Shown: positions 1-64,000 of the stretch, piece by piece
How positions within the stretch are numbered: position 1 is the stretch's first letter
How the letters are laid out: every line of letters begins with the position of its first letter
Origin: an uncultured Mediterranea sp.
Lineage (GTDB): Bacteria; Bacteroidota; Bacteroidia; Bacteroidales; Bacteroidaceae
Length of the DNA: 64,000 nt
NCBI GenBank assembly: GCA_945641355.1
Contig: CALZEQ010000008.1
Coordinates: forward strand, 1-64,000
Direction of reading: 5' to 3'
The notes under the pieces: model-generated
What the model saw: the letters and a program-made list of their open reading frames with translations, nothing else
What the model was told of the DNA's origin: nothing
The model's database searches: none
Program-made: the position numbers and the translations under genes

Positions 1-26
1 CACCTCACCGGACACGTCATCTGCTC

Positions 27-57
27 TTGACACGTAACGGGATAATCCGTATCTTTG
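27..57 (+). promoter_or_regulatory. Bacteroidetes-type promoter for the metallophosphoesterase gene
   Basis: TTG at 27-29 and TATCTTTG at 50-57 are separated by exactly 20 nt, matching the Bacteroides -33/-7 consensus (TTTG, 19-21 nt, TAnnTTTG). Transcription would start near position 65, giving a leader of about 100 nt before the chosen ATG at 161. Confidence 0.7.
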
Positions 58-160
58 TGACGCAGTCATTCAGAAAAAAAGCGGCAGCAGATGCAGGAGC
101 GGCCAATCCGAGATTTGCCCCGTCTTTCTCATGAATCACCGAAGCATCAATCACCTATAT

Positions 161-970
161 ATGAAACGAACTAGAAGATTGGCATGGGGACTCATCATGC
201 TGCTGGCATGGCAGAGCTGCGACATGATAGACTATCACCCCTACGACGTGCGCATCAGCGGCGAGACCGACGTCAATGCACACAACGTAAAACGAATTGA
301 GGCCAACTGCCTCAACAAGGAGGTCATCCGCTTTGCAGCCGTAGGCGACACGCAACGCTGGTACGACGAGACAGAAGCCTGCGTGAACTACCTGAACGGA
401 CGGACGGACATCGACTTTGTGGTACAGCTGGGCGACCAAAGCGACTTCGGCGTGACCGACGAGTTTCTGTGGCAACGCGACATACTGAACAAACTGAACG
501 TGCCCCATGTGCATCTGCTGGGAAACCACGATTGCATCGGCACGGGTGAAGAGGCCTACAAGGCCATCTTCGGCGACCCGAACTTCTCGTTCATCGCCGG
601 ACGGGTGAAGTTTGTCTGCCTGAACACCAACGCCATCGAGTACGACTACTCGTGCCCCATCCCCGACTTTGAATTCATCGCGCAAGAGATTACGAGCCGC
701 AGGGAGGAGTTTGACCGCACAGTGGTGTGCATGCACATCCGCCCCCTGTGCTTCGAGTTCAACAACAACGTGGCAAACGTCTTCCAACGTTACATCACAG
801 AGTTCCCCGGCCTGCAGTTCTGCTCGGCTGCCCACGAGCACCACCGCTTTGAGGAAGACCTCTTCGAGGACGGCGTGATGTACTACATGAGCGACTGCAT
901 GAAGAACCGCAACTTCTATCTATTCACCCTAACACCCGACGGATATGAACGCGAAGTGGTTACATTCTGA
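161..970 (+). CDS. calcineurin-like metallophosphoesterase, lipoprotein
   Basis: This is a predicted metal-dependent phosphoesterase anchored in the envelope. From ATG 161 the protein is 269 aa and opens with a lipoprotein signal (MKRTRR, hydrophobic stretch, then LLAWQSC with the lipobox cysteine near residue 20), which is why I prefer this start over the ATG at 131. Metallophosphatase motifs appear in order: AVGDTQ, QLGDQSD (GDxxD), LLGNHDC (GNHD), a histidine in CMHIRP, and AAHEHH in place of the usual GHxH. The substrate cannot be read from sequence. The 3' end overlaps the next gene by 26 nt, so the two are probably translated from one mRNA. The family is clear; the biological role is not. 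Confidence 0.85.
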   Translation: MKRTRRLAWGLIMLLAWQSCDMIDYHPYDVRISGETDVNAHNVKRIEANCLNKEVIRFAAVGDTQRWYDETEACVNYLNGRTDIDFVVQLGDQSDFGVTDEFLWQRDILNKLNVPHVHLLGNHDCIGTGEEAYKAIFGDPNFSFIAGRVKFVCLNTNAIEYDYSCPIPDFEFIAQEITSRREEFDRTVVCMHIRPLCFEFNNNVANVFQRYITEFPGLQFCSAAHEHHRFEEDLFEDGVMYYMSDCMKNRNFYLFTLTPDGYEREVVTF

Positions 971-1685
971 ATTGAGCGTACTGATGATAGGCCTGCTGCT
1001 GTGCCTGGGCAATCCGATTGCCGCCCAAAAGCGCGACACCGTCATCGTGGTGCGCAGGGACACCGTGTGGCTGCCCCGCCCCACCGCCGACACCATCATG
1101 GAGAGCCAGGTGAAGGAGAGCCGCTATGACCGGCGCGTCCACCGCTACCGCCGCCACTGGGAGGGACTGATACCTACCCACAGCAAGATACAGTATGCGG
1201 GCAACATGGGCCTGCTCTCGTTCGGCACGGGATGGGACTACGGACACCACAACCAGTGGGAGACGGACATCTTCCTGGGCATTCTGCCCAAATATGACTC
1301 GAAACGGACCAAGCTCACCTTTACGGTCAAGCAGAACTACATCCCCTGGAGCCTGCAGATTAAGGAGAGCCGCTTCTCGGCCGAACCGCTGAGCTGCGGA
1401 CTCTACTTCAACACCGTGTTCGGCGACGAGTTCTGGGTGAAGGAACCCGACCGCTATCCCAAAGGATACTACGGCTTCTCGTCAAAGATACGTACACACA
1501 TCTTCGTGGGGCAACGCCTGACCTACGACATCGACCCACGCCGGCGCTATACCGCCAAGGCCATCACACTGTTCTACGAAATCAGCACGTGCGACCTCTA
1601 CGTGGTCAGTGCATTCACCAACAAGTATCTGAAGCCGACCGACTACCTGAGCCTGTCGTTTGGCATCAAGCTGCAACTGCTGTAG
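945..1685 (+). CDS. exported protein of unknown function, possibly an outer-membrane barrel
   Basis: A 246-aa protein with a probable signal peptide ending near GNPIAAQ (about residue 28). The rest is rich in alternating aromatic and polar residues, and the C-terminus (LSLSFGIKLQLL) resembles the last strand of an outer-membrane beta barrel. The start overlaps the 3' end of the metallophosphoesterase gene by 26 nt, indicating translational coupling. I do not recognise a named family. A palindrome at 1721-1744 follows and probably ends transcription here and from the convergent gcvT. Confidence 0.7.
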   Translation: MNAKWLHSELSVLMIGLLLCLGNPIAAQKRDTVIVVRRDTVWLPRPTADTIMESQVKESRYDRRVHRYRRHWEGLIPTHSKIQYAGNMGLLSFGTGWDYGHHNQWETDIFLGILPKYDSKRTKLTFTVKQNYIPWSLQIKESRFSAEPLSCGLYFNTVFGDEFWVKEPDRYPKGYYGFSSKIRTHIFVGQRLTYDIDPRRRYTAKAITLFYEISTCDLYVVSAFTNKYLKPTDYLSLSFGIKLQLL

Positions 1686-1720
1686 CTCCCTTAGTGCTGC
1701 AAAAAGAGCAAATAGAAAAA

Positions 1721-1744
1721 GGGCGGACACACACAGGTCCGCCC
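1721..1744. terminator. convergent terminator-like palindrome (GGGCGGAC/GTCCGCCC)
   Basis: An 8-bp perfect stem (1721-1728 with 1737-1744) and the loop ACACACAG lie between two convergent genes. An A-run precedes it. It is also a member of a dispersed GGGCRGACACAC family seen at 4301, 15557 and 17416. Confidence 0.65.
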
Positions 1745-1776
1745 CCTATGGTTTTCACCCACATTCCCATTACTTA

Positions 1777-2862
1777 TTACTTGCGGAAAGGCGGACGGGC
1801 CACTACAGCCTTCAGCTTGCGTCCACGGTTGTCCAGATAGATTTCCGTGCCTGCCTTGCTGTATTCGGGCTTCACATAGCCCATACCGATGCCTATCTTG
1901 CGGGTAGGCGACATGGTGCCCGAGGTAACGGAACCAATCACTTCGCCTTCGGCATTGAGCAGGTTGTAGCCGTGGCGGGGTATGCCGCGGTCTATCATTT
2001 CGAAGCCCACCAGCTTACGCGATACGCCCTCGGCCTTCTGCTTCTCCAGCATGGCACGGTTGGTGAAGTTCTTGCCCTCTACAAACTTGGTAATCCATCC
2101 CAATCCGGCCTCAATGGGCGAAGTGGTGTCATCCAGATCGTTGCCATACAGGCAGAAGCCCATCTCCAGACGGAGGGTATCGCGGGCACCCAGACCGATG
2201 GGCTTGATGCCAAACTCGGCACCGGCCTCGAAGACGGCATCCCATATCTTCATGGCATCTTCCGGATAGAAATAGAGTTCGAATCCACCGGCACCTGTAT
2301 AACCTGTGTTGGAGATGATGACATCCTTAATGCCGGCAAACTCACCATGAGTAAAGGTGTAGTAAGGCACCTCAGAGAGATTGATGGAGGTGAGCTTTTG
2401 CAGTGCCAGAATGGCCTTGGGGCCTTGTACGGCCAGCTGTGCCGTGCGGTCGGACGAGTTCTCCAGCTCGGCACCCTCGGTATTGTGCGACACGCACCAG
2501 TTCCAGTCCTTCTCGATGTTGGCGGCATTCACCACCAGCAGATACTTCTCCGGCTCGTAGTGATAGACCAACAGGTCGTCCACGATGCCGCCCGTTTCGT
2601 TGGGGAAGCAGGTATATTGTACCTTGCCGGGCGTCAGTGTCGCCACGTTGTTAGAGGTCACCTTCTGCAGGAAGGGCAATGCCTGGGGACCCTTTACCCA
2701 GAATTCACCCATGTGAGAGACATCGAATACACCTACACCCTGGCAGACGGTCATGTGTTCGTCAATGATGCCGGTGTACTCAATCGGCATGTTGTATCCC
2801 GCAAATTCGTGCATCTTGGCACCCAGCGAGATGTGTTTTTCTGTAAACGGAGTCGTTTTCAT
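1777..2862 (-). CDS. gcvT: aminomethyltransferase, glycine cleavage T protein
   Basis: T protein of the glycine cleavage system: it transfers the methylene group from aminomethylated H protein to tetrahydrofolate and releases ammonia. The protein is 361 aa, normal for GcvT. Family signatures visible are the N-terminal [65 protein letters not shown] and the C-terminal [13 protein letters not shown]. It follows pepT with a 36-nt gap on the same strand, so cotranscription is likely. The H and P proteins are not in the window. Confidence 0.95.
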
Positions 2863-2898
2863 TGGATAATATGTTTTTAAGTGTCAAAAAAGCATCTG

Positions 2899-4122
2899 TC
2901 ATTTTGCGCCCACCAGCTCGACAATCTTCACAATCACGTTCATGGCCTTCTCCATGCTCTGGATGGGCACGAACTCATAGCGACCGTGGAAGTTCAGGCC
3001 ACCGGCAAAGATGTTGGGACAGGGCAGTCCCTTGAACGAGAGTTGTGCACCGTCCGTACCGCCACGGATGGCCTTCACACGAGGTTCCACGCCGGCAGCC
3101 TTCATGGCGGCAAAGGCGGTATCGATGATGTGCATCACCGGCTCTATCTGCTGGCGCATGTTGTAGTACTGGTCCTTCAGTTCCAAGGTGGCGGTGCCCT
3201 CGCCGTACTCCGCATTGATGAAGGCCGTCAGACGGGCCATCTCGGCCTTGCGTGCCTCAAAGCGTGCGCGGTCGTGGTCGCGGATGATGTAGGAGAGGGT
3301 GGTCTGCTCCACCTCACCGCTCATCCCTATCAGGTGGTAGAAGCCCTCGTATGCCTCGGTGTGCTCGGGCACTTCGTGAGCCGGCAGGAGCGAGACAAAA
3401 CGGTTGGCCACCCGCAGGGAGTTGACCATCTTGTTCTTGGCATAGCCGGGATGCACGTTGCGGCCCTTGATGATGACTTTGGCGGCAGCGGCGTTGAAGT
3501 TCTCGAACTCCAGCTCACCGACTTCGCCTCCGTCCATGGTGTAGGCCCAGTCGCAGCCGAAGGCCTCTACGTCAAACTTATGGGCACCCAGACCTATCTC
3601 TTCGTCGGGGTTGAAGGCGATGCGTATCTTGCCATGCTTGATTTCAGGATGCTCCTGCAGATAGACCATGGCAGAGACGATTTCGGCGATGCCGGCCTTG
3701 TCGTCGGCACCCAGCAGCGTCTTGCCGTCGGTCACGACGAGGTCTTCGCCCCGATGGTCCAGCAGCTCGGGGAACTGCTGCGGCGACAACACGATACCTT
3801 CGTCAGCGCAAAGCATGATGTCGCTGCCGTCGTACTGACGGACGATGCGCGGACGGACATCCTTGCCGCTCATGTCGGGGCTGGTATCCATGTGTGCGAT
3901 AAATCCTACCGTGGGCAGCTCCTTGTCCGTATTGGCGGGCAGCGTGGCATACAGATAGCCGTTTGCGTCCAGCACAACGTCCTGCAAGCCCAGACCGGTC
4001 AGTTCCTCCTGCAGATAACGGGCAAACACCATCTGCCCCTCCGAGCTGGGCGTAACGCCCGACTCCTCGTCTGACTGCGTATCGAAACTGACATATTTCA
4101 GAAATCTTTCTAACAATGCCAT
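2899..4122 (-). CDS. pepT: peptidase T (tripeptide aminopeptidase)
   Basis: A zinc-dependent M20-family aminopeptidase that removes the N-terminal residue from tripeptides in the cytoplasm. It has 407 aa, the usual length. M20 metal-binding and catalytic motifs are present in order: IAHMDTSPD (His and Asp), [11 protein letters not shown] (Asp), [15 protein letters not shown] (catalytic and ligand Glu), [12 protein letters not shown], and [15 protein letters not shown] near the end. An upstream element TATCTTTA (4200-4207) could be its -7 box. gcvT follows downstream. Confidence 0.95.
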
Positions 4123-4473
4123 ATTCTTTTTCCTTTCAGTTTGTTGAATTAATATAAAGGCAGTTCGCAGACTGCATAAACATTCACTATTTTTTCAGCC
4201 GTAAAGATAAGAAAAGGAGCGTGAACTGCCAAGCAATCCACGCTCCTTTTTTATCATTCTGCTATCCGCTCCCCTGAAAGTACAAGTTTTGGATGCGTAA
4301 GGGCAGACCTGTGTGTATGCCCTGAAAGCCGTTTGCGGACACACACATCCGCCCAAAGCCATACGGAAGCGGATTCAGGGCGCAAAATGTTGCGCCCCTA
4401 CAGTTATAACGATTATTCTATCAAGCTGTTGATGCAAAACCGAAACTTAAATCAATAAGCTAAACAACGTGCG
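4123..4473. other. 351-nt intergenic region with palindromes
   Basis: The region holds no credible ORF. It contains a probable pepT -7 box (TATCTTTA, minus strand, 4200-4207), a strong hairpin at 4212-4250, two copies of the GGGC/GCGGACACAC palindrome family (4301-4322 and 4335-4352), and a GGGCGCAA/TTGCGCCC inverted repeat at 4378-4397. The cluster sits downstream of the PurF-like gene. Confidence 0.6.
4212..4252. terminator. rho-independent-like hairpin upstream of pepT
   Basis: AAAAGGAGCGTG (4212-4223) pairs perfectly with CACGCTCCTTTT (4239-4250), and a T run follows on the + strand and another on the - strand. It would end leftward transcription from the PurF-like gene before pepT. Confidence 0.65.
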
Positions 4474-5883
4474 TTAAAAATGGCTACTTCCGTCGAAACA
4501 ATGGGTACAGAGCTTGCACTTGGGCAGCCCGATGGATTCGACCAACGTCTCCAGCGTATTGAATTTCAGCGAGGAGAGCCCGAACCGCTCGCGGATGATC
4601 TCGACCAACCGTTCGTACTCGGGCGAACCGGTGGTAGCATACTTCTCCAGGTTCTTGTTTTCGTCGCCTTCCAGTTCCTTGATAATCCGACGGGTAATGA
4701 GCTCCAGCGGACTCTTGGAGGCGGTGAAGCCGATGTAGGGACAGGCATAAATCAGCGGCGGACAGGCGATGCGTATGTGCACCTCCTTGGCTCCGTAGTC
4801 GAAGAGCACCTTCACATTGTCACGCAGCTGTGTGCCGCGCACAATGCTGTCGTCGCAAAAGAGCACCCGCTTGCCTTGCAGCATGGAACGGTTGGGTATC
4901 AGCTTCATCTTGGCCACCAGATTGCGCATCTCCTGCTTGCTGGGGGTAAAGCTGCGCGGCCACGTGGGCGTGTACTTGGATATGGCTCTGTGGTAAGGTA
5001 CCCCCTTGCCCTCGGCATATCCCAACGCCATGCCTACACCCGAATCGGGGATGCCGCAGGCGCAATCTACCTCCGACCGGTCGGTCTGCCCCATCTTGAA
5101 GCCGGATGTGAAACGCACCTCCTCCACATTCTTCCCTTCGTAACAGGAGGTGGGGAATCCGTAATACACCCACAGGAAGGAGCAAATCTGCATCTGTTCG
5201 TCGGGCTTGCGCATCTGCTCTACCCCGTCGGCACGCAGACGGACGATTTCGCCCGGCCCCAGGTAGCGGTCTACCTCAAAGTCCAGGTTAGGAAAGCTGC
5301 TGGACTCGCTGGTGGCAGCATAGGCACCCTCCTTGCGTCCGATGACAATGGGCGTGCGTCCCCAGCGGTCGCGTGCGGCGATAATGCCATCCTCGGTGAG
5401 CAGCAGCATAGAGCAAGAGCCCTTCACATGCTTGTACACATTCTCGATGCCCTCGACAAACGTCTTTCCTTGGATGATGAGCAGCGCCACCAGCTCCGTC
5501 TGGTTGGTTTTGCCCGAACTGAGTTCGCCGAAATGCATGTTTTGCTCCAGCAGGCGTTGCTCCAACTCTTCGATATTGGCTATCTTGGCCACGGTGACAA
5601 TGGCGAAACGCCCCAGGTGTGAATTCAGGACTATGGGTTGAGGGTCGGTATCACTGATGACGCCGATGCCGCTGCATCCCTTGAATTTGTCCAATTCGTC
5701 TTCAAACTTTGTGCGGAAATAGGTGCTCTCCAGATTGTGGATGGAACGTGCGAAGTTGCCGGATTCCACATCGTAAGTGGCGATACCGCCACGCTTGGTA
5801 CCTAAGTGGGAATTGTAGTCTGTACCGTAGAACAAGTCAGTCACACAACTTATCCGGGCCACTGTTCCGAAAAATCCTCCCAT
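4474..5883 (-). CDS. PurF-like amidophosphoribosyltransferase paralogue lacking the N-terminal catalytic Cys
   Basis: The 469-aa protein has the PurF layout: an Ntn-type glutaminase fold followed by a PRPP-binding phosphoribosyltransferase domain. The PRPP loop is intact (VLFCDDSIVRGTQ), as are IPDSGVGMALGYAEGKGVPY and the C-terminal region. However, the start reads MGGFFGTV where PurF enzymes have MCGIxG: the nucleophile cysteine exposed by removal of Met1 is a glycine. Candidate 4Fe-4S ligands known from Bacillus-type PurF are retained (MQICSF, YACPYIG, CKLC near the end). Glutamine hydrolysis is therefore unlikely; ammonia-dependent activity or a regulatory role are alternatives. Bacteroidetes usually carry a longer PurF with Cys near the N-terminus elsewhere. 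It has its own canonical promoter. Confidence 0.85.
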   Translation of the reverse strand: MGGFFGTVARISCVTDLFYGTDYNSHLGTKRGGIATYDVESGNFARSIHNLESTYFRTKFEDELDKFKGCSGIGVISDTDPQPIVLNSHLGRFAIVTVAKIANIEELEQRLLEQNMHFGELSSGKTNQTELVALLIIQGKTFVEGIENVYKHVKGSCSMLLLTEDGIIAARDRWGRTPIVIGRKEGAYAATSESSSFPNLDFEVDRYLGPGEIVRLRADGVEQMRKPDEQMQICSFLWVYYGFPTSCYEGKNVEEVRFTSGFKMGQTDRSEVDCACGIPDSGVGMALGYAEGKGVPYHRAISKYTPTWPRSFTPSKQEMRNLVAKMKLIPNRSMLQGKRVLFCDDSIVRGTQLRDNVKVLFDYGAKEVHIRIACPPLIYACPYIGFTASKSPLELITRRIIKELEGDENKNLEKYATTGSPEYERLVEIIRERFGLSSLKFNTLETLVESIGLPKCKLCTHCFDGSSHF

Positions 5884-5922
5884 ATACTTGTATTAATAAG
5901 GTGATATTTATTTTTGCGGTTG

Positions 5923-5954
5923 CAAAAGTACTATTTATTCATCAATCATCCAAA
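5923..5954 (-). promoter_or_regulatory. promoter of the PurF-like gene
   Basis: On the minus strand TTTG (complement of 5951-5954) and TACTTTTG (complement of 5923-5930) are 20 nt apart, a full match to the Bacteroides promoter pattern, about 40 nt upstream of the ATG. Confidence 0.7.
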
Positions 5955-6013
5955 AAGAGAGGAATGAATCACACAAAAAATTCGGCAGCCGCAGGACGAA
6001 AAAACGGGGATGA

Positions 6014-7258
6014 CTATTCGTATCGCATCGACTGGGCCGGATGGATGCGGGTGATGAGGTACGAGGGTCCTATCAGCATCAGCAGCGATGCCAGCAGCGA
6101 CCCTACGTTGAGCAGCAGGAAGAGCCAGAGGTTGAAGGAGACGGGTACGGTATCCATATAATAGGTAGTGGGATCGAGCTTGAAGAGGCCCCAATGCGCC
6201 TGGATAAAGTAAAAAGCCAGCCCGATGAGATTGCCCCACAACATACCTTTGCCTATCAGAAAGACCGACAGCCACAGGAAGAGGCGGCGGATGGTGGTAT
6301 TGGAGGCTCCCAGCGACTTGAGCACCCCAATCATGGAGGTGCGCTCGATGATGATGATGAGCAGGCCGGAGATCATGGTGAACCCCGCTACGCCAACCAT
6401 CAGGAACAGAATGACCCAGATGTTGACATCCAATATACCCAACCAGGCAAACAACTGTGGATGAAGCTGCTCGACGTGGCGCACGCAGTACTCCTGCCCG
6501 TAGCGGTCGAAACGGCCCTGCGAAGCGTCTGCCAGCCGATAGGTAGCCTCTTCCAGATGCTTGTAGTCATCCAGCAGCAACTCTACCCCACTTACCTGAT
6601 CGGGCTCCCAACGGTTCAGCCGGTTCACCATGCAAAGGTCGGTGAGCAAGAAGAGGCGGTCGTACTCGGAGAAGTTGGTCTGGTAGATGCCCACGATGGA
6701 GAGGCGGCGGGCACGCACGTCATCTTGTATAAAGTAGGTGTCTATCTTGTCGCCCAGTTTCAGATTCAGCTTGTCGGCCAGCGTACACGACAAGACCACG
6801 CGGTTGGACGAAGCCGAGTCGCTGAACTGCGGAATCTCTCCCTCCAGCAGATGGGCCTTAAAAAAGGATATGTCATACTCAGAAGCGATGCCCTTCAACA
6901 CGACCCCTTGAAAGGAGTCAGCCGTCTTGATCATGCCCGGCTTGGTGGAGTAGCGCTGTACGCGCCTTACTTGAGGGTCGTCGTGCAGCGCAGCCAGCAT
7001 ACTGTCTGTCACCACCACAGGGCGGGTTTCGTACGAGCTGGAGCCGCTCAAGTTGTCAATGCGAATGTGTGCACCGAACCCCACCACCTTGTCCCGAATC
7101 TCACACTTGAACCCCACAATCACCGACACGGACACTATCATGACGGCCAGTCCGATGGCTATGCCCGTCATGGCTATCAGGACAGCCGGCCGCGACACCC
7201 GCTTCTGCGAAGCTTGGTCGCGGTAGATGCGTCGGGCGATATACAGCGAGAGACTCAT
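6014..7258 (-). CDS. FtsX/LolC-LolE-type ABC transporter permease
   Basis: An inner-membrane permease of the MacB/FtsX family, of the kind that releases lipoproteins (LolC/E) or works in other envelope processes. From MSLSLYIARRIYRD it is 414 aa. It shows one N-terminal membrane helix (around residues 20-45, AMTGIAIGLAVMIVSVSVIVGF), a large periplasmic domain, and three C-terminal helices starting at IWVILFLMVGVAGFTMISG. I chose ATG 7258 because GGAGG lies 7 nt upstream; an in-frame GTG nine bases earlier is less well placed. It follows the aminotransferase by about 18 nt. No ATPase partner lies in the window, as is common for stand-alone Bacteroidetes copies. Confidence 0.85.
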   Translation of the reverse strand: MSLSLYIARRIYRDQASQKRVSRPAVLIAMTGIAIGLAVMIVSVSVIVGFKCEIRDKVVGFGAHIRIDNLSGSSSYETRPVVVTDSMLAALHDDPQVRRVQRYSTKPGMIKTADSFQGVVLKGIASEYDISFFKAHLLEGEIPQFSDSASSNRVVLSCTLADKLNLKLGDKIDTYFIQDDVRARRLSIVGIYQTNFSEYDRLFLLTDLCMVNRLNRWEPDQVSGVELLLDDYKHLEEATYRLADASQGRFDRYGQEYCVRHVEQLHPQLFAWLGILDVNIWVILFLMVGVAGFTMISGLLIIIIERTSMIGVLKSLGASNTTIRRLFLWLSVFLIGKGMLWGNLIGLAFYFIQAHWGLFKLDPTTYYMDTVPVSFNLWLFLLLNVGSLLASLLMLIGPSYLITRIHPAQSMRYE

Positions 7259-7276
7259 GCCTTCCACCTCCTTCCG

Positions 7277-8476
7277 TTACTCCGTCCGCCCAGGGTAGGC
7301 CTCCAGCGCCTTCTGCAGCACAAACAGGGCACGCAGCAGGTCTTCCTTCTTCAGCACATAGGCGATGCGCACCTCGTTGCGTCCGCTGCCGGGAGTGGTA
7401 TAGAAGCCCGATGCCGGAGCCATGAAGACGGTTTCGCCCTCGTAGTCGAACTCGGAGAGACACCATGCACAGAACTTGTCGCTGTCGTCCACAGGCAACT
7501 TGGCCACGGTATAGAATGCCCCCATCGGTATGGGCGAGTAGACGCCTGGTATGCGGTTCAGTCCGTCAATCAGGCACTTGCGCCGTTCCACATACTCGTC
7601 GTAGGTGTCACGCAGGTAGTCGGGGTCGGCATCCAGCGAGGCCTCGGCCGCAATCTGACCTATCAGCGGAGGGCTGAGCCGTGCCTGGCAGAACTTCATC
7701 ACCGCGTCGCGTATCTCCTTGTTCTTGGTAATCAAGGCTCCGATGCGGATGCCGCACTCCGAGTAGCGCTTGGACACAGAGTCAATCAGCACCACATTCT
7801 GCTCGATGCCCTCCAGATGGCAGGCCGATATGTAGGGCGAACCGGTATAGATAAACTCGCGGTACACCTCGTCCGAGAAGAGGAAGAGGTCATACTTCTT
7901 CACCAGGTCGCGTATCTGATTCATCTCGCGGCGGGTATAGAGGTATCCGGTGGGATTGTTGGGATTGCATATCAGGATGGCGCGTGTGCGCTCGTTTATC
8001 AGCTCCTCAAACTTCTCCACCTTGGGCAGCGAGAAGCCTTCGTCAATGGTAGTGGCGATGGTACGTATCTTCGCGCCGGCCGAGATGGCAAAGGCCATGT
8101 AGTTGGCATAGGCCGGCTCGGGCACTATGATTTCGTCGCCTGGGTTCAGACAGGCCATGAAGGAAAAGAGCACGGCTTCCGAACCGCCCGAGGTGATGAT
8201 GATGTCGTCCGCCGTCAGCTGGATGTTGTACTTGGCATAGTAGCCTACCAGTTTCTCGCGGTAGCTGCGGTAGCCGGCACTCGGACTATACTCCAGCACA
8301 CTGCGGTCGATGTTTCGTATGGCGTCAATCGCCACCTGAGGCGTGGGCAGGTCGGGCTGTCCGATGTTCAGATGATACACTCGAATACCTCTCTGTTTGG
8401 CGGCATCGGCCAGAGGAGCCAGCTTTCTGATGGGAGATGCAGGCATCTCGTTTCCGCGAATGGATATGGTCGGCAT
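7277..8476 (-). CDS. class I/II pyridoxal-phosphate aminotransferase
   Basis: A fold-type I PLP aminotransferase related to aspartate and aromatic aminotransferases. From MPTISIRGNEMPAS it is 399 aa. Family features visible: NIGQPDLPTP, SAGYRSYREKLVGYYAKY, the cofactor-stacking region SGGSEAVLFSF, ICNPNNPTGYLYTRREM, FSDEVYREF, and the PLP-lysine motif VLIDSVSKRYSECGIRIG. I use the internal ATG at 8476 because the 16 extra residues of the longer reading have no family character. A -7 box (TACTTTTG) lies about 95 nt upstream. The permease gene follows closely. The exact substrate is not predictable. Confidence 0.9.
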   Translation of the reverse strand: MPTISIRGNEMPASPIRKLAPLADAAKQRGIRVYHLNIGQPDLPTPQVAIDAIRNIDRSVLEYSPSAGYRSYREKLVGYYAKYNIQLTADDIIITSGGSEAVLFSFMACLNPGDEIIVPEPAYANYMAFAISAGAKIRTIATTIDEGFSLPKVEKFEELINERTRAILICNPNNPTGYLYTRREMNQIRDLVKKYDLFLFSDEVYREFIYTGSPYISACHLEGIEQNVVLIDSVSKRYSECGIRIGALITKNKEIRDAVMKFCQARLSPPLIGQIAAEASLDADPDYLRDTYDEYVERRKCLIDGLNRIPGVYSPIPMGAFYTVAKLPVDDSDKFCAWCLSEFDYEGETVFMAPASGFYTTPGSGRNEVRIAYVLKKEDLLRALFVLQKALEAYPGRTE

Positions 8477-8571
8477 GGATTTATGAATCTGTTTATTATC
8501 GTTTATTGTCTGTATTACCTCCACGAGGCCGTCCGGCAGCTATTTTCCACCGGTCGGAACGCTCTGAGGCG

Positions 8572-8579
8572 CAAAAGTA
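8572..8579 (-). promoter_or_regulatory. -7 element upstream of the aminotransferase gene
   Basis: The complement reads TACTTTTG. No -33 TTG sits at 20 nt, so only the -7 box is supported. The expected leader is roughly 85-90 nt. Confidence 0.45.
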
Positions 8580-8769
8580 CACAAAAACGTTGGAATAAAC
8601 GAATAAACAGCAAAGATTTCTGTCCGAAAGGCTTCGCTGTGCATCGAGGGCTACCGACGCAAAAGCCCCGCACGACACCCAGTCGCACGAGGCCCAGCAT
8701 AAAAAATACCTAATTGAAAAACCTTTTTACCTTAGCATTAAGCGATATTTACTTGCTAACAATTGAAGT

Positions 8770-10944
<2,175 letters not shown>

Positions 10945-10988
10945 TTATTAAGTTTTCCCCTACCGGCACACCGCACCGACAGGCGATA

Positions 10989-11023
10989 CAAAGATAGGCG
11001 TTTGCCGGAACCTGTCCGACAAA
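10989..11023 (-). promoter_or_regulatory. promoter of the GH97 gene
   Basis: TATCTTTG (complement of 10989-10996) is a perfect -7 box and TTTG (complement of 11020-11023) lies 23 nt upstream, slightly longer than usual. The promoter overlaps a 10-bp inverted repeat at 10995-11029. Confidence 0.55.
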
Positions 11024-11029
11024 CGCCTA
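10995..11029 (-). terminator. inverted repeat overlapping the GH97 promoter, possible terminator of the M48 gene
   Basis: TAGGCGTTTG (10995-11004) and CAAACGCCTA (11020-11029) form a perfect 10-bp stem with a 15-nt loop. It lies about 85 nt downstream of the M48-like gene and within the spacer between the GH97 -33 and -7 boxes, so it may end one transcript, control the next, or both. Confidence 0.45.
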
Positions 11030-11052
11030 CCGAAAAGTGAAACAATTCACCA

Positions 11053-11064
11053 GCAAACGTTTGC
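11053..11064. promoter_or_regulatory. perfect palindrome GCAAACGTTTGC, LacI/PurR-type operator candidate
   Basis: A 12-bp perfect palindrome lies about 30 bp upstream of the GH97 -33 box. Its sequence has the central CG and half-site layout of LacI-family operators. No LacI-family gene is nearby, so assignment is inference. Confidence 0.35.
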
Positions 11065-11114
11065 ATTACAGAGAAGCCTCTGTACAGTCCATCTGAAAGG
11101 CAGAGGCGAAAGGC

Positions 11115-12647
11115 TCAGATGCGTCTGATCTTGCCCAGCATCTGTCGGCTCCAGGCCATCTCCTTTTCTGTCCACTCTTTCTCTTCTCCCTCTATCCCCT
11201 GCGACTGATACTGCTCAAGCAACTGCAGATACTCCTCCAGCACATGCCCTGCCTGCATCTGCTTGTCCATGCGCAGCAACAACAGGACACGCTGTTTCTG
11301 AATCTCCAGATTGGGACTGTCACCTGCCAGCTCCTGTGCCGTGTCGAGCCACTCCATGCACTGACGGCTGGCCTCTTCGCTGTTCACCAGCGCCATGTTC
11401 GACTTGACCAGAATCACGTAGTCATTGTCTGTCGCCAAGCGGTTCTCCACATTCTTCTTGGCTGTCCGCAGTGCCTCTTGATAGCGTTTGGCATTGAACT
11501 TCATCAGGGCATTGAACGTCACCACATCCGATGTCTTCTTCAGATAGGAGCGCTGGGGCTGGCAACCGTCTGACGCGCCCGCCTTTTCTATACGCTTCTG
11601 CAAGTCGGCCAGACTGTTGTAACGGACCATATCTTTGGTACGGTGGCTTTGTTCGTAATAGGCCGCTATCTTGGAGAGAGCCGAGGCTAAGGCATCCGGA
11701 TTATACCCTTTGAATGCCAGCAGGTCACATGCCAAGCGGTCGGCCTGCACCTCCTGCTGTGTCTTGTAGCGCATCCCCAACCGGTCGACGGCAGGCGCAC
11801 TGAGCAACGCTGCGATGCACCCTACGCCAGCCATCGCACTGACAGCATACGAGGAGCGGTCGCCCGTCCAGTCACCATCCTCTTCCGCCACTACGGCCAC
11901 CGCACCCAATACGTTTGCCCAAAACTCGGCTCTGTTGGCACGCTGCTCGGCACGGCGGATATTATCTACCTGATGGTCGAGGACAAAGTGTCCCAGCTCG
12001 CAGGCAATCACCGCAGCCAGTTCGTCCTCTGAATCGACGGTACAGAGCAGGCCGGTACTAATCAACATTGCACCGTTGGGCAACATGTAAGCATCCGGAT
12101 CGGGCGACTGTATGAGTCGGACGTTCAGAGACTCGATGCGATTGGCGTCAATCGTGCTTGTGTGGAGTTTGGCAAACACGCCCTGTACATACGAAGCCAG
12201 GTAGTCATCCTGATAGGCTATTTCTTCCAGCTCCTTCAGGTAATCCTGACACTCCTCCTCCATCTCCTGCCGCAATTCGTTCCGATAGCCGTTGTTATAG
12301 AAATAGTGGTACATGTGTCCTTTCAGATAGGCCTGCTGCCAAAATTCCTGATCGGACTCAGGAGGCAGCAGACGGACCGAGGCCAGCTCCAGTTCAGACA
12401 GCGGATGCTGGATGCCCATCGCGTCGGCCACATAGTATATGCCACTCTCCAACGCCTGCGATCCGGTAATCTTGACCACCTGACGGATAAGCATCGGCGT
12501 ACCGACAGGCAGGTCGAAGAGCGATTCTTTCATCTCAGCCCGTACATGCAGTTCCCCACTCAAGTCTACCTGCCTTTGTCTGGCCGCTACATTGCCTGTC
12601 CAAAGGAATGCCAGTAAGCCTGTTAATAAAATCCATTGCTTCATCAT
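11115..12647 (-). CDS. M48-like exported peptidase with altered zinc motif (CELGH)
   Basis: A 510-aa exported protein with a signal peptide (MMKQWILLTG to about VAARQ). The central domain matches M48 peptidases (BepA/Oma1-like): SPDPDAYMLPNGAMLISTGLL, then AAVIACELGHFVLDHQ and EVQADRLACDLLAFKGYNPDA. The first zinc-ligand histidine of HExxH is replaced by Cys216 (codon TGC), while E217, H220 and the third ligand E299 in EVQAD are kept. The C-terminal third is helical and resembles TPR-like repeats. The gene may encode a chaperone-like pseudopeptidase or a Cys-ligated zinc enzyme. It is monocistronic, with a TATATTTG -7 box upstream. Confidence 0.8.
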   Translation of the reverse strand: MMKQWILLTGLLAFLWTGNVAARQRQVDLSGELHVRAEMKESLFDLPVGTPMLIRQVVKITGSQALESGIYYVADAMGIQHPLSELELASVRLLPPESDQEFWQQAYLKGHMYHYFYNNGYRNELRQEMEEECQDYLKELEEIAYQDDYLASYVQGVFAKLHTSTIDANRIESLNVRLIQSPDPDAYMLPNGAMLISTGLLCTVDSEDELAAVIACELGHFVLDHQVDNIRRAEQRANRAEFWANVLGAVAVVAEEDGDWTGDRSSYAVSAMAGVGCIAALLSAPAVDRLGMRYKTQQEVQADRLACDLLAFKGYNPDALASALSKIAAYYEQSHRTKDMVRYNSLADLQKRIEKAGASDGCQPQRSYLKKTSDVVTFNALMKFNAKRYQEALRTAKKNVENRLATDNDYVILVKSNMALVNSEEASRQCMEWLDTAQELAGDSPNLEIQKQRVLLLLRMDKQMQAGHVLEEYLQLLEQYQSQGIEGEEKEWTEKEMAWSRQMLGKIRRI

Positions 12648-12695
12648 AATGTTTCTATTATATTATAAGTTTTTGTATGTTCGGCTTCCTGATGG

Positions 12696-12703
12696 CAAAT
12701 ATA
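12696..12703 (-). promoter_or_regulatory. -7 element of the M48-like gene
   Basis: The complement reads TATATTTG, a perfect TAnnTTTG, about 50 nt upstream of the ATG. No clear -33 TTG is seen at the standard distance. Confidence 0.5.
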
Positions 12704-12814
12704 GCGGAGGAAGATGAGCCGACGAAGGGAACCTTCCTATTTTTCCATAGGGATTTTCCTAAACGGGCAGCGTGTTTTCCACTTACAAACAGGAATGGAG
12801 CGTGTACCAAAACC

Positions 12815-12849
12815 AAGAGAGGCATCCACTTCGTGTGGATGCCTCTCTT
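12815..12849. terminator. strong hairpin downstream of the L31 gene
   Basis: A 15-bp perfect stem (12815-12829 with 12835-12849) and the 5-nt loop TTCGT lie 28 nt after the stop of rpmE on the minus strand. The U tract is poor, but the position supports transcription termination. Confidence 0.7.
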
Positions 12850-12876
12850 ATATCATCAAAGTGATAGGATGCTTTC

Positions 12877-13128
12877 TTACTTTCTGCGGTTACCGTAACG
12901 GCTCATGAACTTATCTACGCGACCGGCGGTGTCAACCAGCTTGGACTTACCCGTATAGAAAGGGTGAGAAGAGCTGGAGATTTCGAGCTTAACCAAGGGA
13001 TAAGTCTCGCCTTCGAACTCAATAGTCTCCTTCGTATTGACAGTAGAACGAGACAAGAACATGTCACCATTTGACATATCTTTAAATACTACCGGACGGT
13101 AATTTTCAGGATGAATACCTTTTTTCAT
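12877..13128 (-). CDS. rpmE2: 50S ribosomal protein L31, type B
   Basis: A small 83-aa ribosomal protein of the large subunit. The start is ATG 13128 ([19 protein letters not shown]); upstream in-frame codons have no family similarity. The sequence contains [33 protein letters not shown], the conserved L31 region. It lacks the CxxC zinc pair of type A L31, so it is the zinc-independent form. A TATCTTTG -7 box 77 nt upstream and a strong hairpin after the stop make it a self-contained unit. Confidence 0.95.
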
Positions 13129-13204
13129 TTCAATATTTGTTTTTTTAATTATTACTCGGTTACTATTTGGTAATGATAGTGTAATGGTCTTCTTTTTCAG
13201 GGCG

Positions 13205-13212
13205 CAAAGATA
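13205..13212 (-). promoter_or_regulatory. -7 element of the L31 gene
   Basis: The complement reads TATCTTTG, a perfect match. The leader of about 70 nt contains partly self-complementary GTTACT/AGTAAC-like segments that could be an autoregulatory site, but I cannot define it. Confidence 0.5.
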
Positions 13213-13308
13213 ATGCATTTCTGTGAAACAAGAAAAAAAGTTGCCGAAAAAAATAGGTTTATCAAGTTTAATTTCTGATTTTTGCATCATTGAATCAGCA
13301 AATGACAT

Positions 13309-14319
13309 ATGAAAAGAGCACTTTTACTATGCTGCAGCTGCCTGTTGGTGCTGGCTGTAGAGGCACAAAAAGCCGAACGCAAGCTGTACAGCCTTGCGTT
13401 TTACAATCTGGAGAACCTGTTTGACACCCATCATGACCCCGGCAAGAACGACACCGAATTTCTGCCCGATGGCAGCTACCGATGGACGGCCGAGCGGTAT
13501 GAATCGAAACTGAAGAATATGGCACGGGTACTGGCCGACCTGTCACGCGACCAGGTGGCCGAAGGACCTGCACTCATCGGAGTGGCCGAAGTAGAGAACC
13601 GACGGGTACTGGACGACCTGACCCGACAACCGGGCATCGACCACCTGCGATACATCCACTACGAAGGGCCTGACAAGAGAGGCATCGACTGCGCCCTGCT
13701 GTACGACCCGCAGCAGTTTGAGGTGAAGCGTTCCAAGCTGGTGCTGTCGCAACCCTACCAAGGCGACACCGTCCATCTGACACGAGGATTCCTGATTGTC
13801 GAAGGACGACTGGCCGGCGAACGCTGCTGCGTCATCGTCAACCACTGGCCTTCCCGAGGGGCGACCAGCGACGTGCGCGTACATGCAGCGCAGCAGGTGA
13901 AGGCACTGAAGGACTCGCTGATGCACCGCCACCGCAAGCTGAAACTGATAATTATGGGCGACTTGAACGACGACCCGATGGACGAGAGCCTGCAGGCATT
14001 GGGCACCTGCAAATATCCGCACGAGGTAAAAAAGGGCACACTCTACAATCCCTGGTGGGAGACGCTGGAGGACAAAGGTATAGGCACCCTCTCCTATCGC
14101 GGCAAGTGGAACCTGTTCGACCAGATTATCCTCTCACGCCCCCTGCTGAAGTCCAGACGCGGCCTGCGCTACGACCATCACGAAGTCTTCCGCCGCGACT
14201 ACCTGCTGGAGCAGGAAGGCAAATACAAAGGCACCCCCTTCCGCACCTTCGGCGGCCGCAAATGGCTGAACGGATATAGCGACCACCTGCCCACCATCGT
14301 CTATCTGAAACGTAACTAA
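13309..14319 (+). CDS. exported endonuclease/exonuclease/phosphatase family protein
   Basis: A 336-aa protein of the DNase I-like EEP superfamily with a signal peptide ([20 protein letters not shown]). Catalytic motifs are complete: FYNLENLFD (Asn/Glu), [11 protein letters not shown] (metal-binding Glu), [18 protein letters not shown] (His), IMGDLNDDP (Asp, Asn) and [12 protein letters not shown] (final Asp-His). Such Bacteroidetes proteins are thought to act as periplasmic nucleases or phosphodiesterases; the substrate is unknown. It is divergent from rpmE2 and appears monocistronic. Confidence 0.88.
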
Positions 14320-14400
14320 GGAAAACGATTTGCATCGGCACAGCAAATGGCCGCAACGGAACAACTTTTGATAAAAAAAACGATTTTATTCGCCCACTCA

Positions 14401-14431
14401 TTGCTATATTTTTAGAGAATGTGTAACTTTG
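14401..14431 (+). promoter_or_regulatory. promoter of the aldolase gene
   Basis: TTG (14401-14403), a 20-nt spacer and TAACTTTG (14424-14431) match the Bacteroides consensus fully. The leader is about 35 nt. Confidence 0.75.
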
Positions 14432-14471
14432 CGCAGAATTTTAATTCACTAATCAATAAACTTTAAACAAA

Positions 14472-15476
14472 ATGGTTAATTACAAAGATTTGGGTCTCGT
14501 GAACACCAAAGAGATGTTTGCGAAGGCAATCAAAGGCGGATATGCTATCCCGGCTTTCAACTTCAACAACATGGAGCAGCTTCAGGCTATCATCAAGGCT
14601 GCCGTAGAGACAAAGTCTCCGGTTATCCTGCAGGTATCCAAAGGCGCTCGCAACTATGCCAACCAGACATTGCTGCGCTACATGGCAGAAGGTGCTGTAG
14701 AGTATGCCAAGGAGTTGGGTTGCGAACATCCTGAAATCGTACTTCACCTGGACCACGGAGACAGCTTCGAGCTCTGCAAGTCTTGCGTAGATATGGGCTT
14801 CTCTTCTGTCATGATCGACGGTTCTCACCTGCCCTATGAGGAGAACGTTGCGCTGACAAAGAAGGTTGTTGAATATGCTCACCAATATGATGTAACGGTA
14901 GAAGGCGAACTCGGTGTGCTGGCCGGCGTTGAAGACGAGGTTTGCGCAGAGCACCACACCTATACCAACCCCGAAGAAGTAATCGACTTCGCTACCCGCA
15001 CCGGTTGCGACAGCTTGGCTATCTCTATCGGTACTTCTCACGGTGCCTATAAGTTCAAGCCCGAACAGTGCCACGTTGACCCCGCTACAGGTCGTCTGGT
15101 TCCTCCTCCTTTGGCATTCGACGTATTGGATGGCGTTATGGAGAAGCTGCCGGGATTCCCCATCGTGCTGCACGGTTCATCTTCTGTTCCCCAGGAGTAT
15201 GTAGACATGATCAACCAGTACGGCGGCAAGCTGGAAGCTGCTATCGGTATCCCCGAAGAAGAGCTGCGTAAGGCTGCCAAGAGCGCAGTATGCAAGATCA
15301 ACATCGACTCTGACTCTCGTCTGGCCATGACAGCTGCTGCCCGCAAGGTATTCTTCGAGAAGCCGGGTGAATTTGACCCGCGCAAGTACCTGGGTCCGGC
15401 TCGTGACGAAATGGAGAAGATGTACAAGCACAAAATCATCAACGTGCTTGGTTCTGACGGCAAATTGGCTGAATAA
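14472..15476 (+). CDS. fba: class II fructose-bisphosphate aldolase
   Basis: A zinc-dependent aldolase of glycolysis and gluconeogenesis that cleaves fructose 1,6-bisphosphate to two triose phosphates. The protein is 334 aa. Metal and substrate motifs are visible: HLDHGDSFELC (His, Asp), MIDGSHLPYEENV, VEGELGVLAGVEDEV (Glu), ISIGTSHGAYKF (His), LHGSSSVPQ (His) and INIDSDSRLA. Strong codon bias and a canonical promoter fit a highly expressed gene. A hairpin at 15495-15521 follows. Confidence 0.96.
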   Translation: MVNYKDLGLVNTKEMFAKAIKGGYAIPAFNFNNMEQLQAIIKAAVETKSPVILQVSKGARNYANQTLLRYMAEGAVEYAKELGCEHPEIVLHLDHGDSFELCKSCVDMGFSSVMIDGSHLPYEENVALTKKVVEYAHQYDVTVEGELGVLAGVEDEVCAEHHTYTNPEEVIDFATRTGCDSLAISIGTSHGAYKFKPEQCHVDPATGRLVPPPLAFDVLDGVMEKLPGFPIVLHGSSSVPQEYVDMINQYGGKLEAAIGIPEEELRKAAKSAVCKINIDSDSRLAMTAAARKVFFEKPGEFDPRKYLGPARDEMEKMYKHKIINVLGSDGKLAE

Positions 15477-15494
15477 TATCCAATTGGCAGTATA

Positions 15495-15521
15495 GTCAGT
15501 CTGTCCCTGCGACGGACTGAC
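15495..15521 (+). terminator. terminator hairpin after the aldolase gene
   Basis: GTCAGTCTGTC (15495-15505) pairs with GACGGACTGAC (15511-15521) with one G-U pair, across a 5-nt loop, starting 19 nt after the stop codon. Confidence 0.65.
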
Positions 15522-15534
15522 ATCTTTGACAAGC

Positions 15535-15600
15535 GGCACGGATGACACGGAATTCATACAGGGCAGACACGCCTCTGTGGCATTCCATGTAATCCGTGCC
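15535..15600. repeat. 66-nt imperfect palindrome with GGGCAGACAC core
   Basis: The outer arms GGCACGGATGACACGGAA and the complement of the segment ending at 15600 pair with few mismatches. The centre contains GGGCAGACACGCCTCTG, which resembles the palindromes at 1721, 4301 and 17416. It lies between the aldolase and DUF4421 genes. Confidence 0.55.
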
Positions 15601-15631
15601 TTTCTATTCACTACGTAGAGATTGATGAGCT

Positions 15632-16642
15632 ATGCTACGGCATCGGATTGTGTACGTTATGTGCCTGTTGCTCGCTAACGGATACCTGTTTGCGCAACAG
15701 AGCGGAGAGCAAAGTATGTGGAATCGCTTCTTTGACTTCCTGTCAGCGTCAAAGGCCGACTCTGCTTATGCCGTACGCCATCCCTACCGCTTCAGTATCA
15801 AACCCAAGCTGGGTACCTCCATTGGCATCTACGACGTCTCCTGGAAGGGTGACGGCACCAGCAACCGATACAGCCTGCGCGCCCACCCGATATGGAAACT
15901 GGGAGTCAACGTCAGCTACCGCAACCTGACCATCGGCATACAGCGCAACATCAGCAAGTTCTTCGACGACGGCGGAAGCAACAACACGGAGTACAGCGCC
16001 AGCTCGTACGGCAACAAATTCGGAGGCGAATTCTCCTACAGCCTGATGGGGCGATACACCCTCTGGAACGCGAACGACCGCGAATGGCACAAACGGCTGA
16101 GCAGCATCCAGTCGAAGCGTCTGTTTGCCAACGGCTACTACGTATTCAACCACCGGCACTTTTCCTATCCCGCCGCCTTTACCCAGAGCTACCACCAGAA
16201 GCGCAGTTGCGGCAGTGCCTTGATAGGGCTGTTCTTCAGCAACGAATGGATTGATATAGACACCTCCCTGCTGCAGGAGGAGGCGGGCGAGCAGCTGGGT
16301 GACGTGCGCTATCCCCAACAGATTACGTCGCGCAGCTTCGGCATCAACGGTGGCTATGCCTACAACTGGGTGCTGGGCAGCAAATGGATGCTGCACGGCT
16401 CGCTGGTCCCCTCCGTCTCCCTGCACAAAAAGGGCACCATCACCTTCGACGAAACCAAGCAGAAACTGAAACAAGAACCGATTGACCTGGGATGCATCGT
16501 ACGGATGGGAGCCCTCTGGGACCGCTCCCGCTACTTTGCCGGCTTCACAGCTGTGCTGACGCTCACCGAATTAGGCAAGGGGCTGGTCAATGTCACCGAC
16601 TGCTATGTACGCACCCGCCTATTCTACGGATTCCGATTCTGA
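15632..16642 (+). CDS. DUF4421 family protein, probable outer-membrane barrel
   Basis: A 336-aa protein with a short signal peptide (MLRHRIVYVMCLLLANGYLFAQQ). The body alternates polar and aromatic residues and ends with YVRTRLFYGFRF, typical of an outer-membrane beta barrel closing on Phe. The segment SIKPKLGTSIGIYDVSWKGDG and the overall pattern match Bacteroidetes proteins that I recall as DUF4421. The function is unknown. The gene seems to stand alone, with a palindrome upstream and a Crp/Fnr gene downstream. Confidence 0.75.
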   Translation: MLRHRIVYVMCLLLANGYLFAQQSGEQSMWNRFFDFLSASKADSAYAVRHPYRFSIKPKLGTSIGIYDVSWKGDGTSNRYSLRAHPIWKLGVNVSYRNLTIGIQRNISKFFDDGGSNNTEYSASSYGNKFGGEFSYSLMGRYTLWNANDREWHKRLSSIQSKRLFANGYYVFNHRHFSYPAAFTQSYHQKRSCGSALIGLFFSNEWIDIDTSLLQEEAGEQLGDVRYPQQITSRSFGINGGYAYNWVLGSKWMLHGSLVPSVSLHKKGTITFDETKQKLKQEPIDLGCIVRMGALWDRSRYFAGFTAVLTLTELGKGLVNVTDCYVRTRLFYGFRF

Positions 16643-16753
16643 ACAAAAACACGCTACGTATGAGCGAGTTACAATCGGATGACAAGCCACACTACTTTCC
16701 CCAAAACACAACTGAAAAACGGCACTTTTCTTTTCCGATTGAGATTTTTGATG

Positions 16754-16761
16754 TACCTTTG
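16754..16761 (+). promoter_or_regulatory. -7 element of the Crp/Fnr gene
   Basis: TACCTTTG is a perfect -7 box, 26 nt before the ATG. A T-rich stretch lies at the -33 position (16731-16734). Confidence 0.6.
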
Positions 16762-16786
16762 CCGCCGTAATCAAAAACCAAACCGA

Positions 16787-17368
16787 ATGGACGCACTATT
16801 GAAAGAGACTGTAACAGCAGCTGTCAATTCGCGTTATCCGGGCATGTCGCTGGATAGCCGCAAGCTGATTGAAGAGGTGCTGATACGCAAGGAACTGGAA
16901 AAGGGCGAAAAGCTTCTGGACGAAGGACAGGTCAGCCACCACTTTGTACTGGTGGGCAAAGGCATGATACGCCAATTCTATTATAAGAATGGGAAAGACG
17001 TGACCGAACACTTCTCTTACGAAGGATGCATAGCCATGTGCATCGAAAGCATCTTGAAACAAGAACCTACCCGCCTCATGATAGAGGCTCTCGAACCCAG
17101 CACGGTCTATCTGCTGCCTTACAATAAGCTGATGGCACTGACGGAGATGTCGTGGGAAATCAACCTCTTCTACCGCAAAGTACTGGAATTTTCACTGATC
17201 GTATCGCAAGTGAAGGCGGATGCCTGGCGGTTTGAGACAGCCCACGAACGCTATCGCCGTCTGCTCGAAACCCATCCCGAGGTAGTGAAACGTGCCCCTC
17301 TCTCGCACATCGCCTCCTATCTGCTGATGACACCCGAGACACTGAGCCGGGTACGGGCCAGCATCTGA
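16787..17368 (+). CDS. Crp/Fnr family transcriptional regulator
   Basis: A 193-aa regulator with an N-terminal cyclic-nucleotide-binding-like beta roll (about residues 15-120: LEKGEKLLDEGQVSHHFVLVGKGMIRQFYYKNGKDVTEHFSYEG region) and a short C-terminal winged helix (APLSHIASYLLMTPETLSRVRAS). Start ATG 16787 is chosen because the promoter -7 box lies just upstream; a longer in-frame reading would start before the promoter. There are no Fnr-type N-terminal cysteines, so oxygen sensing by an Fe-S cluster is unlikely. The ligand and targets are unknown. Confidence 0.88.
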   Translation: MDALLKETVTAAVNSRYPGMSLDSRKLIEEVLIRKELEKGEKLLDEGQVSHHFVLVGKGMIRQFYYKNGKDVTEHFSYEGCIAMCIESILKQEPTRLMIEALEPSTVYLLPYNKLMALTEMSWEINLFYRKVLEFSLIVSQVKADAWRFETAHERYRRLLETHPEVVKRAPLSHIASYLLMTPETLSRVRASI

Positions 17369-17415
17369 TTTGCCATCTGTGTGTCCGCCCAGCACACCGA
17401 TGGCTGATGCATGAA

Positions 17416-17437
17416 GGGCAGACACACAGGCCTGCCC
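17416..17437. repeat. GGGCAGACACACAGG palindrome
   Basis: GGGCAG (17416-17421) pairs with CTGCCC (17432-17437), followed by CCTAC as at other copies. An inverted partial copy (TGTGTCCGCCC) lies at about 17381-17391. It separates the convergent Crp/Fnr and uxuA genes and may act as a bidirectional terminator. Confidence 0.55.
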
Positions 17438-17464
17438 CTACAAGTATCTACTTAATCGAACGTA

Positions 17465-18643
17465 TTATTTGCCGTTCTTCAGCTCGTCGTCCACCACAGC
17501 CAGCATACCTTCTACCTGTGCCAGAGCCAGCATACGCCCATGGAAGGAGTAGCCTGCATTGTAGCCCTTGTCTTCATCGCCCAGCATGGTGCGGCCATGG
17601 TCTACCCGCATTGGCAGGTTGGGATTCTCTTTCTCGAAGATGCGGATCAGGTCAATCAAGTGGCCACGTCCCTCCAGGTGCGAACTCTCTATGAAGTTGC
17701 CGCCGGGCATCGCTGCCGTGCTGCGCAGGTGCACGAAGTGCGTACGCTTGGCAAACTTGCGTGCCAGCTCGCGTGTGTCGTTGTGTTCGCCTGCACTGAG
17801 CGAACCGGCACAGAAGGTCAGTCCGTTGTGCGGATTGTCCACGGCCTGCAGGAACCATTCGATGTCGGCCTCGTCCGTCACGATACGCGGCAAGCCCAGC
17901 AGTTGGAAAGGAGGATCGTCGGGATGCACGCACATGTTGACACCATACTCCTCGCACACAGGCATGATGGCACTCAGGAAGTAGCGCATGTTCTCGCGCA
18001 ACGCATCGCGGTCGATGTCCTTGTACAGGGCCAGAAGTCCCTTGAAGATGCTGACGGGATTCTTGTCACCCTCCTTGATGTTTCCGTTCACAAAGCCCTG
18101 TGTCTTCACAATGATGGCATCCACCAGTTCGTCCTTCTCGGCCTCGGTAATCACCTTGTCCAGTTCGTTCACCTTGGCAATCTCCTCAGGCGAATAGTCC
18201 TTCTCGGCTCCCTCACGCTTCAGGATACGCAGGTCGAAGTAGGCAAAGCGGATGCGGTCGAAATAGAGCGAGGATGATCCGTCAGCCCAAGGATGCTGCA
18301 AGTCAGTACGCACCCAGTCAATGACAGGCATAAAGTTGTAGCAGACAGTCTTGACACCACATTTGCCCAAATTGGCCAGACTGACCTTATAGTTCTCAAT
18401 CAAGCGGTCGCGATCCGGGCCGGCATACTTAATGGCTTCGCAAACAGGTAGGCTCTCCACAACCGACCAGCGCAGTCCGTGCGCCTCAATGTAGTTCTTC
18501 AGGTCAAGGATGGCCTCTTCGGTCCAGATTTCTCCATTCGGAATGTCATGCAGGGCAGTCACAATTCCCTCCACCCCGATTTGCCTCAGCATACTAAGTG
18601 TGATTTGGTCTTTCTTGCCAAACCATCTCCATGTTTTCTCCAT
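17465..18643 (-). CDS. uxuA: mannonate dehydratase
   Basis: UxuA dehydrates D-mannonate to 2-keto-3-deoxygluconate in the glucuronate branch of hexuronate catabolism. The protein is 392 aa with the family's opening MEKTWRWFGKKDQITLSMLRQIGVEGIVTALHDIPNGEIW, the metal-site region MCVHPDDPPFQLLGLPRIV, the FCAGSLSAGEHND segment, HFVHLRS, and MRVDHGRTMLGDED near the end. A canonical promoter lies upstream, divergent from a PfkB-family kinase whose promoter region overlaps. The isomerase (uxaC) and oxidoreductase (uxuB) are not in the window. Confidence 0.95.
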   Translation of the reverse strand: MEKTWRWFGKKDQITLSMLRQIGVEGIVTALHDIPNGEIWTEEAILDLKNYIEAHGLRWSVVESLPVCEAIKYAGPDRDRLIENYKVSLANLGKCGVKTVCYNFMPVIDWVRTDLQHPWADGSSSLYFDRIRFAYFDLRILKREGAEKDYSPEEIAKVNELDKVITEAEKDELVDAIIVKTQGFVNGNIKEGDKNPVSIFKGLLALYKDIDRDALRENMRYFLSAIMPVCEEYGVNMCVHPDDPPFQLLGLPRIVTDEADIEWFLQAVDNPHNGLTFCAGSLSAGEHNDTRELARKFAKRTHFVHLRSTAAMPGGNFIESSHLEGRGHLIDLIRIFEKENPNLPMRVDHGRTMLGDEDKGYNAGYSFHGRMLALAQVEGMLAVVDDELKNGK

Positions 18644-18684
18644 ATAAAAATACTTTTAGTCGATATTTTCCATTTGTTATGCCA

Positions 18685-18715
18685 CAAAAGTAAGGGATTC
18701 GGAAGAGACTTGCAA
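18685..18715 (-). promoter_or_regulatory. uxuA promoter
   Basis: TTG (complement of 18713-18715) and TACTTTTG (complement of 18685-18692) are separated by 20 nt. The -33 box lies inside the first of two TTGCAA direct repeats (18710-18715 and 18721-18726). Confidence 0.7.
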
Positions 18716-18735
18716 CAAATTTGCAAACAAATCAC

Positions 18736-18743
18736 TATCTTCG
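18736..18743 (+). promoter_or_regulatory. -7 element of the PfkB-family kinase gene
   Basis: TATCTTCG matches TAnnTTTG at seven of eight positions, 27 nt upstream of the ATG. It fires away from the uxuA promoter across a shared segment of about 50 bp. Confidence 0.45.
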
Positions 18744-18769
18744 CAGCCGAAAAAATAACTCACAAAAGA

Positions 18770-19651
18770 ATGAACAACCATAAATTATGCTGTATCGGGT
18801 TTATTACCCAAGATAAAATAGTCACACCACAAAGTACGGTATATATGCCGGGCGGTACTTCGTATTACTTCGCTCATGGCATCAGACATCTGAACACGGA
18901 AGGTTTCCTGCTGGTCACTGCATTGGCCGACAGCGACCTGCATGTAGTGGAAGAGATGCGTCAGGAGGGCATCGAAGTGAAGGCACTGCACAGCACCCAC
19001 TCCGTCTGCTTTGAGAACATCTATGGTGCCAATACCAACGAGCGCAAACAGCGGGTGACGGCCAAAGCCGACCCTTTCACTCCCGAGGGTCTGGCCGACG
19101 TGAAGGCAGACATCATCCACCTGGGCAGCCTGCTGGCCGATGATTTTTCGCTGGAGGTCATCAAGTCGCTGTCTACGCAAGGACAACTGTCGGTCGACGT
19201 GCAAGGTTTCTTGCGCAAAGTAGAGAACGAGCAGGTATTGCCCATCGACTGGACGGAGAAGCGCGAAGCCTTACGCTACATCCATACCCTGAAAGCAAAC
19301 GAAGGCGAAATGGAGGTGCTGACGCAATGCAGCGATCCGCACGAAGCCGCCCTGCGCATTGCCGACTGGGGCGTAAAGGAGGTACTCCTCACGCTGGGCG
19401 ACAAAGGTTCGCTTATCTATGCCGGCGGACAGTTCTACGATATACCTGCCTACCCCACCCTGAACATCGTAGATGCTACAGGATGTGGCGACACGTATAT
19501 GGTAGGCTATCTGTACATGCGCAACCGAGGCGCATCCTATCAGGAAGCCGGTTGCTTTGCCGCAGCCATGTGTACCCTGAAGTTGCAATCGCACGGCCCG
19601 TTCAAAAGTACCGAAGCGGCCGTACGCAACATCATCGGACAGGCGTTCTGA
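18770..19651 (+). CDS. PfkB-family carbohydrate kinase
   Basis: A 293-aa ribokinase-like sugar kinase. Start ATG 18770 (MNNHKLCCIGFITQDK) matches the normal family N-terminus; upstream in-frame sequence is the uxuA promoter region. The second PfkB signature is present as NIVDATGCGDTYMVGYLYM, with the catalytic Asp in GCGD (Cys replaces the more usual Ala). A PGGTSYYFAHGI segment near residue 30 corresponds to the substrate-binding glycine pair. Divergence from uxuA suggests, but does not prove, a role in keto-deoxy-sugar metabolism. Confidence 0.82.
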   Translation: MNNHKLCCIGFITQDKIVTPQSTVYMPGGTSYYFAHGIRHLNTEGFLLVTALADSDLHVVEEMRQEGIEVKALHSTHSVCFENIYGANTNERKQRVTAKADPFTPEGLADVKADIIHLGSLLADDFSLEVIKSLSTQGQLSVDVQGFLRKVENEQVLPIDWTEKREALRYIHTLKANEGEMEVLTQCSDPHEAALRIADWGVKEVLLTLGDKGSLIYAGGQFYDIPAYPTLNIVDATGCGDTYMVGYLYMRNRGASYQEAGCFAAAMCTLKLQSHGPFKSTEAAVRNIIGQAF

Positions 19652-19689
19652 GGTCAGGCTGTTTTTGAAGCAGCCCAGCCTCAGCAGGC

Positions 19690-20145
19690 CTACTCCCTGT
19701 TCATCAGCCGCTGCTCGGCCATCTGCTCATACTTGGTACCCGGACGGCCATAGTTGGCATAAGGGTAGATGGAGATGCCTCCACGCGGCGTAAAGATGCC
19801 GGTCACTTCTATGTACTTGGGATCCATCAGACGTATCAGGTCGTTCAGGATGATGTTGACACAGTCCTCGTGAAAAGCACCGTGGTTGCGAAAGCTGAAA
19901 AGATAGAGTTTCAGACTTTTGCTCTCCACCATTTTCACATCGGGGATGTAGCAGATACGTATCTCTGCAAAGTCCGGCTGTCCTGTAATGGGGCACAAGC
20001 TGGTAAATTCCGGACAATTGAAACGTACCCAATAGTCGCGTCCGGGGTGCTTGTTGTCAAACGCTTCCAGCACCTCGGGCGCGTAGTCTTGTTTGTACTC
20101 GGTCTTCCGACCCAGCAAAGTCAGTTGTTCTTTCAGTTCTGCCAT
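19690..20145 (-). CDS. queF: NADPH-dependent 7-cyano-7-deazaguanine reductase
   Basis: QueF reduces preQ0 to preQ1 in queuosine biosynthesis. The protein is 151 aa, the short unimodular form. The catalytic cysteine is C51 in [16 protein letters not shown], and the NADPH/substrate region [24 protein letters not shown] is intact. It follows queC by 21 nt, the last gene of a queT-queC-queF unit. Confidence 0.96.
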
Positions 20146-20166
20146 ATTCTTTCTTTTTATAGATTA

Positions 20167-20829
20167 TCACTCCTTGCCTACGCGCTTCAGGTATTGCTCC
20201 AAGCCCTGCCGGCGCAACCTGCACGCGGGACAATGGCCGCAACCGTCTCCCTGAATGCCGTTGTAGCACGTCAGCGTGTCGTGCCGCACCAGGTCGAGCA
20301 CGCCTAGCTCGTCAGCCAGTGCCCATGTATCGGCCTTGTCAATCCACATCAGCGGCGTATGAATCACGAACTGCTCGTCCATAGCCAGGTTCAGCGTGAC
20401 ATTCAGTGACTTGATGAAGGCATCCCGGCAGTCGGGATAGCCGCTGAAGTCCGTCTGCGAAACACCCGTCACGATGTGGTTGATTCCCCGCTCGCGGGCA
20501 TAGACGGCAGCAATGCTCAGAAAGAAGAGATTGCGCCCCGGCACAAAGGTGTTTGGATAATGGTCGGCCGGCTTCTCCTGATCCATCACCATGGACGTGT
20601 CCGTCAGTGAATTGTGTCCCAACCGTCCGATGAACGATACATCCATCACTTCAAATTCCACCTCGGCCTTGCGGGCAATCTCCCTGGCCAGTTCCACCTC
20701 TTTGCTATGCTTCTGACCGTATATGAAGCTGAGTGCGTACACCTTCTTGAAAGCACGCTTCGCCCAAAAGAGGCACGTGGTAGAATCCTGTCCACCACTG
20801 AATACGACCAATGCTGTTTCCTTGTTCAT
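20167..20829 (-). CDS. queC: 7-cyano-7-deazaguanine synthase
   Basis: QueC converts 7-carboxy-7-deazaguanine to preQ0 using ATP and ammonia. The protein is 220 aa. It shows the PP-loop motif [13 protein letters not shown] near the N-terminus and the C-terminal zinc cluster [19 protein letters not shown]. It lies 48 nt after the transporter gene and 21 nt before queF; a TACTTTTA element in the gap could be a weak internal promoter. Confidence 0.96.
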
Positions 20830-20877
20830 ATTATATGATATTAACTCTTGTTTCGACCCTAAAAGTACAGCGGTTCA

Positions 20878-21558
20878 TCACATATCGCCGATGTGCCATA
20901 TCTTGTATGACACCCCCTCATCGTACACGTCGCACCCGTCTATACGCTTCACAGCACGTACTACCCGAATGGTGACCGGCAATATCAGCACCTCGTAAAG
21001 CGACTTCAGGCAGACTTGTGCAAGCATCATCGAAAGGAGTTCAGGCACTCCGATGATGCCGCCGAAGGCAATCGGAAAGAAGAGCAGCGAGTCGGCCGTC
21101 TCACCTGCCACCGTCGACCATATAGCCCGTGCGGCAAACCGCCGGCCACCATCCTTCAGCTTCATGCGACTCATGACGTAAGCGTTCAGGAACGAACCTG
21201 CCAGAAAGGCAATCAGGCTGGCCACTACAATACGGGGAGCCATGCTGAAAATGTAATTGAAGTGTGCTTCCCCCTCCCAGAAAGGGGCGGCGGGTAATGC
21301 CACGGCTATCAGTCCGAGCATCACCACCAGAAAGTTCATCAAGAAGCCGCTCCATATCACCAGACGGGCCTTGCGATAGCCCCACACCTCGGAGATGCAG
21401 TCGTTGATGATGTAGGAGACGGGAAATACCAGCAGACCGGCTGTCACTGTCAGTCCGCCCAGTTGGATAACTTTGGTTTCAAGGAGATTGGCTGCAATCA
21501 GACATACGTTGAAGAGTATGCCCAGCAGCATGAATGATACAGATACTTGTTGCTTCAT
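20878..21558 (-). CDS. yhhQ: queuosine precursor transporter (YhhQ/VUT family)
   Basis: A 226-aa integral membrane protein with about six hydrophobic helices, of the YhhQ (DUF165/VUT) family that imports queuosine precursors such as preQ0/preQ1. Family landmarks: IQLGGLTVTAGLLVFPVSYIINDCISEVWGYRKAR near the first helices, FLAGSFLNAYVMSRMK, and ETADSLLFFPIAFGG. It is the first gene of the queuosine unit, directly preceded by a leader that folds like a preQ1-I riboswitch whose 3' strand contains the ribosome-binding site, which gives a direct logic for feedback on uptake. Confidence 0.9.
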   Translation of the reverse strand: MKQQVSVSFMLLGILFNVCLIAANLLETKVIQLGGLTVTAGLLVFPVSYIINDCISEVWGYRKARLVIWSGFLMNFLVVMLGLIAVALPAAPFWEGEAHFNYIFSMAPRIVVASLIAFLAGSFLNAYVMSRMKLKDGGRRFAARAIWSTVAGETADSLLFFPIAFGGIIGVPELLSMMLAQVCLKSLYEVLILPVTIRVVRAVKRIDGCDVYDEGVSYKIWHIGDM

Positions 21559-21560
21559 AT

Positions 21561-21594
21561 TTCCTGTTTTTTACGTGGTGTTCTGGAATACACG
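21561..21594 (-). promoter_or_regulatory. preQ1-I-like riboswitch in the yhhQ leader
   Basis: Read on the minus strand from 21594: P1 CGTG, loop TATTCCAGAACA, an unpaired C just before the P1 3' strand CACG, then an A-rich tail TAAAAAA and CAGGAA. The tail segment CAGG pairs with CCAG of the loop (C-G, C-G, A-A, G-C) to form the pseudoknot P2, and this strand is also the ribosome-binding site, followed after two bases by the ATG. In known preQ1-I aptamers the C preceding P1' pairs with the ligand; it is C21578 (complement) here. Layout closely follows the T. tengcongensis translational aptamer. P1 is only 4 bp. Context (queuosine transporter) agrees. Confidence 0.72.
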
Positions 21595-21613
21595 GCTGTC
21601 TGCAAGAGACAGC
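21595..21613 (-). other. leader hairpin immediately upstream of the preQ1-I-like element
   Basis: GCTGTCT and AGACAGC form a perfect 7-bp stem with loop CTTGC. It abuts the P1 stem of the riboswitch candidate and could stack on it or insulate it. Confidence 0.5.
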
Positions 21614-21630
21614 TCCGCCTGTTTGGGATG

Positions 21631-21638
21631 CAAAGGTA
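21631..21638 (-). promoter_or_regulatory. -7 element of the queuosine unit
   Basis: The complement reads TACCTTTG, perfect. Transcription would begin near 21624, so the leader is about 65 nt and consists almost wholly of the hairpin and the riboswitch candidate. Confidence 0.6.
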
Positions 21639-21718
21639 TATAAAACTTGCGAGATTCTATACCGATGAGGCAAAGAATCTGTTTTCTTCTGCGAAGATAG
21701 TCTTTCTGGAGCGGTACC

Positions 21719-22318
21719 CTACAGCTGGTCGGAGCGGATGCCCCACGCCTGCGCCAGCGAATAGAAAACAGAGTCGTGACGGCACAGCGTAGCACCATCG
21801 CGTACAGGAGCCAATCCGAACCAGATGATGCGGTTGCCTTCTTCCGCCCCTTTCTCCTCCATGAATTTCTGCAGGACCTCCTTCAGCTTGTCATCGTATC
21901 GCATGGGAGCCGGCAATAGTGCCAGACACTGCACCCCGGCGGAATCCAAAGCCAAAGTCGCCAAATCCAAAAAGAGTTCCTCCACCGATACGATGCCTTC
22001 GGGTGTCACACAATGGAAAGCAAATTCGCCCAGCGGTGTCCTACATGCCATACCCTGAAGACTCCGCAAGTCGGCAGGTTCGCACCCTTCCAACGCACGC
22101 ACCTGCCCGTCATGAATCAGGACGACCTGCACCTCGTTGTCTCCCTCCTTCAAGCCGGCATCCAATGCCAGGTAGCTGAGCCAGGCAGGCAGATCGAGTG
22201 AAGGGATGGAATGTCCCAACCTCTCCTGCAACATACGCCGCAACGAATTCACCGTCTCATTCAGCAAAGCGACATCAACCAGCAGCACGTTGGCCGCCCA
22301 CTTTATCTTTTCTTCCAT
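21719..22318 (-). CDS. conserved protein of unknown function
   Basis: A 199-aa soluble protein starting at MEEKIKWAANVLLVDVALLNETV. I do not recognise the family with certainty; similar small proteins occur widely in Bacteroidales genomes. Visible features are an amphipathic N-terminal helix with RRMLQERLGHSIPSLDLPAWLSYLALDAG, and no signal peptide, membrane segment or catalytic motif. The start is chosen because a canonical promoter lies at 22346-22376, which excludes most of the longer in-frame reading. It has its own promoter and ends 120 nt before yhhQ's promoter region. Confidence 0.7.
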   Translation of the reverse strand: MEEKIKWAANVLLVDVALLNETVNSLRRMLQERLGHSIPSLDLPAWLSYLALDAGLKEGDNEVQVVLIHDGQVRALEGCEPADLRSLQGMACRTPLGEFAFHCVTPEGIVSVEELFLDLATLALDSAGVQCLALLPAPMRYDDKLKEVLQKFMEEKGAEEGNRIIWFGLAPVRDGATLCRHDSVFYSLAQAWGIRSDQL

Positions 22319-22345
22319 AGCAATCCAATTGTTTGATTCAGTCCA

Positions 22346-22376
22346 CAAAGGTACAGCATTGGCCGGAAACATACAA
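22346..22376 (-). promoter_or_regulatory. promoter of the 199-aa protein gene
   Basis: TTG (complement of 22374-22376), 20 nt, TACCTTTG (complement of 22346-22353): a full Bacteroides-type promoter. Confidence 0.7.
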
Positions 22377-22409
22377 GAGGTTTCATGTGTATTGCACGTC
22401 TCTTACGCG

Positions 22410-22428
22410 CGCGTACGCGCGTGAAAAG
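22410..22428. repeat. CG-rich perfect palindrome CGCGCGTACGCGCG
   Basis: A 14-bp perfect palindrome centred on GTAC, within TACGCGCGCGTACGCGCGTG, standing out sharply in A+T-rich surroundings. Its function is unknown; coordinates are to within a base or two. Confidence 0.5.
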
Positions 22429-22725
22429 TTTTGTTTATCTGCCATCTGCCACACAATTTCCATTATTCACCTCTATATAAATGAATTAACCGTCAAAAAA
22501 GTGTGGCAGATATTTTAAGATTCACAGTCATTAACACAAAAATGACCGTTTTTTGTACAAAACTGCATCATTTCATCTCCGTTTTTTAGGTGTTTTTTTG
22601 CGTGTTGTGGCAGATTTGTGGCAAATAAGCTCTGATTTTTCATCAAAAAAGCTACTATTTTGAGACATTAAACACAGCTATCTCCGCGTACCATAGCAGT
22701 ATCTGCAAACGCATTGCAGCCCAAA

Positions 22726-22788
22726 ATGGTCGTTTCATGGCTTGAAATGACCATATCATGACTTGATATCACCATTTTATGACGCGAT
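22726..22788 (+). repeat. three tandem degenerate 21-bp repeats
   Basis: Three consecutive 21-bp units begin at 22726, 22747 and 22768. Each follows the pattern AT(G/C)...TCATGrCTTGAT-like, with TCATGGCTTGAA, TCATGACTTGAT and TTATGACGCGAT as the shared second halves. They lie about 90 bp upstream of the dinD remnant's -7 box and could be a regulator binding array. Confidence 0.6.
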
Positions 22789-22874
22789 ACGATGTCTGTC
22801 AATCATGGGCTCTGACTGACACAAAATAGCCATAAATAGTAGACGTAGATTATCCAATTCTAAACATATTTTCG

Positions 22875-22882
22875 TAACTTTG
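22875..22882 (+). promoter_or_regulatory. -7 element before the dinD remnant
   Basis: TAACTTTG is a perfect -7 box, 35 nt upstream of the proposed start. Confidence 0.5.
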
Positions 22883-22916
22883 CAATAAATATCAATATAG
22901 CCGAATATGGGGAACC

Positions 22917-23135
22917 GTGGTTCGAATAAGCATAAAGCAAGAAGAGATAAGACAACTGTTTCAACAGTTTGAAGAGGTAGCATGTGTTTCCAGTGATGTG
23001 GAATGCTGGATTGCAAGGGAACTGTGTGAGTTGATGGGCTACACCCAATGGCAAAACTTTGTAAATATCATTAATAAAACAAAGGATGCGCATAGCAATG
23101 TATTCCAGAATATTGAAGACCATTTTGTTCCTTAA
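22917..23135 (+). pseudogene. truncated DinD-like (BRO-N) protein, N-terminal fragment
   Basis: Only 72 codons remain, beginning at a GTG. The segment FQQFEEVACVSSDVECW, then IARELCELMGYTQWQNFVN and IINKTKDAHSN, matches the N-terminal part of DinD (DNA damage-inducible protein D), a protein normally near 275-300 aa. The reading frame runs into a stop within the left arm of a 21-bp perfect inverted repeat directly after the conserved DHFV. The rest of DinD is absent. A -7 box suggests that it may still be transcribed. An independent short protein is possible but less likely. Confidence 0.65.
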
Positions 23136-23181
23136 TTCCGCAACATAATTGATAATTATTTTGCGGAATTAAGGAACAAAA
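23123..23181. repeat. 21-bp perfect inverted repeat with 17-nt spacer
   Basis: Arms 23123-23143 (TTTTGTTCCTTAATTCCGCA plus A) and 23161-23181 are perfect reverse complements; the spacer is CATAATTGATAATTATT. The left arm carries the stop of the dinD fragment and the right arm ends 47 nt before the helicase gene. It could be a terminator, a small non-autonomous element, or a recombination scar. Confidence 0.85.
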
Positions 23182-23227
23182 GGAGGTGTTGGGAAAGAAG
23201 AAAAATAAATCCTAAAATGACTAATTA

Positions 23228-26200
23228 ATGAAACTTCAAAAGGGATTATACGAAAATTTAATCACCAACGAACTGTTGCAGGACATTGAACAAGCCAGCC
23301 ACAATGGTTTTTTATGCCAAAAAGATGATATTGACAATGCAGAATCACCGTCAATGCTTGCTGAACATATCAATAAATTACTCCGCAACAGATTATCTGA
23401 CGAGAATCTAACGGCGGAAGAGCGGAAACTGTTTGTCAATCGTCTGATTGATTTTCTTGGAGAAGACAGTGAAGAAAAGATAGCAGATGAAAAGAGCATA
23501 TTAGCTGCAGTGTTCTCACGTGAAGAGGCTGCCACTATGAATGCCACAAACAGGGAGATAACCAGACCCTTGACAGGATTCAGAACGAGCAATCTGTTCA
23601 CTGGTGGGCAATGTGATATTCCATTGAATACGGAAATCAGCCGCGACATCCAAACGTCAGACAGCATATATTTGATAGTATCATTCTTGAAGTTATCGGG
23701 AATCAATCTGATTTTCGACGACTTGAAACGTTTTTGTAGCAATCCCGAACATAAATTACGTATCATTACTACTACCTATTGCGGAGTCACAGAGGCAAAA
23801 GCTGTGAAACGCCTCTCTGCGCTGCCCAATGCCGAAATCCGGATTTCTTACAATACAAGGATCGAACGGCTTCATGCCAAAGCCTATATCTTCGAACGGA
23901 ACTCAGGATTTAGTACTGCATATATCGGTTCGTCCAACCTCTCAGAGTCTGCACAGACAGATGGTCTGGAATGGAATATACGAGTGACTAATGTAGAGAA
24001 TCCGCACATCATTAAAACGGCAATGGCTACCTTCGACCGCTATTGGAATAGCAATAATTTCGAGGATTTTCGAATAGGTGGCATAGAGAAATTCTATCGC
24101 GAGGCAGATAAAGAACGGCAACACAAAGGAGTGCTGACGACTATATTTGCCAAATATACGATTTTACCCCACCAGAAAGAAATACTTGACAAACTAGCCA
24201 TCCAACGTGATAATGGAATCCAGCGTAATCTCATTGTGGCAGCTACGGGAACAGGTAAGACTGTAATCTCAGCCTTCGACTATAAAAATCTCTGTAATAC
24301 CCATCCGCAAGCCAACCGTATTCTGTTCGTGGCCCATCGACAGGAAATCTTGAATCAGGCTCTGCTGACCTATCGCAGCGTGCTGATGGATAGTAATTTT
24401 GGCGAGCTATGGGTAGGTAGCCAAAGACCTGTTTCAGGGATTGATCATCTGTTTGTTTCCGTACAAACCTTCAATTCCCAATTCAATGAGGTATTCAGTT
24501 CTCTTCCCTCAGGCTACTATCACTACATTGTAATTGACGAATGTCACCATAGTGTAGCTGACAGTTATCGCAAAATCCTATCCCACTTCAGGCCTGAACT
24601 GCTCATCGGTCTTACTGCTACGCCTGAACGCATGGACGGCGAGAGTCTGTTGCCGGATTTTGACAATTCCATCAGTGCAGAAATCCGGCTTACAGCGGCT
24701 CTTAATGCCGGGCTGCTCACTCCTTTCCAATATCTGTGCATAAGCGACAATACCGACCTACGGGACGAGGACTTGATGCAAGGCAATAAATATATCGCAA
24801 CAAGACTGACCGAAAGATTGTGCAACAGCGAACGGGTCGCACTCATCATCGAGAGGTTAAGATATTATTTGCCTGATGAAACTAAATGTAAAGCCCTTGG
24901 ATTCTGCTCCACCAAAGAACATGCCCGATACATGGCTGAACAATTTCGTTCTTATGGTTTTCAGGCAGATTATCTTACATCCGACCGTAGTGATGCACGA
25001 AACTCGCTCAACAAAAAACTGGCTAAAGGAGAAATCAACTACCTGTTTGTAGTGGATATTTTCAATGAAGGTGTCGATATACCCGAGGTAGACACCGTTC
25101 TGTTCCTGCGCCCAACAGAATCGCTCACCATTTTTCTACAACAATTAGAACGTGGATTGCGACTCTCGCCTGGAAAGCAACTGCTCACCGTATTCGATTT
25201 CGTAGCACAATTGAACCAGAAATACGATTTCACCAGCCGTTTTCGCAGCTTGATGGTCCGACAGGACAAAAGCGTAATCGACCAAGTGAAACATGGCTTT
25301 ACCCTACTTCCAAACGGGTGCTCCATACACATGGAAGAGAAGGCACAGCAGTATGTACTTGAAAACATCAAGTCAGCCATATACAACCGACGGCGCCTCG
25401 TTCAGGAACTCAGTATGTACGATCACCAGCCAACCCTCAAAGAGTTTATTAGTAACAACGGACAGGATATCAGACTGATATACAAGACAGGCTGCTGGAC
25501 CAGTCTGAAACGATAGGCCGGTTTTTGTAACTACATCGATGATGATTGCACTAAACGTTACGAAAAGGGGCTTTCAAATCTCCTGCATACCAATAGCACA
25601 TCATACTTACACTTCATACAGCATACATTAAACCATCTCCATGAGCCATCCTTCGACCATCAGGAGGATGTCTATGCAACGATGTTTTATTATACACTCT
25701 ATAACGACAAGATTGACAAGAGCAGATTTCATACCAGAGAGGAGGCCATAGCTACCCTGAAGCACTATCCTCTCTTTATTTCCGAAATAAGGGAACTTGT
25801 AGATTATCAGCTGTCGCAAATATCGGTCAAGACCTTCCCTGTCGGCCAAGGTTTGCCTGATACATTAGAACAATATGGTTGCTATACCCGAGAAGAAGTG
25901 TTCACAATCTTTGGACGTCAGACCGTCAATAAGCGAATGCAAGGCAGCGTAGCGGGAGTGTTCAATATTGAAGAATTGAATACAGAACTCTTCTTTGTTA
26001 CGCTGAACAAATCTGATAAAGACTTTTCTCCTTCGACTCAATACGATGACTACGTAGTCAGTGAATACAAATTCCACTGGCAATCACAAAATTCAGACTC
26101 ACACAAAGGAAGGGGTCTTCGTTTCGTGGAGCAAGCTAAAAACAAGAAGAAGTTTCTCCTGTTCGTAAGAGAGTATAAGCGGGACGGCTTTGGCAATACA

Positions 26201-26317
26201 TGTCCCTTCTATTGTTTCGGCTTGGTGAATTATATTTCCTCTATTGGCGACAAGCCAATGAGCATCAATTGGAGGATGCAGCATCCCATCCTTCCTCAAT
26301 TCCTCAAGATTGGATAG
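23228..26317 (+). pseudogene. PLD-like/SF2 helicase/DUF3427 protein split by one in-frame amber codon
   Basis: Codons 1-762 and the downstream part share one reading frame; only TAG at 25514-25516 separates them, and codons 25517-25681 are open and continue the family sequence. The full reading is 1029 residues, normal for this family. Domains: N-terminal helical region; PLD-type nuclease motif (H216xK and GSSN 234-237); SF2 helicase with AATGTGKT (338-345), DECH (437-440), TATPER (463-468) and QLERGLRLSPGK; then DUF3427 after the stop (FVTLNKSDKDFSPSTQYDDY, FHWQSQNSDS, LLFVREYKRDGFG). Such proteins are often found in defence or mobile regions; function is inference. It may be a recent pseudogene, or yield a 762-aa product. 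Confidence 0.85.
25514..25516 (+). other. in-frame TAG interrupting the PLD-helicase-DUF3427 gene
   Basis: The codon follows TSLKR and precedes AGFCNY. Reading through gives uninterrupted coding sequence to 26317. One base change from CAG, GAG, AAG, TGG or TAC/TAT would produce it. Confidence 0.9.
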
Positions 26318-26431
26318 GCCCCGCTGCTTATTGGCGAAAGCTGAAGCAGAGGCTTAAACAAGAAGAGAATATCTGAGATCCAGGTGGCCCAGCTTTATTC
26401 ACCGACTGTCAATGTCCTTCATAAACCTAGC

Positions 26432-26536
26432 AGTACCTCGGTGAGAGTACGCTGGTACTCCGGTGTGAGTACCGCAGTAATCCTAGTAAGAGTACGGGTG
26501 TAATCTCAGTCGGAGTACTGGCGTAATCTTAGTAAC
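26432..26536 (+). repeat. tandem degenerate repeats of about 23 bp starting AGTAC
   Basis: AGTAC-headed units start at 26432, 26446, 26468, 26491 and 26514; the last three are 23 bp and share AGTACnGnnGTAATCTnAGT. The array ends exactly where an open AraC-like reading begins (26537). The 219 nt between the helicase stop and this fragment hold nothing else recognisable. Confidence 0.65.
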
Positions 26537-26808
26537 ACAAGTTTCGGATTTACATAAATAGATGGGCCATCACGGGTACCAGTATGGGCGAATTTGTCCG
26601 TAAGGTCAGAATACAGAAAGCAGAACAGCTACTGCTGAGCGGACAATATAACATATCGGAAATAACCCATCTGGTAGGTCTGAACTCCGTATCTCACTTC
26701 CGCGAATGCTTTAAAGAAGAGTACGGTCTGAGTACCTCAGAGTACCTCAGAAAGCTAAAGGAGAACGGCAGCATTCAAGACAATTTGTCATCCGAATCCG
26801 ATAAATAA
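26537..26808 (+). pseudogene. remnant of an AraC-family DNA-binding domain
   Basis: The frame is open from 26537; an ATG occurs at 26584. Residues AITGTSMGEFVRKVRIQKAEQLL and ISEITHLVGLNSVSHFRECFKEEYGLSTSEYLRKL form the second half of an AraC-type helix-turn-helix domain. The first helix-turn-helix, and any sensor or receiver part, are missing. Homology continues upstream of the ATG, so this is a decayed C-terminal piece, perhaps of a hybrid two-component regulator. It ends 8 nt before the clpB -33 box. Confidence 0.7.
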
Positions 26809-26815
26809 ATGTCAT

Positions 26816-26848
26816 TTTGTCCGTAATCGACACTTGGCAAAACTTTTG
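26816..26848 (+). promoter_or_regulatory. clpB promoter candidate
   Basis: TTTG (26816-26819) and AACTTTTG (26841-26848) are separated by 21 nt. The -7 box has A instead of T at the first position. It lies 52 nt before the clpB ATG, which has AAGGAGG upstream. Confidence 0.5.
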
Positions 26849-26900
26849 CGCCTCCAGAAGCGTTATTACTGCAACAAGCATAAGAAAAGGAGGACAAGAT

Positions 26901-29495
26901 ATGAATTTCAACAATTTTACCATCAAGGCACAAGAAGCCGTGCAAGAGGCGGTGAACCTGGTACAAAGCCGGGGGCAACAGACCATCGAGCCGGTACACT
27001 TGTTGCTAAGTGTGATGAAGAAGGGCGAGAACGTCACCAACTTCATCTTCCAGAAGCTGGGCATGAACGGACAGCAACTGGCCACGGTATTGGAGCGACA
27101 AATCGAATCGCTCCCCAAGGTGCAAGGAGGCGAACCCTACCTGAGCCGTGAGAGCAACGAGGTGCTGCAGAAGGCCGTACAGTACTCCAAGGAACTGAAA
27201 GACGAGTTCGTTTCGCTGGAGCCGCTCTTGCTGGCCCTGCTCACCGTGAAAAGCACGGCATCCACCATTCTGAAAGATGCCGGTATGACAGAGTATGAGT
27301 TGCGCGAAGCTATCAACGAACTGCGGAAGGGAGACCGTGTGACCTCACAATCGAGTGAAGATACCTACCAGTCGCTGGAAAAATATGCCATAAACCTGAA
27401 CGAAGCTGCCCGTAGCGGCAAGCTGGATCCGGTCATCGGACGGGATGAAGAGATTCGGCGTGTGCTGCAGATATTGAGCCGACGCACCAAGAACAACCCC
27501 ATCCTGATAGGCGAACCCGGTACCGGCAAGACGGCCATCGTAGAGGGACTGGCACACCGCATCCTGCGCGGAGATGTACCTGAGAACCTGAAGAACAAGC
27601 AGGTCTATTCGCTGGACATGGGTGCCCTGGTAGCCGGTGCCAAGTACAAAGGTGAATTTGAGGAGCGGCTGAAGGCGGTCATCAACGAAGTGAAGAAGTC
27701 AGAAGGAAATATCATCCTGTTCATTGATGAGATTCACACGCTGGTAGGTGCCGGCAAAGGTGAAGGAGCCATGGATGCCGCCAACATTCTGAAGCCGGCC
27801 CTGGCACGTGGCGAACTGCGCAGCATCGGTGCCACCACACTGGACGAATATCAGAAATACTTCGAAAAGGACAAGGCACTGGAGCGACGCTTCCAGATTG
27901 TCATGGTGAACGAACCTGACACGCTGAGCACCATCTCCATCCTGCGTGGACTGAAAGAGCGTTACGAAAACCATCACCACGTGCGCATCAAGGACGATGC
28001 CATCATTGCAGCCGTCGAGTTGAGCAACCGATACATCACCGACCGTTTTCTGCCCGACAAGGCCATTGACCTGATGGACGAAGCTGCCGCCAAGCTGCGG
28101 ATGGAGGTGGACAGCGTGCCCGAAGAGCTGGATGAGATTTCACGTAAAATCAAGCAACTGGAGATTGAACGGGAAGCCATCAAACGCGAGAACGATACGC
28201 AGAAGCTGGAAGTGATAGGCAAGGAACTGGCCGAGCTGAAGGAGCAGGAGAATTCGTACAAAGCTAAATGGCAAAGCGAAAAGACCCTGGTCAACAAGAT
28301 CCAGCAGAACAAGGTAGAGATAGAGAACCTGAAGTTTGAAGCCGAAAAGGCCGAACGTGAAGGCGACTACGGACGGGTGGCCGAAATACGCTACGGCAAA
28401 CTGCAGGCACTGAACAAGGAGATAGAGGAGACGCAACAACGGCTACACCAGATGCAGGGCGACAAGGCTCTGATCAAGGAGGAGGTTGACGGCGAGGACA
28501 TTGCCGATGTGGTTTCCCGTTGGACGGGTATCCCCGTCAGCAAGATGCTGCAGAGCGAAAAGGATAAACTGCTGCACCTGGAAGAGGAGCTGCATAAGCG
28601 GGTCATCGGACAGGAAGAGGCCATCGAGGCCGTGAGCGATGCCGTACGCCGCAGCCGTGCCGGATTGCAAGACCCGAAACGACCCATCGGATCGTTCCTC
28701 TTCCTGGGCACCACCGGCGTAGGAAAGACGGAACTGGCCAAGGCACTGGCTGAATTTCTGTTCGACGACGAGACCATGATGACCCGTATCGACATGAGTG
28801 AATATCAGGAGAAGCACAGCGTATCGCGTCTGGTAGGAGCACCTCCGGGCTATGTAGGATACGATGAAGGTGGTCAGCTGACCGAAGCCGTGCGCAGAAA
28901 GCCTTACTCGGTTGTGCTGTTCGATGAGATTGAAAAGGCTCATCCCGATGTATTCAACATCTTGCTACAAGTGTTGGATGACGGACGTCTGACCGACAAC
29001 AAGGGTCGTACGGTCAACTTCAAGAACACCATCATCATCATGACCAGCAACATGGGTAGCAGTTACATCCAAAGTCAGATGGAGAAATTGAACGACACGA
29101 ACAAGGCTTCTCTGATAGAGGAGACAAAAAAAGAGGTGATGAACATGCTGAAGAAGAGCATCCGACCGGAATTTTTGAACCGTATTGATGAGACCATCAT
29201 GTTCCTGCCGCTGACAGAACCTGAAATCAAGCAAATCGTTAACTTGCAGATAGGTCACGTACAGCAGATGTTGGCTGGTAACGGAGTAACGCTGAAGCTG
29301 ACGGATGCAGCTGTGAACTTCCTGGCCAATGCGGGTTACGACCCTGAGTTCGGTGCCCGGCCTGTGAAACGTGCCATCCAGCACTACCTGCAGAATGACC
29401 TTTCGAAGAAGCTGCTGGCGCAGACAATCGACCGCAACCGTCCCATCACGGTAGATGTATCTCCAGCAGCGGACGAGCTGACCTTCCGTAACTGA
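26901..29495 (+). CDS. clpB: ATP-dependent chaperone ClpB
   Basis: A Hsp100 disaggregase that works with DnaK to extract polypeptides from aggregates. From [17 protein letters not shown] it has 864 aa, the standard length. Order: N-terminal Clp domain (1-145), first AAA+ module with GEPGTGKT and [12 protein letters not shown], coiled-coil middle domain (about 410-520: [19 protein letters not shown] onward), second AAA+ module with GTTGVGKT and [12 protein letters not shown], then the ClpB C-terminal domain ([20 protein letters not shown]). AAGGAGG 8 nt upstream fixes the start. A strong terminator follows. Confidence 0.97.
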
Positions 29496-29545
29496 ACAAT
29501 GTGTGTATAAGTTTTTAGGGTAACAAAAGCTAAACTTGACTGACG

Positions 29546-29590
29546 CGAGGGGGTGACGGACAGAGAGTCCGGTCATTCCCTCGTTTTTTT
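29546..29590 (+). terminator. clpB terminator
   Basis: CGAGGGGGTGAC (29546-29557) pairs with GTCATTCCCTCG (29572-29583), with GGAC/GTCC inside, followed by seven T. A classic rho-independent terminator. Confidence 0.85.
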
Positions 29591-29614
29591 CATTTACGTA
29601 AGTCTCAGTTACCC

Positions 29615-30334
29615 CTACGCCTCCAGCAACGTAATGATGCCACTGATGCCGATATAGAGATAGACAATGTTGCGCAGCCACTTGCCTGAAAGTCGATTGA
29701 AGACGTAGGCACCCAGCCAAGCACCCACAAGGACACCCCCTACTCCCCACACATATCCCCAAGCCACCTGCGAGGTAAGGAAGCCGTTGCCGGCCCGCAT
29801 CAAGGTCATGGAGATGTTACCCAGCAGGAAGTAGGCCGAGGTCATGGCCAGATAGTGTTCTTTATCGGGCTCGGAAGAGATGAAATAGAGTACGGCCGGA
29901 GGGCCTTGCATACCGAAGAAGCCTCCCATCAGTCCGCTCAACGTACCGGCCACCAGCTGCAGCTTCCGGGTGGGACGGAAACGGATGCGACTGCCCAGCA
30001 GAAAGAAGTAGAAGGAGATGAGCAACAGCGTCACACCCAATATCCTGCGCAGCAGTACGTCATCGGTACGGGCCAGTACGCAGACAGCTACTGATGACAC
30101 CAGGATGAAGGTGAGCAGAATGGGCCACAATCGGCTCCACACCACCTTGCGGTACATGCGGAGCGTTATCATCAGTGTCGTGGTGAGTGCCAGCAGGCCG
30201 GAAAGCGTAGTGGCTTCGCCATAGCTGGGGAGCAGGGAGGGCAGCATCGTCATGATGAAGATGCCGAAACCAAAGCCCGTGGTACGCTGAATGAAGCTGG
30301 CAACAATACAGAGCAGAAACAGTTCCATCATCAT
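29615..30334 (-). CDS. TSUP/TauE-SafE family membrane permease
   Basis: A 239-aa integral membrane protein with about seven to eight hydrophobic helices, of the TSUP family that exports sulfite or other small sulfur-containing or organic anions. Typical features: RTTGFGFGIFIMTMLPSLL near the N-terminus and the repeat motif GTLSGLMGGFFGMQGPPAVLYF. The start is one of three consecutive ATG codons at 30326-30334; the much longer in-frame reading runs through crcB and is rejected. It follows crcB by 14 nt, in the same transcriptional unit. Confidence 0.85.
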   Translation of the reverse strand: MMMELFLLCIVASFIQRTTGFGFGIFIMTMLPSLLPSYGEATTLSGLLALTTTLMITLRMYRKVVWSRLWPILLTFILVSSVAVCVLARTDDVLLRRILGVTLLLISFYFFLLGSRIRFRPTRKLQLVAGTLSGLMGGFFGMQGPPAVLYFISSEPDKEHYLAMTSAYFLLGNISMTLMRAGNGFLTSQVAWGYVWGVGGVLVGAWLGAYVFNRLSGKWLRNIVYLYIGISGIITLLEA

Positions 30335-30348
30335 AGGCTCATCATCTG

Positions 30349-30714
30349 TTACGTGAACAGCCGTCCTGTCCACTGCCCCATCGCCACACAGACTACACAA
30401 CAGCATACGGAGAGCAGGGCATAGCCCAATCCGGCAAGCCATTCTCCCGCCTGCAACAGCTGGAGTGTCTGGGCAGAGAAGGTAGAGAAGGTGGTGAACC
30501 CTCCGCACAATCCCACCGTAGCCAGCAAGTAGATGGGCGTACCCTGACTGCACACGGCCATGAACAGCCCTATCAGAAACGATCCGCACACATTAGCGGC
30601 CATCGTGGCATACAGCCCCGATAGTGAGAGAGTCGCCGCACACATACTAAAGCCGTAGCGCAGGATGCTGCCCAAGGCTCCACCCAACGCTACGGCCAAC
30701 AGTTCTTTCGTCAT
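30349..30714 (-). CDS. crcB: fluoride efflux channel CrcB/Fluc
   Basis: A 121-aa four-helix protein that forms a dual-topology dimeric fluoride channel. Signatures: GGALGSILRYGFS at the N-terminus, ANVCGSFLIG (conserved Asn and Gly-Ser), and VGLCGGFTTFSTFSAQT, which contains the phenylalanine-box and sodium-site region. It starts 8 nt after the DUF1015 stop. No fluoride riboswitch is expected or seen because it is internal in an operon. Confidence 0.93.
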   Translation of the reverse strand: MTKELLAVALGGALGSILRYGFSMCAATLSLSGLYATMAANVCGSFLIGLFMAVCSQGTPIYLLATVGLCGGFTTFSTFSAQTLQLLQAGEWLAGLGYALLSVCCCVVCVAMGQWTGRLFT

Positions 30715-30722
30715 CCGTCCCC

Positions 30723-31970
30723 TTATACCAACTTGTGAATAATCAGTCCTGAACGCAGTTTCGGTTCGAACCAGGTAGTTTTAGGAGGCATGATGTTGCC
30801 TGTATCGGCAATGTCCATCAGTTGCTTCATCGAGACGGGATAGAGGGCCAAGGCCACCTTCATCTCACCGCTGTCCACACGTTTCTTCAGCTCGCCCAGA
30901 CCGCGGATGCCGCCTACAAAATCAATGCGTTTGTCCGAACGGAGGTCTTTGATACCCAGCACCTCGTCCAGTATCAGGTTGGACGATATGGTGACATCAA
31001 GCACTCCGATGGGGTCGTTGTCATTGTACGTACCCGGTTTGGCAGTCAGGCTATACCACTTGCCCTCCAGATAGAGCGCGAAGTTGTGCAGGCCTGCAGG
31101 CTTGTAGATGTCCGTACCCTTCTCCTCTACCGTGAAGTTCTTCTCCACGGCACTCAGGAACTCAGCAGGTGTCAAACCGTTCAAGTCCTTCACCACACGG
31201 TTATAGTCGATGATGGTCAGCTGATTGGCCGGGAAGCAGACAGCCATGAAGTAGTTGTACTCTTCGTCCCCCCGATGGTTGGGGTTCTGCTTGGCCTTCT
31301 CTGCACCCACCAGCGCGGCAGCCGCACTCCGATGGTGTCCGTCTGCAATATACAGAGCCGGCATCTTGGCAAACTCAGCCGTGATGGCTTCGATGTCCTC
31401 GGATGCGTCAATTATCCAGAAGGTATGTCCGAATCCGTCGCCGGGGGCGATGAAATCGTATACAGGTTTCTGAGCCGTATAGCGGGCAATGATGGCATCC
31501 AGCGTCGCATTGTCGGGATAGGCAAAGAAGACAGGCTCGATGTTGGCGTTGTTCACCCGCACATGCTTCATGCGGTCCTCTTCCTTGTCGCGGCGGGTCA
31601 ATTCATGCTTCTTGATGACCCCGTTCATATAGTCGGGCACGTATGCACCTACCACCAGTCCATACTGCGTCTTGCCATTCATGGTCTGCGCATATATGTA
31701 GTAGTTTTCCTTTTCGTCCTGCACCAGCCATCCTTTGTCTTGGAACAGCTGGAAGTTCTGCGCAGCCTTGTCGTAGACGCGCGGATCGTGTTCGTCCGTA
31801 CCTTCGGGGAAGTCAATTTCAGGTTTGATGATGTGGTAGAGGGATTTCTCGTTTCCCTTGGCCTCTTCGCGTGCCTCGGCAGAGTTCAGCACGTCGTAGG
31901 GGCGCGATGCCACCTGCTCCACCAGCTCTTGCGGCGGGCGTATGCCTCTAAAAGGTTTGATCGTTGCCAT
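30723..31970 (-). CDS. DUF1015 family protein
   Basis: A 415-aa cytosolic protein with the DUF1015 hallmarks: IKPFRGIRPPQELVEQVASRPYDVL at the start, LYHIIKPEIDFP, IADGHHRSAAA with conserved histidines in the middle, and the C-terminal DFVGGIRGL and MPPKTTWFEPKLRSGLIIHKL. The biochemical function is not established to my knowledge. It is placed between serA (upstream, 22-nt gap) and crcB, and it commonly accompanies serA/serC, suggesting a link to serine metabolism. Confidence 0.92.
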   Translation of the reverse strand: MATIKPFRGIRPPQELVEQVASRPYDVLNSAEAREEAKGNEKSLYHIIKPEIDFPEGTDEHDPRVYDKAAQNFQLFQDKGWLVQDEKENYYIYAQTMNGKTQYGLVVGAYVPDYMNGVIKKHELTRRDKEEDRMKHVRVNNANIEPVFFAYPDNATLDAIIARYTAQKPVYDFIAPGDGFGHTFWIIDASEDIEAITAEFAKMPALYIADGHHRSAAAALVGAEKAKQNPNHRGDEEYNYFMAVCFPANQLTIIDYNRVVKDLNGLTPAEFLSAVEKNFTVEEKGTDIYKPAGLHNFALYLEGKWYSLTAKPGTYNDNDPIGVLDVTISSNLILDEVLGIKDLRSDKRIDFVGGIRGLGELKKRVDSGEMKVALALYPVSMKQLMDIADTGNIMPPKTTWFEPKLRSGLIIHKLV

Positions 31971-31992
31971 AAGTCTAAAACAGTAGGTTAGG

Positions 31993-32919
31993 TCAAGCTT
32001 TCTTATTCACTCTGAAACGTTCGCATCCATCCTTCAGGAAGCCCACTATCTGCTTGGCGGCAGCGATGCCGGCATTGATGTTGGCTTCGGCTGTCTGGGC
32101 ACCCATCTTCTTGGGGGTAGAGAAGTAGCGGCCTGCAAACTTGGCGGCAAACGTCTCGTTGGCAGCGGGCATGATGTCTGTCACGTACTTCAGTTCCGTG
32201 CGCTCTTCCATCAGTTGTATCAGTTCGGTCTCATTGATTACCTCTTTGCGGGCCGTATTCACCAGCACGGCTCCCTTGGGCATCCGTCCCACCAGAGCGG
32301 CATTGATGGAGTTCTTTGTCTCGGCCGTAGCGGGGATATGAAGTGACACCACGTCACACGTAGCATACAGTTCTTCGGCAGAAGCCACTGCCGTCACGCC
32401 CTCGCTCTCGATGACCTCTTTCGGGCAGAAGGCATCGAATGCATAGATGTCCATACCAAAGCCCTTGGCGATGCGTGCCACGTTGCGTCCCACGTTGCCA
32501 AAGGCATGGATACCCAGCTTCTTCCCCTTCAACTCCGTGCCCGACGTACCGTTGTACATATTGCGAACGGCCATCACCATCAGTCCGAAAGCCAGCTCGG
32601 CCACGGCGTTTGAGTTCTGTCCGGGGGTATTCATCACGCATACGTTGTGCGCTGTAGCGGCTTCCAGGTCTACGTTATCGTAGCCGGCACCTGCACGTAC
32701 CACTATTTTCAGCTGCTTGGCAGCATCCAGCACCTCTGCATCAATCACATCACTACGGATGATGATGGCATCCGCATCCTGCACAGCCTCCAACAGGCGT
32801 GCCTTTTCGCCATATTTCTCTAACAATACCAGTTCGTATCCGGCAGCTTCTATCTCTTTACGAATGCCGTCCAAAGCCACTTTGGCGAACGGCTTATCGG
32901 TTGCTACTACTATTTTCAT
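31993..32919 (-). CDS. serA: D-3-phosphoglycerate dehydrogenase-type 2-hydroxyacid dehydrogenase
   Basis: The NAD-dependent enzyme that starts serine synthesis by oxidising 3-phosphoglycerate. From MKIVVATDKPFAKVALDGI it has 308 aa, the short form without a C-terminal ACT domain. Signatures: VRAGAGYDNVDLEAA, GQNSNAVAELAFGLMV, nucleotide-binding GIHAFGNVGRNVARI (Gly-rich with one substitution), VSLHIPATAETKNSINAAL, and VNTARKEVINETEL, where a lysine follows the catalytic Arg. It follows serC by 46 nt. Assignment to serA rests on its neighbour serC. Confidence 0.93.
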   Translation of the reverse strand: MKIVVATDKPFAKVALDGIRKEIEAAGYELVLLEKYGEKARLLEAVQDADAIIIRSDVIDAEVLDAAKQLKIVVRAGAGYDNVDLEAATAHNVCVMNTPGQNSNAVAELAFGLMVMAVRNMYNGTSGTELKGKKLGIHAFGNVGRNVARIAKGFGMDIYAFDAFCPKEVIESEGVTAVASAEELYATCDVVSLHIPATAETKNSINAALVGRMPKGAVLVNTARKEVINETELIQLMEERTELKYVTDIMPAANETFAAKFAGRYFSTPKKMGAQTAEANINAGIAAAKQIVGFLKDGCERFRVNKKA

Positions 32920-32965
32920 CCTTGTATCAGTTTTGAGTTTACAAGTTTTTGAATTTATGAGGCGT

Positions 32966-34039
32966 TTATGCGTGCAGCGCCTCAAACTCCTTCATGCAGT
33001 CAATCAGTGCCTGAACACTCTCCTTCGGCAGAGCGTTGTAGCAGGATGCGCGGAATCCACCTACCGAGCGGTGTCCCTTGATGCCTACCATGCCACGTTC
33101 GGTTGCAAACTTCAGGAAGTCAGCCTCCAGTTCCTTGTATTCGGGAGCCATGACGAAACAGATATTCATGCGCGAGCGGTCTTCCTTGTTGGCGACCGTG
33201 CCTACAAACATCTTGTTGCGGTCTATTTCTCCATACAGCATCTCTGCCTTTTCGATGGCACGACGTTCCATTTCCTTCACACCACCCTGTTCCTTGATCC
33301 AGCGCAGTGTCTGCAAAGCGGCATAGATAGGCACTACAGGCGGCGTGTTGAACATTGATCCGCCGTCGATATGTGTCTGGTAGTTGAGCATGGTGGGGAT
33401 GTAGCGCGACACCTTGCCTACCGCTTCGTTTTTCACGATGACGAAGGTGACACCAGCCGGAGCCAGATTCTTCTGTGCACCACCATAGATACAGATATAT
33501 TTGGATACATCGATAGGACGGGAGAAGATATCAGATGACATATCCGCAATTACCGGTACAGGCGAATCCAGGTCTTCCTTGATTTCAGTACCATAGATGG
33601 TATTGTTGGTTGTGATATGGAAATAGTCAGCATCCGCAGGGATGGTATAGTCTTTCGGAATATATGTATAGGTAGCTTCGGCCGACGAAGCCACTTCCAC
33701 CACTTCACCGAAAGCCTTGGCTTCCTTCATTGCCTTCTTGGCCCATACACCTGTATTCAGATAGGCAGCCTTCTTCTCCAGGAAGTTGTAGGGTACCATG
33801 CAAAATTCCAGACTTGCACCGCCACCGAGGAAAAGTACCGAATAGCCTTCGGGAATGTTGAGCAACTCCTTGAAGAGAGCTACAGCCTCGTCTACCACTG
33901 GCTGGAAGTCCTTTGCACGATGGCTGATTTCCATCAGAGAGAGTCCTGAACCATTGAAATCTAAAATAGCCTTCGCTGTATTCTCAATCACTTCACGTGG
34001 AAGAATGGAAGGTCCCGCATTGAAATTATGCTTTTTCAT
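32966..34039 (-). CDS. serC: phosphoserine aminotransferase
   Basis: PLP enzyme converting 3-phosphohydroxypyruvate to phosphoserine (and acting in pyridoxine synthesis in some bacteria). It has 357 aa. The start [23 protein letters not shown] is the family signature; [35 protein letters not shown] (PLP region) and [17 protein letters not shown] with the PLP lysine are intact, as is the C-terminal [11 protein letters not shown]. First gene of a serC-serA-DUF1015-crcB-TSUP cluster; a TAATTTCG box about 55 nt upstream is a possible -7. Confidence 0.96.
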
Positions 34040-34305
34040 TTGAAGTTTGTTTTTGGTTATACAATTCTTTCATTTGTCCTAACGACAAGGCGAAATTACG
34101 GATTTTTTTCCGTATAAAAAATCTTTTGGCTTGAAAATCCCCTTTCTGACACAATTTATCTGACTTTTTTAGAGTATATGCAAGAAATATTCGACTTTTT
34201 GTCATGCCTGCTTACCAACGTCGGAAAAGGAAGAATAAACAGTAAGGTAAAATGGATCCAACGTTTGAATCCGCAAGCAAAGAGGTGGCTCGAACGACAA
34301 TTTTC

Positions 34306-35625
34306 TCACCGAGCCTCCTCTATCAGGGTCTTTATGCCCTTGATTTTCTCGCCCTGAACCAGCGTAAGCAACTGCTTCACTTTGGTGCGGCGGACAGCCA
34401 CGTAGGTACAACGCTCTCTGACATCGACCGCTCCTACCTCTTCGCGGACAAGTCCGCCTTTCTTATAGAGGAAACCGGCTATGTCGGCACGGCTAATCTT
34501 ATCACGCTTCCCTTTACCTATATATAAGGTAGTCCATCGCGAACGGGGAACGTGAGGCGTAACAGACGACAGGTCGAACGTCGGTACCTCCTGCTCCACA
34601 TAGGCTGGCAGATGCTCCTCGGAATGCAGCAACAGGTAAACGGATCCACGTGCTTCCCAACGGGCCGTACGGCCGTTTCGGTGGGTGTAGGCCTCTTCGT
34701 TCAGCGGCAGATGATAGTGTACGACATTGTCTAAGCCGGGGATGTCTAAGCCCCGCGCCGCCAAGTCGGTAGAGACAAGCACTGGCGACGAGCCGTTGCG
34801 GAACTTGTAGAGAGCCCGCTCGCGGTCGCGCTGCTCCATGCCGCCGTGAAAGGCATCGCAAGGGAATTTTCGGGACTTCAGGTAACCTACCACCCTATCC
34901 ACACTCTCGCGGTAGTTGACAAAGACCAGCGTTGATGCCTCGCCCAACATACAGAGCAACTGATAGAGTGTCTCCAACTTGTCCTTCGCAGGTGAAGCTA
35001 CCTGCCATACGGCCAGACGGTGTGCCAAGGATTGAGGGGCCAGATAGTCGAGCCGGCACAGCGTGGCCTCACCGACCCCTACAAAACGCGGAATTTCCTC
35101 GGCATCAGTGGCTGAGAGCAGCACGCGCTTGCGCAAAGCCGGGAGACGGCCGATGACTTGGGCCATCTCTTCCTGAAAGCCTAACTCCAGACTCTTGTCG
35201 AACTCATCAATCACCAGAGTTGATACCGTAGACGCATCGAAGTTCTGCTTCTCCAAATGATCGTTCATGCGGCCAGGCGTAGCGATGATGACGTCGGGAT
35301 TTACCCCCTTCATGGTGCGATGCTCTTCCATAGCAGGACGGCCTCCGTAACAGCAGATGGCCTTAAAAGGGAGAGCCATCTGACGGAAGACGCCTTCTGT
35401 CTGTAGTGCCAACTCGCGCGAAGGCACCAGTACGACCGCCTGCACACCACCACCCGCAGACCCGAGCGACTGCACTAAAGGCAGCAGATAAGCCAGCGTT
35501 TTGCCCGAACCGGTGGGCGAAAGCAGCAGCACGTCTGTGGAGTTACCGTATGCCTCCAGCATGGATTGCTGCATGGGGTTCAGCGACTCAATCTTCAAAT
35601 TGCGTAAAACTGCTTGTATATCCAT
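34306..35625 (-). CDS. dbpA: DEAD-box RNA helicase with DbpA-type C-terminal RNA-binding domain
   Basis: A 439-aa ATP-dependent RNA helicase, likely acting in 50S ribosome assembly by analogy with DbpA. From MDIQAVLRNLKIESLNPMQQ. Motifs: Q region, SPTGSGKT (I), PSRELALQTE (Ia), ATPGRMNDHLE (Ib), VIDEFDKSL (II, DEFD rather than DEAD), LSATDAEE (III), STDLAARGLDIP (V) and HRNGRTARW (VI; Trp where most have Gly-plus). The C-terminal 75 residues (WTTLYIGKGKRDKISRADIAGFLYKKGGL) match the DbpA RNA-binding domain that recognises 23S rRNA hairpin 92. It begins 33 nt after the hybrid kinase. Confidence 0.88.
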   Translation of the reverse strand: MDIQAVLRNLKIESLNPMQQSMLEAYGNSTDVLLLSPTGSGKTLAYLLPLVQSLGSAGGGVQAVVLVPSRELALQTEGVFRQMALPFKAICCYGGRPAMEEHRTMKGVNPDVIIATPGRMNDHLEKQNFDASTVSTLVIDEFDKSLELGFQEEMAQVIGRLPALRKRVLLSATDAEEIPRFVGVGEATLCRLDYLAPQSLAHRLAVWQVASPAKDKLETLYQLLCMLGEASTLVFVNYRESVDRVVGYLKSRKFPCDAFHGGMEQRDRERALYKFRNGSSPVLVSTDLAARGLDIPGLDNVVHYHLPLNEEAYTHRNGRTARWEARGSVYLLLHSEEHLPAYVEQEVPTFDLSSVTPHVPRSRWTTLYIGKGKRDKISRADIAGFLYKKGGLVREEVGAVDVRERCTYVAVRRTKVKQLLTLVQGEKIKGIKTLIEEAR

Positions 35626-35658
35626 TTTTCTTCTTTTCCATGAATTAAGTATCGACAC

Positions 35659-38376
35659 TTACTTGCCTTCCAGCGCATGACGGATGGCTGCCTTCAATCC
35701 CTCCTGCGTGAAAGGTTTCACCAGATAATCATTGCAGCCGGCTTCCATCGCTGCCCGCTGATCCTCTTCATCCGCATGGGCCGACAGGGCGATAATGGGC
35801 ACATCGGCAGAGAGCTGACGGATGATACGTGTGGCATCCAAGCCTCCCAGATTAGGCATACGCATGTCCATCAGGATAAGGTCGGGACGCATCTCGTCAA
35901 ACAAGCTCACCGCTTCCATGCCGTCCTTGGCACGTTCCAGATGATACTCTTTACCCACTATGAGTTTTATCAGGGTATAGTTGTAATCGGCATCTTCCGC
36001 CACCAGAATGGTACTGGCACCTGCCGATGCCTCTGCGGATGCAGACGGCTGCCCGACAGGAGGAGCCGGTATAGGTTGCTGTGGCAACAAGTCCGTTGAT
36101 GACGGCACCTCTTCTAAAGGAGGCAACGCTCCTTCGCCCCACTCGGACAAGGGCAAGGTGAAGCGGAAGGTAGTACCCTCGCCCTGTTGGGATGTCACCC
36201 AGATGTGTCCGCCCATACGCTCAATGATGAGCTTGCTGATGGAGAGTCCCAAGCCGGTGCCCTGCACACTCTCGTTGGCCTTGACAAAACGTTCGAACAC
36301 ATGGTCCAGTTTTTCGGGCGCGATACCCGCGCCAGTATCGGTGACGTAAAATTCCAGCATTCCCTCCTTACAGGCATAGCCATAGCTGATGCTGCCCTGG
36401 GTAGTAAACTTGTAGGCGTTGCTTATCAGATTGGAAATAACCTGAAAGAGGCGGTTCTTGTCGGCCTCTACCAGCACGGCCGTGTCCGAGGGGTCGAAAC
36501 GCAGCTCTACTCCCGGCGGGCAGGAAAGGCAATGGGCCGTGTAGACATCCTGACAGAGCCTGTAGAGATGAAGCGGATGGATGGTGAAATCGGTCATGCC
36601 AGCCTCTATCTTCGAGAGGTCCAAAATTTCATTGATCAGTCCCAGCAACCGCTCGTTGTTCGACTCTACAATCCGATAGAACTCCTGACGCTCGTCGGCA
36701 CTATTGCTCTCGGCTATCAGGCGCGAAAAGCCTACGATGGCATTGAGCGGTGTGCGTATCTCGTGACTCATATTGGCCAAGAAAGCCGACTTCAGTCGGT
36801 CGGACGTTTCGGCTTTTTCCTTGGCCTTCTGCAAATCGCGCCTCATCTGTTCTTCCTCGGTAATGTCCCAGTCGATATTCACCAGGATGGGCGGGAAGTC
36901 ATCACTCACGATCTTGATTTTCTGTTTGTCGGCATACTTCACTTTTCCGTCGGGGGTCACCTGCTCTTCTATCCAATGCATGGGGATGCCCGTCTCAGCC
37001 ACCTGCACATCTTGTGCCCGTTTCCGCTCGGCCACCTCCCGCGGATGGAAGTCGAAGTCATCCTTGCCGATGGCGTATTGATTGTCTATATGTTTGTACG
37101 ACTCACGATTGCGATAGAGGTAACGGAAGCCGTTTTCGATGTCCTTCACCACCACTCCTGCAGGCAGATTGTCCACCACCTTGTCCAGAATCTGTGTGAA
37201 GCGCTTGGCCTCGCGCTCGCTTTTCACTCGTGCCGACACGTCGTGTCCGAAGGCCCAGAGCGTCTGCTCGCCTTCGTCTGAAGTCACCCAATAGGCGTTG
37301 CCCTCGTAAGCCAGAATCTCCGGCCGATGTTCCAACGGATGATAGACGATGAAGTGATTCTCATAGGTATCGCGCCGCACACTGCGCTTCAGATTCTCCC
37401 ACACCTGCGGATTGTCGGGCGACGAACCGAGGTCGGCAAACTTCAGCGTGGTCACGTCCACATCGGCAGCTATGCCGTGATGCTCCTTGAAGCGGCGGTT
37501 GGCAAAAAGCAGGGTGCCGTCTTCGCGGGCGCAGAAGATATCCTCCGTCGAGTTGTTGATGGCATGGGTCAGCAGCGAGATGTCGTTGCGGCTACGCTGC
37601 GTCTGGGTAATGTTCTGCACGAATCCCTCAACGCGCACATTCCCGTTGTCGTCCCGCCGATGGGCATACGCCTTCAGGCAGATGTAATACAATTGTCCCT
37701 GATACACCAGGCGGTAGGTGATGCTCTCCGTCAGAATGCCCCGCATGACTTTGCGCACCCAGTCGTCGAACGAATCGGTATCTTCATGGATAATGAGGGC
37801 ACGGTAATCAGCCAGAGGCAACGAGCGACCGTTCCATTCGTCCAGGAAGCCCGCATTTCCCTGATAAGTGAAGAGAGCCGTATCGCTATCGAACGTCCAC
37901 TGCCCTATCTGGGCCGCCTTCTGTATCTCACTCAGCAGATAGTTCTTCTCCTCCAGTTCATACTTGCGCAGCATTCGCTCGGTGATGTCCCGATACTGGC
38001 AAAGCACCATCCCGTCAAAAGGATACATGATGCACTTGAAGTAGTATTGCCTTCCCCGGGCATTGAGTTCGTAGCTGTGTACCGAACGCAGGCGGAACTT
38101 GCGCACCTTCTCGAATTCCAGGTGAAATTCGCGGCGGGCTTCCGTATCGGGCATCAGCCGGAAGACATTCTTCCCTACCAGATACTCCTCCTTCAAGAAC
38201 CAATGCCGGGCATTGTAGTCGCTCACCTCCAGGCACACTCCGTCTTCATCGAGCAGCAGCATGGCATCGGATGTCATCTGGAGCAGGCGCTCCGCGTTTT
38301 TTGGGTTTTTCAGGATATTCTTCATGATATATTCTTCTGGCACATGGATAGCGCAGATACGCTTCATTTCCTCCAT
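35659..38376 (-). CDS. soluble hybrid sensor histidine kinase with PAS domains and C-terminal receiver
   Basis: A 905-aa cytoplasmic two-component hybrid; no membrane segment is seen. Layout: several PAS-like domains across about residues 30-510 (e.g. MLLLDEDGVCLEVSDYN, VKDIENGFRYLYRNRESYKHIDNQ), HisKA with FLANMSHEIRTPLNAIVGFS around 535-555, HATPase with SNLISNAYKFTTQGSI, TGAGIAPEKLDHVFERF and GTGLGLSISKLI, a Pro/Ala-rich linker, and a receiver with LILMDMRMPNLGG and YLVKPF. The phosphoryl flow is presumably His to internal Asp, then an unseen phosphotransfer partner. No DNA-binding domain. It lies between a GT2 gene and dbpA, all on the same strand with short gaps. Confidence 0.9.
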   Translation of the reverse strand: MEEMKRICAIHVPEEYIMKNILKNPKNAERLLQMTSDAMLLLDEDGVCLEVSDYNARHWFLKEEYLVGKNVFRLMPDTEARREFHLEFEKVRKFRLRSVHSYELNARGRQYYFKCIMYPFDGMVLCQYRDITERMLRKYELEEKNYLLSEIQKAAQIGQWTFDSDTALFTYQGNAGFLDEWNGRSLPLADYRALIIHEDTDSFDDWVRKVMRGILTESITYRLVYQGQLYYICLKAYAHRRDDNGNVRVEGFVQNITQTQRSRNDISLLTHAINNSTEDIFCAREDGTLLFANRRFKEHHGIAADVDVTTLKFADLGSSPDNPQVWENLKRSVRRDTYENHFIVYHPLEHRPEILAYEGNAYWVTSDEGEQTLWAFGHDVSARVKSEREAKRFTQILDKVVDNLPAGVVVKDIENGFRYLYRNRESYKHIDNQYAIGKDDFDFHPREVAERKRAQDVQVAETGIPMHWIEEQVTPDGKVKYADKQKIKIVSDDFPPILVNIDWDITEEEQMRRDLQKAKEKAETSDRLKSAFLANMSHEIRTPLNAIVGFSRLIAESNSADERQEFYRIVESNNERLLGLINEILDLSKIEAGMTDFTIHPLHLYRLCQDVYTAHCLSCPPGVELRFDPSDTAVLVEADKNRLFQVISNLISNAYKFTTQGSISYGYACKEGMLEFYVTDTGAGIAPEKLDHVFERFVKANESVQGTGLGLSISKLIIERMGGHIWVTSQQGEGTTFRFTLPLSEWGEGALPPLEEVPSSTDLLPQQPIPAPPVGQPSASAEASAGASTILVAEDADYNYTLIKLIVGKEYHLERAKDGMEAVSLFDEMRPDLILMDMRMPNLGGLDATRIIRQLSADVPIIALSAHADEEDQRAAMEAGCNDYLVKPFTQEGLKAAIRHALEGK

Positions 38377-38405
38377 GTCTTTTTCATTGTTCTACATTCC
38401 TCTCG

Positions 38406-39614
38406 TCACGCTCTTTTTGATTTTTCCCAAGCACCGCCGGCACCAGTCTTGCGCCGATAGAGGTAACGGAAACCACGTATTACATTCCAGTTCATGAACA
38501 GGAAATAATAGGGAATGAAAAGCACCTTGTTCTTCACGCGCCGCCCCGCCAGATAGCAACCTCCCGCCCCCATCAGGTAGAAGAGGGCCTGCAGCAGGAA
38601 GATGAGGGCATAAAGCCAGGCTAGGGGAGAGGCCGTCAGCAGGGGTGTCACAACCAGCGCCACATTGAGCGGCAGCAGCAAGAAGAGGAGCACAGGAGTC
38701 AGCGTCCAACGCAGCACACGGTGGGAGATGTACTGAAAACTGAAGATGCCGTAACGCAGCGGATTGAGCAAGGGGCGCAGACGCCATACCGACTGCACAC
38801 CACCAGCTGCAATGCGCACCTTACGCTTCTGCTCCTCGTACATGTCGGCCGAACCTCCCTCTACCGCATAGGCATCCGAACGATAGGCTATGACGTAACC
38901 ACGCATCACGATGCGGAGCGAAAGAACAAAATCGTCGAGCAGTATATCTTGTGACATCTCTTCATAGAGTTCGCGTCGGACAGCGAACAGCTCGCCCGCC
39001 GCGCCTGCTGCCGAATAGAGGCGCGAATCCAACGCCTTCAAAGCCGACTCATAGCGCCAGTAGAATCCCTCGCCGCCAGAAGCCGCATTGGCCGTACGGC
39101 CGGATTCCACCCGTTTCTCGCCGGCCACACACCCCACTTCGGGATGCTGTACGAAGGCTGCGGCGATGATGCGAAGTGCCTCGCGGTTCAGGCGGGTATT
39201 GGCATCGGTAAAGACTACGACAGGCGTCTGCACGGCACGCATTCCACGGTTCATGGCAGCCGTCTTGCCCATACGCAAGGGTTGGTGCATGACGTTGGCT
39301 TGCGGCCAGCATTTCAACCGCTCTACCGTCCGGTCGTTGCTGCCGTCGGTCACCCAGAGGATGTGCAGTTTGCCGGCCGGATAATCCAGTTCCAGGCAGT
39401 TGCGCATCTTCTCGTCCACCACGGCCTCTTCATTGTAAGCGGTGATGAAGAGAGTCAGTTCGGGCAACTCGTCGTCAGCGGGAGCCGGCTGTATCTGGGG
39501 CTTGTGGATGTGCTCCTTCAGCCACACCAGTGCAGCCAGCAGCACTCCATATCCCACGTAGGTATAGAAAACGATGAAAAGGGATGTCCAGAAAACTATT
39601 TCAAGTAGCATCAT
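38406..39614 (-). CDS. membrane glycosyltransferase family 2
   Basis: A 402-aa processive-type GT2 enzyme. One N-terminal helix (residues 5-28) precedes the catalytic domain, with LTLFITAYNEE, ILWVTDGSNDRT, VFTDANTRLNREAL (DxD-like) and DILLDDFVLSLRIVMRGYVIAY, then RKVRIAAGG in the place of the QxxRW acceptor motif. Three C-terminal helices follow. It probably makes or extends an envelope polysaccharide. A perfect promoter lies upstream and the hybrid kinase follows after 29 nt. Confidence 0.88.
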   Translation of the reverse strand: MMLLEIVFWTSLFIVFYTYVGYGVLLAALVWLKEHIHKPQIQPAPADDELPELTLFITAYNEEAVVDEKMRNCLELDYPAGKLHILWVTDGSNDRTVERLKCWPQANVMHQPLRMGKTAAMNRGMRAVQTPVVVFTDANTRLNREALRIIAAAFVQHPEVGCVAGEKRVESGRTANAASGGEGFYWRYESALKALDSRLYSAAGAAGELFAVRRELYEEMSQDILLDDFVLSLRIVMRGYVIAYRSDAYAVEGGSADMYEEQKRKVRIAAGGVQSVWRLRPLLNPLRYGIFSFQYISHRVLRWTLTPVLLFLLLPLNVALVVTPLLTASPLAWLYALIFLLQALFYLMGAGGCYLAGRRVKNKVLFIPYYFLFMNWNVIRGFRYLYRRKTGAGGAWEKSKRA

Positions 39615-39672
39615 GCAGTATCAGATTGATTGTTTTGTCATTACTATTTGCCGCCCTATCGGTAACGTTTTA

Positions 39673-39703
39673 CAAAGATAGAGTTTTATTTTCATACCTG
39701 CAA
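39673..39703 (-). promoter_or_regulatory. promoter of the GT2 gene
   Basis: TTG (complement of 39701-39703), 20 nt, TATCTTTG (complement of 39673-39680). A full consensus match; it likely drives GT2, the hybrid kinase and dbpA. Confidence 0.75.
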
Positions 39704-39765
39704 CAGATGCCGCACGAAAAGTCGCGAGCTACGCCCTGACAAGCCATGCTGATGCCTGCCCGCGG

Positions 39766-40986
39766 CTAAAAAGCCTCCGTCATGTTGAAATAAAAGAGTG
39801 TCTGGTTGTTGACGGTATTCTTGCCCAAATCGAGGCGCACATTCATGCGCGGCTGCACTTCGATGCGAAGTCCCAAGCCGTAGTTGGGCAGCACGCCCTC
39901 CACCCTGCCCACCGTAGGGCCCATGAAACCGCACCCCGTCCAGGCAGCGAAGCCCAGATGGTGCAGCATCTTTTTGAACCGCGTGGAGCGGTCGGTATTG
40001 AACATGTGACGATATTCGGCCATGACGATGTGCGACGACTTGTCGCGGTACTGCCCCTGGTAATAGCCGCGCAAGTCGAACGGGGAGCCGGAAAAGACAT
40101 ACTGGGTGAGGGGCACATCGTCGAACACATTCTTGCTGAGCACGCTCCACGCCAGCACACGCCGTTGGCCCACCTGATGATAGCGGCGAAAATCGAGTTC
40201 CAGACGGTAGAAGTTCTGCTCGCTACCCAACCACTTGGCATACATCACCCCGCGGAAGTCCAGGTACATGCCCCGATAGGAATTGGCCGGAATGTCGCGG
40301 CTATCATACGTCAGCAGGAAGCCCACACCGGCATTGAAGCGCTCGTAGCCATGTGCCGTTCCCCCCGCAGCCAGGTAGCTGTGCGAAGGATCCATCGGGC
40401 CGTCGGGACGGTAGAGTTCTGGGGCAGGATCGCTCATCTTGTCATAGCTCACATCCACCTGCGGGCCGGCAAAGAAGTTGCTCTCGCCCAACCGGAAGAG
40501 GAACCAAGGATTGAGCTGCACGGCGTTGCTGCGATAGTGGCTGGTAGAGTCGGAACGCTCGTAGTCGCGATTGGTGGTATAGCCCAAACCGTAGAAGTTG
40601 TCGTCCGTACTCTTATAGAAGAACTTGCCGAAGATGCGGAAGCGGTCGCCCTTGAAGAAGAGCTGCGGCTTCACCATCACGTTGATGCCACCTTTGAAGA
40701 CGTATGCCAACGCCAGCGGCACCACCGAACGCAACTGGGTAGTGTCCGAAGGGTTCATGCGAAACGTCATCAGCGCACTACCGCCTATCAGTCCGCCGAA
40801 GTCGGGTGTATAGCCGGGGCCACCCAGAATGTTGTAATGCAGGTTGCGTGCCGCCACCTTGCGGCGGTGCATCTCCTTCTTGGTCAAGGGGGACAACGTG
40901 TCGGCTGCTGCAGCCTCCTGCGCCGAAGCGTCCCTGATGCCTGTCCATCCCATCAGACAGAACAATATGAAAATCCGTAATTTCAT
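39766..40986 (-). CDS. BamA/TamA-like outer-membrane barrel without POTRA domains
   Basis: A 406-aa outer-membrane protein. The signal peptide is MKLRIFILFCLMGWTGIRDASA; an earlier in-frame ATG is rejected because it would place 30 polar residues before it. The body looks like a 16-strand surface-antigen (Omp85) barrel, with repeated glycine/aromatic strands, the FSGSPFDLRGYYQGQYRDKS segment comparable to the VRGF/Y-type loop 6 motif, and a C-terminal LFYFNMTEAF. No POTRA repeats precede the barrel. Its role is unknown; small Omp85-like barrels of this type are common in Bacteroidetes. Confidence 0.8.
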   Translation of the reverse strand: MKLRIFILFCLMGWTGIRDASAQEAAAADTLSPLTKKEMHRRKVAARNLHYNILGGPGYTPDFGGLIGGSALMTFRMNPSDTTQLRSVVPLALAYVFKGGINVMVKPQLFFKGDRFRIFGKFFYKSTDDNFYGLGYTTNRDYERSDSTSHYRSNAVQLNPWFLFRLGESNFFAGPQVDVSYDKMSDPAPELYRPDGPMDPSHSYLAAGGTAHGYERFNAGVGFLLTYDSRDIPANSYRGMYLDFRGVMYAKWLGSEQNFYRLELDFRRYHQVGQRRVLAWSVLSKNVFDDVPLTQYVFSGSPFDLRGYYQGQYRDKSSHIVMAEYRHMFNTDRSTRFKKMLHHLGFAAWTGCGFMGPTVGRVEGVLPNYGLGLRIEVQPRMNVRLDLGKNTVNNQTLFYFNMTEAF

Positions 40987-41242
40987 AAATTGCTTTTGCG
41001 CGATTTTTGCGTTGCAAAGAAAACTATTTTTGCCCATTCCGTTTCCCATCGGAGTGCTAATAATCATTAAACCCATTGGCGGAATTAAATACGCACTAAT
41101 GTGATTCCGCCAACAGGTTTACCATATTTATGAATCTTCATACAGAAAGTATCATAAATCTCCACATCCAGTTGATTCATCCGTTCGTTTCGTCTGTGCA
41201 TGAAACGGATTTTCTCTATTTCCTACCTGCTTACTACCAACT

Positions 41243-41275
41243 CCCTACCAAATCCCTACCAAATCCCTACCAAAT
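41243..41275 (+). repeat. 3 x 11-bp perfect tandem repeat CCCTACCAAAT
   Basis: Units start at 41243, 41254 and 41265, preceded by a degenerate copy (CTACTACCAACT). It is the kind of short array prone to slippage. Confidence 0.85.
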
Positions 41276-41475
41276 CGGTCCCTCTCTCGTCCCTATAGAA
41301 CGGATAACGAACGGAGATGTAGCGGCTTTAACGGGAAGCAGAGAATGAGAAAAAATTTCACATTCCTATGTACACTTCCAAACTCACCTGGTTGTCCACT
41401 CTTCATACGGCTTCTCATCGAAACCCTCAACGTATAATTTTAAACAAAAAGAAAATGAATAGTAGACCTCCTGCA

Positions 41476-41507
41476 TTTGCATCTTACAAAAACAATCCCT
41501 ACCTTTG
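41476..41507 (+). promoter_or_regulatory. promoter of the PepC-like peptidase gene
   Basis: TTTG (41476-41479), 20 nt, TACCTTTG (41500-41507): full consensus. The leader is about 100 nt, which is long and may carry regulation. Confidence 0.75.
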
Positions 41508-41614
41508 CGGAAATGATGAAGAAAAAACTAACTTCGCGTTTCACAAGCCCTCCCGACACGTCGCCCTCTGGCAACCCCTGGCGCCTGCGAAACCTAAACA
41601 AAAAAATGTGTAAT

Positions 41615-43018
41615 ATGAAAACAAAAAGATTCATCCCCCTATTGCTGCTGGGAGCCCTGACACTGGGAGTGCAAGCCCAGGACGGCAAGGGAGGCATCAG
41701 TCCCACCCAGCTGGAGCAGATCAAGAGACACTATCAAGGCACCGCTGCCGACAAGGCACTGCGCAACGCCATCGGCAACAACGACCTGCGCAAGCTGGCC
41801 CTGAACCAAGAGAACAGACAGGCCATGGATACACACTTCAGCGTGCGTGTAGACTCGAAGGGCATCACCGACCAGAAATCGTCGGGACGCTGCTGGCTCT
41901 TCACCGGCCTCAACGTGATGCGGGCCAAGGCCATCGCCAAGTACGACCTGCCCTCGCTGGAGTTCTCGCAGGCCTACTCCTTCTTCTGGGACCAGCTGGA
42001 GAAAGCCAACCTGTTCCTGCAGAGCATCCTCGACACGGCCGACCGCCCGCTGGAGGACAAGACGGTGGAGTGGCTGCTGCAACATCCGCTGAGCGATGGA
42101 GGTACCTTTACAGGCGTGGCCGACATTGTAGGCAAATACGGCCTAGTGCCCAAGGAAGCCATGCCCGAGACGCACAGCAGCGAGAACACTTCGCGCATGT
42201 CGGGCCTCATCGGCCTGAAACTGAAGGAGTATGCCCTGCAGCTGCGCGACAAGGTGGCACAAGGCATCAAAAAGAGTGCCCTGGAACAGGAGAAGACGGA
42301 GATGCTGGGCACCGTATACCGGATGCTGGTGCTCAACCTGGGCGTACCTCCCACCGAGTTTGACTTCGTGCGCCACGATGCCAAGGGTAACCCCGTAGAG
42401 ACCGAGCACCACACGCCCATGAGTTTTCTACAGAAATACGGAGACCCCACCCTACTGGCCGACTACGTGATGCTGATGAACGACCCCAGCCGCGAATACT
42501 ACAAAACGTACGAAATTGACTACGACCGCCACCGCTACGACGGCAAGAACTGGCTCTACGTCAACCTGCCTATCGAGGAAATCAAGCAGATGGCCATCGC
42601 CTCGCTGAAGGACAGCACCATGATGTACTTTTCGTGCGACGTGGGCAAGAGCCTCGACTCTGAACGTGGCCTGCTGGACGTGAACAACTACGACTACGAG
42701 TCGCTGATGGGCGTAAGCTTCGGCATGGACAAGAAGCAGCGCATCCAGACCTTCGCCAGCGGGTCGAGCCACGCCATGACGCTGATGGCCGTAGACATCG
42801 ACGAGGCCGGCCGGTCGCGCAAGTGGATGGTAGAGAACAGCTGGGGAGCCGGCAGCGGCTACAAGGGACACCTCATCATGACCGACGAGTGGTTTGACGA
42901 GTATATGTTCCGACTGGTGGTAGAGTCCAAGTATGCCACCGACCGCGTGAAGCAGTTGCTGAAGCAGAAGCCCATCCTGCTCCCGGCCTGGGATCCCATG
43001 TTCGCCCCCGAAGAGTAA
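41615..43018 (+). CDS. exported C1B cysteine aminopeptidase (PepC/bleomycin hydrolase family)
   Basis: A 467-aa papain-like peptidase. From ATG 41615 it begins with a signal peptide (MKTKRFIPLLLLGALTLGVQAQ), so it acts in the periplasm, unlike cytosolic PepC. The catalytic triad is visible: Cys in KSSGRCWLFTGLN, His in SSHAMTLMAVDID, Asn in WMVENSWGAGSG. Other C1B landmarks: EFSQAYSFFWDQLEKAN, LLQHPLSDGGTFTGVADIV and MTDEWFDEYMFRLVVE. The canonical promoter fixes the upstream limit and a terminator follows. Confidence 0.92.
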   Translation: MKTKRFIPLLLLGALTLGVQAQDGKGGISPTQLEQIKRHYQGTAADKALRNAIGNNDLRKLALNQENRQAMDTHFSVRVDSKGITDQKSSGRCWLFTGLNVMRAKAIAKYDLPSLEFSQAYSFFWDQLEKANLFLQSILDTADRPLEDKTVEWLLQHPLSDGGTFTGVADIVGKYGLVPKEAMPETHSSENTSRMSGLIGLKLKEYALQLRDKVAQGIKKSALEQEKTEMLGTVYRMLVLNLGVPPTEFDFVRHDAKGNPVETEHHTPMSFLQKYGDPTLLADYVMLMNDPSREYYKTYEIDYDRHRYDGKNWLYVNLPIEEIKQMAIASLKDSTMMYFSCDVGKSLDSERGLLDVNNYDYESLMGVSFGMDKKQRIQTFASGSSHAMTLMAVDIDEAGRSRKWMVENSWGAGSGYKGHLIMTDEWFDEYMFRLVVESKYATDRVKQLLKQKPILLPAWDPMFAPEE

Positions 43019-43057
43019 GCCGGCATCCGCCGGCCCCGCAGGCGGGTTCCCCCCAAT

Positions 43058-43113
43058 AGGCACAGAGATATTTCAACGGACAATCAGCCGAAGAAAGTCT
43101 CTGTGCCTTTTTT
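43058..43113 (+). terminator. terminator of the PepC-like gene
   Basis: AGGCACAGAGA (43058-43068) pairs perfectly with TCTCTGTGCCT (43098-43108), followed by a T run. Confidence 0.8.
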
Positions 43114-43192
43114 CACACAAGAAAAATGCTCGATTACGGAAATTTCTCCATAATTACTTCCCCGTTTTCTCTCTTTTCACAATCTTATTTTG

Positions 43193-43200
43193 TAATTTTG
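43193..43200 (+). promoter_or_regulatory. -7 element of the nqr operon
   Basis: TAATTTTG, a perfect TAnnTTTG, 36 nt upstream of the nqrA ATG. The -33 region is T-rich but lacks a clear TTG at 20 nt. Confidence 0.6.
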
Positions 43201-43236
43201 CGGCAAATTATTGAAACCATTATTTTTTTATAACGC

Positions 43237-44586
43237 ATGGCAAATGTAATTAAATTACGCAAAGGCCTTGACATCAACCTGAAAGGCAAACCCGCTCAGG
43301 AATTCATGTCAGTGAAAGAGCCGGGATTCTATGCACTGATTCCCGATGACTTCACAGGCGTGAAGCCCAAAGTGGTAGTGAAAGAACAGGAATATGTGAT
43401 GGCCGGAGGACCCTTGTTTGTAGACAAGAATCATCCTGAAGTGAAGTTCGTTTCGCCCGTCAGTGGCGTAGTGACAAGCGTAGAACGCGGCGAACGCCGC
43501 AAAGTGCTGAACATCGTGGTAGAAGCTGCCACCGAGCAGGACTATGAGGAATTCGGCAAGATGGATCCCGCAAAGATGAGCGGCCAGCAGGTAAAAGCAG
43601 CCTTGCTGAACGCTGGCATGTTCGCCTTCATCCGTCAGCGTCCGTATGACGTGATAGCCGATCCCACGACCGAGCCCAAGGCCATCTTCGTATCGGCCTT
43701 CGACAGCGCACCGTTGGCTCCCGACTTCGAGCTGGCCCTGAAGGGAGAAGAGAAGAACTTCCAGACAGGACTCGACGCCCTCTCCAAGATGGCGAAGACG
43801 TATCTGGGTATCAGTGTAAAACAGCAGTCAACCGCATTGACGCAGGCCAAGAACGTGACGGTGACCGCCTTCGACGGCCCGCACCCCGCAGGCAACGTAG
43901 GTGTGCAAATCAACCACACAGCTCCCATCTCCAAGGGTGAGACCGTATGGACACTGAGCGGCGAAGCGGTGCTCTTCATCGGACGACTGATGAACACCGG
44001 CCGTGTGGATCTGACACGTACCGTAGCCGTGACCGGCAGCGAAGTGCTGAAGCCGGCCTACTGCAAACTGAAGGTAGGTGCCCTGCTGACCGATGTGCTG
44101 AAGGGCAAGGTCGCCACAGGCAAGGACCTGCGCTACATCAGCGGCAACGTGCTGACCGGCAAGCAGATTGCCCCCAACGGATTCCTGGGAGCCTTCCACA
44201 ACCAGGTGACCGTCATCCCCGAAGGAGACGAGAACAACGAGCTGCTGGGATGGATCATGCCTCGCTTCAACCAATACAGCGCCAACCACTCTTACTTCAG
44301 CTGGCTGATGGGCAAGAAGGAGTATGCCATCGATGCCCGCATCAAGGGCGGTGAGCGCCACATGATCATGTCCGGCGAGTACGACCGCGTATTCCCCATG
44401 GACATCTATCCCGAATATCTGGTGAAAGCCATCATCGCCGGCGACATCGACCGCATGGAGGCCCTGGGCATCTACGAGGTAGCTCCCGAGGACTTCGCTC
44501 TCTGCGAGTTTGTATGCTCCAGCAAGGTGGAAGTGCAACGCATCGTACGGGCAGGACTGGATATGCTCCGTGCAGAGATGGCGTAA
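43237..44586 (+). CDS. nqrA: Na+-translocating NADH:quinone reductase subunit A
   Basis: Soluble peripheral subunit of the sodium-pumping NADH:quinone oxidoreductase, implicated in quinone binding. It has 449 aa. Signatures: KLRKGLDINLKGKP at the N-terminus, VSPVSGVVTSVERGERRKVL (biotinyl-like loop), AFDGPHPAGNVGVQINHTAPISKGETVWT, and YSANHSYFSWLMGKKEYAIDA. First gene of nqrABCDEF; nqrB starts 36 nt later. Confidence 0.97.
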   Translation: MANVIKLRKGLDINLKGKPAQEFMSVKEPGFYALIPDDFTGVKPKVVVKEQEYVMAGGPLFVDKNHPEVKFVSPVSGVVTSVERGERRKVLNIVVEAATEQDYEEFGKMDPAKMSGQQVKAALLNAGMFAFIRQRPYDVIADPTTEPKAIFVSAFDSAPLAPDFELALKGEEKNFQTGLDALSKMAKTYLGISVKQQSTALTQAKNVTVTAFDGPHPAGNVGVQINHTAPISKGETVWTLSGEAVLFIGRLMNTGRVDLTRTVAVTGSEVLKPAYCKLKVGALLTDVLKGKVATGKDLRYISGNVLTGKQIAPNGFLGAFHNQVTVIPEGDENNELLGWIMPRFNQYSANHSYFSWLMGKKEYAIDARIKGGERHMIMSGEYDRVFPMDIYPEYLVKAIIAGDIDRMEALGIYEVAPEDFALCEFVCSSKVEVQRIVRAGLDMLRAEMA

Positions 44587-44622
44587 TAACTTATAAACTG
44601 AAAAACTTATAAACTCAAATAA

Positions 44623-45783
44623 ATGAAAGCGTTAAGAAATTATCTCGACAAGATAAAGCCGAACTTCGAAGAGGGAGGCAAACTCCACGCATTTCGTTCG
44701 GTGTTCGACGGCTTTGAGACTTTCCTCTTCGTGCCCAATGCCACAGCGAAATCGGGAACGCACATCCATGACGCCATCGACAGCAAGCGCATCATGTCCA
44801 TGGTGGTCATCGCACTGATACCGGCTCTGCTGTTCGGTATGTACAACGTAGGTTACCAGCACTTCAAGGCAGCCGGCATCGACGGCAGCTTCTGCGAGCT
44901 GTTTGCCTATGGTTTCCTGGCCGTACTGCCCAAAATCATCGTCTCCTACGTAGTAGGTCTGGGCATCGAATTCGTCGTAGCCCAATGGAAGAAGGAAGAG
45001 ATTCAGGAAGGTTTTCTGGTATCGGGTATGCTCATCCCCATGATTGTGCCCGTTGACTGCCCGCTTTGGATTCTGGCCGTAGCCACCGCCTTCTCCGTCA
45101 TCTTCGCCAAAGAGGTGTTCGGCGGTACAGGTATGAACATCTTCAACGTAGCCCTCATCACCCGCGCCTTTCTATTCTTTGCCTACCCCACCAAGATGTC
45201 GGGTGACACGGTATGGGTATCGGGCGACTCCATCTTCGGACTGGGCCAGCAGGTAGACGGCCTAACGGTAGCCACCCCGCTGGGTATCGCCTCTACCACA
45301 GGCGCCGCTCCCGAATTCTCGATGGATATGGTATACGGACTCATCCCCGGCTCCATCGGCGAGACCAGCGTCATCGCCATCGCTCTGGGTGCCATCCTGC
45401 TGCTGTGGACAGGTATCGCCAGCTGGAAGACCATGCTGAGCGTATTTGTAGGCGGCGCATTTATGGCTATGGTATTCAATGCCATCGGCCCCGACACAGC
45501 CATGGCCCATATGCCCTGGTACGAACACCTGGTACTGGGCGGCTTCTGCTTCGGTGCCGTATTCATGGCTACCGACCCTGTCACTTCGGCACGCACGGAG
45601 ACGGGTAAGTACATCTTCGGATTCCTGATTGGCGTCATGGCCATCGTCATCCGTGTACTCAACCCCGGCTATCCCGAGGGTATGATGCTTGCCATCCTGC
45701 TGATGAACATCTTTGCACCGTTGATTGACTACTTCGTAGTTCAAAGCAACATCAACCGTCGCGCCAAGAGAGCTATTAAATAA
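44623..45783 (+). CDS. nqrB: Na+-translocating NADH:quinone reductase subunit B
   Basis: Integral membrane subunit carrying covalently bound FMN and taking part in Na+ translocation. It has 386 aa and around ten hydrophobic helices. The probable FMN-threonine region is VDGLTVATPLGIAST. N-terminal YLDKIKPNFEEGGKLHAFRSVFDGFETFLF and the HIHDAIDSKRIMSMVVIAL segment are characteristic. Near the C-terminus NPGYPEGMMLAILLMNIFAPLIDYFVV is conserved. Confidence 0.97.
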   Translation: MKALRNYLDKIKPNFEEGGKLHAFRSVFDGFETFLFVPNATAKSGTHIHDAIDSKRIMSMVVIALIPALLFGMYNVGYQHFKAAGIDGSFCELFAYGFLAVLPKIIVSYVVGLGIEFVVAQWKKEEIQEGFLVSGMLIPMIVPVDCPLWILAVATAFSVIFAKEVFGGTGMNIFNVALITRAFLFFAYPTKMSGDTVWVSGDSIFGLGQQVDGLTVATPLGIASTTGAAPEFSMDMVYGLIPGSIGETSVIAIALGAILLLWTGIASWKTMLSVFVGGAFMAMVFNAIGPDTAMAHMPWYEHLVLGGFCFGAVFMATDPVTSARTETGKYIFGFLIGVMAIVIRVLNPGYPEGMMLAILLMNIFAPLIDYFVVQSNINRRAKRAIK

Positions 45784-45801
45784 TGAAAACGGAAGAAAGT
45801 T

Positions 45802-46488
45802 ATGAATACCAATAGTAACAGTTATACCATCATTTATGCTTCGATACTAGTAGTCATCGTAGCATTCCTGTTGGCCTTCGTGAACTCTTCTCTGCGCGAC
45901 AAGCAGAGCAAGAACATCGAGCTGGACACCAAGAAACAGATTCTGTCCGCCCTGAATGTGAAGAACGTGGCCGACGCCGAAGCTGAATATAATAAATATG
46001 TAAAGGCTGACATGCTGATGCAGGCTGACGGCTCGCTGACGGAGAACGACGGCGCATTCGCCACCGCCTACGAGAAGGAAGCCAAGGAGCAGGGTCGCCT
46101 GCACGTCTTCGTATGCGATGTAAACGGTGAGACGAAATATGTATTCCCCGTCTACGGAGCAGGTCTGTGGGGAGCCATCTGGGGCTATGTGGCACTGGAC
46201 AGCGACAAAGACACCGTATATGGCGTTTACTTCTCGCACGCCAGCGAAACTCCGGGCTTGGGTGCCGAAATCACCTCTGACCACTTCCAGGGACAGTTCC
46301 CCGGCAAGAAGACCATGGACGGTGCCGAAGTGGCACTGACCGTAGTGAAGAACGGCAAGGTGAGCGACACCACACACCAGGTAGACGGCATCTCGGGAGG
46401 TACCATCACCTCGACAGGTGTGGCTGCCATGCTGAAGGATTGTTTGAGTGCATACACTGAGTTTTTAACCAAGAATGAGGAGGAATAA
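45802..46488 (+). CDS. nqrC: Na+-translocating NADH:quinone reductase subunit C
   Basis: A 228-aa subunit with one N-terminal membrane helix (YTIIYASILVVIVAFLLAFV) and a periplasmic FMN-binding domain. The covalent FMN site is the threonine in VDGISGGTITSTGV. PVYGAGLWGAIWGYVALDSD and the ETPGLGAEITSDHFQGQFPGK segment are typical of the FMN-binding fold. nqrD starts 5 nt after the stop. Confidence 0.97.
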   Translation: MNTNSNSYTIIYASILVVIVAFLLAFVNSSLRDKQSKNIELDTKKQILSALNVKNVADAEAEYNKYVKADMLMQADGSLTENDGAFATAYEKEAKEQGRLHVFVCDVNGETKYVFPVYGAGLWGAIWGYVALDSDKDTVYGVYFSHASETPGLGAEITSDHFQGQFPGKKTMDGAEVALTVVKNGKVSDTTHQVDGISGGTITSTGVAAMLKDCLSAYTEFLTKNEEE

Positions 46489-46493
46489 GGAAT

Positions 46494-47129
46494 ATGGGAC
46501 AGTTATTTTCTAAAGCAAACAAAGAAGTATTCTCTACTCCGCTGGGATTGAACAACCCCGTTACCGTACAGGTACTGGGTATCTGTTCGGCACTGGCCGT
46601 AACTGCCAAGCTGGAGCCCGCCATCGTAATGGGTCTTTCAGTGACCGTCATCACGGCTTTTGCCAACGTGGTCATCTCCCTGCTGCGCAAGACGGTGCCT
46701 AACCGCATCCGTATCATCGTACAGCTGGTTGTGGTAGCCGCTCTGGTAACCATCGTCAGCGAAATACTGAAAGCCTTTGCTTACGACGTCAGCGTGCAGC
46801 TCTCCGTCTACGTAGGTCTGATCATCACCAACTGTATCCTGATGGGTCGTCTGGAGGCATTTGCCATGCAGAACGGTCCGTGGGAGTCGTTCCTCGATGG
46901 TGTCGGCAACGGTCTGGGCTATGCCAAGATTCTGATTATCGTGGCCTTCTTCCGCGAGCTGCTGGGTTCGGGTACCCTGCTGGGCTTCAACATCCTGAAC
47001 TACGACTGGCTGAAGAGCATCGGTTACGTGAACAACGGCCTGATGCTGATGCCCCCGATGGCACTGATTATTGTGGCTTGCATCATCTGGTATCAACGGG
47101 CACATAACAAGGAATTGCAGGAAAAGTAA
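46494..47129 (+). CDS. nqrD: Na+-translocating NADH:quinone reductase subunit D
   Basis: A 211-aa membrane protein with six predicted helices, homologous to nqrE and to RnfE. It contains NPVTVQVLGICSALAVTAKLEPA near the N-terminus, VQLSVYVGLIITNCILMGRLEAFA (with the conserved Cys that contributes to an intramembrane iron site shared with NqrE) and GNGLGYAKILIIVAFFRELLGSG. Confidence 0.97.
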   Translation: MGQLFSKANKEVFSTPLGLNNPVTVQVLGICSALAVTAKLEPAIVMGLSVTVITAFANVVISLLRKTVPNRIRIIVQLVVVAALVTIVSEILKAFAYDVSVQLSVYVGLIITNCILMGRLEAFAMQNGPWESFLDGVGNGLGYAKILIIVAFFRELLGSGTLLGFNILNYDWLKSIGYVNNGLMLMPPMALIIVACIIWYQRAHNKELQEK

Positions 47130-47148
47130 TTTTGAATAATACATTATT

Positions 47149-47775
47149 ATGGAACATTTGATTAGTTTATTCGTCCGCTCTATCTTTGTGGACAACATGA
47201 TATTTGCATTCTTCCTGGGTATGTGCTCCTATCTGGCCGTATCCAAGAATGTAAAGACTGCCATCGGACTGGGATGTGCCGTTACCTTCGTGCTGGTGGT
47301 GACACTTCCGGTCAACTATCTGCTTCAGACCAAGGTACTCGGACCCGGCGCACTGGTAGAGGGCGTAGACCTCAGCTTCCTGAGCTTCATCCTCTTCATC
47401 GCCGTCATTGCCGGTATCGTACAGCTGGTCGAAATGATTGTAGAGCGCTTCAGTCCCTCGCTGTATGCCTCGCTCGGTATCTTCCTGCCGCTGATTGCCG
47501 TAAACTGCGCCATCATGGGTGCTTCACTCTTCATGCAGCAGCGCATCACGATGGGTGCCAGCGACCCCAAAGCCATCACCGGCATTGCCGATGCCATCTC
47601 CTACGCACTGGGTTCAGGCTTGGGCTGGATGCTGGCCATCGTAGGTCTGGCAGCCATCCGCGAGAAGATGGCCTACAGCGACGTACCTGCTCCCCTCAAG
47701 GGCTTGGGCATCACCTTCATCACCGTAGGTCTGATGGCCATGGCATTTATGTGTTTCTCTGGGTTGAACATCTAA
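47149..47775 (+). CDS. nqrE: Na+-translocating NADH:quinone reductase subunit E
   Basis: A 208-aa six-helix membrane subunit homologous to nqrD and RnfA with opposite topology. Landmarks: [47 protein letters not shown] (conserved Cys of the Fe site), and [28 protein letters not shown]. It starts 19 nt after nqrD. Confidence 0.97.
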
Positions 47776-47791
47776 AAGAAAGGAATATACA

Positions 47792-49060
47792 ATGGACATG
47801 AATTTAACTTTAGCGAGCATTGGAGTATTCCTGGTGGTTATTCTGTTGCTTGTAGTCATCCTGCTGGTGGCCAAGAAATTCTTGGTTCCCTCGGGTAATG
47901 TGAACATCACAATCAATGGCAAGGACACTATTTCGGTGGCTCAGGGCGGCAGCTTGCTGGGCACATTGTCCGAACAAGGTATCTACCTCTCCTCTGCCTG
48001 CGGCGGTAAGGGCTCATGCGGCCAGTGCAAATGCCAGGTAGTAGAGGGAGGCGGCGAAATCCTCGACTCTGAAAAGGGACACTTCACCCGCAAACAAATG
48101 AAGGAACATTGGCGTCTGGCTTGCCAATGCAAGGTGAAAGGCGATTTGGGCATCAAGGTGCCCGAATCAGTGATGGGTGTCAAGGAGTACGAATGTACCG
48201 TCATCTCCAACAAGAACGTGGCAACCTTCATCAAAGAGTTCAAGGTGCAGCTGCCTAAGGGTGCACACATGGACTTCTTGCCGGGTTCGTACGCACAAAT
48301 CAAGATTCCTGCATTCACCATGGATTATGACAAGGACATCGACAAGAGCCTCATCGGCGACGAGTACCTGCCCGCATGGCAGAAGTTCGGCCTCTTCCCG
48401 CTGAAATGCGTGAACCCCGAACCTACCATCCGTGCCTACTCTATGGCCAACTACCCTGCTGAAGGCGATGTCTTCATGCTGACGGTACGTATCGCCACTC
48501 CGCCCTTCAAGCCCGACCGCAGCGGCTTCATGGACGTCAATCCGGGTATTGCCTCTTCATACATCTTTACGCTGAAGCCGGGCGACAAGGTCATCATGAG
48601 CGGTCCTTACGGCGACTTCCATCCGCACTTCGACTCTAAGCGCGAAATGATCTGGGTAGGTGGTGGTGCAGGTATGGCTCCGCTGCGTGCACAAATCATG
48701 CACATGACGAAGACCCTGCACACAACCGACCGCGAGATGCACTATTTCTATGGTGCCCGCGCACTGAACGAGGTGTTCTATCTGGACGACTTCCTCGGTC
48801 TGGAGAAGGAGTATCCCAACTTCCACTTCCATCTGGCCCTCGACCGTCCCGACCCTGCTGCCGATGCAGCCGGCGTGAAGTACACTGCAGGCTTCGTTCA
48901 TCAGGTGATGCTGAGCACTTACCTGAAGGACCACGAAGCCCCCGAAGACATCGAATACTACATGTGCGGCCCCGGCCCGATGTCAAAGGCTGTAGTAGCG
49001 ATGCTGACCGACCTTGGCGTAGAGGAAAGCTCCATCATGTACGACAACTTCGGCGGATAA
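47792..49060 (+). CDS. nqrF: Na+-translocating NADH:quinone reductase subunit F
   Basis: The electron-input subunit: it takes electrons from NADH through FAD to a 2Fe-2S cluster. The 422-aa protein has an N-terminal membrane helix (residues 6-27), a ferredoxin domain with cysteines in SSACGGKGSCGQCKCQ and LACQCK, a FAD domain with RAYSMANYP, and an NADH domain with WVGGGAGMAPLRAQI and YYMCGPGPMSKAV, ending YDNFGG. A strong terminator follows. Confidence 0.97.
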   Translation: MDMNLTLASIGVFLVVILLLVVILLVAKKFLVPSGNVNITINGKDTISVAQGGSLLGTLSEQGIYLSSACGGKGSCGQCKCQVVEGGGEILDSEKGHFTRKQMKEHWRLACQCKVKGDLGIKVPESVMGVKEYECTVISNKNVATFIKEFKVQLPKGAHMDFLPGSYAQIKIPAFTMDYDKDIDKSLIGDEYLPAWQKFGLFPLKCVNPEPTIRAYSMANYPAEGDVFMLTVRIATPPFKPDRSGFMDVNPGIASSYIFTLKPGDKVIMSGPYGDFHPHFDSKREMIWVGGGAGMAPLRAQIMHMTKTLHTTDREMHYFYGARALNEVFYLDDFLGLEKEYPNFHFHLALDRPDPAADAAGVKYTAGFVHQVMLSTYLKDHEAPEDIEYYMCGPGPMSKAVVAMLTDLGVEESSIMYDNFGG

Positions 49061-49085
49061 TCCCCTATTCCCAATAGACAAACTC

Positions 49086-49127
49086 ATACCCCGATACGGT
49101 TTTCTACCCTGTCGGGGTATTTTTTTT
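49086..49127 (+). terminator. nqr operon terminator
   Basis: ATACCCCGA (49086-49094) pairs with TCGGGGTAT (49112-49120), followed by seven T. Confidence 0.85.
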
Positions 49128-49174
49128 CGAGAACAATGTCACGTTTGGCACGTTCGTGCGTCTTATCTGTAGAA

Positions 49175-49684
49175 ATGGAGCTAAAGGAATTCAAGACAAC
49201 CGTACTTCCGCTGCGCAGCAAACTGATGAACTACGCACGAAAGTTGACCGACAAGACGGAGGATGCTGAAGATGCCGTACAGGAGGTGATGCTCAAGCTA
49301 TGGAGCAGAAGGAAGGAATTGGATCAATGCCACAACATCGAGGCATTCGCCATGAAACTGACACACCACACCTGCATCGACATCTGGCGAAGGCATACCG
49401 AAACCTTGTCGCTGGAGGCCGTACAAGCGGTCGCGACACCCGAAGTATCCATGGAAACCCAAGACGAGGTGCTGCTCATCCGACGCATCATCACTTCTCT
49501 GCCGCCCCTGCAACAAACCATCATGCGCATGAAGGACGTGGAAGAGTACGAAACGGAGGAGATTGCGGAAATCACCGGCTGCAGCACGGAGGCCATCCGA
49601 AGCAACTTGTCGAGGGCACGGAAACGCGTAAGAGAAATCTACCTGCACACCATACAGCAACGAAAAAGGAGGAACGAAGCATGA
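49175..49684 (+). CDS. ECF (sigma-70 family) RNA polymerase sigma factor
   Basis: A 169-aa extracytoplasmic-function sigma factor. Start ATG 49175 (MELKEFKTTVLPLRSKL) suits the family better than the upstream ATG at 49136. Region 2 is seen as NYARKLTDKTEDAEDAVQEVMLKLWSRR and ending HHTCIDIWRR; region 4 as SLPPLQQTIMRMKDVEEYETEEIAEITGCSTEAIRSNLSRARKRVREI. The stop overlaps the start of the next gene (ATGA), the typical coupling of an ECF sigma with its anti-sigma. Confidence 0.92.
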   Translation: MELKEFKTTVLPLRSKLMNYARKLTDKTEDAEDAVQEVMLKLWSRRKELDQCHNIEAFAMKLTHHTCIDIWRRHTETLSLEAVQAVATPEVSMETQDEVLLIRRIITSLPPLQQTIMRMKDVEEYETEEIAEITGCSTEAIRSNLSRARKRVREIYLHTIQQRKRRNEA

Positions 49685-50103
49685 AGCACATAGAAGAACT
49701 GCTGGAAAAGTATTTCGAGGGCGAAACCACCTGTGAGGAGGAACGGACATTACGACGATATTTCTGCTCGGAACAGGTGCCCGACCACCTGGGCGTCTAC
49801 CGTCCGCTCTTTGCCTACATCAGCCAAGAGGCCGTGCTGCATACCCACCGCCATCGCCTCTCTCCTCTGCACCAACTAACATATCGTCGCTGGACAGTCA
49901 TCATCGGAGGAATGGCCGCTGCCGTACTCCTGTTGGCCGGCAGCGTACGATGGCTGACAGATGCAAGCCAACCGACCAGCTATGTCATCATCGACGGTGT
50001 CTGCTACACAGACAGGCAGTTGGTGGAGGCCAAAGCACAAGAGGCACTGGAGAACGTGAGCTTCACAGCCGACGAGATAAGCGAACTGATGTTTCAACCC
50101 TAA
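49681..50103 (+). CDS. single-pass membrane protein, putative anti-sigma factor
   Basis: A 140-aa protein whose start overlaps the sigma stop as ATGA. The N-terminal 85 residues (MKHIEELLEKYFEGETTCEEERTLRRYF) are cytoplasmic and helical, followed by one membrane helix (WTVIIGGMAAAVLLLAGSV, about residues 77-96) and a short periplasmic tail. The topology and coupling match anti-sigma factors, though no zinc motif (HxxxCxxC) is present and the length is small. Similar N-terminal segments occur in Bacteroidetes sigma-linked genes. Confidence 0.7.
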   Translation: MKHIEELLEKYFEGETTCEEERTLRRYFCSEQVPDHLGVYRPLFAYISQEAVLHTHRHRLSPLHQLTYRRWTVIIGGMAAAVLLLAGSVRWLTDASQPTSYVIIDGVCYTDRQLVEAKAQEALENVSFTADEISELMFQP

Positions 50104-50126
50104 TACAAAGAAAGGAGCATAGATAT

Positions 50127-50600
50127 ATGAACAGAAACAGATACTTCAACCCACGCATCTGCTGCCTGATAGCCATGTTGACCTGCCTGAGCCTGCACAC
50201 CTGGGCACAAGAGGGGCTTCGGATTGGACCACTGTTCGAAAAATACGGCCGGCAGAAGAACGTCACCCGAGTGGAACTGAATGGAAGCATCCTGAAATCG
50301 TATCGGATGACGATATACAAGAGTCTGATATTCAAGGATGTCACTCCCTATCTGGAGGAGATACAGCAAGCCATTGAGAATGACAAGCGGACAGGTACCC
50401 AAAAGGCACAGGAAGTGATGGAGAGCGGACGGCTGCTGAGCGGATACTACCAGCTGGACGATGTACAGCGAAAAGGCAAGACGCAGAAACGCTACATCTT
50501 GTTCAAGCTGGGCAGAGAAGAGAGCGCCACCCTAATCTACATCGAAGGCTCGCTCCACGAGGAGGAACTGATGCAGATGCTCTACAAGAAGGGGAAATGA
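50127..50600 (+). CDS. small exported protein of unknown function (DUF6108-like)
   Basis: A 157-aa protein with a signal peptide (MNRNRYFNPRICCLIAMLTCLSLHTWAQ). The mature part begins with EGLRIGPLFEKYGRQKNVTRVELNG and has an alternating strand/helix pattern without catalytic motifs. It resembles small Bacteroidetes exported proteins that I recall as DUF6108; this is tentative. AAGGAGC lies 14 nt upstream of the ATG at 50127. It follows the putative anti-sigma gene by 23 nt, so it is likely a member of the sigma's own operon. Confidence 0.7.
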   Translation: MNRNRYFNPRICCLIAMLTCLSLHTWAQEGLRIGPLFEKYGRQKNVTRVELNGSILKSYRMTIYKSLIFKDVTPYLEEIQQAIENDKRTGTQKAQEVMESGRLLSGYYQLDDVQRKGKTQKRYILFKLGREESATLIYIEGSLHEEELMQMLYKKGK

Positions 50601-50641
50601 TGAACTGACACTCAATGATAACCATACAATATACAGAAAAG

Positions 50642-51523
50642 ATGAAACGAACCTTTATTTGGGCTTGCCTGCTGACACTCGGCACAAGCCTGCTTCAAGC
50701 ACAAGAGACCCCTAACCGACATGCCACTGTCCTAAAGAGTGGCGATTCCCTTATCATCCGCAAGGGCACAGGAGACATGCGCATCAAAATCTACGAACAG
50801 AATCTCTCCGACGGAGACAAGGAGGAAGAGATATACGACGGCGTATTCATCCATCGGGTTGAGAGCGACCGGCAAGCCTTCTTTGATGCCTTACCCTTCA
50901 TCCCCAAAAGAAGGAAAAGCTGTTGCCACTACAACCCGCACTGCACAGGCCTGTTCCTTGGTTTTAGCCGCATGACGGACGACTTTTTCTCGTTCGACGG
51001 CGACAACAGCGCAGAGCTGGATTTGGGAAAGTCATGGGAGATAGGCATCAGCCTGCTTACCGGGTACTACCAGTTCCGCAGTTTGCCCAACTGGGGCATC
51101 AACATGGGTCTCAGCTGGGGATACCGGTCGTTCCGTTTCGACAATCGTGTTCTGATGAAGGGAGAACGAGAGAGCTACTTCGTAGATGGTGACAATGAAA
51201 CCAGCTATAGCAAGAGCCGCCTGCGTCACTACTTCTTCCGCATCCCCATCTTGTTGGAGTGGCAAAGCCAACACCGTTTCTTCATCAATGCCGGCCCTGA
51301 ATTTGAAATCAGACACGGCATCAAGTCATTTGCCCGCATCAACGGCGAAAAGAAACAAAGTTTAGGAAAAGGGATGTACGTCAAGCCGGTAGGAGTCAAT
51401 CTGCTGGTACAGGCTGGATATGGAAACATCGGTCTCTATCTGCGTTGCTCAAACCCGCTCTTTCAAAAAGGGAAAGGGCCGGATGTCAACCCCTACTCTT
51501 TCGGATTAGCCTGGTACTGGTAG
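50642..51523 (+). CDS. outer-membrane beta-barrel protein
   Basis: A 293-aa protein with signal peptide MKRTFIWACLLTLGTSLLQAQ and a predicted 8-12-strand barrel (outer-membrane beta-barrel/PorT-like), with strands such as WEIGISLLTGYYQFRSL, GINMGLSWGYRSFRFDN, NAGPEFEIRHGI, NIGLYLRCSNPLF and closing FGLAWYW. A basic CCHYNPHC segment near residue 95 contains three Cys/His that might bind metal. Last gene of the sigma-linked unit; a terminator follows. It is a plausible regulon target or envelope-stress substrate. Confidence 0.75.
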   Translation: MKRTFIWACLLTLGTSLLQAQETPNRHATVLKSGDSLIIRKGTGDMRIKIYEQNLSDGDKEEEIYDGVFIHRVESDRQAFFDALPFIPKRRKSCCHYNPHCTGLFLGFSRMTDDFFSFDGDNSAELDLGKSWEIGISLLTGYYQFRSLPNWGINMGLSWGYRSFRFDNRVLMKGERESYFVDGDNETSYSKSRLRHYFFRIPILLEWQSQHRFFINAGPEFEIRHGIKSFARINGEKKQSLGKGMYVKPVGVNLLVQAGYGNIGLYLRCSNPLFQKGKGPDVNPYSFGLAWYW

Positions 51524-51563
51524 GCTGTCATGAAACTTTCATAACTGCTGTTATAGCAATCAG

Positions 51564-51606
51564 ACAACAGCCATTATAAACATGTCATAATGGCTGTTGT
51601 TGTTTT
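51564..51606 (+). terminator. terminator of the ECF sigma unit
   Basis: ACAACAGCCATTAT (51564-51577) pairs perfectly with ATAATGGCTGTTGT (51587-51600), followed by TGTTTT. Confidence 0.85.
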
Positions 51607-51629
51607 AACACAATTACACATCCTGACAC

Positions 51630-51687
51630 AGAAAGGCGGGAACCTTCTTGCACAATCACATAGATTGAAGAAGATTCCCGCCTTTCT
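51630..51687 (-). terminator. terminator of the FadL-like gene
   Basis: The 20-bp arms at 51630-51649 and 51668-51687 are reverse complements apart from one mismatch. It starts 12 nt after the minus-strand stop codon. Confidence 0.8.
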
Positions 51688-51698
51688 GACAAATCTCC

Positions 51699-53285
51699 TT
51701 AGAAACGGACACCCACAGTCAGCATCACCTTGCTGCGACTGTTCGTTACCTTTGTCGCTTCGGGAGTGACCAGATAGTCGCCCATTTCGTTATAGAAGGG
51801 ATAGAAATCCGACTTATACATATCATACTTATAGGCCAAGTCAGCATAGAGAAGCGAACCTCGATAACCGATACCCAGTGTAAAGGTGTTCATGGAGTTG
51901 GTGTTGGCAAAGTCCGTATCCGTATTGATGGAATTGGACGGCAATGCCTTGATGGCATCTTCCTTAAAGGCTGACGAACTGTAATTGTAGCCGAGGCGCA
52001 TCGAAAAGGCCGGTATCGGCTTGTACTCTGCCCCCAACCGCAACGTGCTTACTCCCTTCATGCAAAGGTCTGCCTCACCTGTCTCCCACATCATCTCGCC
52101 CCCATCGGGATAATTGAACTTCATGCTCGAATAGTCCTCGTACTCATACTCTGCCCCCAGTGCCAAATAATTGCCTACGGTATAGCCCAAGCTGGCATTG
52201 AAGACCCACGGCGTACAAAGCTCAAAGTCGCGGTCCATGTCGCGTCCGTCCAGATAGTCGAGCGTATTCACGTCATAACGCTCCATGGCAGTGGTCACCT
52301 GTCCATTTTCCTCCCGCTCCATCAGCACATCCGATATCAGGCGGGCACCCGTCGTATAGGTCAGCTGATAGAACGTCGGCGTATGGACAGACAAGCCTAT
52401 GCGCAACGGCGAAGTCTCAATCGGACGGAAAATGACACCAAACTTGGCATCGATACCCGTACCGTGAATGCGGTTGTAGCTGTTCACATCATACCCTTCA
52501 TCCGTGCCGTACGACTCGCTCCACAACGAATTCTTGTAGTAATCCACATCGTATGCACCCACCGTGAAGCCGAAATAGAAACGGTCGTTCACATTGAAAG
52601 AGATATTGAAGTCATATTGGTCAATGCCTCCGCGTTCACGGGCACCATAATATCCGAACGCCTCATCGGGAATATAGGAGAAATAGGAATTAGCCGTCTC
52701 TTCATCCTTTCCCGTCAGCCAGCCTTGATAGCCCAGACCCGACAGCCAGCCGGCATTGTTGTTGTAGAACAGATCGTCCCGCCCATAGTCAAAAGCGGAG
52801 GCAGTACCCTGCTGGGCCATACTATGTGTCTGCGACAGGAACTCATTGTCAAAAGCCCCCATCATGCCCTGCATGGTCATATTCTTGTACAAAGACTTTG
52901 TCTTATGATAGTTGAAACCGAAGTTCAGGTAGCGTAATGCTGTATGATTGCCTATCTTGTTGGATATCACCACACCGGCATTGTCCAGCCCCCAACGGTA
53001 CTTGTTCTGCTCTGCTGTCTGACCCAAATAGTTGCTCTCTGTACCTATGACCGAATAGCCCAGCGTCAGCATGGCATCGTTACTACGATAGATGCCGATG
53101 CCGGCAGGATTGGTACCGATGGTAGAGATATCACCCCCCAATGCGCCCATGGCACCTCCCATACCCACAAAGCGGGCTGTACCGTTCAGTTCCTTCTGTG
53201 CGATGGCCGTGGCATCATATACGGTTTGCGCTCCCGCTGCAGCCACTGAAAGTGCCATCAAGGAAAAAATAATCTCTTTCTTCAT
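51699..53285 (-). CDS. OmpP1/FadL-family outer-membrane protein
   Basis: A 528-aa outer-membrane transporter-like barrel. Signal peptide MKKEIIFSLMALSVAAAGAQ; the start at 53285 is preferred over MNIY four codons earlier. The N-terminal GTARFVGMGGAMGALGGDISTIGTNPAGIGIYR is the FadL/OmpP1 hatch-like signature. Numerous barrel strands follow, and the C-terminus is KVMLTVGVRF, ending in Phe. Bacteroidetes homologues are sometimes annotated as hemin receptors, but hydrophobic-compound uptake is the family-level inference. It follows the low-complexity secreted protein by 73 nt. Confidence 0.85.
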   Translation of the reverse strand: MKKEIIFSLMALSVAAAGAQTVYDATAIAQKELNGTARFVGMGGAMGALGGDISTIGTNPAGIGIYRSNDAMLTLGYSVIGTESNYLGQTAEQNKYRWGLDNAGVVISNKIGNHTALRYLNFGFNYHKTKSLYKNMTMQGMMGAFDNEFLSQTHSMAQQGTASAFDYGRDDLFYNNNAGWLSGLGYQGWLTGKDEETANSYFSYIPDEAFGYYGARERGGIDQYDFNISFNVNDRFYFGFTVGAYDVDYYKNSLWSESYGTDEGYDVNSYNRIHGTGIDAKFGVIFRPIETSPLRIGLSVHTPTFYQLTYTTGARLISDVLMEREENGQVTTAMERYDVNTLDYLDGRDMDRDFELCTPWVFNASLGYTVGNYLALGAEYEYEDYSSMKFNYPDGGEMMWETGEADLCMKGVSTLRLGAEYKPIPAFSMRLGYNYSSSAFKEDAIKALPSNSINTDTDFANTNSMNTFTLGIGYRGSLLYADLAYKYDMYKSDFYPFYNEMGDYLVTPEATKVTNSRSKVMLTVGVRF

Positions 53286-53358
53286 ATATATATTCATTCA
53301 TTTTTGTGTGATACCATATTATATATAACGACTTTCTCATCCATACAAATAGTCCCGA

Positions 53359-54807
53359 TCATCTGCGATGCGAACCTCCGCCGCCACTGGAACGGGTGGC
53401 ACCACCACCTGCGCTACCAGAAAAACTGGAACGGGACGAACTGCTACCCGAAGAGAAACTGGAAGACGAACGGGTATTGACCGACGAGCGTGACGGAGCC
53501 GAATAGGACGAACTGCTGCGCGTATTGCTGCCCGAATAGGTACGGACAGGTGACGTACTGGAGCCTCGGCTGTAGGTCGGAGTGGTAGATCGGCTACGCG
53601 AAGGCGTCACTGCCGAAGAGCGATTGACACTACCGGTACTACGAGTACCCGACACACTGCTGCGTGTACTGCTGGGACGGGTATAGGTAGAGCGACGGGT
53701 AGAAGCCGCATCCGAACGGGTAGCACTGGAGCGTGTAGCGGAAGAGCGGACAGTAGAGGTGGCCCGATTCGAATTTGCACCCGAACGAACGCCCGATGTC
53801 TCAGAACGTGAGTTTGTCACCGTGCTGCGTGTCCCTACTACCCTACGAGTTGCATTGCCTGCAGCAGACGTACCTCTGCGCACCTGTCCTGTCGAAGTAG
53901 CCGTGCGACGCACCGACTGCCCCCCATTGATGACCGACGAACGTCTGGCCGTCGTACCAGATGAGCGAGTACCTGTATAGGAACCGAGGGATGCTCCCAC
54001 AGAACGACGGGTGGTATAGGCATTTCCCCAATGGGCATTTCCACCCCAATAGCCGCCGGGCGAATGCCAACCCCAGTGGTCGTGGTAATAGTGGTGATGA
54101 TGGTGTCCCCACCAGCCGGCATAGTAGCCACCATACCAGCCACCCCAACTGAATCCCCAATAGGGCGTATACCAACTATTCCATCCCCAGCCATAATACG
54201 AGGGCCATCCCCAACCATAATAATTGTAGCGCCAATCCCACCACAAGCGGTTGGTATAGGTAGGGAATGCGTATGCATAAAGCCCGTCAGTATATACATT
54301 CCAATCCCAGCTGTTCAATCCATACACCACATCCCAATAGAGAGGACTGCTGATGCTGATGGCATAGCGCGGGTTGCGGAAACGGATGATACGGGTGGCA
54401 TATTCATAGTCATCTTCTGAGCCCTGGAATTCACCGTTCACCCACTCGCCTTCCAAGTCTGGCTGCGCCTTTTCCTCGATGTAAAGAGTATCGTTCTCTA
54501 GCGAGAAATCATTCTCACGGGCTGTATACCGACGGTTGTATTCATCCACGCTGCGTTTGTTACCCTTGCGGTCCTTCACTATTACAGTAGTTGTTGCAGT
54601 GGCCTCCGGAACGGTATAGACCGTTGTAGGAGCTTTGGTCTCTATCACTACACGGGCCGGGGCTGTCGGCTCTTTCTTCTCCACCTTTGCATTCTCCTTC
54701 TTCTTGGAAGGGATGTAATAAAGGTCGTCATCTGCACTCTGCGCCACCAGTGTCCACGGGAGGCACAAGGCTAAAAGCGATAAAATAACAATCTTCTTCA
54801 TATCCAT
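53359..54807 (-). CDS. secreted low-complexity protein (Trp/Tyr/Gly/His-rich centre, Ser/Thr/Arg-rich tail)
   Basis: A 482-aa protein with signal peptide MDMKKIVILSLLALCLPWTLVAQ. Residues about 25-150 are charged and acidic (KKKENAKVEKKEP; DEYNRRYTARENDFSLENDTL). Residues about 165-275 are extremely rich in Trp, Tyr, Gly and His, including WWGHHHHHYYHDHWGW. From about 275 on the chain is a Ser/Thr/Arg repeat (TRSSGTT, RSSATRSSATRS, GSSSSRSSFSGSAGGGAT) ending GGGGSHRR. I do not recognise a function; the histidine cluster could bind metal and the tail may be disordered and surface-exposed. Upstream gene of a two-gene unit with the FadL-like barrel. Confidence 0.8.
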   Translation of the reverse strand: MDMKKIVILSLLALCLPWTLVAQSADDDLYYIPSKKKENAKVEKKEPTAPARVVIETKAPTTVYTVPEATATTTVIVKDRKGNKRSVDEYNRRYTARENDFSLENDTLYIEEKAQPDLEGEWVNGEFQGSEDDYEYATRIIRFRNPRYAISISSPLYWDVVYGLNSWDWNVYTDGLYAYAFPTYTNRLWWDWRYNYYGWGWPSYYGWGWNSWYTPYWGFSWGGWYGGYYAGWWGHHHHHYYHDHWGWHSPGGYWGGNAHWGNAYTTRRSVGASLGSYTGTRSSGTTARRSSVINGGQSVRRTATSTGQVRRGTSAAGNATRRVVGTRSTVTNSRSETSGVRSGANSNRATSTVRSSATRSSATRSDAASTRRSTYTRPSSTRSSVSGTRSTGSVNRSSAVTPSRSRSTTPTYSRGSSTSPVRTYSGSNTRSSSSYSAPSRSSVNTRSSSSFSSGSSSSRSSFSGSAGGGATRSSGGGGSHRR

Positions 54808-54837
54808 ATCGATTTTGATTCTATTTTCTTTGCGATA

Positions 54838-54845
54838 CAAAGATA
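54838..54845 (-). promoter_or_regulatory. -7 element for the low-complexity protein/FadL-like unit
   Basis: The complement reads TATCTTTG, a perfect -7 box, about 30 nt upstream of the ATG. Confidence 0.6.
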
Positions 54846-54995
54846 ATGCCCGTTTTCCATTCCACGAGAAGAAATTCCCCAAACTTTCATAGGGATTTCC
54901 CTATTATAACAGATATATGACACTTCAAAGATTGACAATTTACAATGAGCGGGTAAAAAAAAGACAGAATGTGCAACTTTTAACAAAAGAATCGC

Positions 54996-55003
54996 TATAT
55001 TTG
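54996..55003 (+). promoter_or_regulatory. -7 element of the LruC lipoprotein gene
   Basis: TATATTTG, perfect TAnnTTTG, about 55 nt upstream of the start. Confidence 0.6.
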
Positions 55004-55057
55004 CGCAGTATGTAGCATAGAGTAGCGTTGCTTGAGCAAACAAAACAATAGAATGAA

Positions 55058-57511
55058 ATGACTGACATGATTATCACCCGCCGTTTCCCTATCCTTGCTG
55101 CCACATTGTTCGTATTGGCATTGTGCGGATGCAAAGATGATGTATATGAACCAGGGAAAATACGTCCCATTCCACCTGCAGAGAATCCTTTCGGAGAGGG
55201 TTTCAAGGCTGCCAGCGGTCTAAACTGGTCATTGTGCAACACCTTGAAGCTCAATGTGGCTGTCCATGATGAATTTGACGGAAGATACAAGTATCTGATA
55301 GAGGTATTCACCGTCAATCCGCTGGTCGACAACCAGAAATTACCTATCGCTACAGGCTATGCCAACCAGACAGAGAACTATACGACGGAAATCACCGTTC
55401 CCCAAGGTACGGAACGCATCTACTTCCGGCAGACCGACCCCAAAGCGAGACGAAAAATATTTGAGTTTGAAGCCAGCGAACAGATGACCTGCAAACTCTT
55501 TTACGATGCTTCAGATACCCAGACACGCGCACTGGCTGACACCCGTGCCACACCTCCCAATCCGCTCGACATTCCTGTATATGAAGAGGAGAGAGCACCG
55601 GAAGATGCCATTGAAGTGACGGAAGAGAGCCATCCGTATGGGCTGAACATTGATCGGAAAGACAACCGTGACTATATCATCAGAGGCAACTACACCAAAG
55701 ACATCACCATTGACGGAAGCGATACTCGTGTCTTCATCATAGGAGAGTGCTATCCCAACTCCATCACCCTACGCAACGGTGGCAGCGGCAGCCTCATTGT
55801 CAACAGTGGTGCCACTTTGAACTGCGCCAACATCTGGATTGACCAACGGCACACACTATTGAACTATGGTACCATCAATGACAACGGAGCGTTTACACTA
55901 CAGAACGCACCTGCTACCGTATACAACAACGGTACCATGAATCTGAACAATTTTACGATGAACAACCGTACCAACCTGTACAACCGGCAGTCAATCACCG
56001 TCAGCGAAACCGGGTCGGCACAGGAAGCCAACATCGTCAATCAAGGGAGCCTTACCTTTGAAAAGGTATTTTATACCTTTGCCCGCATCGACAACTACGG
56101 CACCCTCCAAGCCATGAGCCCCAACAACTGGGAAGGACTACAAGGTACCGGCAACGGCTTTACATTGGTCAACTACGAAGGTGCCAACATAAATGTGGGC
56201 TACCTGAAGCTTGACAACAACAGCCAAATATTCAACTATCACACCATCAATGCAGCAGAGATTGATGCGCCCAACAACGGTCTGATATGTAACAACTGCC
56301 ACGTCATCATCTCCCAAAAGCTGAAATGCCGCAATATTTCCCTATCCAAAGGAGTCATCACCGGTGAATGGAACGGCGACCATTGGAGTGGAGTACCCGT
56401 AGTAGAAGGACATAACCTCCAACTGACTATGGACAACGGCAGTGCCCTGTTTGCGGAAGAGATGACCCTTAGCAACGGCACCGATATTATAGCCACTGGA
56501 GAAGAAACTTCCTTGTTGAAAATAGCCCGTCTTGCCAACTACGGAAGAATCAATGCAAGAGGCAACCTGGTCATATCCATCGACCAAGAGTTGCAAAGAG
56601 GAGACATCCAGCTACAGCAAGGATCCTATTCCGACCGGAACAGACCTAACGAGCCGAACATTGACACCTGTACCGGCAACATCAACCAAGCCAGTCCGGG
56701 CACTTCGGAAGACAACACTCAGGATGCTCCCGAGGATCTGGACAAAGACGGTGACTATACCTACGCATTCGAAGACCAATGGCCAGTGTACGGCGACTAT
56801 GACATGAACGATGTCGTCCTTACACTCAATCAGGTTCGCTTGAAAGTAAAAAACAACGGAGGCGATGTACAAGAAGCTATCCTCAGCGGAGAGATAAAGG
56901 CTGTCGGTGCCAGCCGCACACTGGGAGTGGGGCTCCAATTCATCGGATTGGACAACGAGGTAACCAAGATAGCTAACGTTAAGAGTGCCACAGACAACAA
57001 TGTATCATTCGAATCAGGTAACTATTATCCTACCCTCATCCTTACAGAGGATGTACACCGTTTTTTGAATCCCCGTCAGAGCGACAACAGTTTCATCAAT
57101 GTATCCTATACAGAAGGATATCAGAAAGGCTCCGTTGCATGGGAGTATCAGATTAAGTTTGCCGGGCACGGTGTCAGACCCGAAGCCTTCAACATCGACA
57201 AGCTGGATTTTTTCATCTTTACGCAAAAAGGAGCCTACGTGCCCTATCGGCGTGAAGTACATATCGCCAACTATGCGCCGACCCTGAAAGCAGACCAATC
57301 CTACTCCGGGGCCAGCAATGACAACGGAAGCGGTTGCTTTATCAGTCAAGAAGGGTTGGCCTGGGGCATCCGCATCCCCACCAGCAGCTGGAGATGGCCC
57401 CAAGAAAGAATCATCATCACCGATGTCTATCACAACTTCGACAGTTGGGTTACTTCGGGCTACAACAACTCCTGGTGGAGAGACAACATCAATTATGGAA
57501 ATCTATATTAA
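55058..57511 (+). CDS. LruC/DUF4842-domain lipoprotein with beta-solenoid-like repeats
   Basis: An 817-aa lipoprotein: MTDMIITRRFPILAATLFVLALCGCK has a lipobox cysteine at about residue 25. Residues about 200-490 contain Asn/Gly-rich repeats (NNGTMNLNNFTMNNRT, NQGSLTFEKVF, NYGTLQAM, NYEGANINVGYLKLDNNSQIFNYHTI) suggesting a right-handed beta-solenoid. The C-terminal part begins DKDGDYTYAFEDQWPVYGDYDMNDVV, the acidic, probably calcium-binding signature of LruC/DUF4842 domains. Start could also be the ATG at 55067. It lies just upstream of an exopolysaccharide gene cluster and may be a surface anchor or polymer-binding protein; this is inference. Confidence 0.8.
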   Translation: MTDMIITRRFPILAATLFVLALCGCKDDVYEPGKIRPIPPAENPFGEGFKAASGLNWSLCNTLKLNVAVHDEFDGRYKYLIEVFTVNPLVDNQKLPIATGYANQTENYTTEITVPQGTERIYFRQTDPKARRKIFEFEASEQMTCKLFYDASDTQTRALADTRATPPNPLDIPVYEEERAPEDAIEVTEESHPYGLNIDRKDNRDYIIRGNYTKDITIDGSDTRVFIIGECYPNSITLRNGGSGSLIVNSGATLNCANIWIDQRHTLLNYGTINDNGAFTLQNAPATVYNNGTMNLNNFTMNNRTNLYNRQSITVSETGSAQEANIVNQGSLTFEKVFYTFARIDNYGTLQAMSPNNWEGLQGTGNGFTLVNYEGANINVGYLKLDNNSQIFNYHTINAAEIDAPNNGLICNNCHVIISQKLKCRNISLSKGVITGEWNGDHWSGVPVVEGHNLQLTMDNGSALFAEEMTLSNGTDIIATGEETSLLKIARLANYGRINARGNLVISIDQELQRGDIQLQQGSYSDRNRPNEPNIDTCTGNINQASPGTSEDNTQDAPEDLDKDGDYTYAFEDQWPVYGDYDMNDVVLTLNQVRLKVKNNGGDVQEAILSGEIKAVGASRTLGVGLQFIGLDNEVTKIANVKSATDNNVSFESGNYYPTLILTEDVHRFLNPRQSDNSFINVSYTEGYQKGSVAWEYQIKFAGHGVRPEAFNIDKLDFFIFTQKGAYVPYRREVHIANYAPTLKADQSYSGASNDNGSGCFISQEGLAWGIRIPTSSWRWPQERIIITDVYHNFDSWVTSGYNNSWWRDNINYGNLY

Positions 57512-57588
57512 TAAAAACAAATATATAAAAAGAGTTAATAAAGCACTGTTTACCCCCGAAGCACAAGATGTATTCGCAGGAATAAGTG

Positions 57589-57596
57589 TATTTTTG
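57589..57596 (+). promoter_or_regulatory. -7 element of the exopolysaccharide operon
   Basis: TATTTTTG, perfect TAnnTTTG. Transcription would begin near 57603, immediately before an imperfect hairpin (57605-57642) in the leader. Confidence 0.6.
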
Positions 57597-57604
57597 TTTC
57601 AAAC

Positions 57605-57642
57605 GTCATTTTCGGCCTGCATTGGACAGGCTATAAAATGAC
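57605..57642 (+). other. leader hairpin of the exopolysaccharide operon
   Basis: GTCATTTT (57605-57612) with AAAATGAC (57635-57642) and inside it GCCTG (57615-57619) with CAGGC (57627-57631) form a two-part stem at the very 5' end of the predicted transcript. No ligand-binding class is recognised. Confidence 0.5.
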
Positions 57643-57681
57643 ATAACTGATTAATAGCAAACGAACAAACGTCATCTCATT

Positions 57682-58044
57682 ATGAAAAAGACCATTCTGT
57701 TTGTGGACGACAAGCCGGCAATCGGCAAAGTCCTTTCCATGTATTTGGGAAAAGAGAACGAGTTTATCTATATGGAAGATCCCGTCAAAGCGATTGAGTG
57801 GCTGAACGAGGGGAATGAGCCTGCTCTTATTATTTCAGACATCCGTATGCCACACATGCGCGGTGACGAATTTCTGCACTACCTGAAGGGAAATGCATTG
57901 TTCCAGCACATCCCCGTCGTCCTTCTATCCAGCGAAGACAGTACTACCGAACGCATCAAGCTGCTGGAAGAAGGTGCCGAAGACTTCATACTGAAGCCTT
58001 TTAATCCCATGGAATTAAAAGCACGCATTAAAAAATTCTTGTAA
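57682..58044 (+). CDS. single-domain response regulator (receiver only)
   Basis: A 120-aa CheY-like receiver. The acidic pair is in LFVDDKPAIG, the phosphoacceptor Asp in LIISDIRMPHMRGDEF, the switch Ser in VVLLSSEDS, and the Lys in FILKPFNPMELK. No output domain is attached, so it likely acts by protein-protein contact, possibly on the receiver-like domain of the sugar transferase encoded next. The gap to that gene is about 20 nt. Confidence 0.93.
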   Translation: MKKTILFVDDKPAIGKVLSMYLGKENEFIYMEDPVKAIEWLNEGNEPALIISDIRMPHMRGDEFLHYLKGNALFQHIPVVLLSSEDSTTERIKLLEEGAEDFILKPFNPMELKARIKKFL

Positions 58045-58064
58045 GTCTTTTGTATCCATCCCGT

Positions 58065-59243
58065 ATGCAATATTTTCTCTACATAGGAAACAACCGTACC
58101 ACCGCAGCGCATCTGAACAAACTGACGGAGGGTATGTTCATGTCTGTCTCCACCATCCAACAGGCTGCAAAACTGATTGATGCTATCCGCGAGCGTTATG
58201 ACACCGTTGCCTTCTTTGAGCAGTCTCCAGATGCCGAAACCGATTGTAGAAACATTGCCCTGCTACATACAGCCTACCCGCGTATCTATTTGGTACTTAT
58301 CACTCCAATGTTGCAGAAAGAGGTCCGGAAGCAATACTTACAGGCCGGCATCAGCAACACACTTCCACCTACGGCAGAGGCAGATGAGCTTGCACGAATC
58401 AGTCAATTCCTCAGAATACGGAAAAAGCACAAATTGGATGAGTTCAGCAAGACCCACCAAAGCACACTTCAGACATTCCATCTGCCATTGTGGAAACGCT
58501 TGTTTGATATCTGTTTTGCTACAGGAGCCATCATTTGCCTGTCACCTATCTTGATTGTCACGGCCATTGCCATCCGACTGGAAAGCAAAGGACAGATTAT
58601 CTACAAGTCACAACGAGTAGGCAGTAATTACCAGATATTCAACTTCCTGAAATTCCGTTCCATGTATTCCAATGCAGACAAACGGTTGAAAGAATTGAAT
58701 GCCTTGAACCAATATCAGAAGGAAGAAGAGGCCATCGACTCTGGCCAATCCCATGAACTGGCATTAGAAACGCTGGAAGAAGAACTGGGAAATGAAGAGA
58801 CGACCCTGCTTATATCGGACGATTGTATCATACGGGAAGATGAATTCCAGAAAAAGAAGATGCAACAGCAAGAGAATGCATTTGTCAAAATAGTCAATGA
58901 CCCCCGTGTGACACATGTCGGACGCTTCATACGGAAATATAGCATCGACGAATTACCTCAACTCTTCAATATTCTAATGGGAGACATGAGCATTGTGGGC
59001 AACCGTCCCCTTCCGCTGTATGAGGCCGAGTTATTGACAAACGATGCCTACATCGAACGATTCATGGCACCAGCAGGATTGACCGGATTGTGGCAAGTTG
59101 AGAAACGAGGCGGAGCAGGTAAGATGTCCGCCGAGGAACGCAAACTGCTGGATATCCGTTATGCACACGAATTCTCCTTCTGGATGGATATGAAAATCAT
59201 ACTGAAAACAGTCACCGCTTTCATCCAGAAAGAAAATGTATAA
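58065..59243 (+). CDS. undecaprenyl-phosphate sugar phosphotransferase with N-terminal receiver-like domain
   Basis: A 392-aa protein likely to start polysaccharide synthesis by transferring a sugar-1-phosphate to undecaprenyl phosphate. Residues 1-110 have the alternating alpha/beta pattern of a receiver, but the phosphoacceptor position is degenerate (TVAFFEQSPD). A single membrane-inserting helix (LPLWKRLFDICFATGAIICLSPILIVTAIAI, about 140-170) leads to the catalytic domain: KSQRVGSNYQIFNFLKFRSM, NDPRVTHVGRFIRKYSIDELPQL, GDMSIVGNRPLP and GLTGLWQVEKRGG. About 50 extra acidic residues are inserted between KFRSM and DPRVT (about 206-270). I prefer ATG 58065; 58050 is possible. Confidence 0.88.
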   Translation: MQYFLYIGNNRTTAAHLNKLTEGMFMSVSTIQQAAKLIDAIRERYDTVAFFEQSPDAETDCRNIALLHTAYPRIYLVLITPMLQKEVRKQYLQAGISNTLPPTAEADELARISQFLRIRKKHKLDEFSKTHQSTLQTFHLPLWKRLFDICFATGAIICLSPILIVTAIAIRLESKGQIIYKSQRVGSNYQIFNFLKFRSMYSNADKRLKELNALNQYQKEEEAIDSGQSHELALETLEEELGNEETTLLISDDCIIREDEFQKKKMQQQENAFVKIVNDPRVTHVGRFIRKYSIDELPQLFNILMGDMSIVGNRPLPLYEAELLTNDAYIERFMAPAGLTGLWQVEKRGGAGKMSAEERKLLDIRYAHEFSFWMDMKIILKTVTAFIQKENV

Positions 59244-59286
59244 ATATGTATCAATAGAAACGTAACTAACTAATTCTGCATTCAAA

Positions 59287-60132
59287 ATGATTAATATAGC
59301 ATCACGTATCAATCATCTGCGTATGTTCCTTTGGATTTTGATCCATACATGGATTTGCGCATATACACTGCCACTTGACGCCCAGAACACTCAGGAAGAG
59401 CGTGTCAAGGTGCTGGAGAGACTGAATCAAGAAGATGCAGAATGGGAAAAGAACAATCCTGAGATACAGCAGGGCCGGCAACTACCAGCCAATCTGGAGC
59501 AGATTACCCTTCCCCCCCTGTCGGTGTTTCTGAGTGCTATTGATGAGAACGCCAGTGTCAAACAGGCACAAGCTCAAGTAGACGAAGCACAGTATGACTA
59601 CCTCATCCAAAAGAAAGACTGGATGAATTACTTCCGAATCAGCGGTATGTATTCGTATGGCAGATACAATATACTGAGCAACAACAGTGACGAATTCACG
59701 CCCATGTACCAGACAACCATGTCGAGTGCGCAACACAACTTCAATATCGGAGGCAACATTACCTTCAGCCTTGGTGACATTTTCTCTCGTCCGCTGAAGC
59801 TGAAAAAATACAAAAGCATCATCGATCAAAGACAATATGCCAAAGAAGAGGTCCGTGAGGAGCGGCGACTGAAGATACTGGATGCCTACAACGCCGTGAC
59901 AGCCGAGCTCTCCACTATCAAGGCCAAGGCTGAATCGGCCGCATTGTACAATGCCCAGATGAAAATATCAGAAAACAATTTTATTCAAGGAAGCATCGAC
60001 ATCATCTCTCTGTCGTTGGAACGCGGACGACGCTCATCCGCTGTGGTTACCTACGAACAGGCAAGAATCAGTTTACACAATGCCATACTGATGCTTGAGA
60101 TGCTGACGAATATTAAAATCATAAAGGATTGA
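59287..60132 (+). CDS. half-size TolC/OEP-like protein
   Basis: A 281-aa exported protein, shorter than TolC (about 430-490 aa). An N-terminal signal anchor (LRMFLWILIHTWICAYTLPLDAQ) is followed by coiled-coil helices and one outer-membrane-efflux repeat (NASVKQAQAQVDEAQYDYLIQKKDW, then barrel-like GMYSYGRYNI and NIGGNITFSLGDIF, then RRLKILDAYNAVTAELSTIKAKAES and VTYEQARISLHNAIL). It may form higher oligomers or a truncated export channel for the polysaccharide. It ends 4 nt before the Wzz-like gene. Confidence 0.8.
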   Translation: MINIASRINHLRMFLWILIHTWICAYTLPLDAQNTQEERVKVLERLNQEDAEWEKNNPEIQQGRQLPANLEQITLPPLSVFLSAIDENASVKQAQAQVDEAQYDYLIQKKDWMNYFRISGMYSYGRYNILSNNSDEFTPMYQTTMSSAQHNFNIGGNITFSLGDIFSRPLKLKKYKSIIDQRQYAKEEVREERRLKILDAYNAVTAELSTIKAKAESAALYNAQMKISENNFIQGSIDIISLSLERGRRSSAVVTYEQARISLHNAILMLEMLTNIKIIKD

Positions 60133-60136
60133 GTGT

Positions 60137-62308
60137 ATGGATATAACCAAGTTTATAACTCAGTTTTTATACCGAATCAGGTACCGACTGCTTTGGGGAA
60201 GTCTGCTGGTCACTCTGTTAGTCATCTACTTTACCCAATTCCTTCCCTATAGCTATACAGTAGAAGGTAGCCTGTATGCCGGCGTGACCAATGAAGTGTC
60301 CATTGACGGTACCCGATTCACCGCGACGGCAGTCAACAGTACCTTCGAAAACCTGATAGGCATTGCCAAATCACAAAGCACCCTTCAGAAGGTCTCTGTA
60401 CAGCTGTTGGCCAACGCTTTGACTTACGGGGAGGAATGGAACGATAACCAATACATCCAAGCCATACACTACAGACAACTTATTGACATCGCTCCCAAAG
60501 AGGTATTGTCATTAGTTAACCGGAAAGATGTCCATGCAACGGCAGAAGCTCTCTGGAAATACCGGAGAGAGGGACGCAACAACTTTGTCTATGCCATGTT
60601 CAACAGAAATGTACCTTTTTACAGCATGAAGGCGTTGGAAGGTGTCAACATCGAACGAATCAAAGAGAGTGACATACTTCGCCTTCGATATACTTCAGCA
60701 GACCCCGGCATGACCCAGCAGACCCTAATTCTTCTTATTGCCGAGTTGAAAAAAGCATACGAAGAGTTGCGGTTCAGCGCCACCAACGATGTCATCGCCT
60801 ACTTTGAAGAGCAGGTCAAGCTGAGTAAAGAGGTATTGAGCGATGCGGAAGATGATTTGACCAGATACTGTGTCAGTGCCAGAGTCATCAACTACCCGGA
60901 AGAGACGGAAGCCCTGTCAGCTACCCGTTACGAAGTGGATGACAGATTAGAGTTGGCACGCCGCCAATACGAGAGTGCCAAAGCACTTCGCATCATGTTG
61001 GACAACAAAATGGACATCCGAGCCGACATCATCCGCAACAATACCGAACTATTGCAACAGCTGGATCAGATTAGTACCTTAAACCAACGTATTACCGAAC
61101 AGGAAATCTTCATCTCTTCCGAAGGACGAGACAAGGATAACAGACTGATGGAAGACCGAACCAAGCTGAAAGAAGCCGAGAAGAAGGTAAACGATATATC
61201 AGACAACCTGAATCTATACAACTTCAGCAAAGAAGGGGTTGGAATTCAGAATATGGTAGATGAATGGTTGGCTTCTTTAATCAATGAAGCGAAAGCCGGT
61301 GCCGAGCTGAAAGTGTTGAAAGAGAGACAACAAGAAATCTTCGAGCAATACAGTGCCATGTCACCTGTTGGCACACAAGTATCCAGGAAAGAGCGTGCTG
61401 TAAGCATTGCCGAAGACAATTACAGGAACCAGATTCACGGACTGGCCGAAGCCAACCTGCGAAAGCGAAGCATCGAAATGAGTACCAGTAATCTGCGGGA
61501 TGTCACCGTACCCGAATACCCGTTGTCTGACAACGGTCGCAAACGAGGCACCATTGTGATGGCAGCATTCTTTGGCAGCCTTGTATTCATCATCACCTAT
61601 TTCCTGATTATAGAACTGTTAGACCATACGCTACGTGATCCTATACGAAGTCTGCGTCTGACCCAATTGCCTGTAATTGCCGCCTTCAACGGAGTCAGCA
61701 ATCTGCAATACCGCGGATTCCTGAAGGCATGTAACCGTATTGCAGCTGCCTATAGTTGTCGTCAGATGAACAAATTCCTTCAACCAGACAGACCTACTGT
61801 CATCAACCTGTTCAGCTTGGAATCTGGTGAAGGGAAGAGTTATCTTTGTCGTTATTTCATATCCCAATGGAATTCCGAAGGTTTACACGTTCGTCTAGTC
61901 AAATCCGGCCTCGATTTTGACCCACATAGCAAGATCTATCTACAGGCCCAGAAGTTTTCCGACTTCTGGCAACTGAACAGTGCGGAAAAGATACCCGATA
62001 TTATTTTAGTAGAATATCCTGCAGCCAGCACCTCTTCCCTACCGTTGCCTGTACTACAGTCATCCGACCTCAATGTATTGGTATCAAATGCCTGTCGCCT
62101 GTGGCGTAACAGCGACAACCAGATGCTTGAACCCATCAAGGAAAAGATGGCAGAGACTAGCACTCCTCTCTACCTGTATCTGAACAATGCCGACCGCGAT
62201 GTGGTAGAATCCTTTACGGGAGACCTGCCGCCACATACATTCCTGCATACATTTTTCAGTCGTCTCGCCCAATTGGGACTTACAGCACGCAGGGCTGCGG
62301 TCAAATAA
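60137..62308 (+). CDS. Wzz/GNVR-type polysaccharide co-polymerase with degenerate BY-kinase module
   Basis: A 723-aa inner-membrane protein. One helix near residues 17-35 (LLWGSLLVTLLVIYFTQF), a long periplasmic coiled-coil domain (about 40-470, with heptad-rich LEEAEKKVNDISDNLN-like stretches), a second helix at about 475-500 (GTIVMAAFFGSLVFIITYFLI), then a cytosolic ATPase-like part. The latter has SLESGEGKSY in place of the Walker A of bacterial tyrosine kinases and IILVEYPA as a poor Walker B; no tyrosine-rich tail is present. It probably sets chain length or gates export rather than acting as a kinase. Confidence 0.85.
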   Translation: MDITKFITQFLYRIRYRLLWGSLLVTLLVIYFTQFLPYSYTVEGSLYAGVTNEVSIDGTRFTATAVNSTFENLIGIAKSQSTLQKVSVQLLANALTYGEEWNDNQYIQAIHYRQLIDIAPKEVLSLVNRKDVHATAEALWKYRREGRNNFVYAMFNRNVPFYSMKALEGVNIERIKESDILRLRYTSADPGMTQQTLILLIAELKKAYEELRFSATNDVIAYFEEQVKLSKEVLSDAEDDLTRYCVSARVINYPEETEALSATRYEVDDRLELARRQYESAKALRIMLDNKMDIRADIIRNNTELLQQLDQISTLNQRITEQEIFISSEGRDKDNRLMEDRTKLKEAEKKVNDISDNLNLYNFSKEGVGIQNMVDEWLASLINEAKAGAELKVLKERQQEIFEQYSAMSPVGTQVSRKERAVSIAEDNYRNQIHGLAEANLRKRSIEMSTSNLRDVTVPEYPLSDNGRKRGTIVMAAFFGSLVFIITYFLIIELLDHTLRDPIRSLRLTQLPVIAAFNGVSNLQYRGFLKACNRIAAAYSCRQMNKFLQPDRPTVINLFSLESGEGKSYLCRYFISQWNSEGLHVRLVKSGLDFDPHSKIYLQAQKFSDFWQLNSAEKIPDIILVEYPAASTSSLPLPVLQSSDLNVLVSNACRLWRNSDNQMLEPIKEKMAETSTPLYLYLNNADRDVVESFTGDLPPHTFLHTFFSRLAQLGLTARRAAVK

Positions 62309-62338
62309 AAGATTATCAACGGCATAAAAACAAATAGT

Positions 62339-63799
62339 ATGGAATCAGTCTACTCTGGCAATCACCTGAATGACTCCCCCAAAGGACTCGTTTACCTGCT
62401 TTTCATAGTAGGATTGCTTGCTATGAGCTATACGCTGATTACCAAGCAACTTTCACTATTTACCGCTGTCATGCTCTTCCCCAGTCTGATTTTGTTGCTA
62501 CTCTATTCCATACAAAAACCGATAGTAAGCTATATGCTTTATATAGGTATTGTCTGCTATTTTTCTGCCATCTACCGATATACTCAAATTGAAAATATAA
62601 GTATCATCATTGACTGTTTTTTGGCTCTTTGCATTGTTTCCATTACATTTAATGTCATCACCAATCGCGAGCAGTATCCGTGGCAAAACGGATTCAACAT
62701 GCTTACTACCATGCATATAGTCTGGGCATGTTACTGCATCTTGATTTTGATGATTCCATATACACATTTACATAATATCAAAGGGAGCCGTGGTATTTTT
62801 CTTTCTCTTCCACTTACCTGTTTTATTACAGGTGTTCTATTTTGTACCGTTCATCGATTGCGTTCCTTGCTTTTATGGTTAGGACTGTATGCCATCACTG
62901 CATTTCTGAAAGCGTATTGGCAAAAGAAAAGAGGGTTTGACGCAGCAGAATCAGCCTGGTTGGTAGCTGGAGGTGCCTGGCATACCCATGCGCTGAGGTC
63001 TGGCATGCGTTATTTCTCTTTCTTCACCGATGCCGGTAACTTTGGAGCCTGTATGGGATTATTAGCTACTGTTTTCAGCATCATCGGATTGGTGGCTAAA
63101 AGAAACCGTTATCGATTGTTTTTGCTATTAGTTGCCTGTTTGGCATCTATTAGTATGGCATTGTCTGGCACCCGTGGAGCGGTAGTTATCCCATTTGGAG
63201 GCATGTTACTCTTCTTCTTATTATCCAGAAATTTCAAAATTATGGCAGCGACAGCCATTGCGAGCATCTTAGGATTCAGTTTTTTCTATTTTACAGACAT
63301 AGGCAACGACAACCCTTCTATCCGTCGTATGCGTACCGCTTTTCGTCCGGAGGAAGACGCTTCCTACAACGTACGAGCCATGAACCGAGAACGATTTGCC
63401 TACTATCTGGCAGACAAGCCGTTTGGAGTAGGATTAGGCGGAACAATTGTAGATACTCACCGATTGATGGAGTTAGAAGAAGATTTCATCCCGACAGATT
63501 CTTACTACGTCGGGATTTGGGTAGAAGGAGGTGTTGTTGGACTTATCCTTTATCTGCTGATGCAGGCCGCCATCTTCATCCGATGTAGTTATCTGATTCT
63601 ATTTAAAGTCAGGAACAAACAGCTCCGATATATTCTGTCGGCCTTTACAGCTGGTTGTTTTGGACTATGTTTGAATGGTTATGTAGGACGTGCTATTGGA
63701 TTTCAACCTGGTAGTACTATATTCATTCTCCTTCTGAGCATTACATTGAACGGAGAGAGAATAGACAAGCAACTGAAACCGAATGAAATCATCATTTGA
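62339..63799 (+). CDS. O-antigen ligase/Wzy polymerase-like membrane protein
   Basis: A 486-aa polytopic membrane protein with roughly eleven to twelve hydrophobic helices and a large periplasmic loop (about residues 330-390: IGNDNPSIRRMRTAFRPEEDASYNVRAMNRERFAYYLADKPFGVGLGGTIVDTH). The loop and the RxxxW/P-rich segment fit the Wzy_C/O-antigen ligase family, which polymerises or ligates repeat units in the periplasm. It follows the Wzz-like gene by 30 nt in the same operon. Confidence 0.82.
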   Translation: MESVYSGNHLNDSPKGLVYLLFIVGLLAMSYTLITKQLSLFTAVMLFPSLILLLLYSIQKPIVSYMLYIGIVCYFSAIYRYTQIENISIIIDCFLALCIVSITFNVITNREQYPWQNGFNMLTTMHIVWACYCILILMIPYTHLHNIKGSRGIFLSLPLTCFITGVLFCTVHRLRSLLLWLGLYAITAFLKAYWQKKRGFDAAESAWLVAGGAWHTHALRSGMRYFSFFTDAGNFGACMGLLATVFSIIGLVAKRNRYRLFLLLVACLASISMALSGTRGAVVIPFGGMLLFFLLSRNFKIMAATAIASILGFSFFYFTDIGNDNPSIRRMRTAFRPEEDASYNVRAMNRERFAYYLADKPFGVGLGGTIVDTHRLMELEEDFIPTDSYYVGIWVEGGVVGLILYLLMQAAIFIRCSYLILFKVRNKQLRYILSAFTAGCFGLCLNGYVGRAIGFQPGSTIFILLLSITLNGERIDKQLKPNEIII

Positions 63800-63839
63800 G
63801 ATAAAACAAAGTATATCATCATAATAACAATAAAGCACA

Positions 63840-64000
63840 ATGGACGAATTATTCCAAATATTCAACCCAGACTGGTGGATGAACGACAACAACAGCGTTC
63901 TCCAAATAGCCGATGCCGTACTGTTCCTGTTATTCAGTATTCCTGTGGCCTACATATTTATATATGCATTGGCTTCACTACCCAAATATAAGAATCCTTA
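63840..64000 (+). CDS. 5' part of a membrane protein, probably a glycosyltransferase, cut by the window edge
   Basis: From ATG 63840 (MDELFQIFNPDWWMNDNN) 53 codons are visible with a hydrophobic helix (ADAVLFLLFSIPVAYIFIYALASL) and LPKYKNP. The position after a Wzy-like gene and the N-terminal membrane helix with a following basic segment would suit a GT2 family enzyme, but the catalytic domain is outside the window. Confidence 0.5.
   Translation, partial: MDELFQIFNPDWWMNDNNSVLQIADAVLFLLFSIPVAYIFIYALASLPKYKNP

Follow-up and report, generated by a model that had tools for sequence, protein, structure and literature searches.

Class I preQ1 riboswitches are described as the smallest natural aptamer known (PMC10622847). 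They are divided into types, and our comparison with the riboswitches of T. tengcongensis (Tte) and E. coli (Eco) rests on the descriptions given in passages of two papers, PMC11625349 and PMC10622847. Type II is represented by Tte and by the B. subtilis (Bsu) riboswitch, and by the Rfam family RF00522; type III is that of E. coli and type I that of C. antarcticum, which has two ligands. The wild-type Eco RNA is a 36-mer and that of Tte a 33-mer; an Eco RNA engineered as a 30-mer binds preQ1 with a KD of 51.9 nM (PMC10622847). Bacteroidota are listed among the type I phyla, and the distribution of type II is called similar (PMC11625349), so that preQ1-I riboswitches in this phylum are not new as such. 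A study proposing two RNA regulogs for 11 Bacteroidaceae describes preQ1 riboswitches as mostly limited to Firmicutes (PMC3766115). In the abstracts and main-text passages of the preQ1-I literature that we consulted, none was found to describe the element in Bacteroides; the main texts of two B. thetaiotaomicron maps (PMC7366714, PMC10994844) do not contain 'preQ1', and a text search of a gut survey (PMC11089507) for the same word gave none, though the survey is indexed with one mention.

A class I-type pseudoknot at the start of yhhQ

The window, i.e. the whole stretch of 64,000 nucleotides analysed here, carries on its minus strand an H-type pseudoknot of the class I preQ1 type, located in the yhhQ leader at 21594-21561. 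From P1 to the fourth base of the 3′ strand of P2 the element is 32 bases long (21594-21563) and, from 21594 to 21556, the minus strand reads CGTG, TATT, CCAG, AACA, C, CACG, TAAAAAA, CAGG, AAAT, ATG. P1 is made of CGTG (21591..21594) and CACG (21574..21577), two strands that covary in relatives. For P2, in which covariation is also found, the 5′ strand is TTCCAG (21583..21588, with CCAG at 21586-21583) and the 3′ strand CAGGAA (21561..21566, with CAGG at 21566-21563). Between P1 and P2 runs the A-rich tail L3, TAAAAAA (21567..21573), which occupies positions -15 to -9 from the yhhQ start codon (ATG, 21558-21556). Directly before the 3′ strand of P1 is found AC (A21579-C21578), the type II signature (PMC11625349), and by analogy C21578 is expected to be the base that pairs with the ligand.

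The pieces named in the original prediction, C21578 included, were all found on the minus strand where it had put them, with two amendments. It had proposed a pseudoknot between CCAG and CAGG: the P2 helix is there, with pairs G21583-C21566, C21585-G21564 and C21586-G21563, but A21584 opposes A21565, an A.A step that had been overlooked and that leaves the pairing incomplete. It had also set CAGG two bases ahead of the ATG, whereas the actual gap is 4 nt (AAAT). U21587-A21562 and U21588-A21561 could extend P2, both of these outer T-A pairs being without covariation support. Upstream, the predicted 7-bp hairpin, hereafter P0 (GCTGTCT-CTTGC-AGACAGC, 21595..21613), is present and lies flush against P1, and so is the -7-like promoter box, TATACCTTTG (21631..21640). 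Because this box ends 36 nt before P1, the yhhQ leader is probably about 65-70 nt long, the start site being deduced from the box. In the minimum-energy fold, calculated without pseudoknots, P1 is not formed and the region pairs with the AUG instead; this hairpin was considered as a ligand-free state and then dropped, as by eye it looks impossible in copies of the CTTG type.

Family searches bore out that the downstream genes form a queuosine operon, yhhQ-queC-queF. On the minus strand follow the controlled gene yhhQ, encoding a queuosine precursor transporter (20878..21558; Pfam Vut_1, E 1.5e-50; TIGR00697), queC, encoding 7-cyano-7-deazaguanine synthase (20167..20829), and queF, encoding a preQ1 synthase of the QueF-II kind (19690..20145), the maker of the presumed ligand. 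TGT is present in the genome of the window. The association with queuosine genes extends to relatives, where the element also precedes queC and, in one case (L246, from G362), a QueD-like PTPS gene (PF01242, E 2.6e-32); this last copy is 29 nt long and has AGAG/CTCT as P1. Elsewhere in the window, 23228-25516 (+) encodes a protein with PLD-nuclease and helicase parts, for which the best-matching PADLOC model is that of a type IV methyl-directed restriction enzyme (E 1.3e-157).

Detection and distribution within Bacteroidales

At Rfam cut-offs, the whole window gave no match. In a 261-base slice around the element, RF00522 was the best of 4,227 Rfam families, with an end-to-end alignment, at a score of 15.9 bits. 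In this check, suggested by the original prediction, the expected family came out on top but well below its gathering cut-off of 39 bits. Over the entire genome the element was second of six RF00522 matches (E 1.98), which is unremarkable; since a single-sequence score was at noise level in the genome, orthologues had to decide. The RF00522 cut-off was passed in none of 149 genomes of the order, while the B. subtilis control passes; none of the matches at E 0.05 in these genomes is the yhhQ-leader element, and on 20 loci searched at E up to 10 no locus matched. As a detector within Bacteroidales, RF00522 was therefore rejected as too weak.

We built two models of our own. R1 has 19 rows, drawn from the 30 yhhQ loci fetched first, and excludes L028, L030 and L035, because MAFFT misaligned their CTTG-type L1; the three were recovered afterwards by covariance search. 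At E ≤0.1 it matched 111 of the 393 genomes searched in the order, with chance accounting for many of the weak matches. Examination of 61 of the 132 listed R1 places found 43 before yhhQ, 7 before queC, 2 (L067 and L078) with queC 86 nt downstream, and 9 due to chance. The latter (L077, L079, L085, L086, L087, L089, L091, L093 and L095) are weak matches, without a queuosine gene by BLAST and with a mostly broken element. Among the remaining places, those of G066, G254, G140 and G324 are real elements. With R2, a model that includes the window sequence itself, the element is the single strong match in its genome (E 1.1e-11, the next being at 1.78). When R2 was run over the class and phylum, 13 genomes of other orders matched weakly (best E 2.4e-4), none of the matches lying before yhhQ, queC or queF by BLAST; at E 0.001, six genomes matched, all of the order.

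In the yhhQ loci fetched first, the best 30 from a search of 61 genomes in which 43 had a match, the element stands directly before the ATG in 30/30 (29 relatives and the genome of the window). In named genomes, at least 119 stretches matched the exact pattern and 80 were given as loci. Assignment by script, among the matches listed, placed 72 of these before yhhQ and 3 before queC, and left 5 unassigned because the ORF was cut at the end of the locus or, in L178, because the script chose a longer one in a different frame. The element-bearing names, again among the matches listed, are Bacteroides fragilis, B. faecis, B. fluxus, Phocaeicola, Parabacteroides and Tannerella forsythia, to which are added Odoribacter, Barnesiella, Draconibacterium and Paludibacter.

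A wider sample of 257 genomes of the order contains 41 close copies of yhhQ (E 6.4e-64 or better), one of which (G274) has no readable leader; 38 of the 40 readable leaders carry the element, the two at odds being L261, which is without it, and L263, which has a degenerate form. L101, L103, L262 and L264-L269 were scored by eye or by a looser scan, and we counted as carriers L264 and L266 (CC for AC, P2 ATTG/CAAT), L267, which has an insert in L3, as well as L084 and L088, in which the last pair of P2 is broken. Among nine more distant yhhQ copies, L052 (50% identical) has the element and the other eight, which belong to a distant subfamily, do not (0/8).

Two further groups of sequences were noticed. 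On two MAG contigs recorded as Mailhella (L113 and L186) the same element precedes yhhQ, with a queF-like ORF nearby and, by reading alone, tilS- and DegP-like ORFs as neighbours; this is likely a transfer of the switch and its genes out of Bacteroidales, or else a shared misbinning. A distinct, type I-like element (GACAG..ATC CTGTC TATAAA..) occurs in other genomes of the order (L251, L252, L254, L259 and L106); where scored, the first four reach 23-27 bits with RF00522, while L106 was found by scan. In L251 a queC-like ORF follows 109 nt after it.

Covariation and sequence variation

Alignment A3, fitted to the P1 model, contains 60 rows from 64 sources (L100, L101, L103 and L106 gave no match). 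In P1, 100% of 231 cells are paired over 58 distinct rows, with 7 both-side changes at two pairs and 0 one-sided changes. Neither the paired share nor the covariation score was reached in 500 shuffles; 24 of the 500 had at least as many doubly changed pairs (2), and P1 slid by +2 still pairs 73.6% of cells. For P2, shuffles are lenient, the sequences being related. Over 82 distinct elements, pair 3 is standard in 80 (maximum of 78 in 1000 shuffles) and pair 4 in 79 (maximum of 78 in 1000); pair 1 is invariant. Pair 2, standard in 57/82 with a shuffle maximum of 57, is not above shuffles, nor are pairs 5 and 6. Compensatory change thus supports P1, in few lineages, and P2 at pairs 3 and 4. The original prediction had made its case depend on covariation of both helices among orthologues and on persistence of the ligand-pairing C: the two helices covary, and AC is kept in 60/60 rows of A3. 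Outside that alignment, L264 and L266 have, by eye, CC instead of AC before the 3′ strand of P1.

A wider view of the variation is given by 157 distinct elements, which had to show a perfect P1 of 4 bp, AC and an A-rich L3 to pass the filter and are therefore no independent evidence for the universal presence of these three features. P1 is CGTG/CACG in 146, CGAG/CTCG in 4, AGTG/CACT in 4 and AGAG/CTCT in 3, so that its covariation rests on few lineages. L3, which the parse required to be A-rich, is TAAAAAA in 140/157 and TTAAAAA in 12/157. P2 is CTTG/CAAG in 94, CTAG/CAGG in 30, CCAG/CAGG in 23 and CCAG/CAAG (with one broken pair) in 3; of 7 elements with other forms, 2 are due to a script misregister (L084 and L088, which have GTTG, not GTAG). 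The A.A step at pair 2 belongs to the CAG/TAG type of P2 and is seen in 25/82 distinct elements (23 once the register of L084 and L088 is corrected). Further forms of P2 are ATTG/CAAT (L264, L266) and CTAG/CTAG (L101).

Outside the filter fall, among others, L094, the long-P1 forms L101 (GGGAG/CTCCC), L103 (CGGGTG/CACCCG) and L267 (TGCGAG/CTCGCA), together with L262 (TGAG/CTCG), L264 and L266. A P1 of 4 bp goes with an L3 of 7-9 nt, one of 5 bp with 13 nt (L101) and one of 6 bp with 12 nt (L103); a longer P1 having a longer L3 is what is needed for the tail to cross the P1 groove. In L267, the 6-bp P1 and a long L3 insert are followed by CAAG-AAT-ATG.

Size of the aptamer and the P0 hairpin

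The 157 elements are 29 nt (3 elements), 30 nt (62), 31 nt (29), 32 nt (46), 33 nt (14) or 34 nt (3) long. Such a size can suffice, since the engineered 30-nt class I RNA binds preQ1. That the aptamers of the order are smaller than those known is a lead, boundaries having possibly been cut differently in PMC10622847.

A hairpin with 5 or more base pairs, perfect and flush at P1, is present in 64 of 156 leaders, against a mean of 8.4 and a maximum of 14 in dinucleotide shuffles; after thinning of similar leaders it is present in 41/107 (shuffles: mean 5.4, maximum 10). Stems ending 10-30 nt from P1 average 10.4 of 156, which is near background. Stems ending 1 or 2 nt from P1 are also frequent (48 and 34 of 156, partly the same stems in another register), and exact flushness of P0 is thus a tendency. 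Its sequence is highly variable, except for a form with a GAATA loop that is common in Bacteroides. Of the 45 leaders that lack a stem of at least 4 bp at 0 or 1 nt from P1, 15 carry a -7-like box ≤15 nt from P1, which would place the start of the RNA almost at P1, and 30 do not.

Proposed action and alternative explanations

Sequence and covariation establish a 4-bp P1 and a P2, together with the C that follows an A, an L3 rich in adenines and a position against the start codons of queuosine genes. The reading that we favour, with a probability of about 80%, is that of a cis-acting preQ1 riboswitch, class I and type II-like, in a miniature form of the order, the pseudoknot of which would close the start region of yhhQ. 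According to this model, preQ1, the product of QueF from the same operon, would pair with C21578 and stack between P1 and P2. The closed pseudoknot would tie up L3 and the 3′ strand of P2 (about -15 to -3) and so block the 30S subunit at the AUG; plentiful preQ1 would then lead to less uptake and synthesis of precursor. A flush P0 probably stacks on the short P1.

The element is real and exceeds chance, because it is found at the yhhQ start in 30/30 loci and because its helices covary. A chance resemblance, which the noise-level RF00522 score in one genome might have suggested, is refuted by these observations and ill agrees with the uniqueness of the strong R2 match; it hardly deserves further consideration. 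That the fold is instead a translational operator bound by a protein, or a ligand-free RNA structure that has come to look like preQ1-I by convergence, is very improbable: the near invariance of P1 and L3 among aligned Bacteroides copies could reflect protein recognition, but three kinds of queuosine gene (yhhQ, queC and queD-like), a geometry of class I and the two pocket bases, A and C, all fit preQ1-I. The nature of the ligand leaves somewhat more latitude. The same fold might respond physiologically to preQ0, or another 7-deazaguanine, rather than to preQ1, given that it is found before queC, whose product makes preQ0, and before members of a family of transporters for both preQ0 and preQ1 (preQ0 being imported by YhhQ), and that the type II Tte RNA favours preQ1 over preQ0 only 17-fold (PMC10622847). 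Against this, Tte and Eco members do prefer preQ1 (PMC10622847), and queF, which converts preQ0 to preQ1, sits in the operon of the window; we regard this variant as unlikely, though the least so of the alternatives.

Slightly less probable still is a ligand-binding fold that acts on transcription or mRNA decay and not on initiation of translation. The Bsu type II riboswitch does work by transcription termination (PMC11625349), and a few aptamers are located away from the start codon of queC or yhhQ: besides the two at 86 nt (L067, L078), there are copies 81 nt (L152), 56 nt (L180) and about 67 nt (L154, start uncertain) upstream. However, the fourth base of the 3′ strand of P2 lies 0-6 nt from the next ATG in 151 of the 157 elements (3-5 nt in 127), which leaves no room for a terminator.

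The original prediction had taken CAGG for a ribosome-binding site, a doubtful role for which no support was found: Shine-Dalgarno (SD) sequences are not recognised by the ribosomes of Bacteroidia (PMC9976891), and the place is taken by CAAG in 99 of the 157 elements and by CAGG in 53. As SD sequences are not used in this phylum, the block would probably bear on the A-rich initiation region and on accessibility of the start codon rather than on an SD. In F. johnsoniae, adenines at -3, -6, -12 and -13, together with low secondary structure, promote initiation (PMC6847099). A is found at both -12 and -13 in 133 of 153 elements with a close ATG, and both positions fall within L3 in 147; in the window, 55 ORFs of at least 200 aa, with starts that were not curated, have an A fraction of 0.53 at -12 and 0.44 at -13. 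A tentative extension of the riboswitch model, to which we would give clearly less than even odds, is that L3 doubles as the A-rich -12/-13 determinant that ribosomes of the Bacteroidota prefer to an SD, docking of its adenines into P1 upon ligand binding being the off switch. Under this extension, natural aptamers as short as 29 nt may also rank with the smallest known, their short P1 being propped by a flush P0. The adenines at -12/-13 may also be only a by-product of spacing, because folding of class I itself needs L3 adenines. Repression without real or full burial of an SD has a precedent in type I, and unfolding of Tte by S1 is ligand-dependent (both PMC11625349).

Should the riboswitch model be right, a textbook 'SD burial' scheme cannot apply as it stands, and the element would offer a compact natural test of translational riboswitch action in a phylum with ribosomes that take no account of SD sequences. 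Uptake of queuosine precursors in a dominant gut group appears, from leader sequences, to be under ligand control, since nearly all readable close yhhQ leaders carry the element, which the RF00522 cut-off missed in all 149 genomes.

Comparison with known types

What is new here is the aptamer length (29-34 nt, most often 30), a P0 of variable sequence that is often flush at P1, and the failure of RF00522 to pass its cut-off in any of the 149 genomes. The type II alignment of the subtype paper by McCown et al. (2014) may already include copies from the order.

With type I the element shares the class I fold, but type I has UC before the 3′ strand of P1, where the yhhQ-leader element has AC. As for type III, the E. 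coli riboswitch also controls yhhQ, is very small, has AC before the 3′ strand of P1 and forms P2 at the start of the gene (PMC10622847). However, type III has UU after the 5′ strand of P1 (PMC11625349) and an AAGG tail, whereas the elements of the order have UA or UG there in 152/157 and UU in only 5, with CAAG or CAGG as tail; the window itself has UA after CGTG, and CAGG.

The architecture recognised by the original prediction as preQ1-I-like, with P1, AC, A-rich L3 and pseudoknot all present, is closest to class I type II (PMC11625349). The two have in common the H-type pseudoknot, AC, the A-rich L3 and the association with queuosine genes, and in Tte, too, only two of the four steps of P2 are canonical (PMC11625349). 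Compared with type II, including the Tte 33-mer, the elements of the order usually have a 4-bp P1, a 7-nt L3 and a length of 29-34 nt, many copies have a hairpin flush at P1, no use of an SD is expected, and all fall below the RF00522 cut-off in 149/149 genomes.
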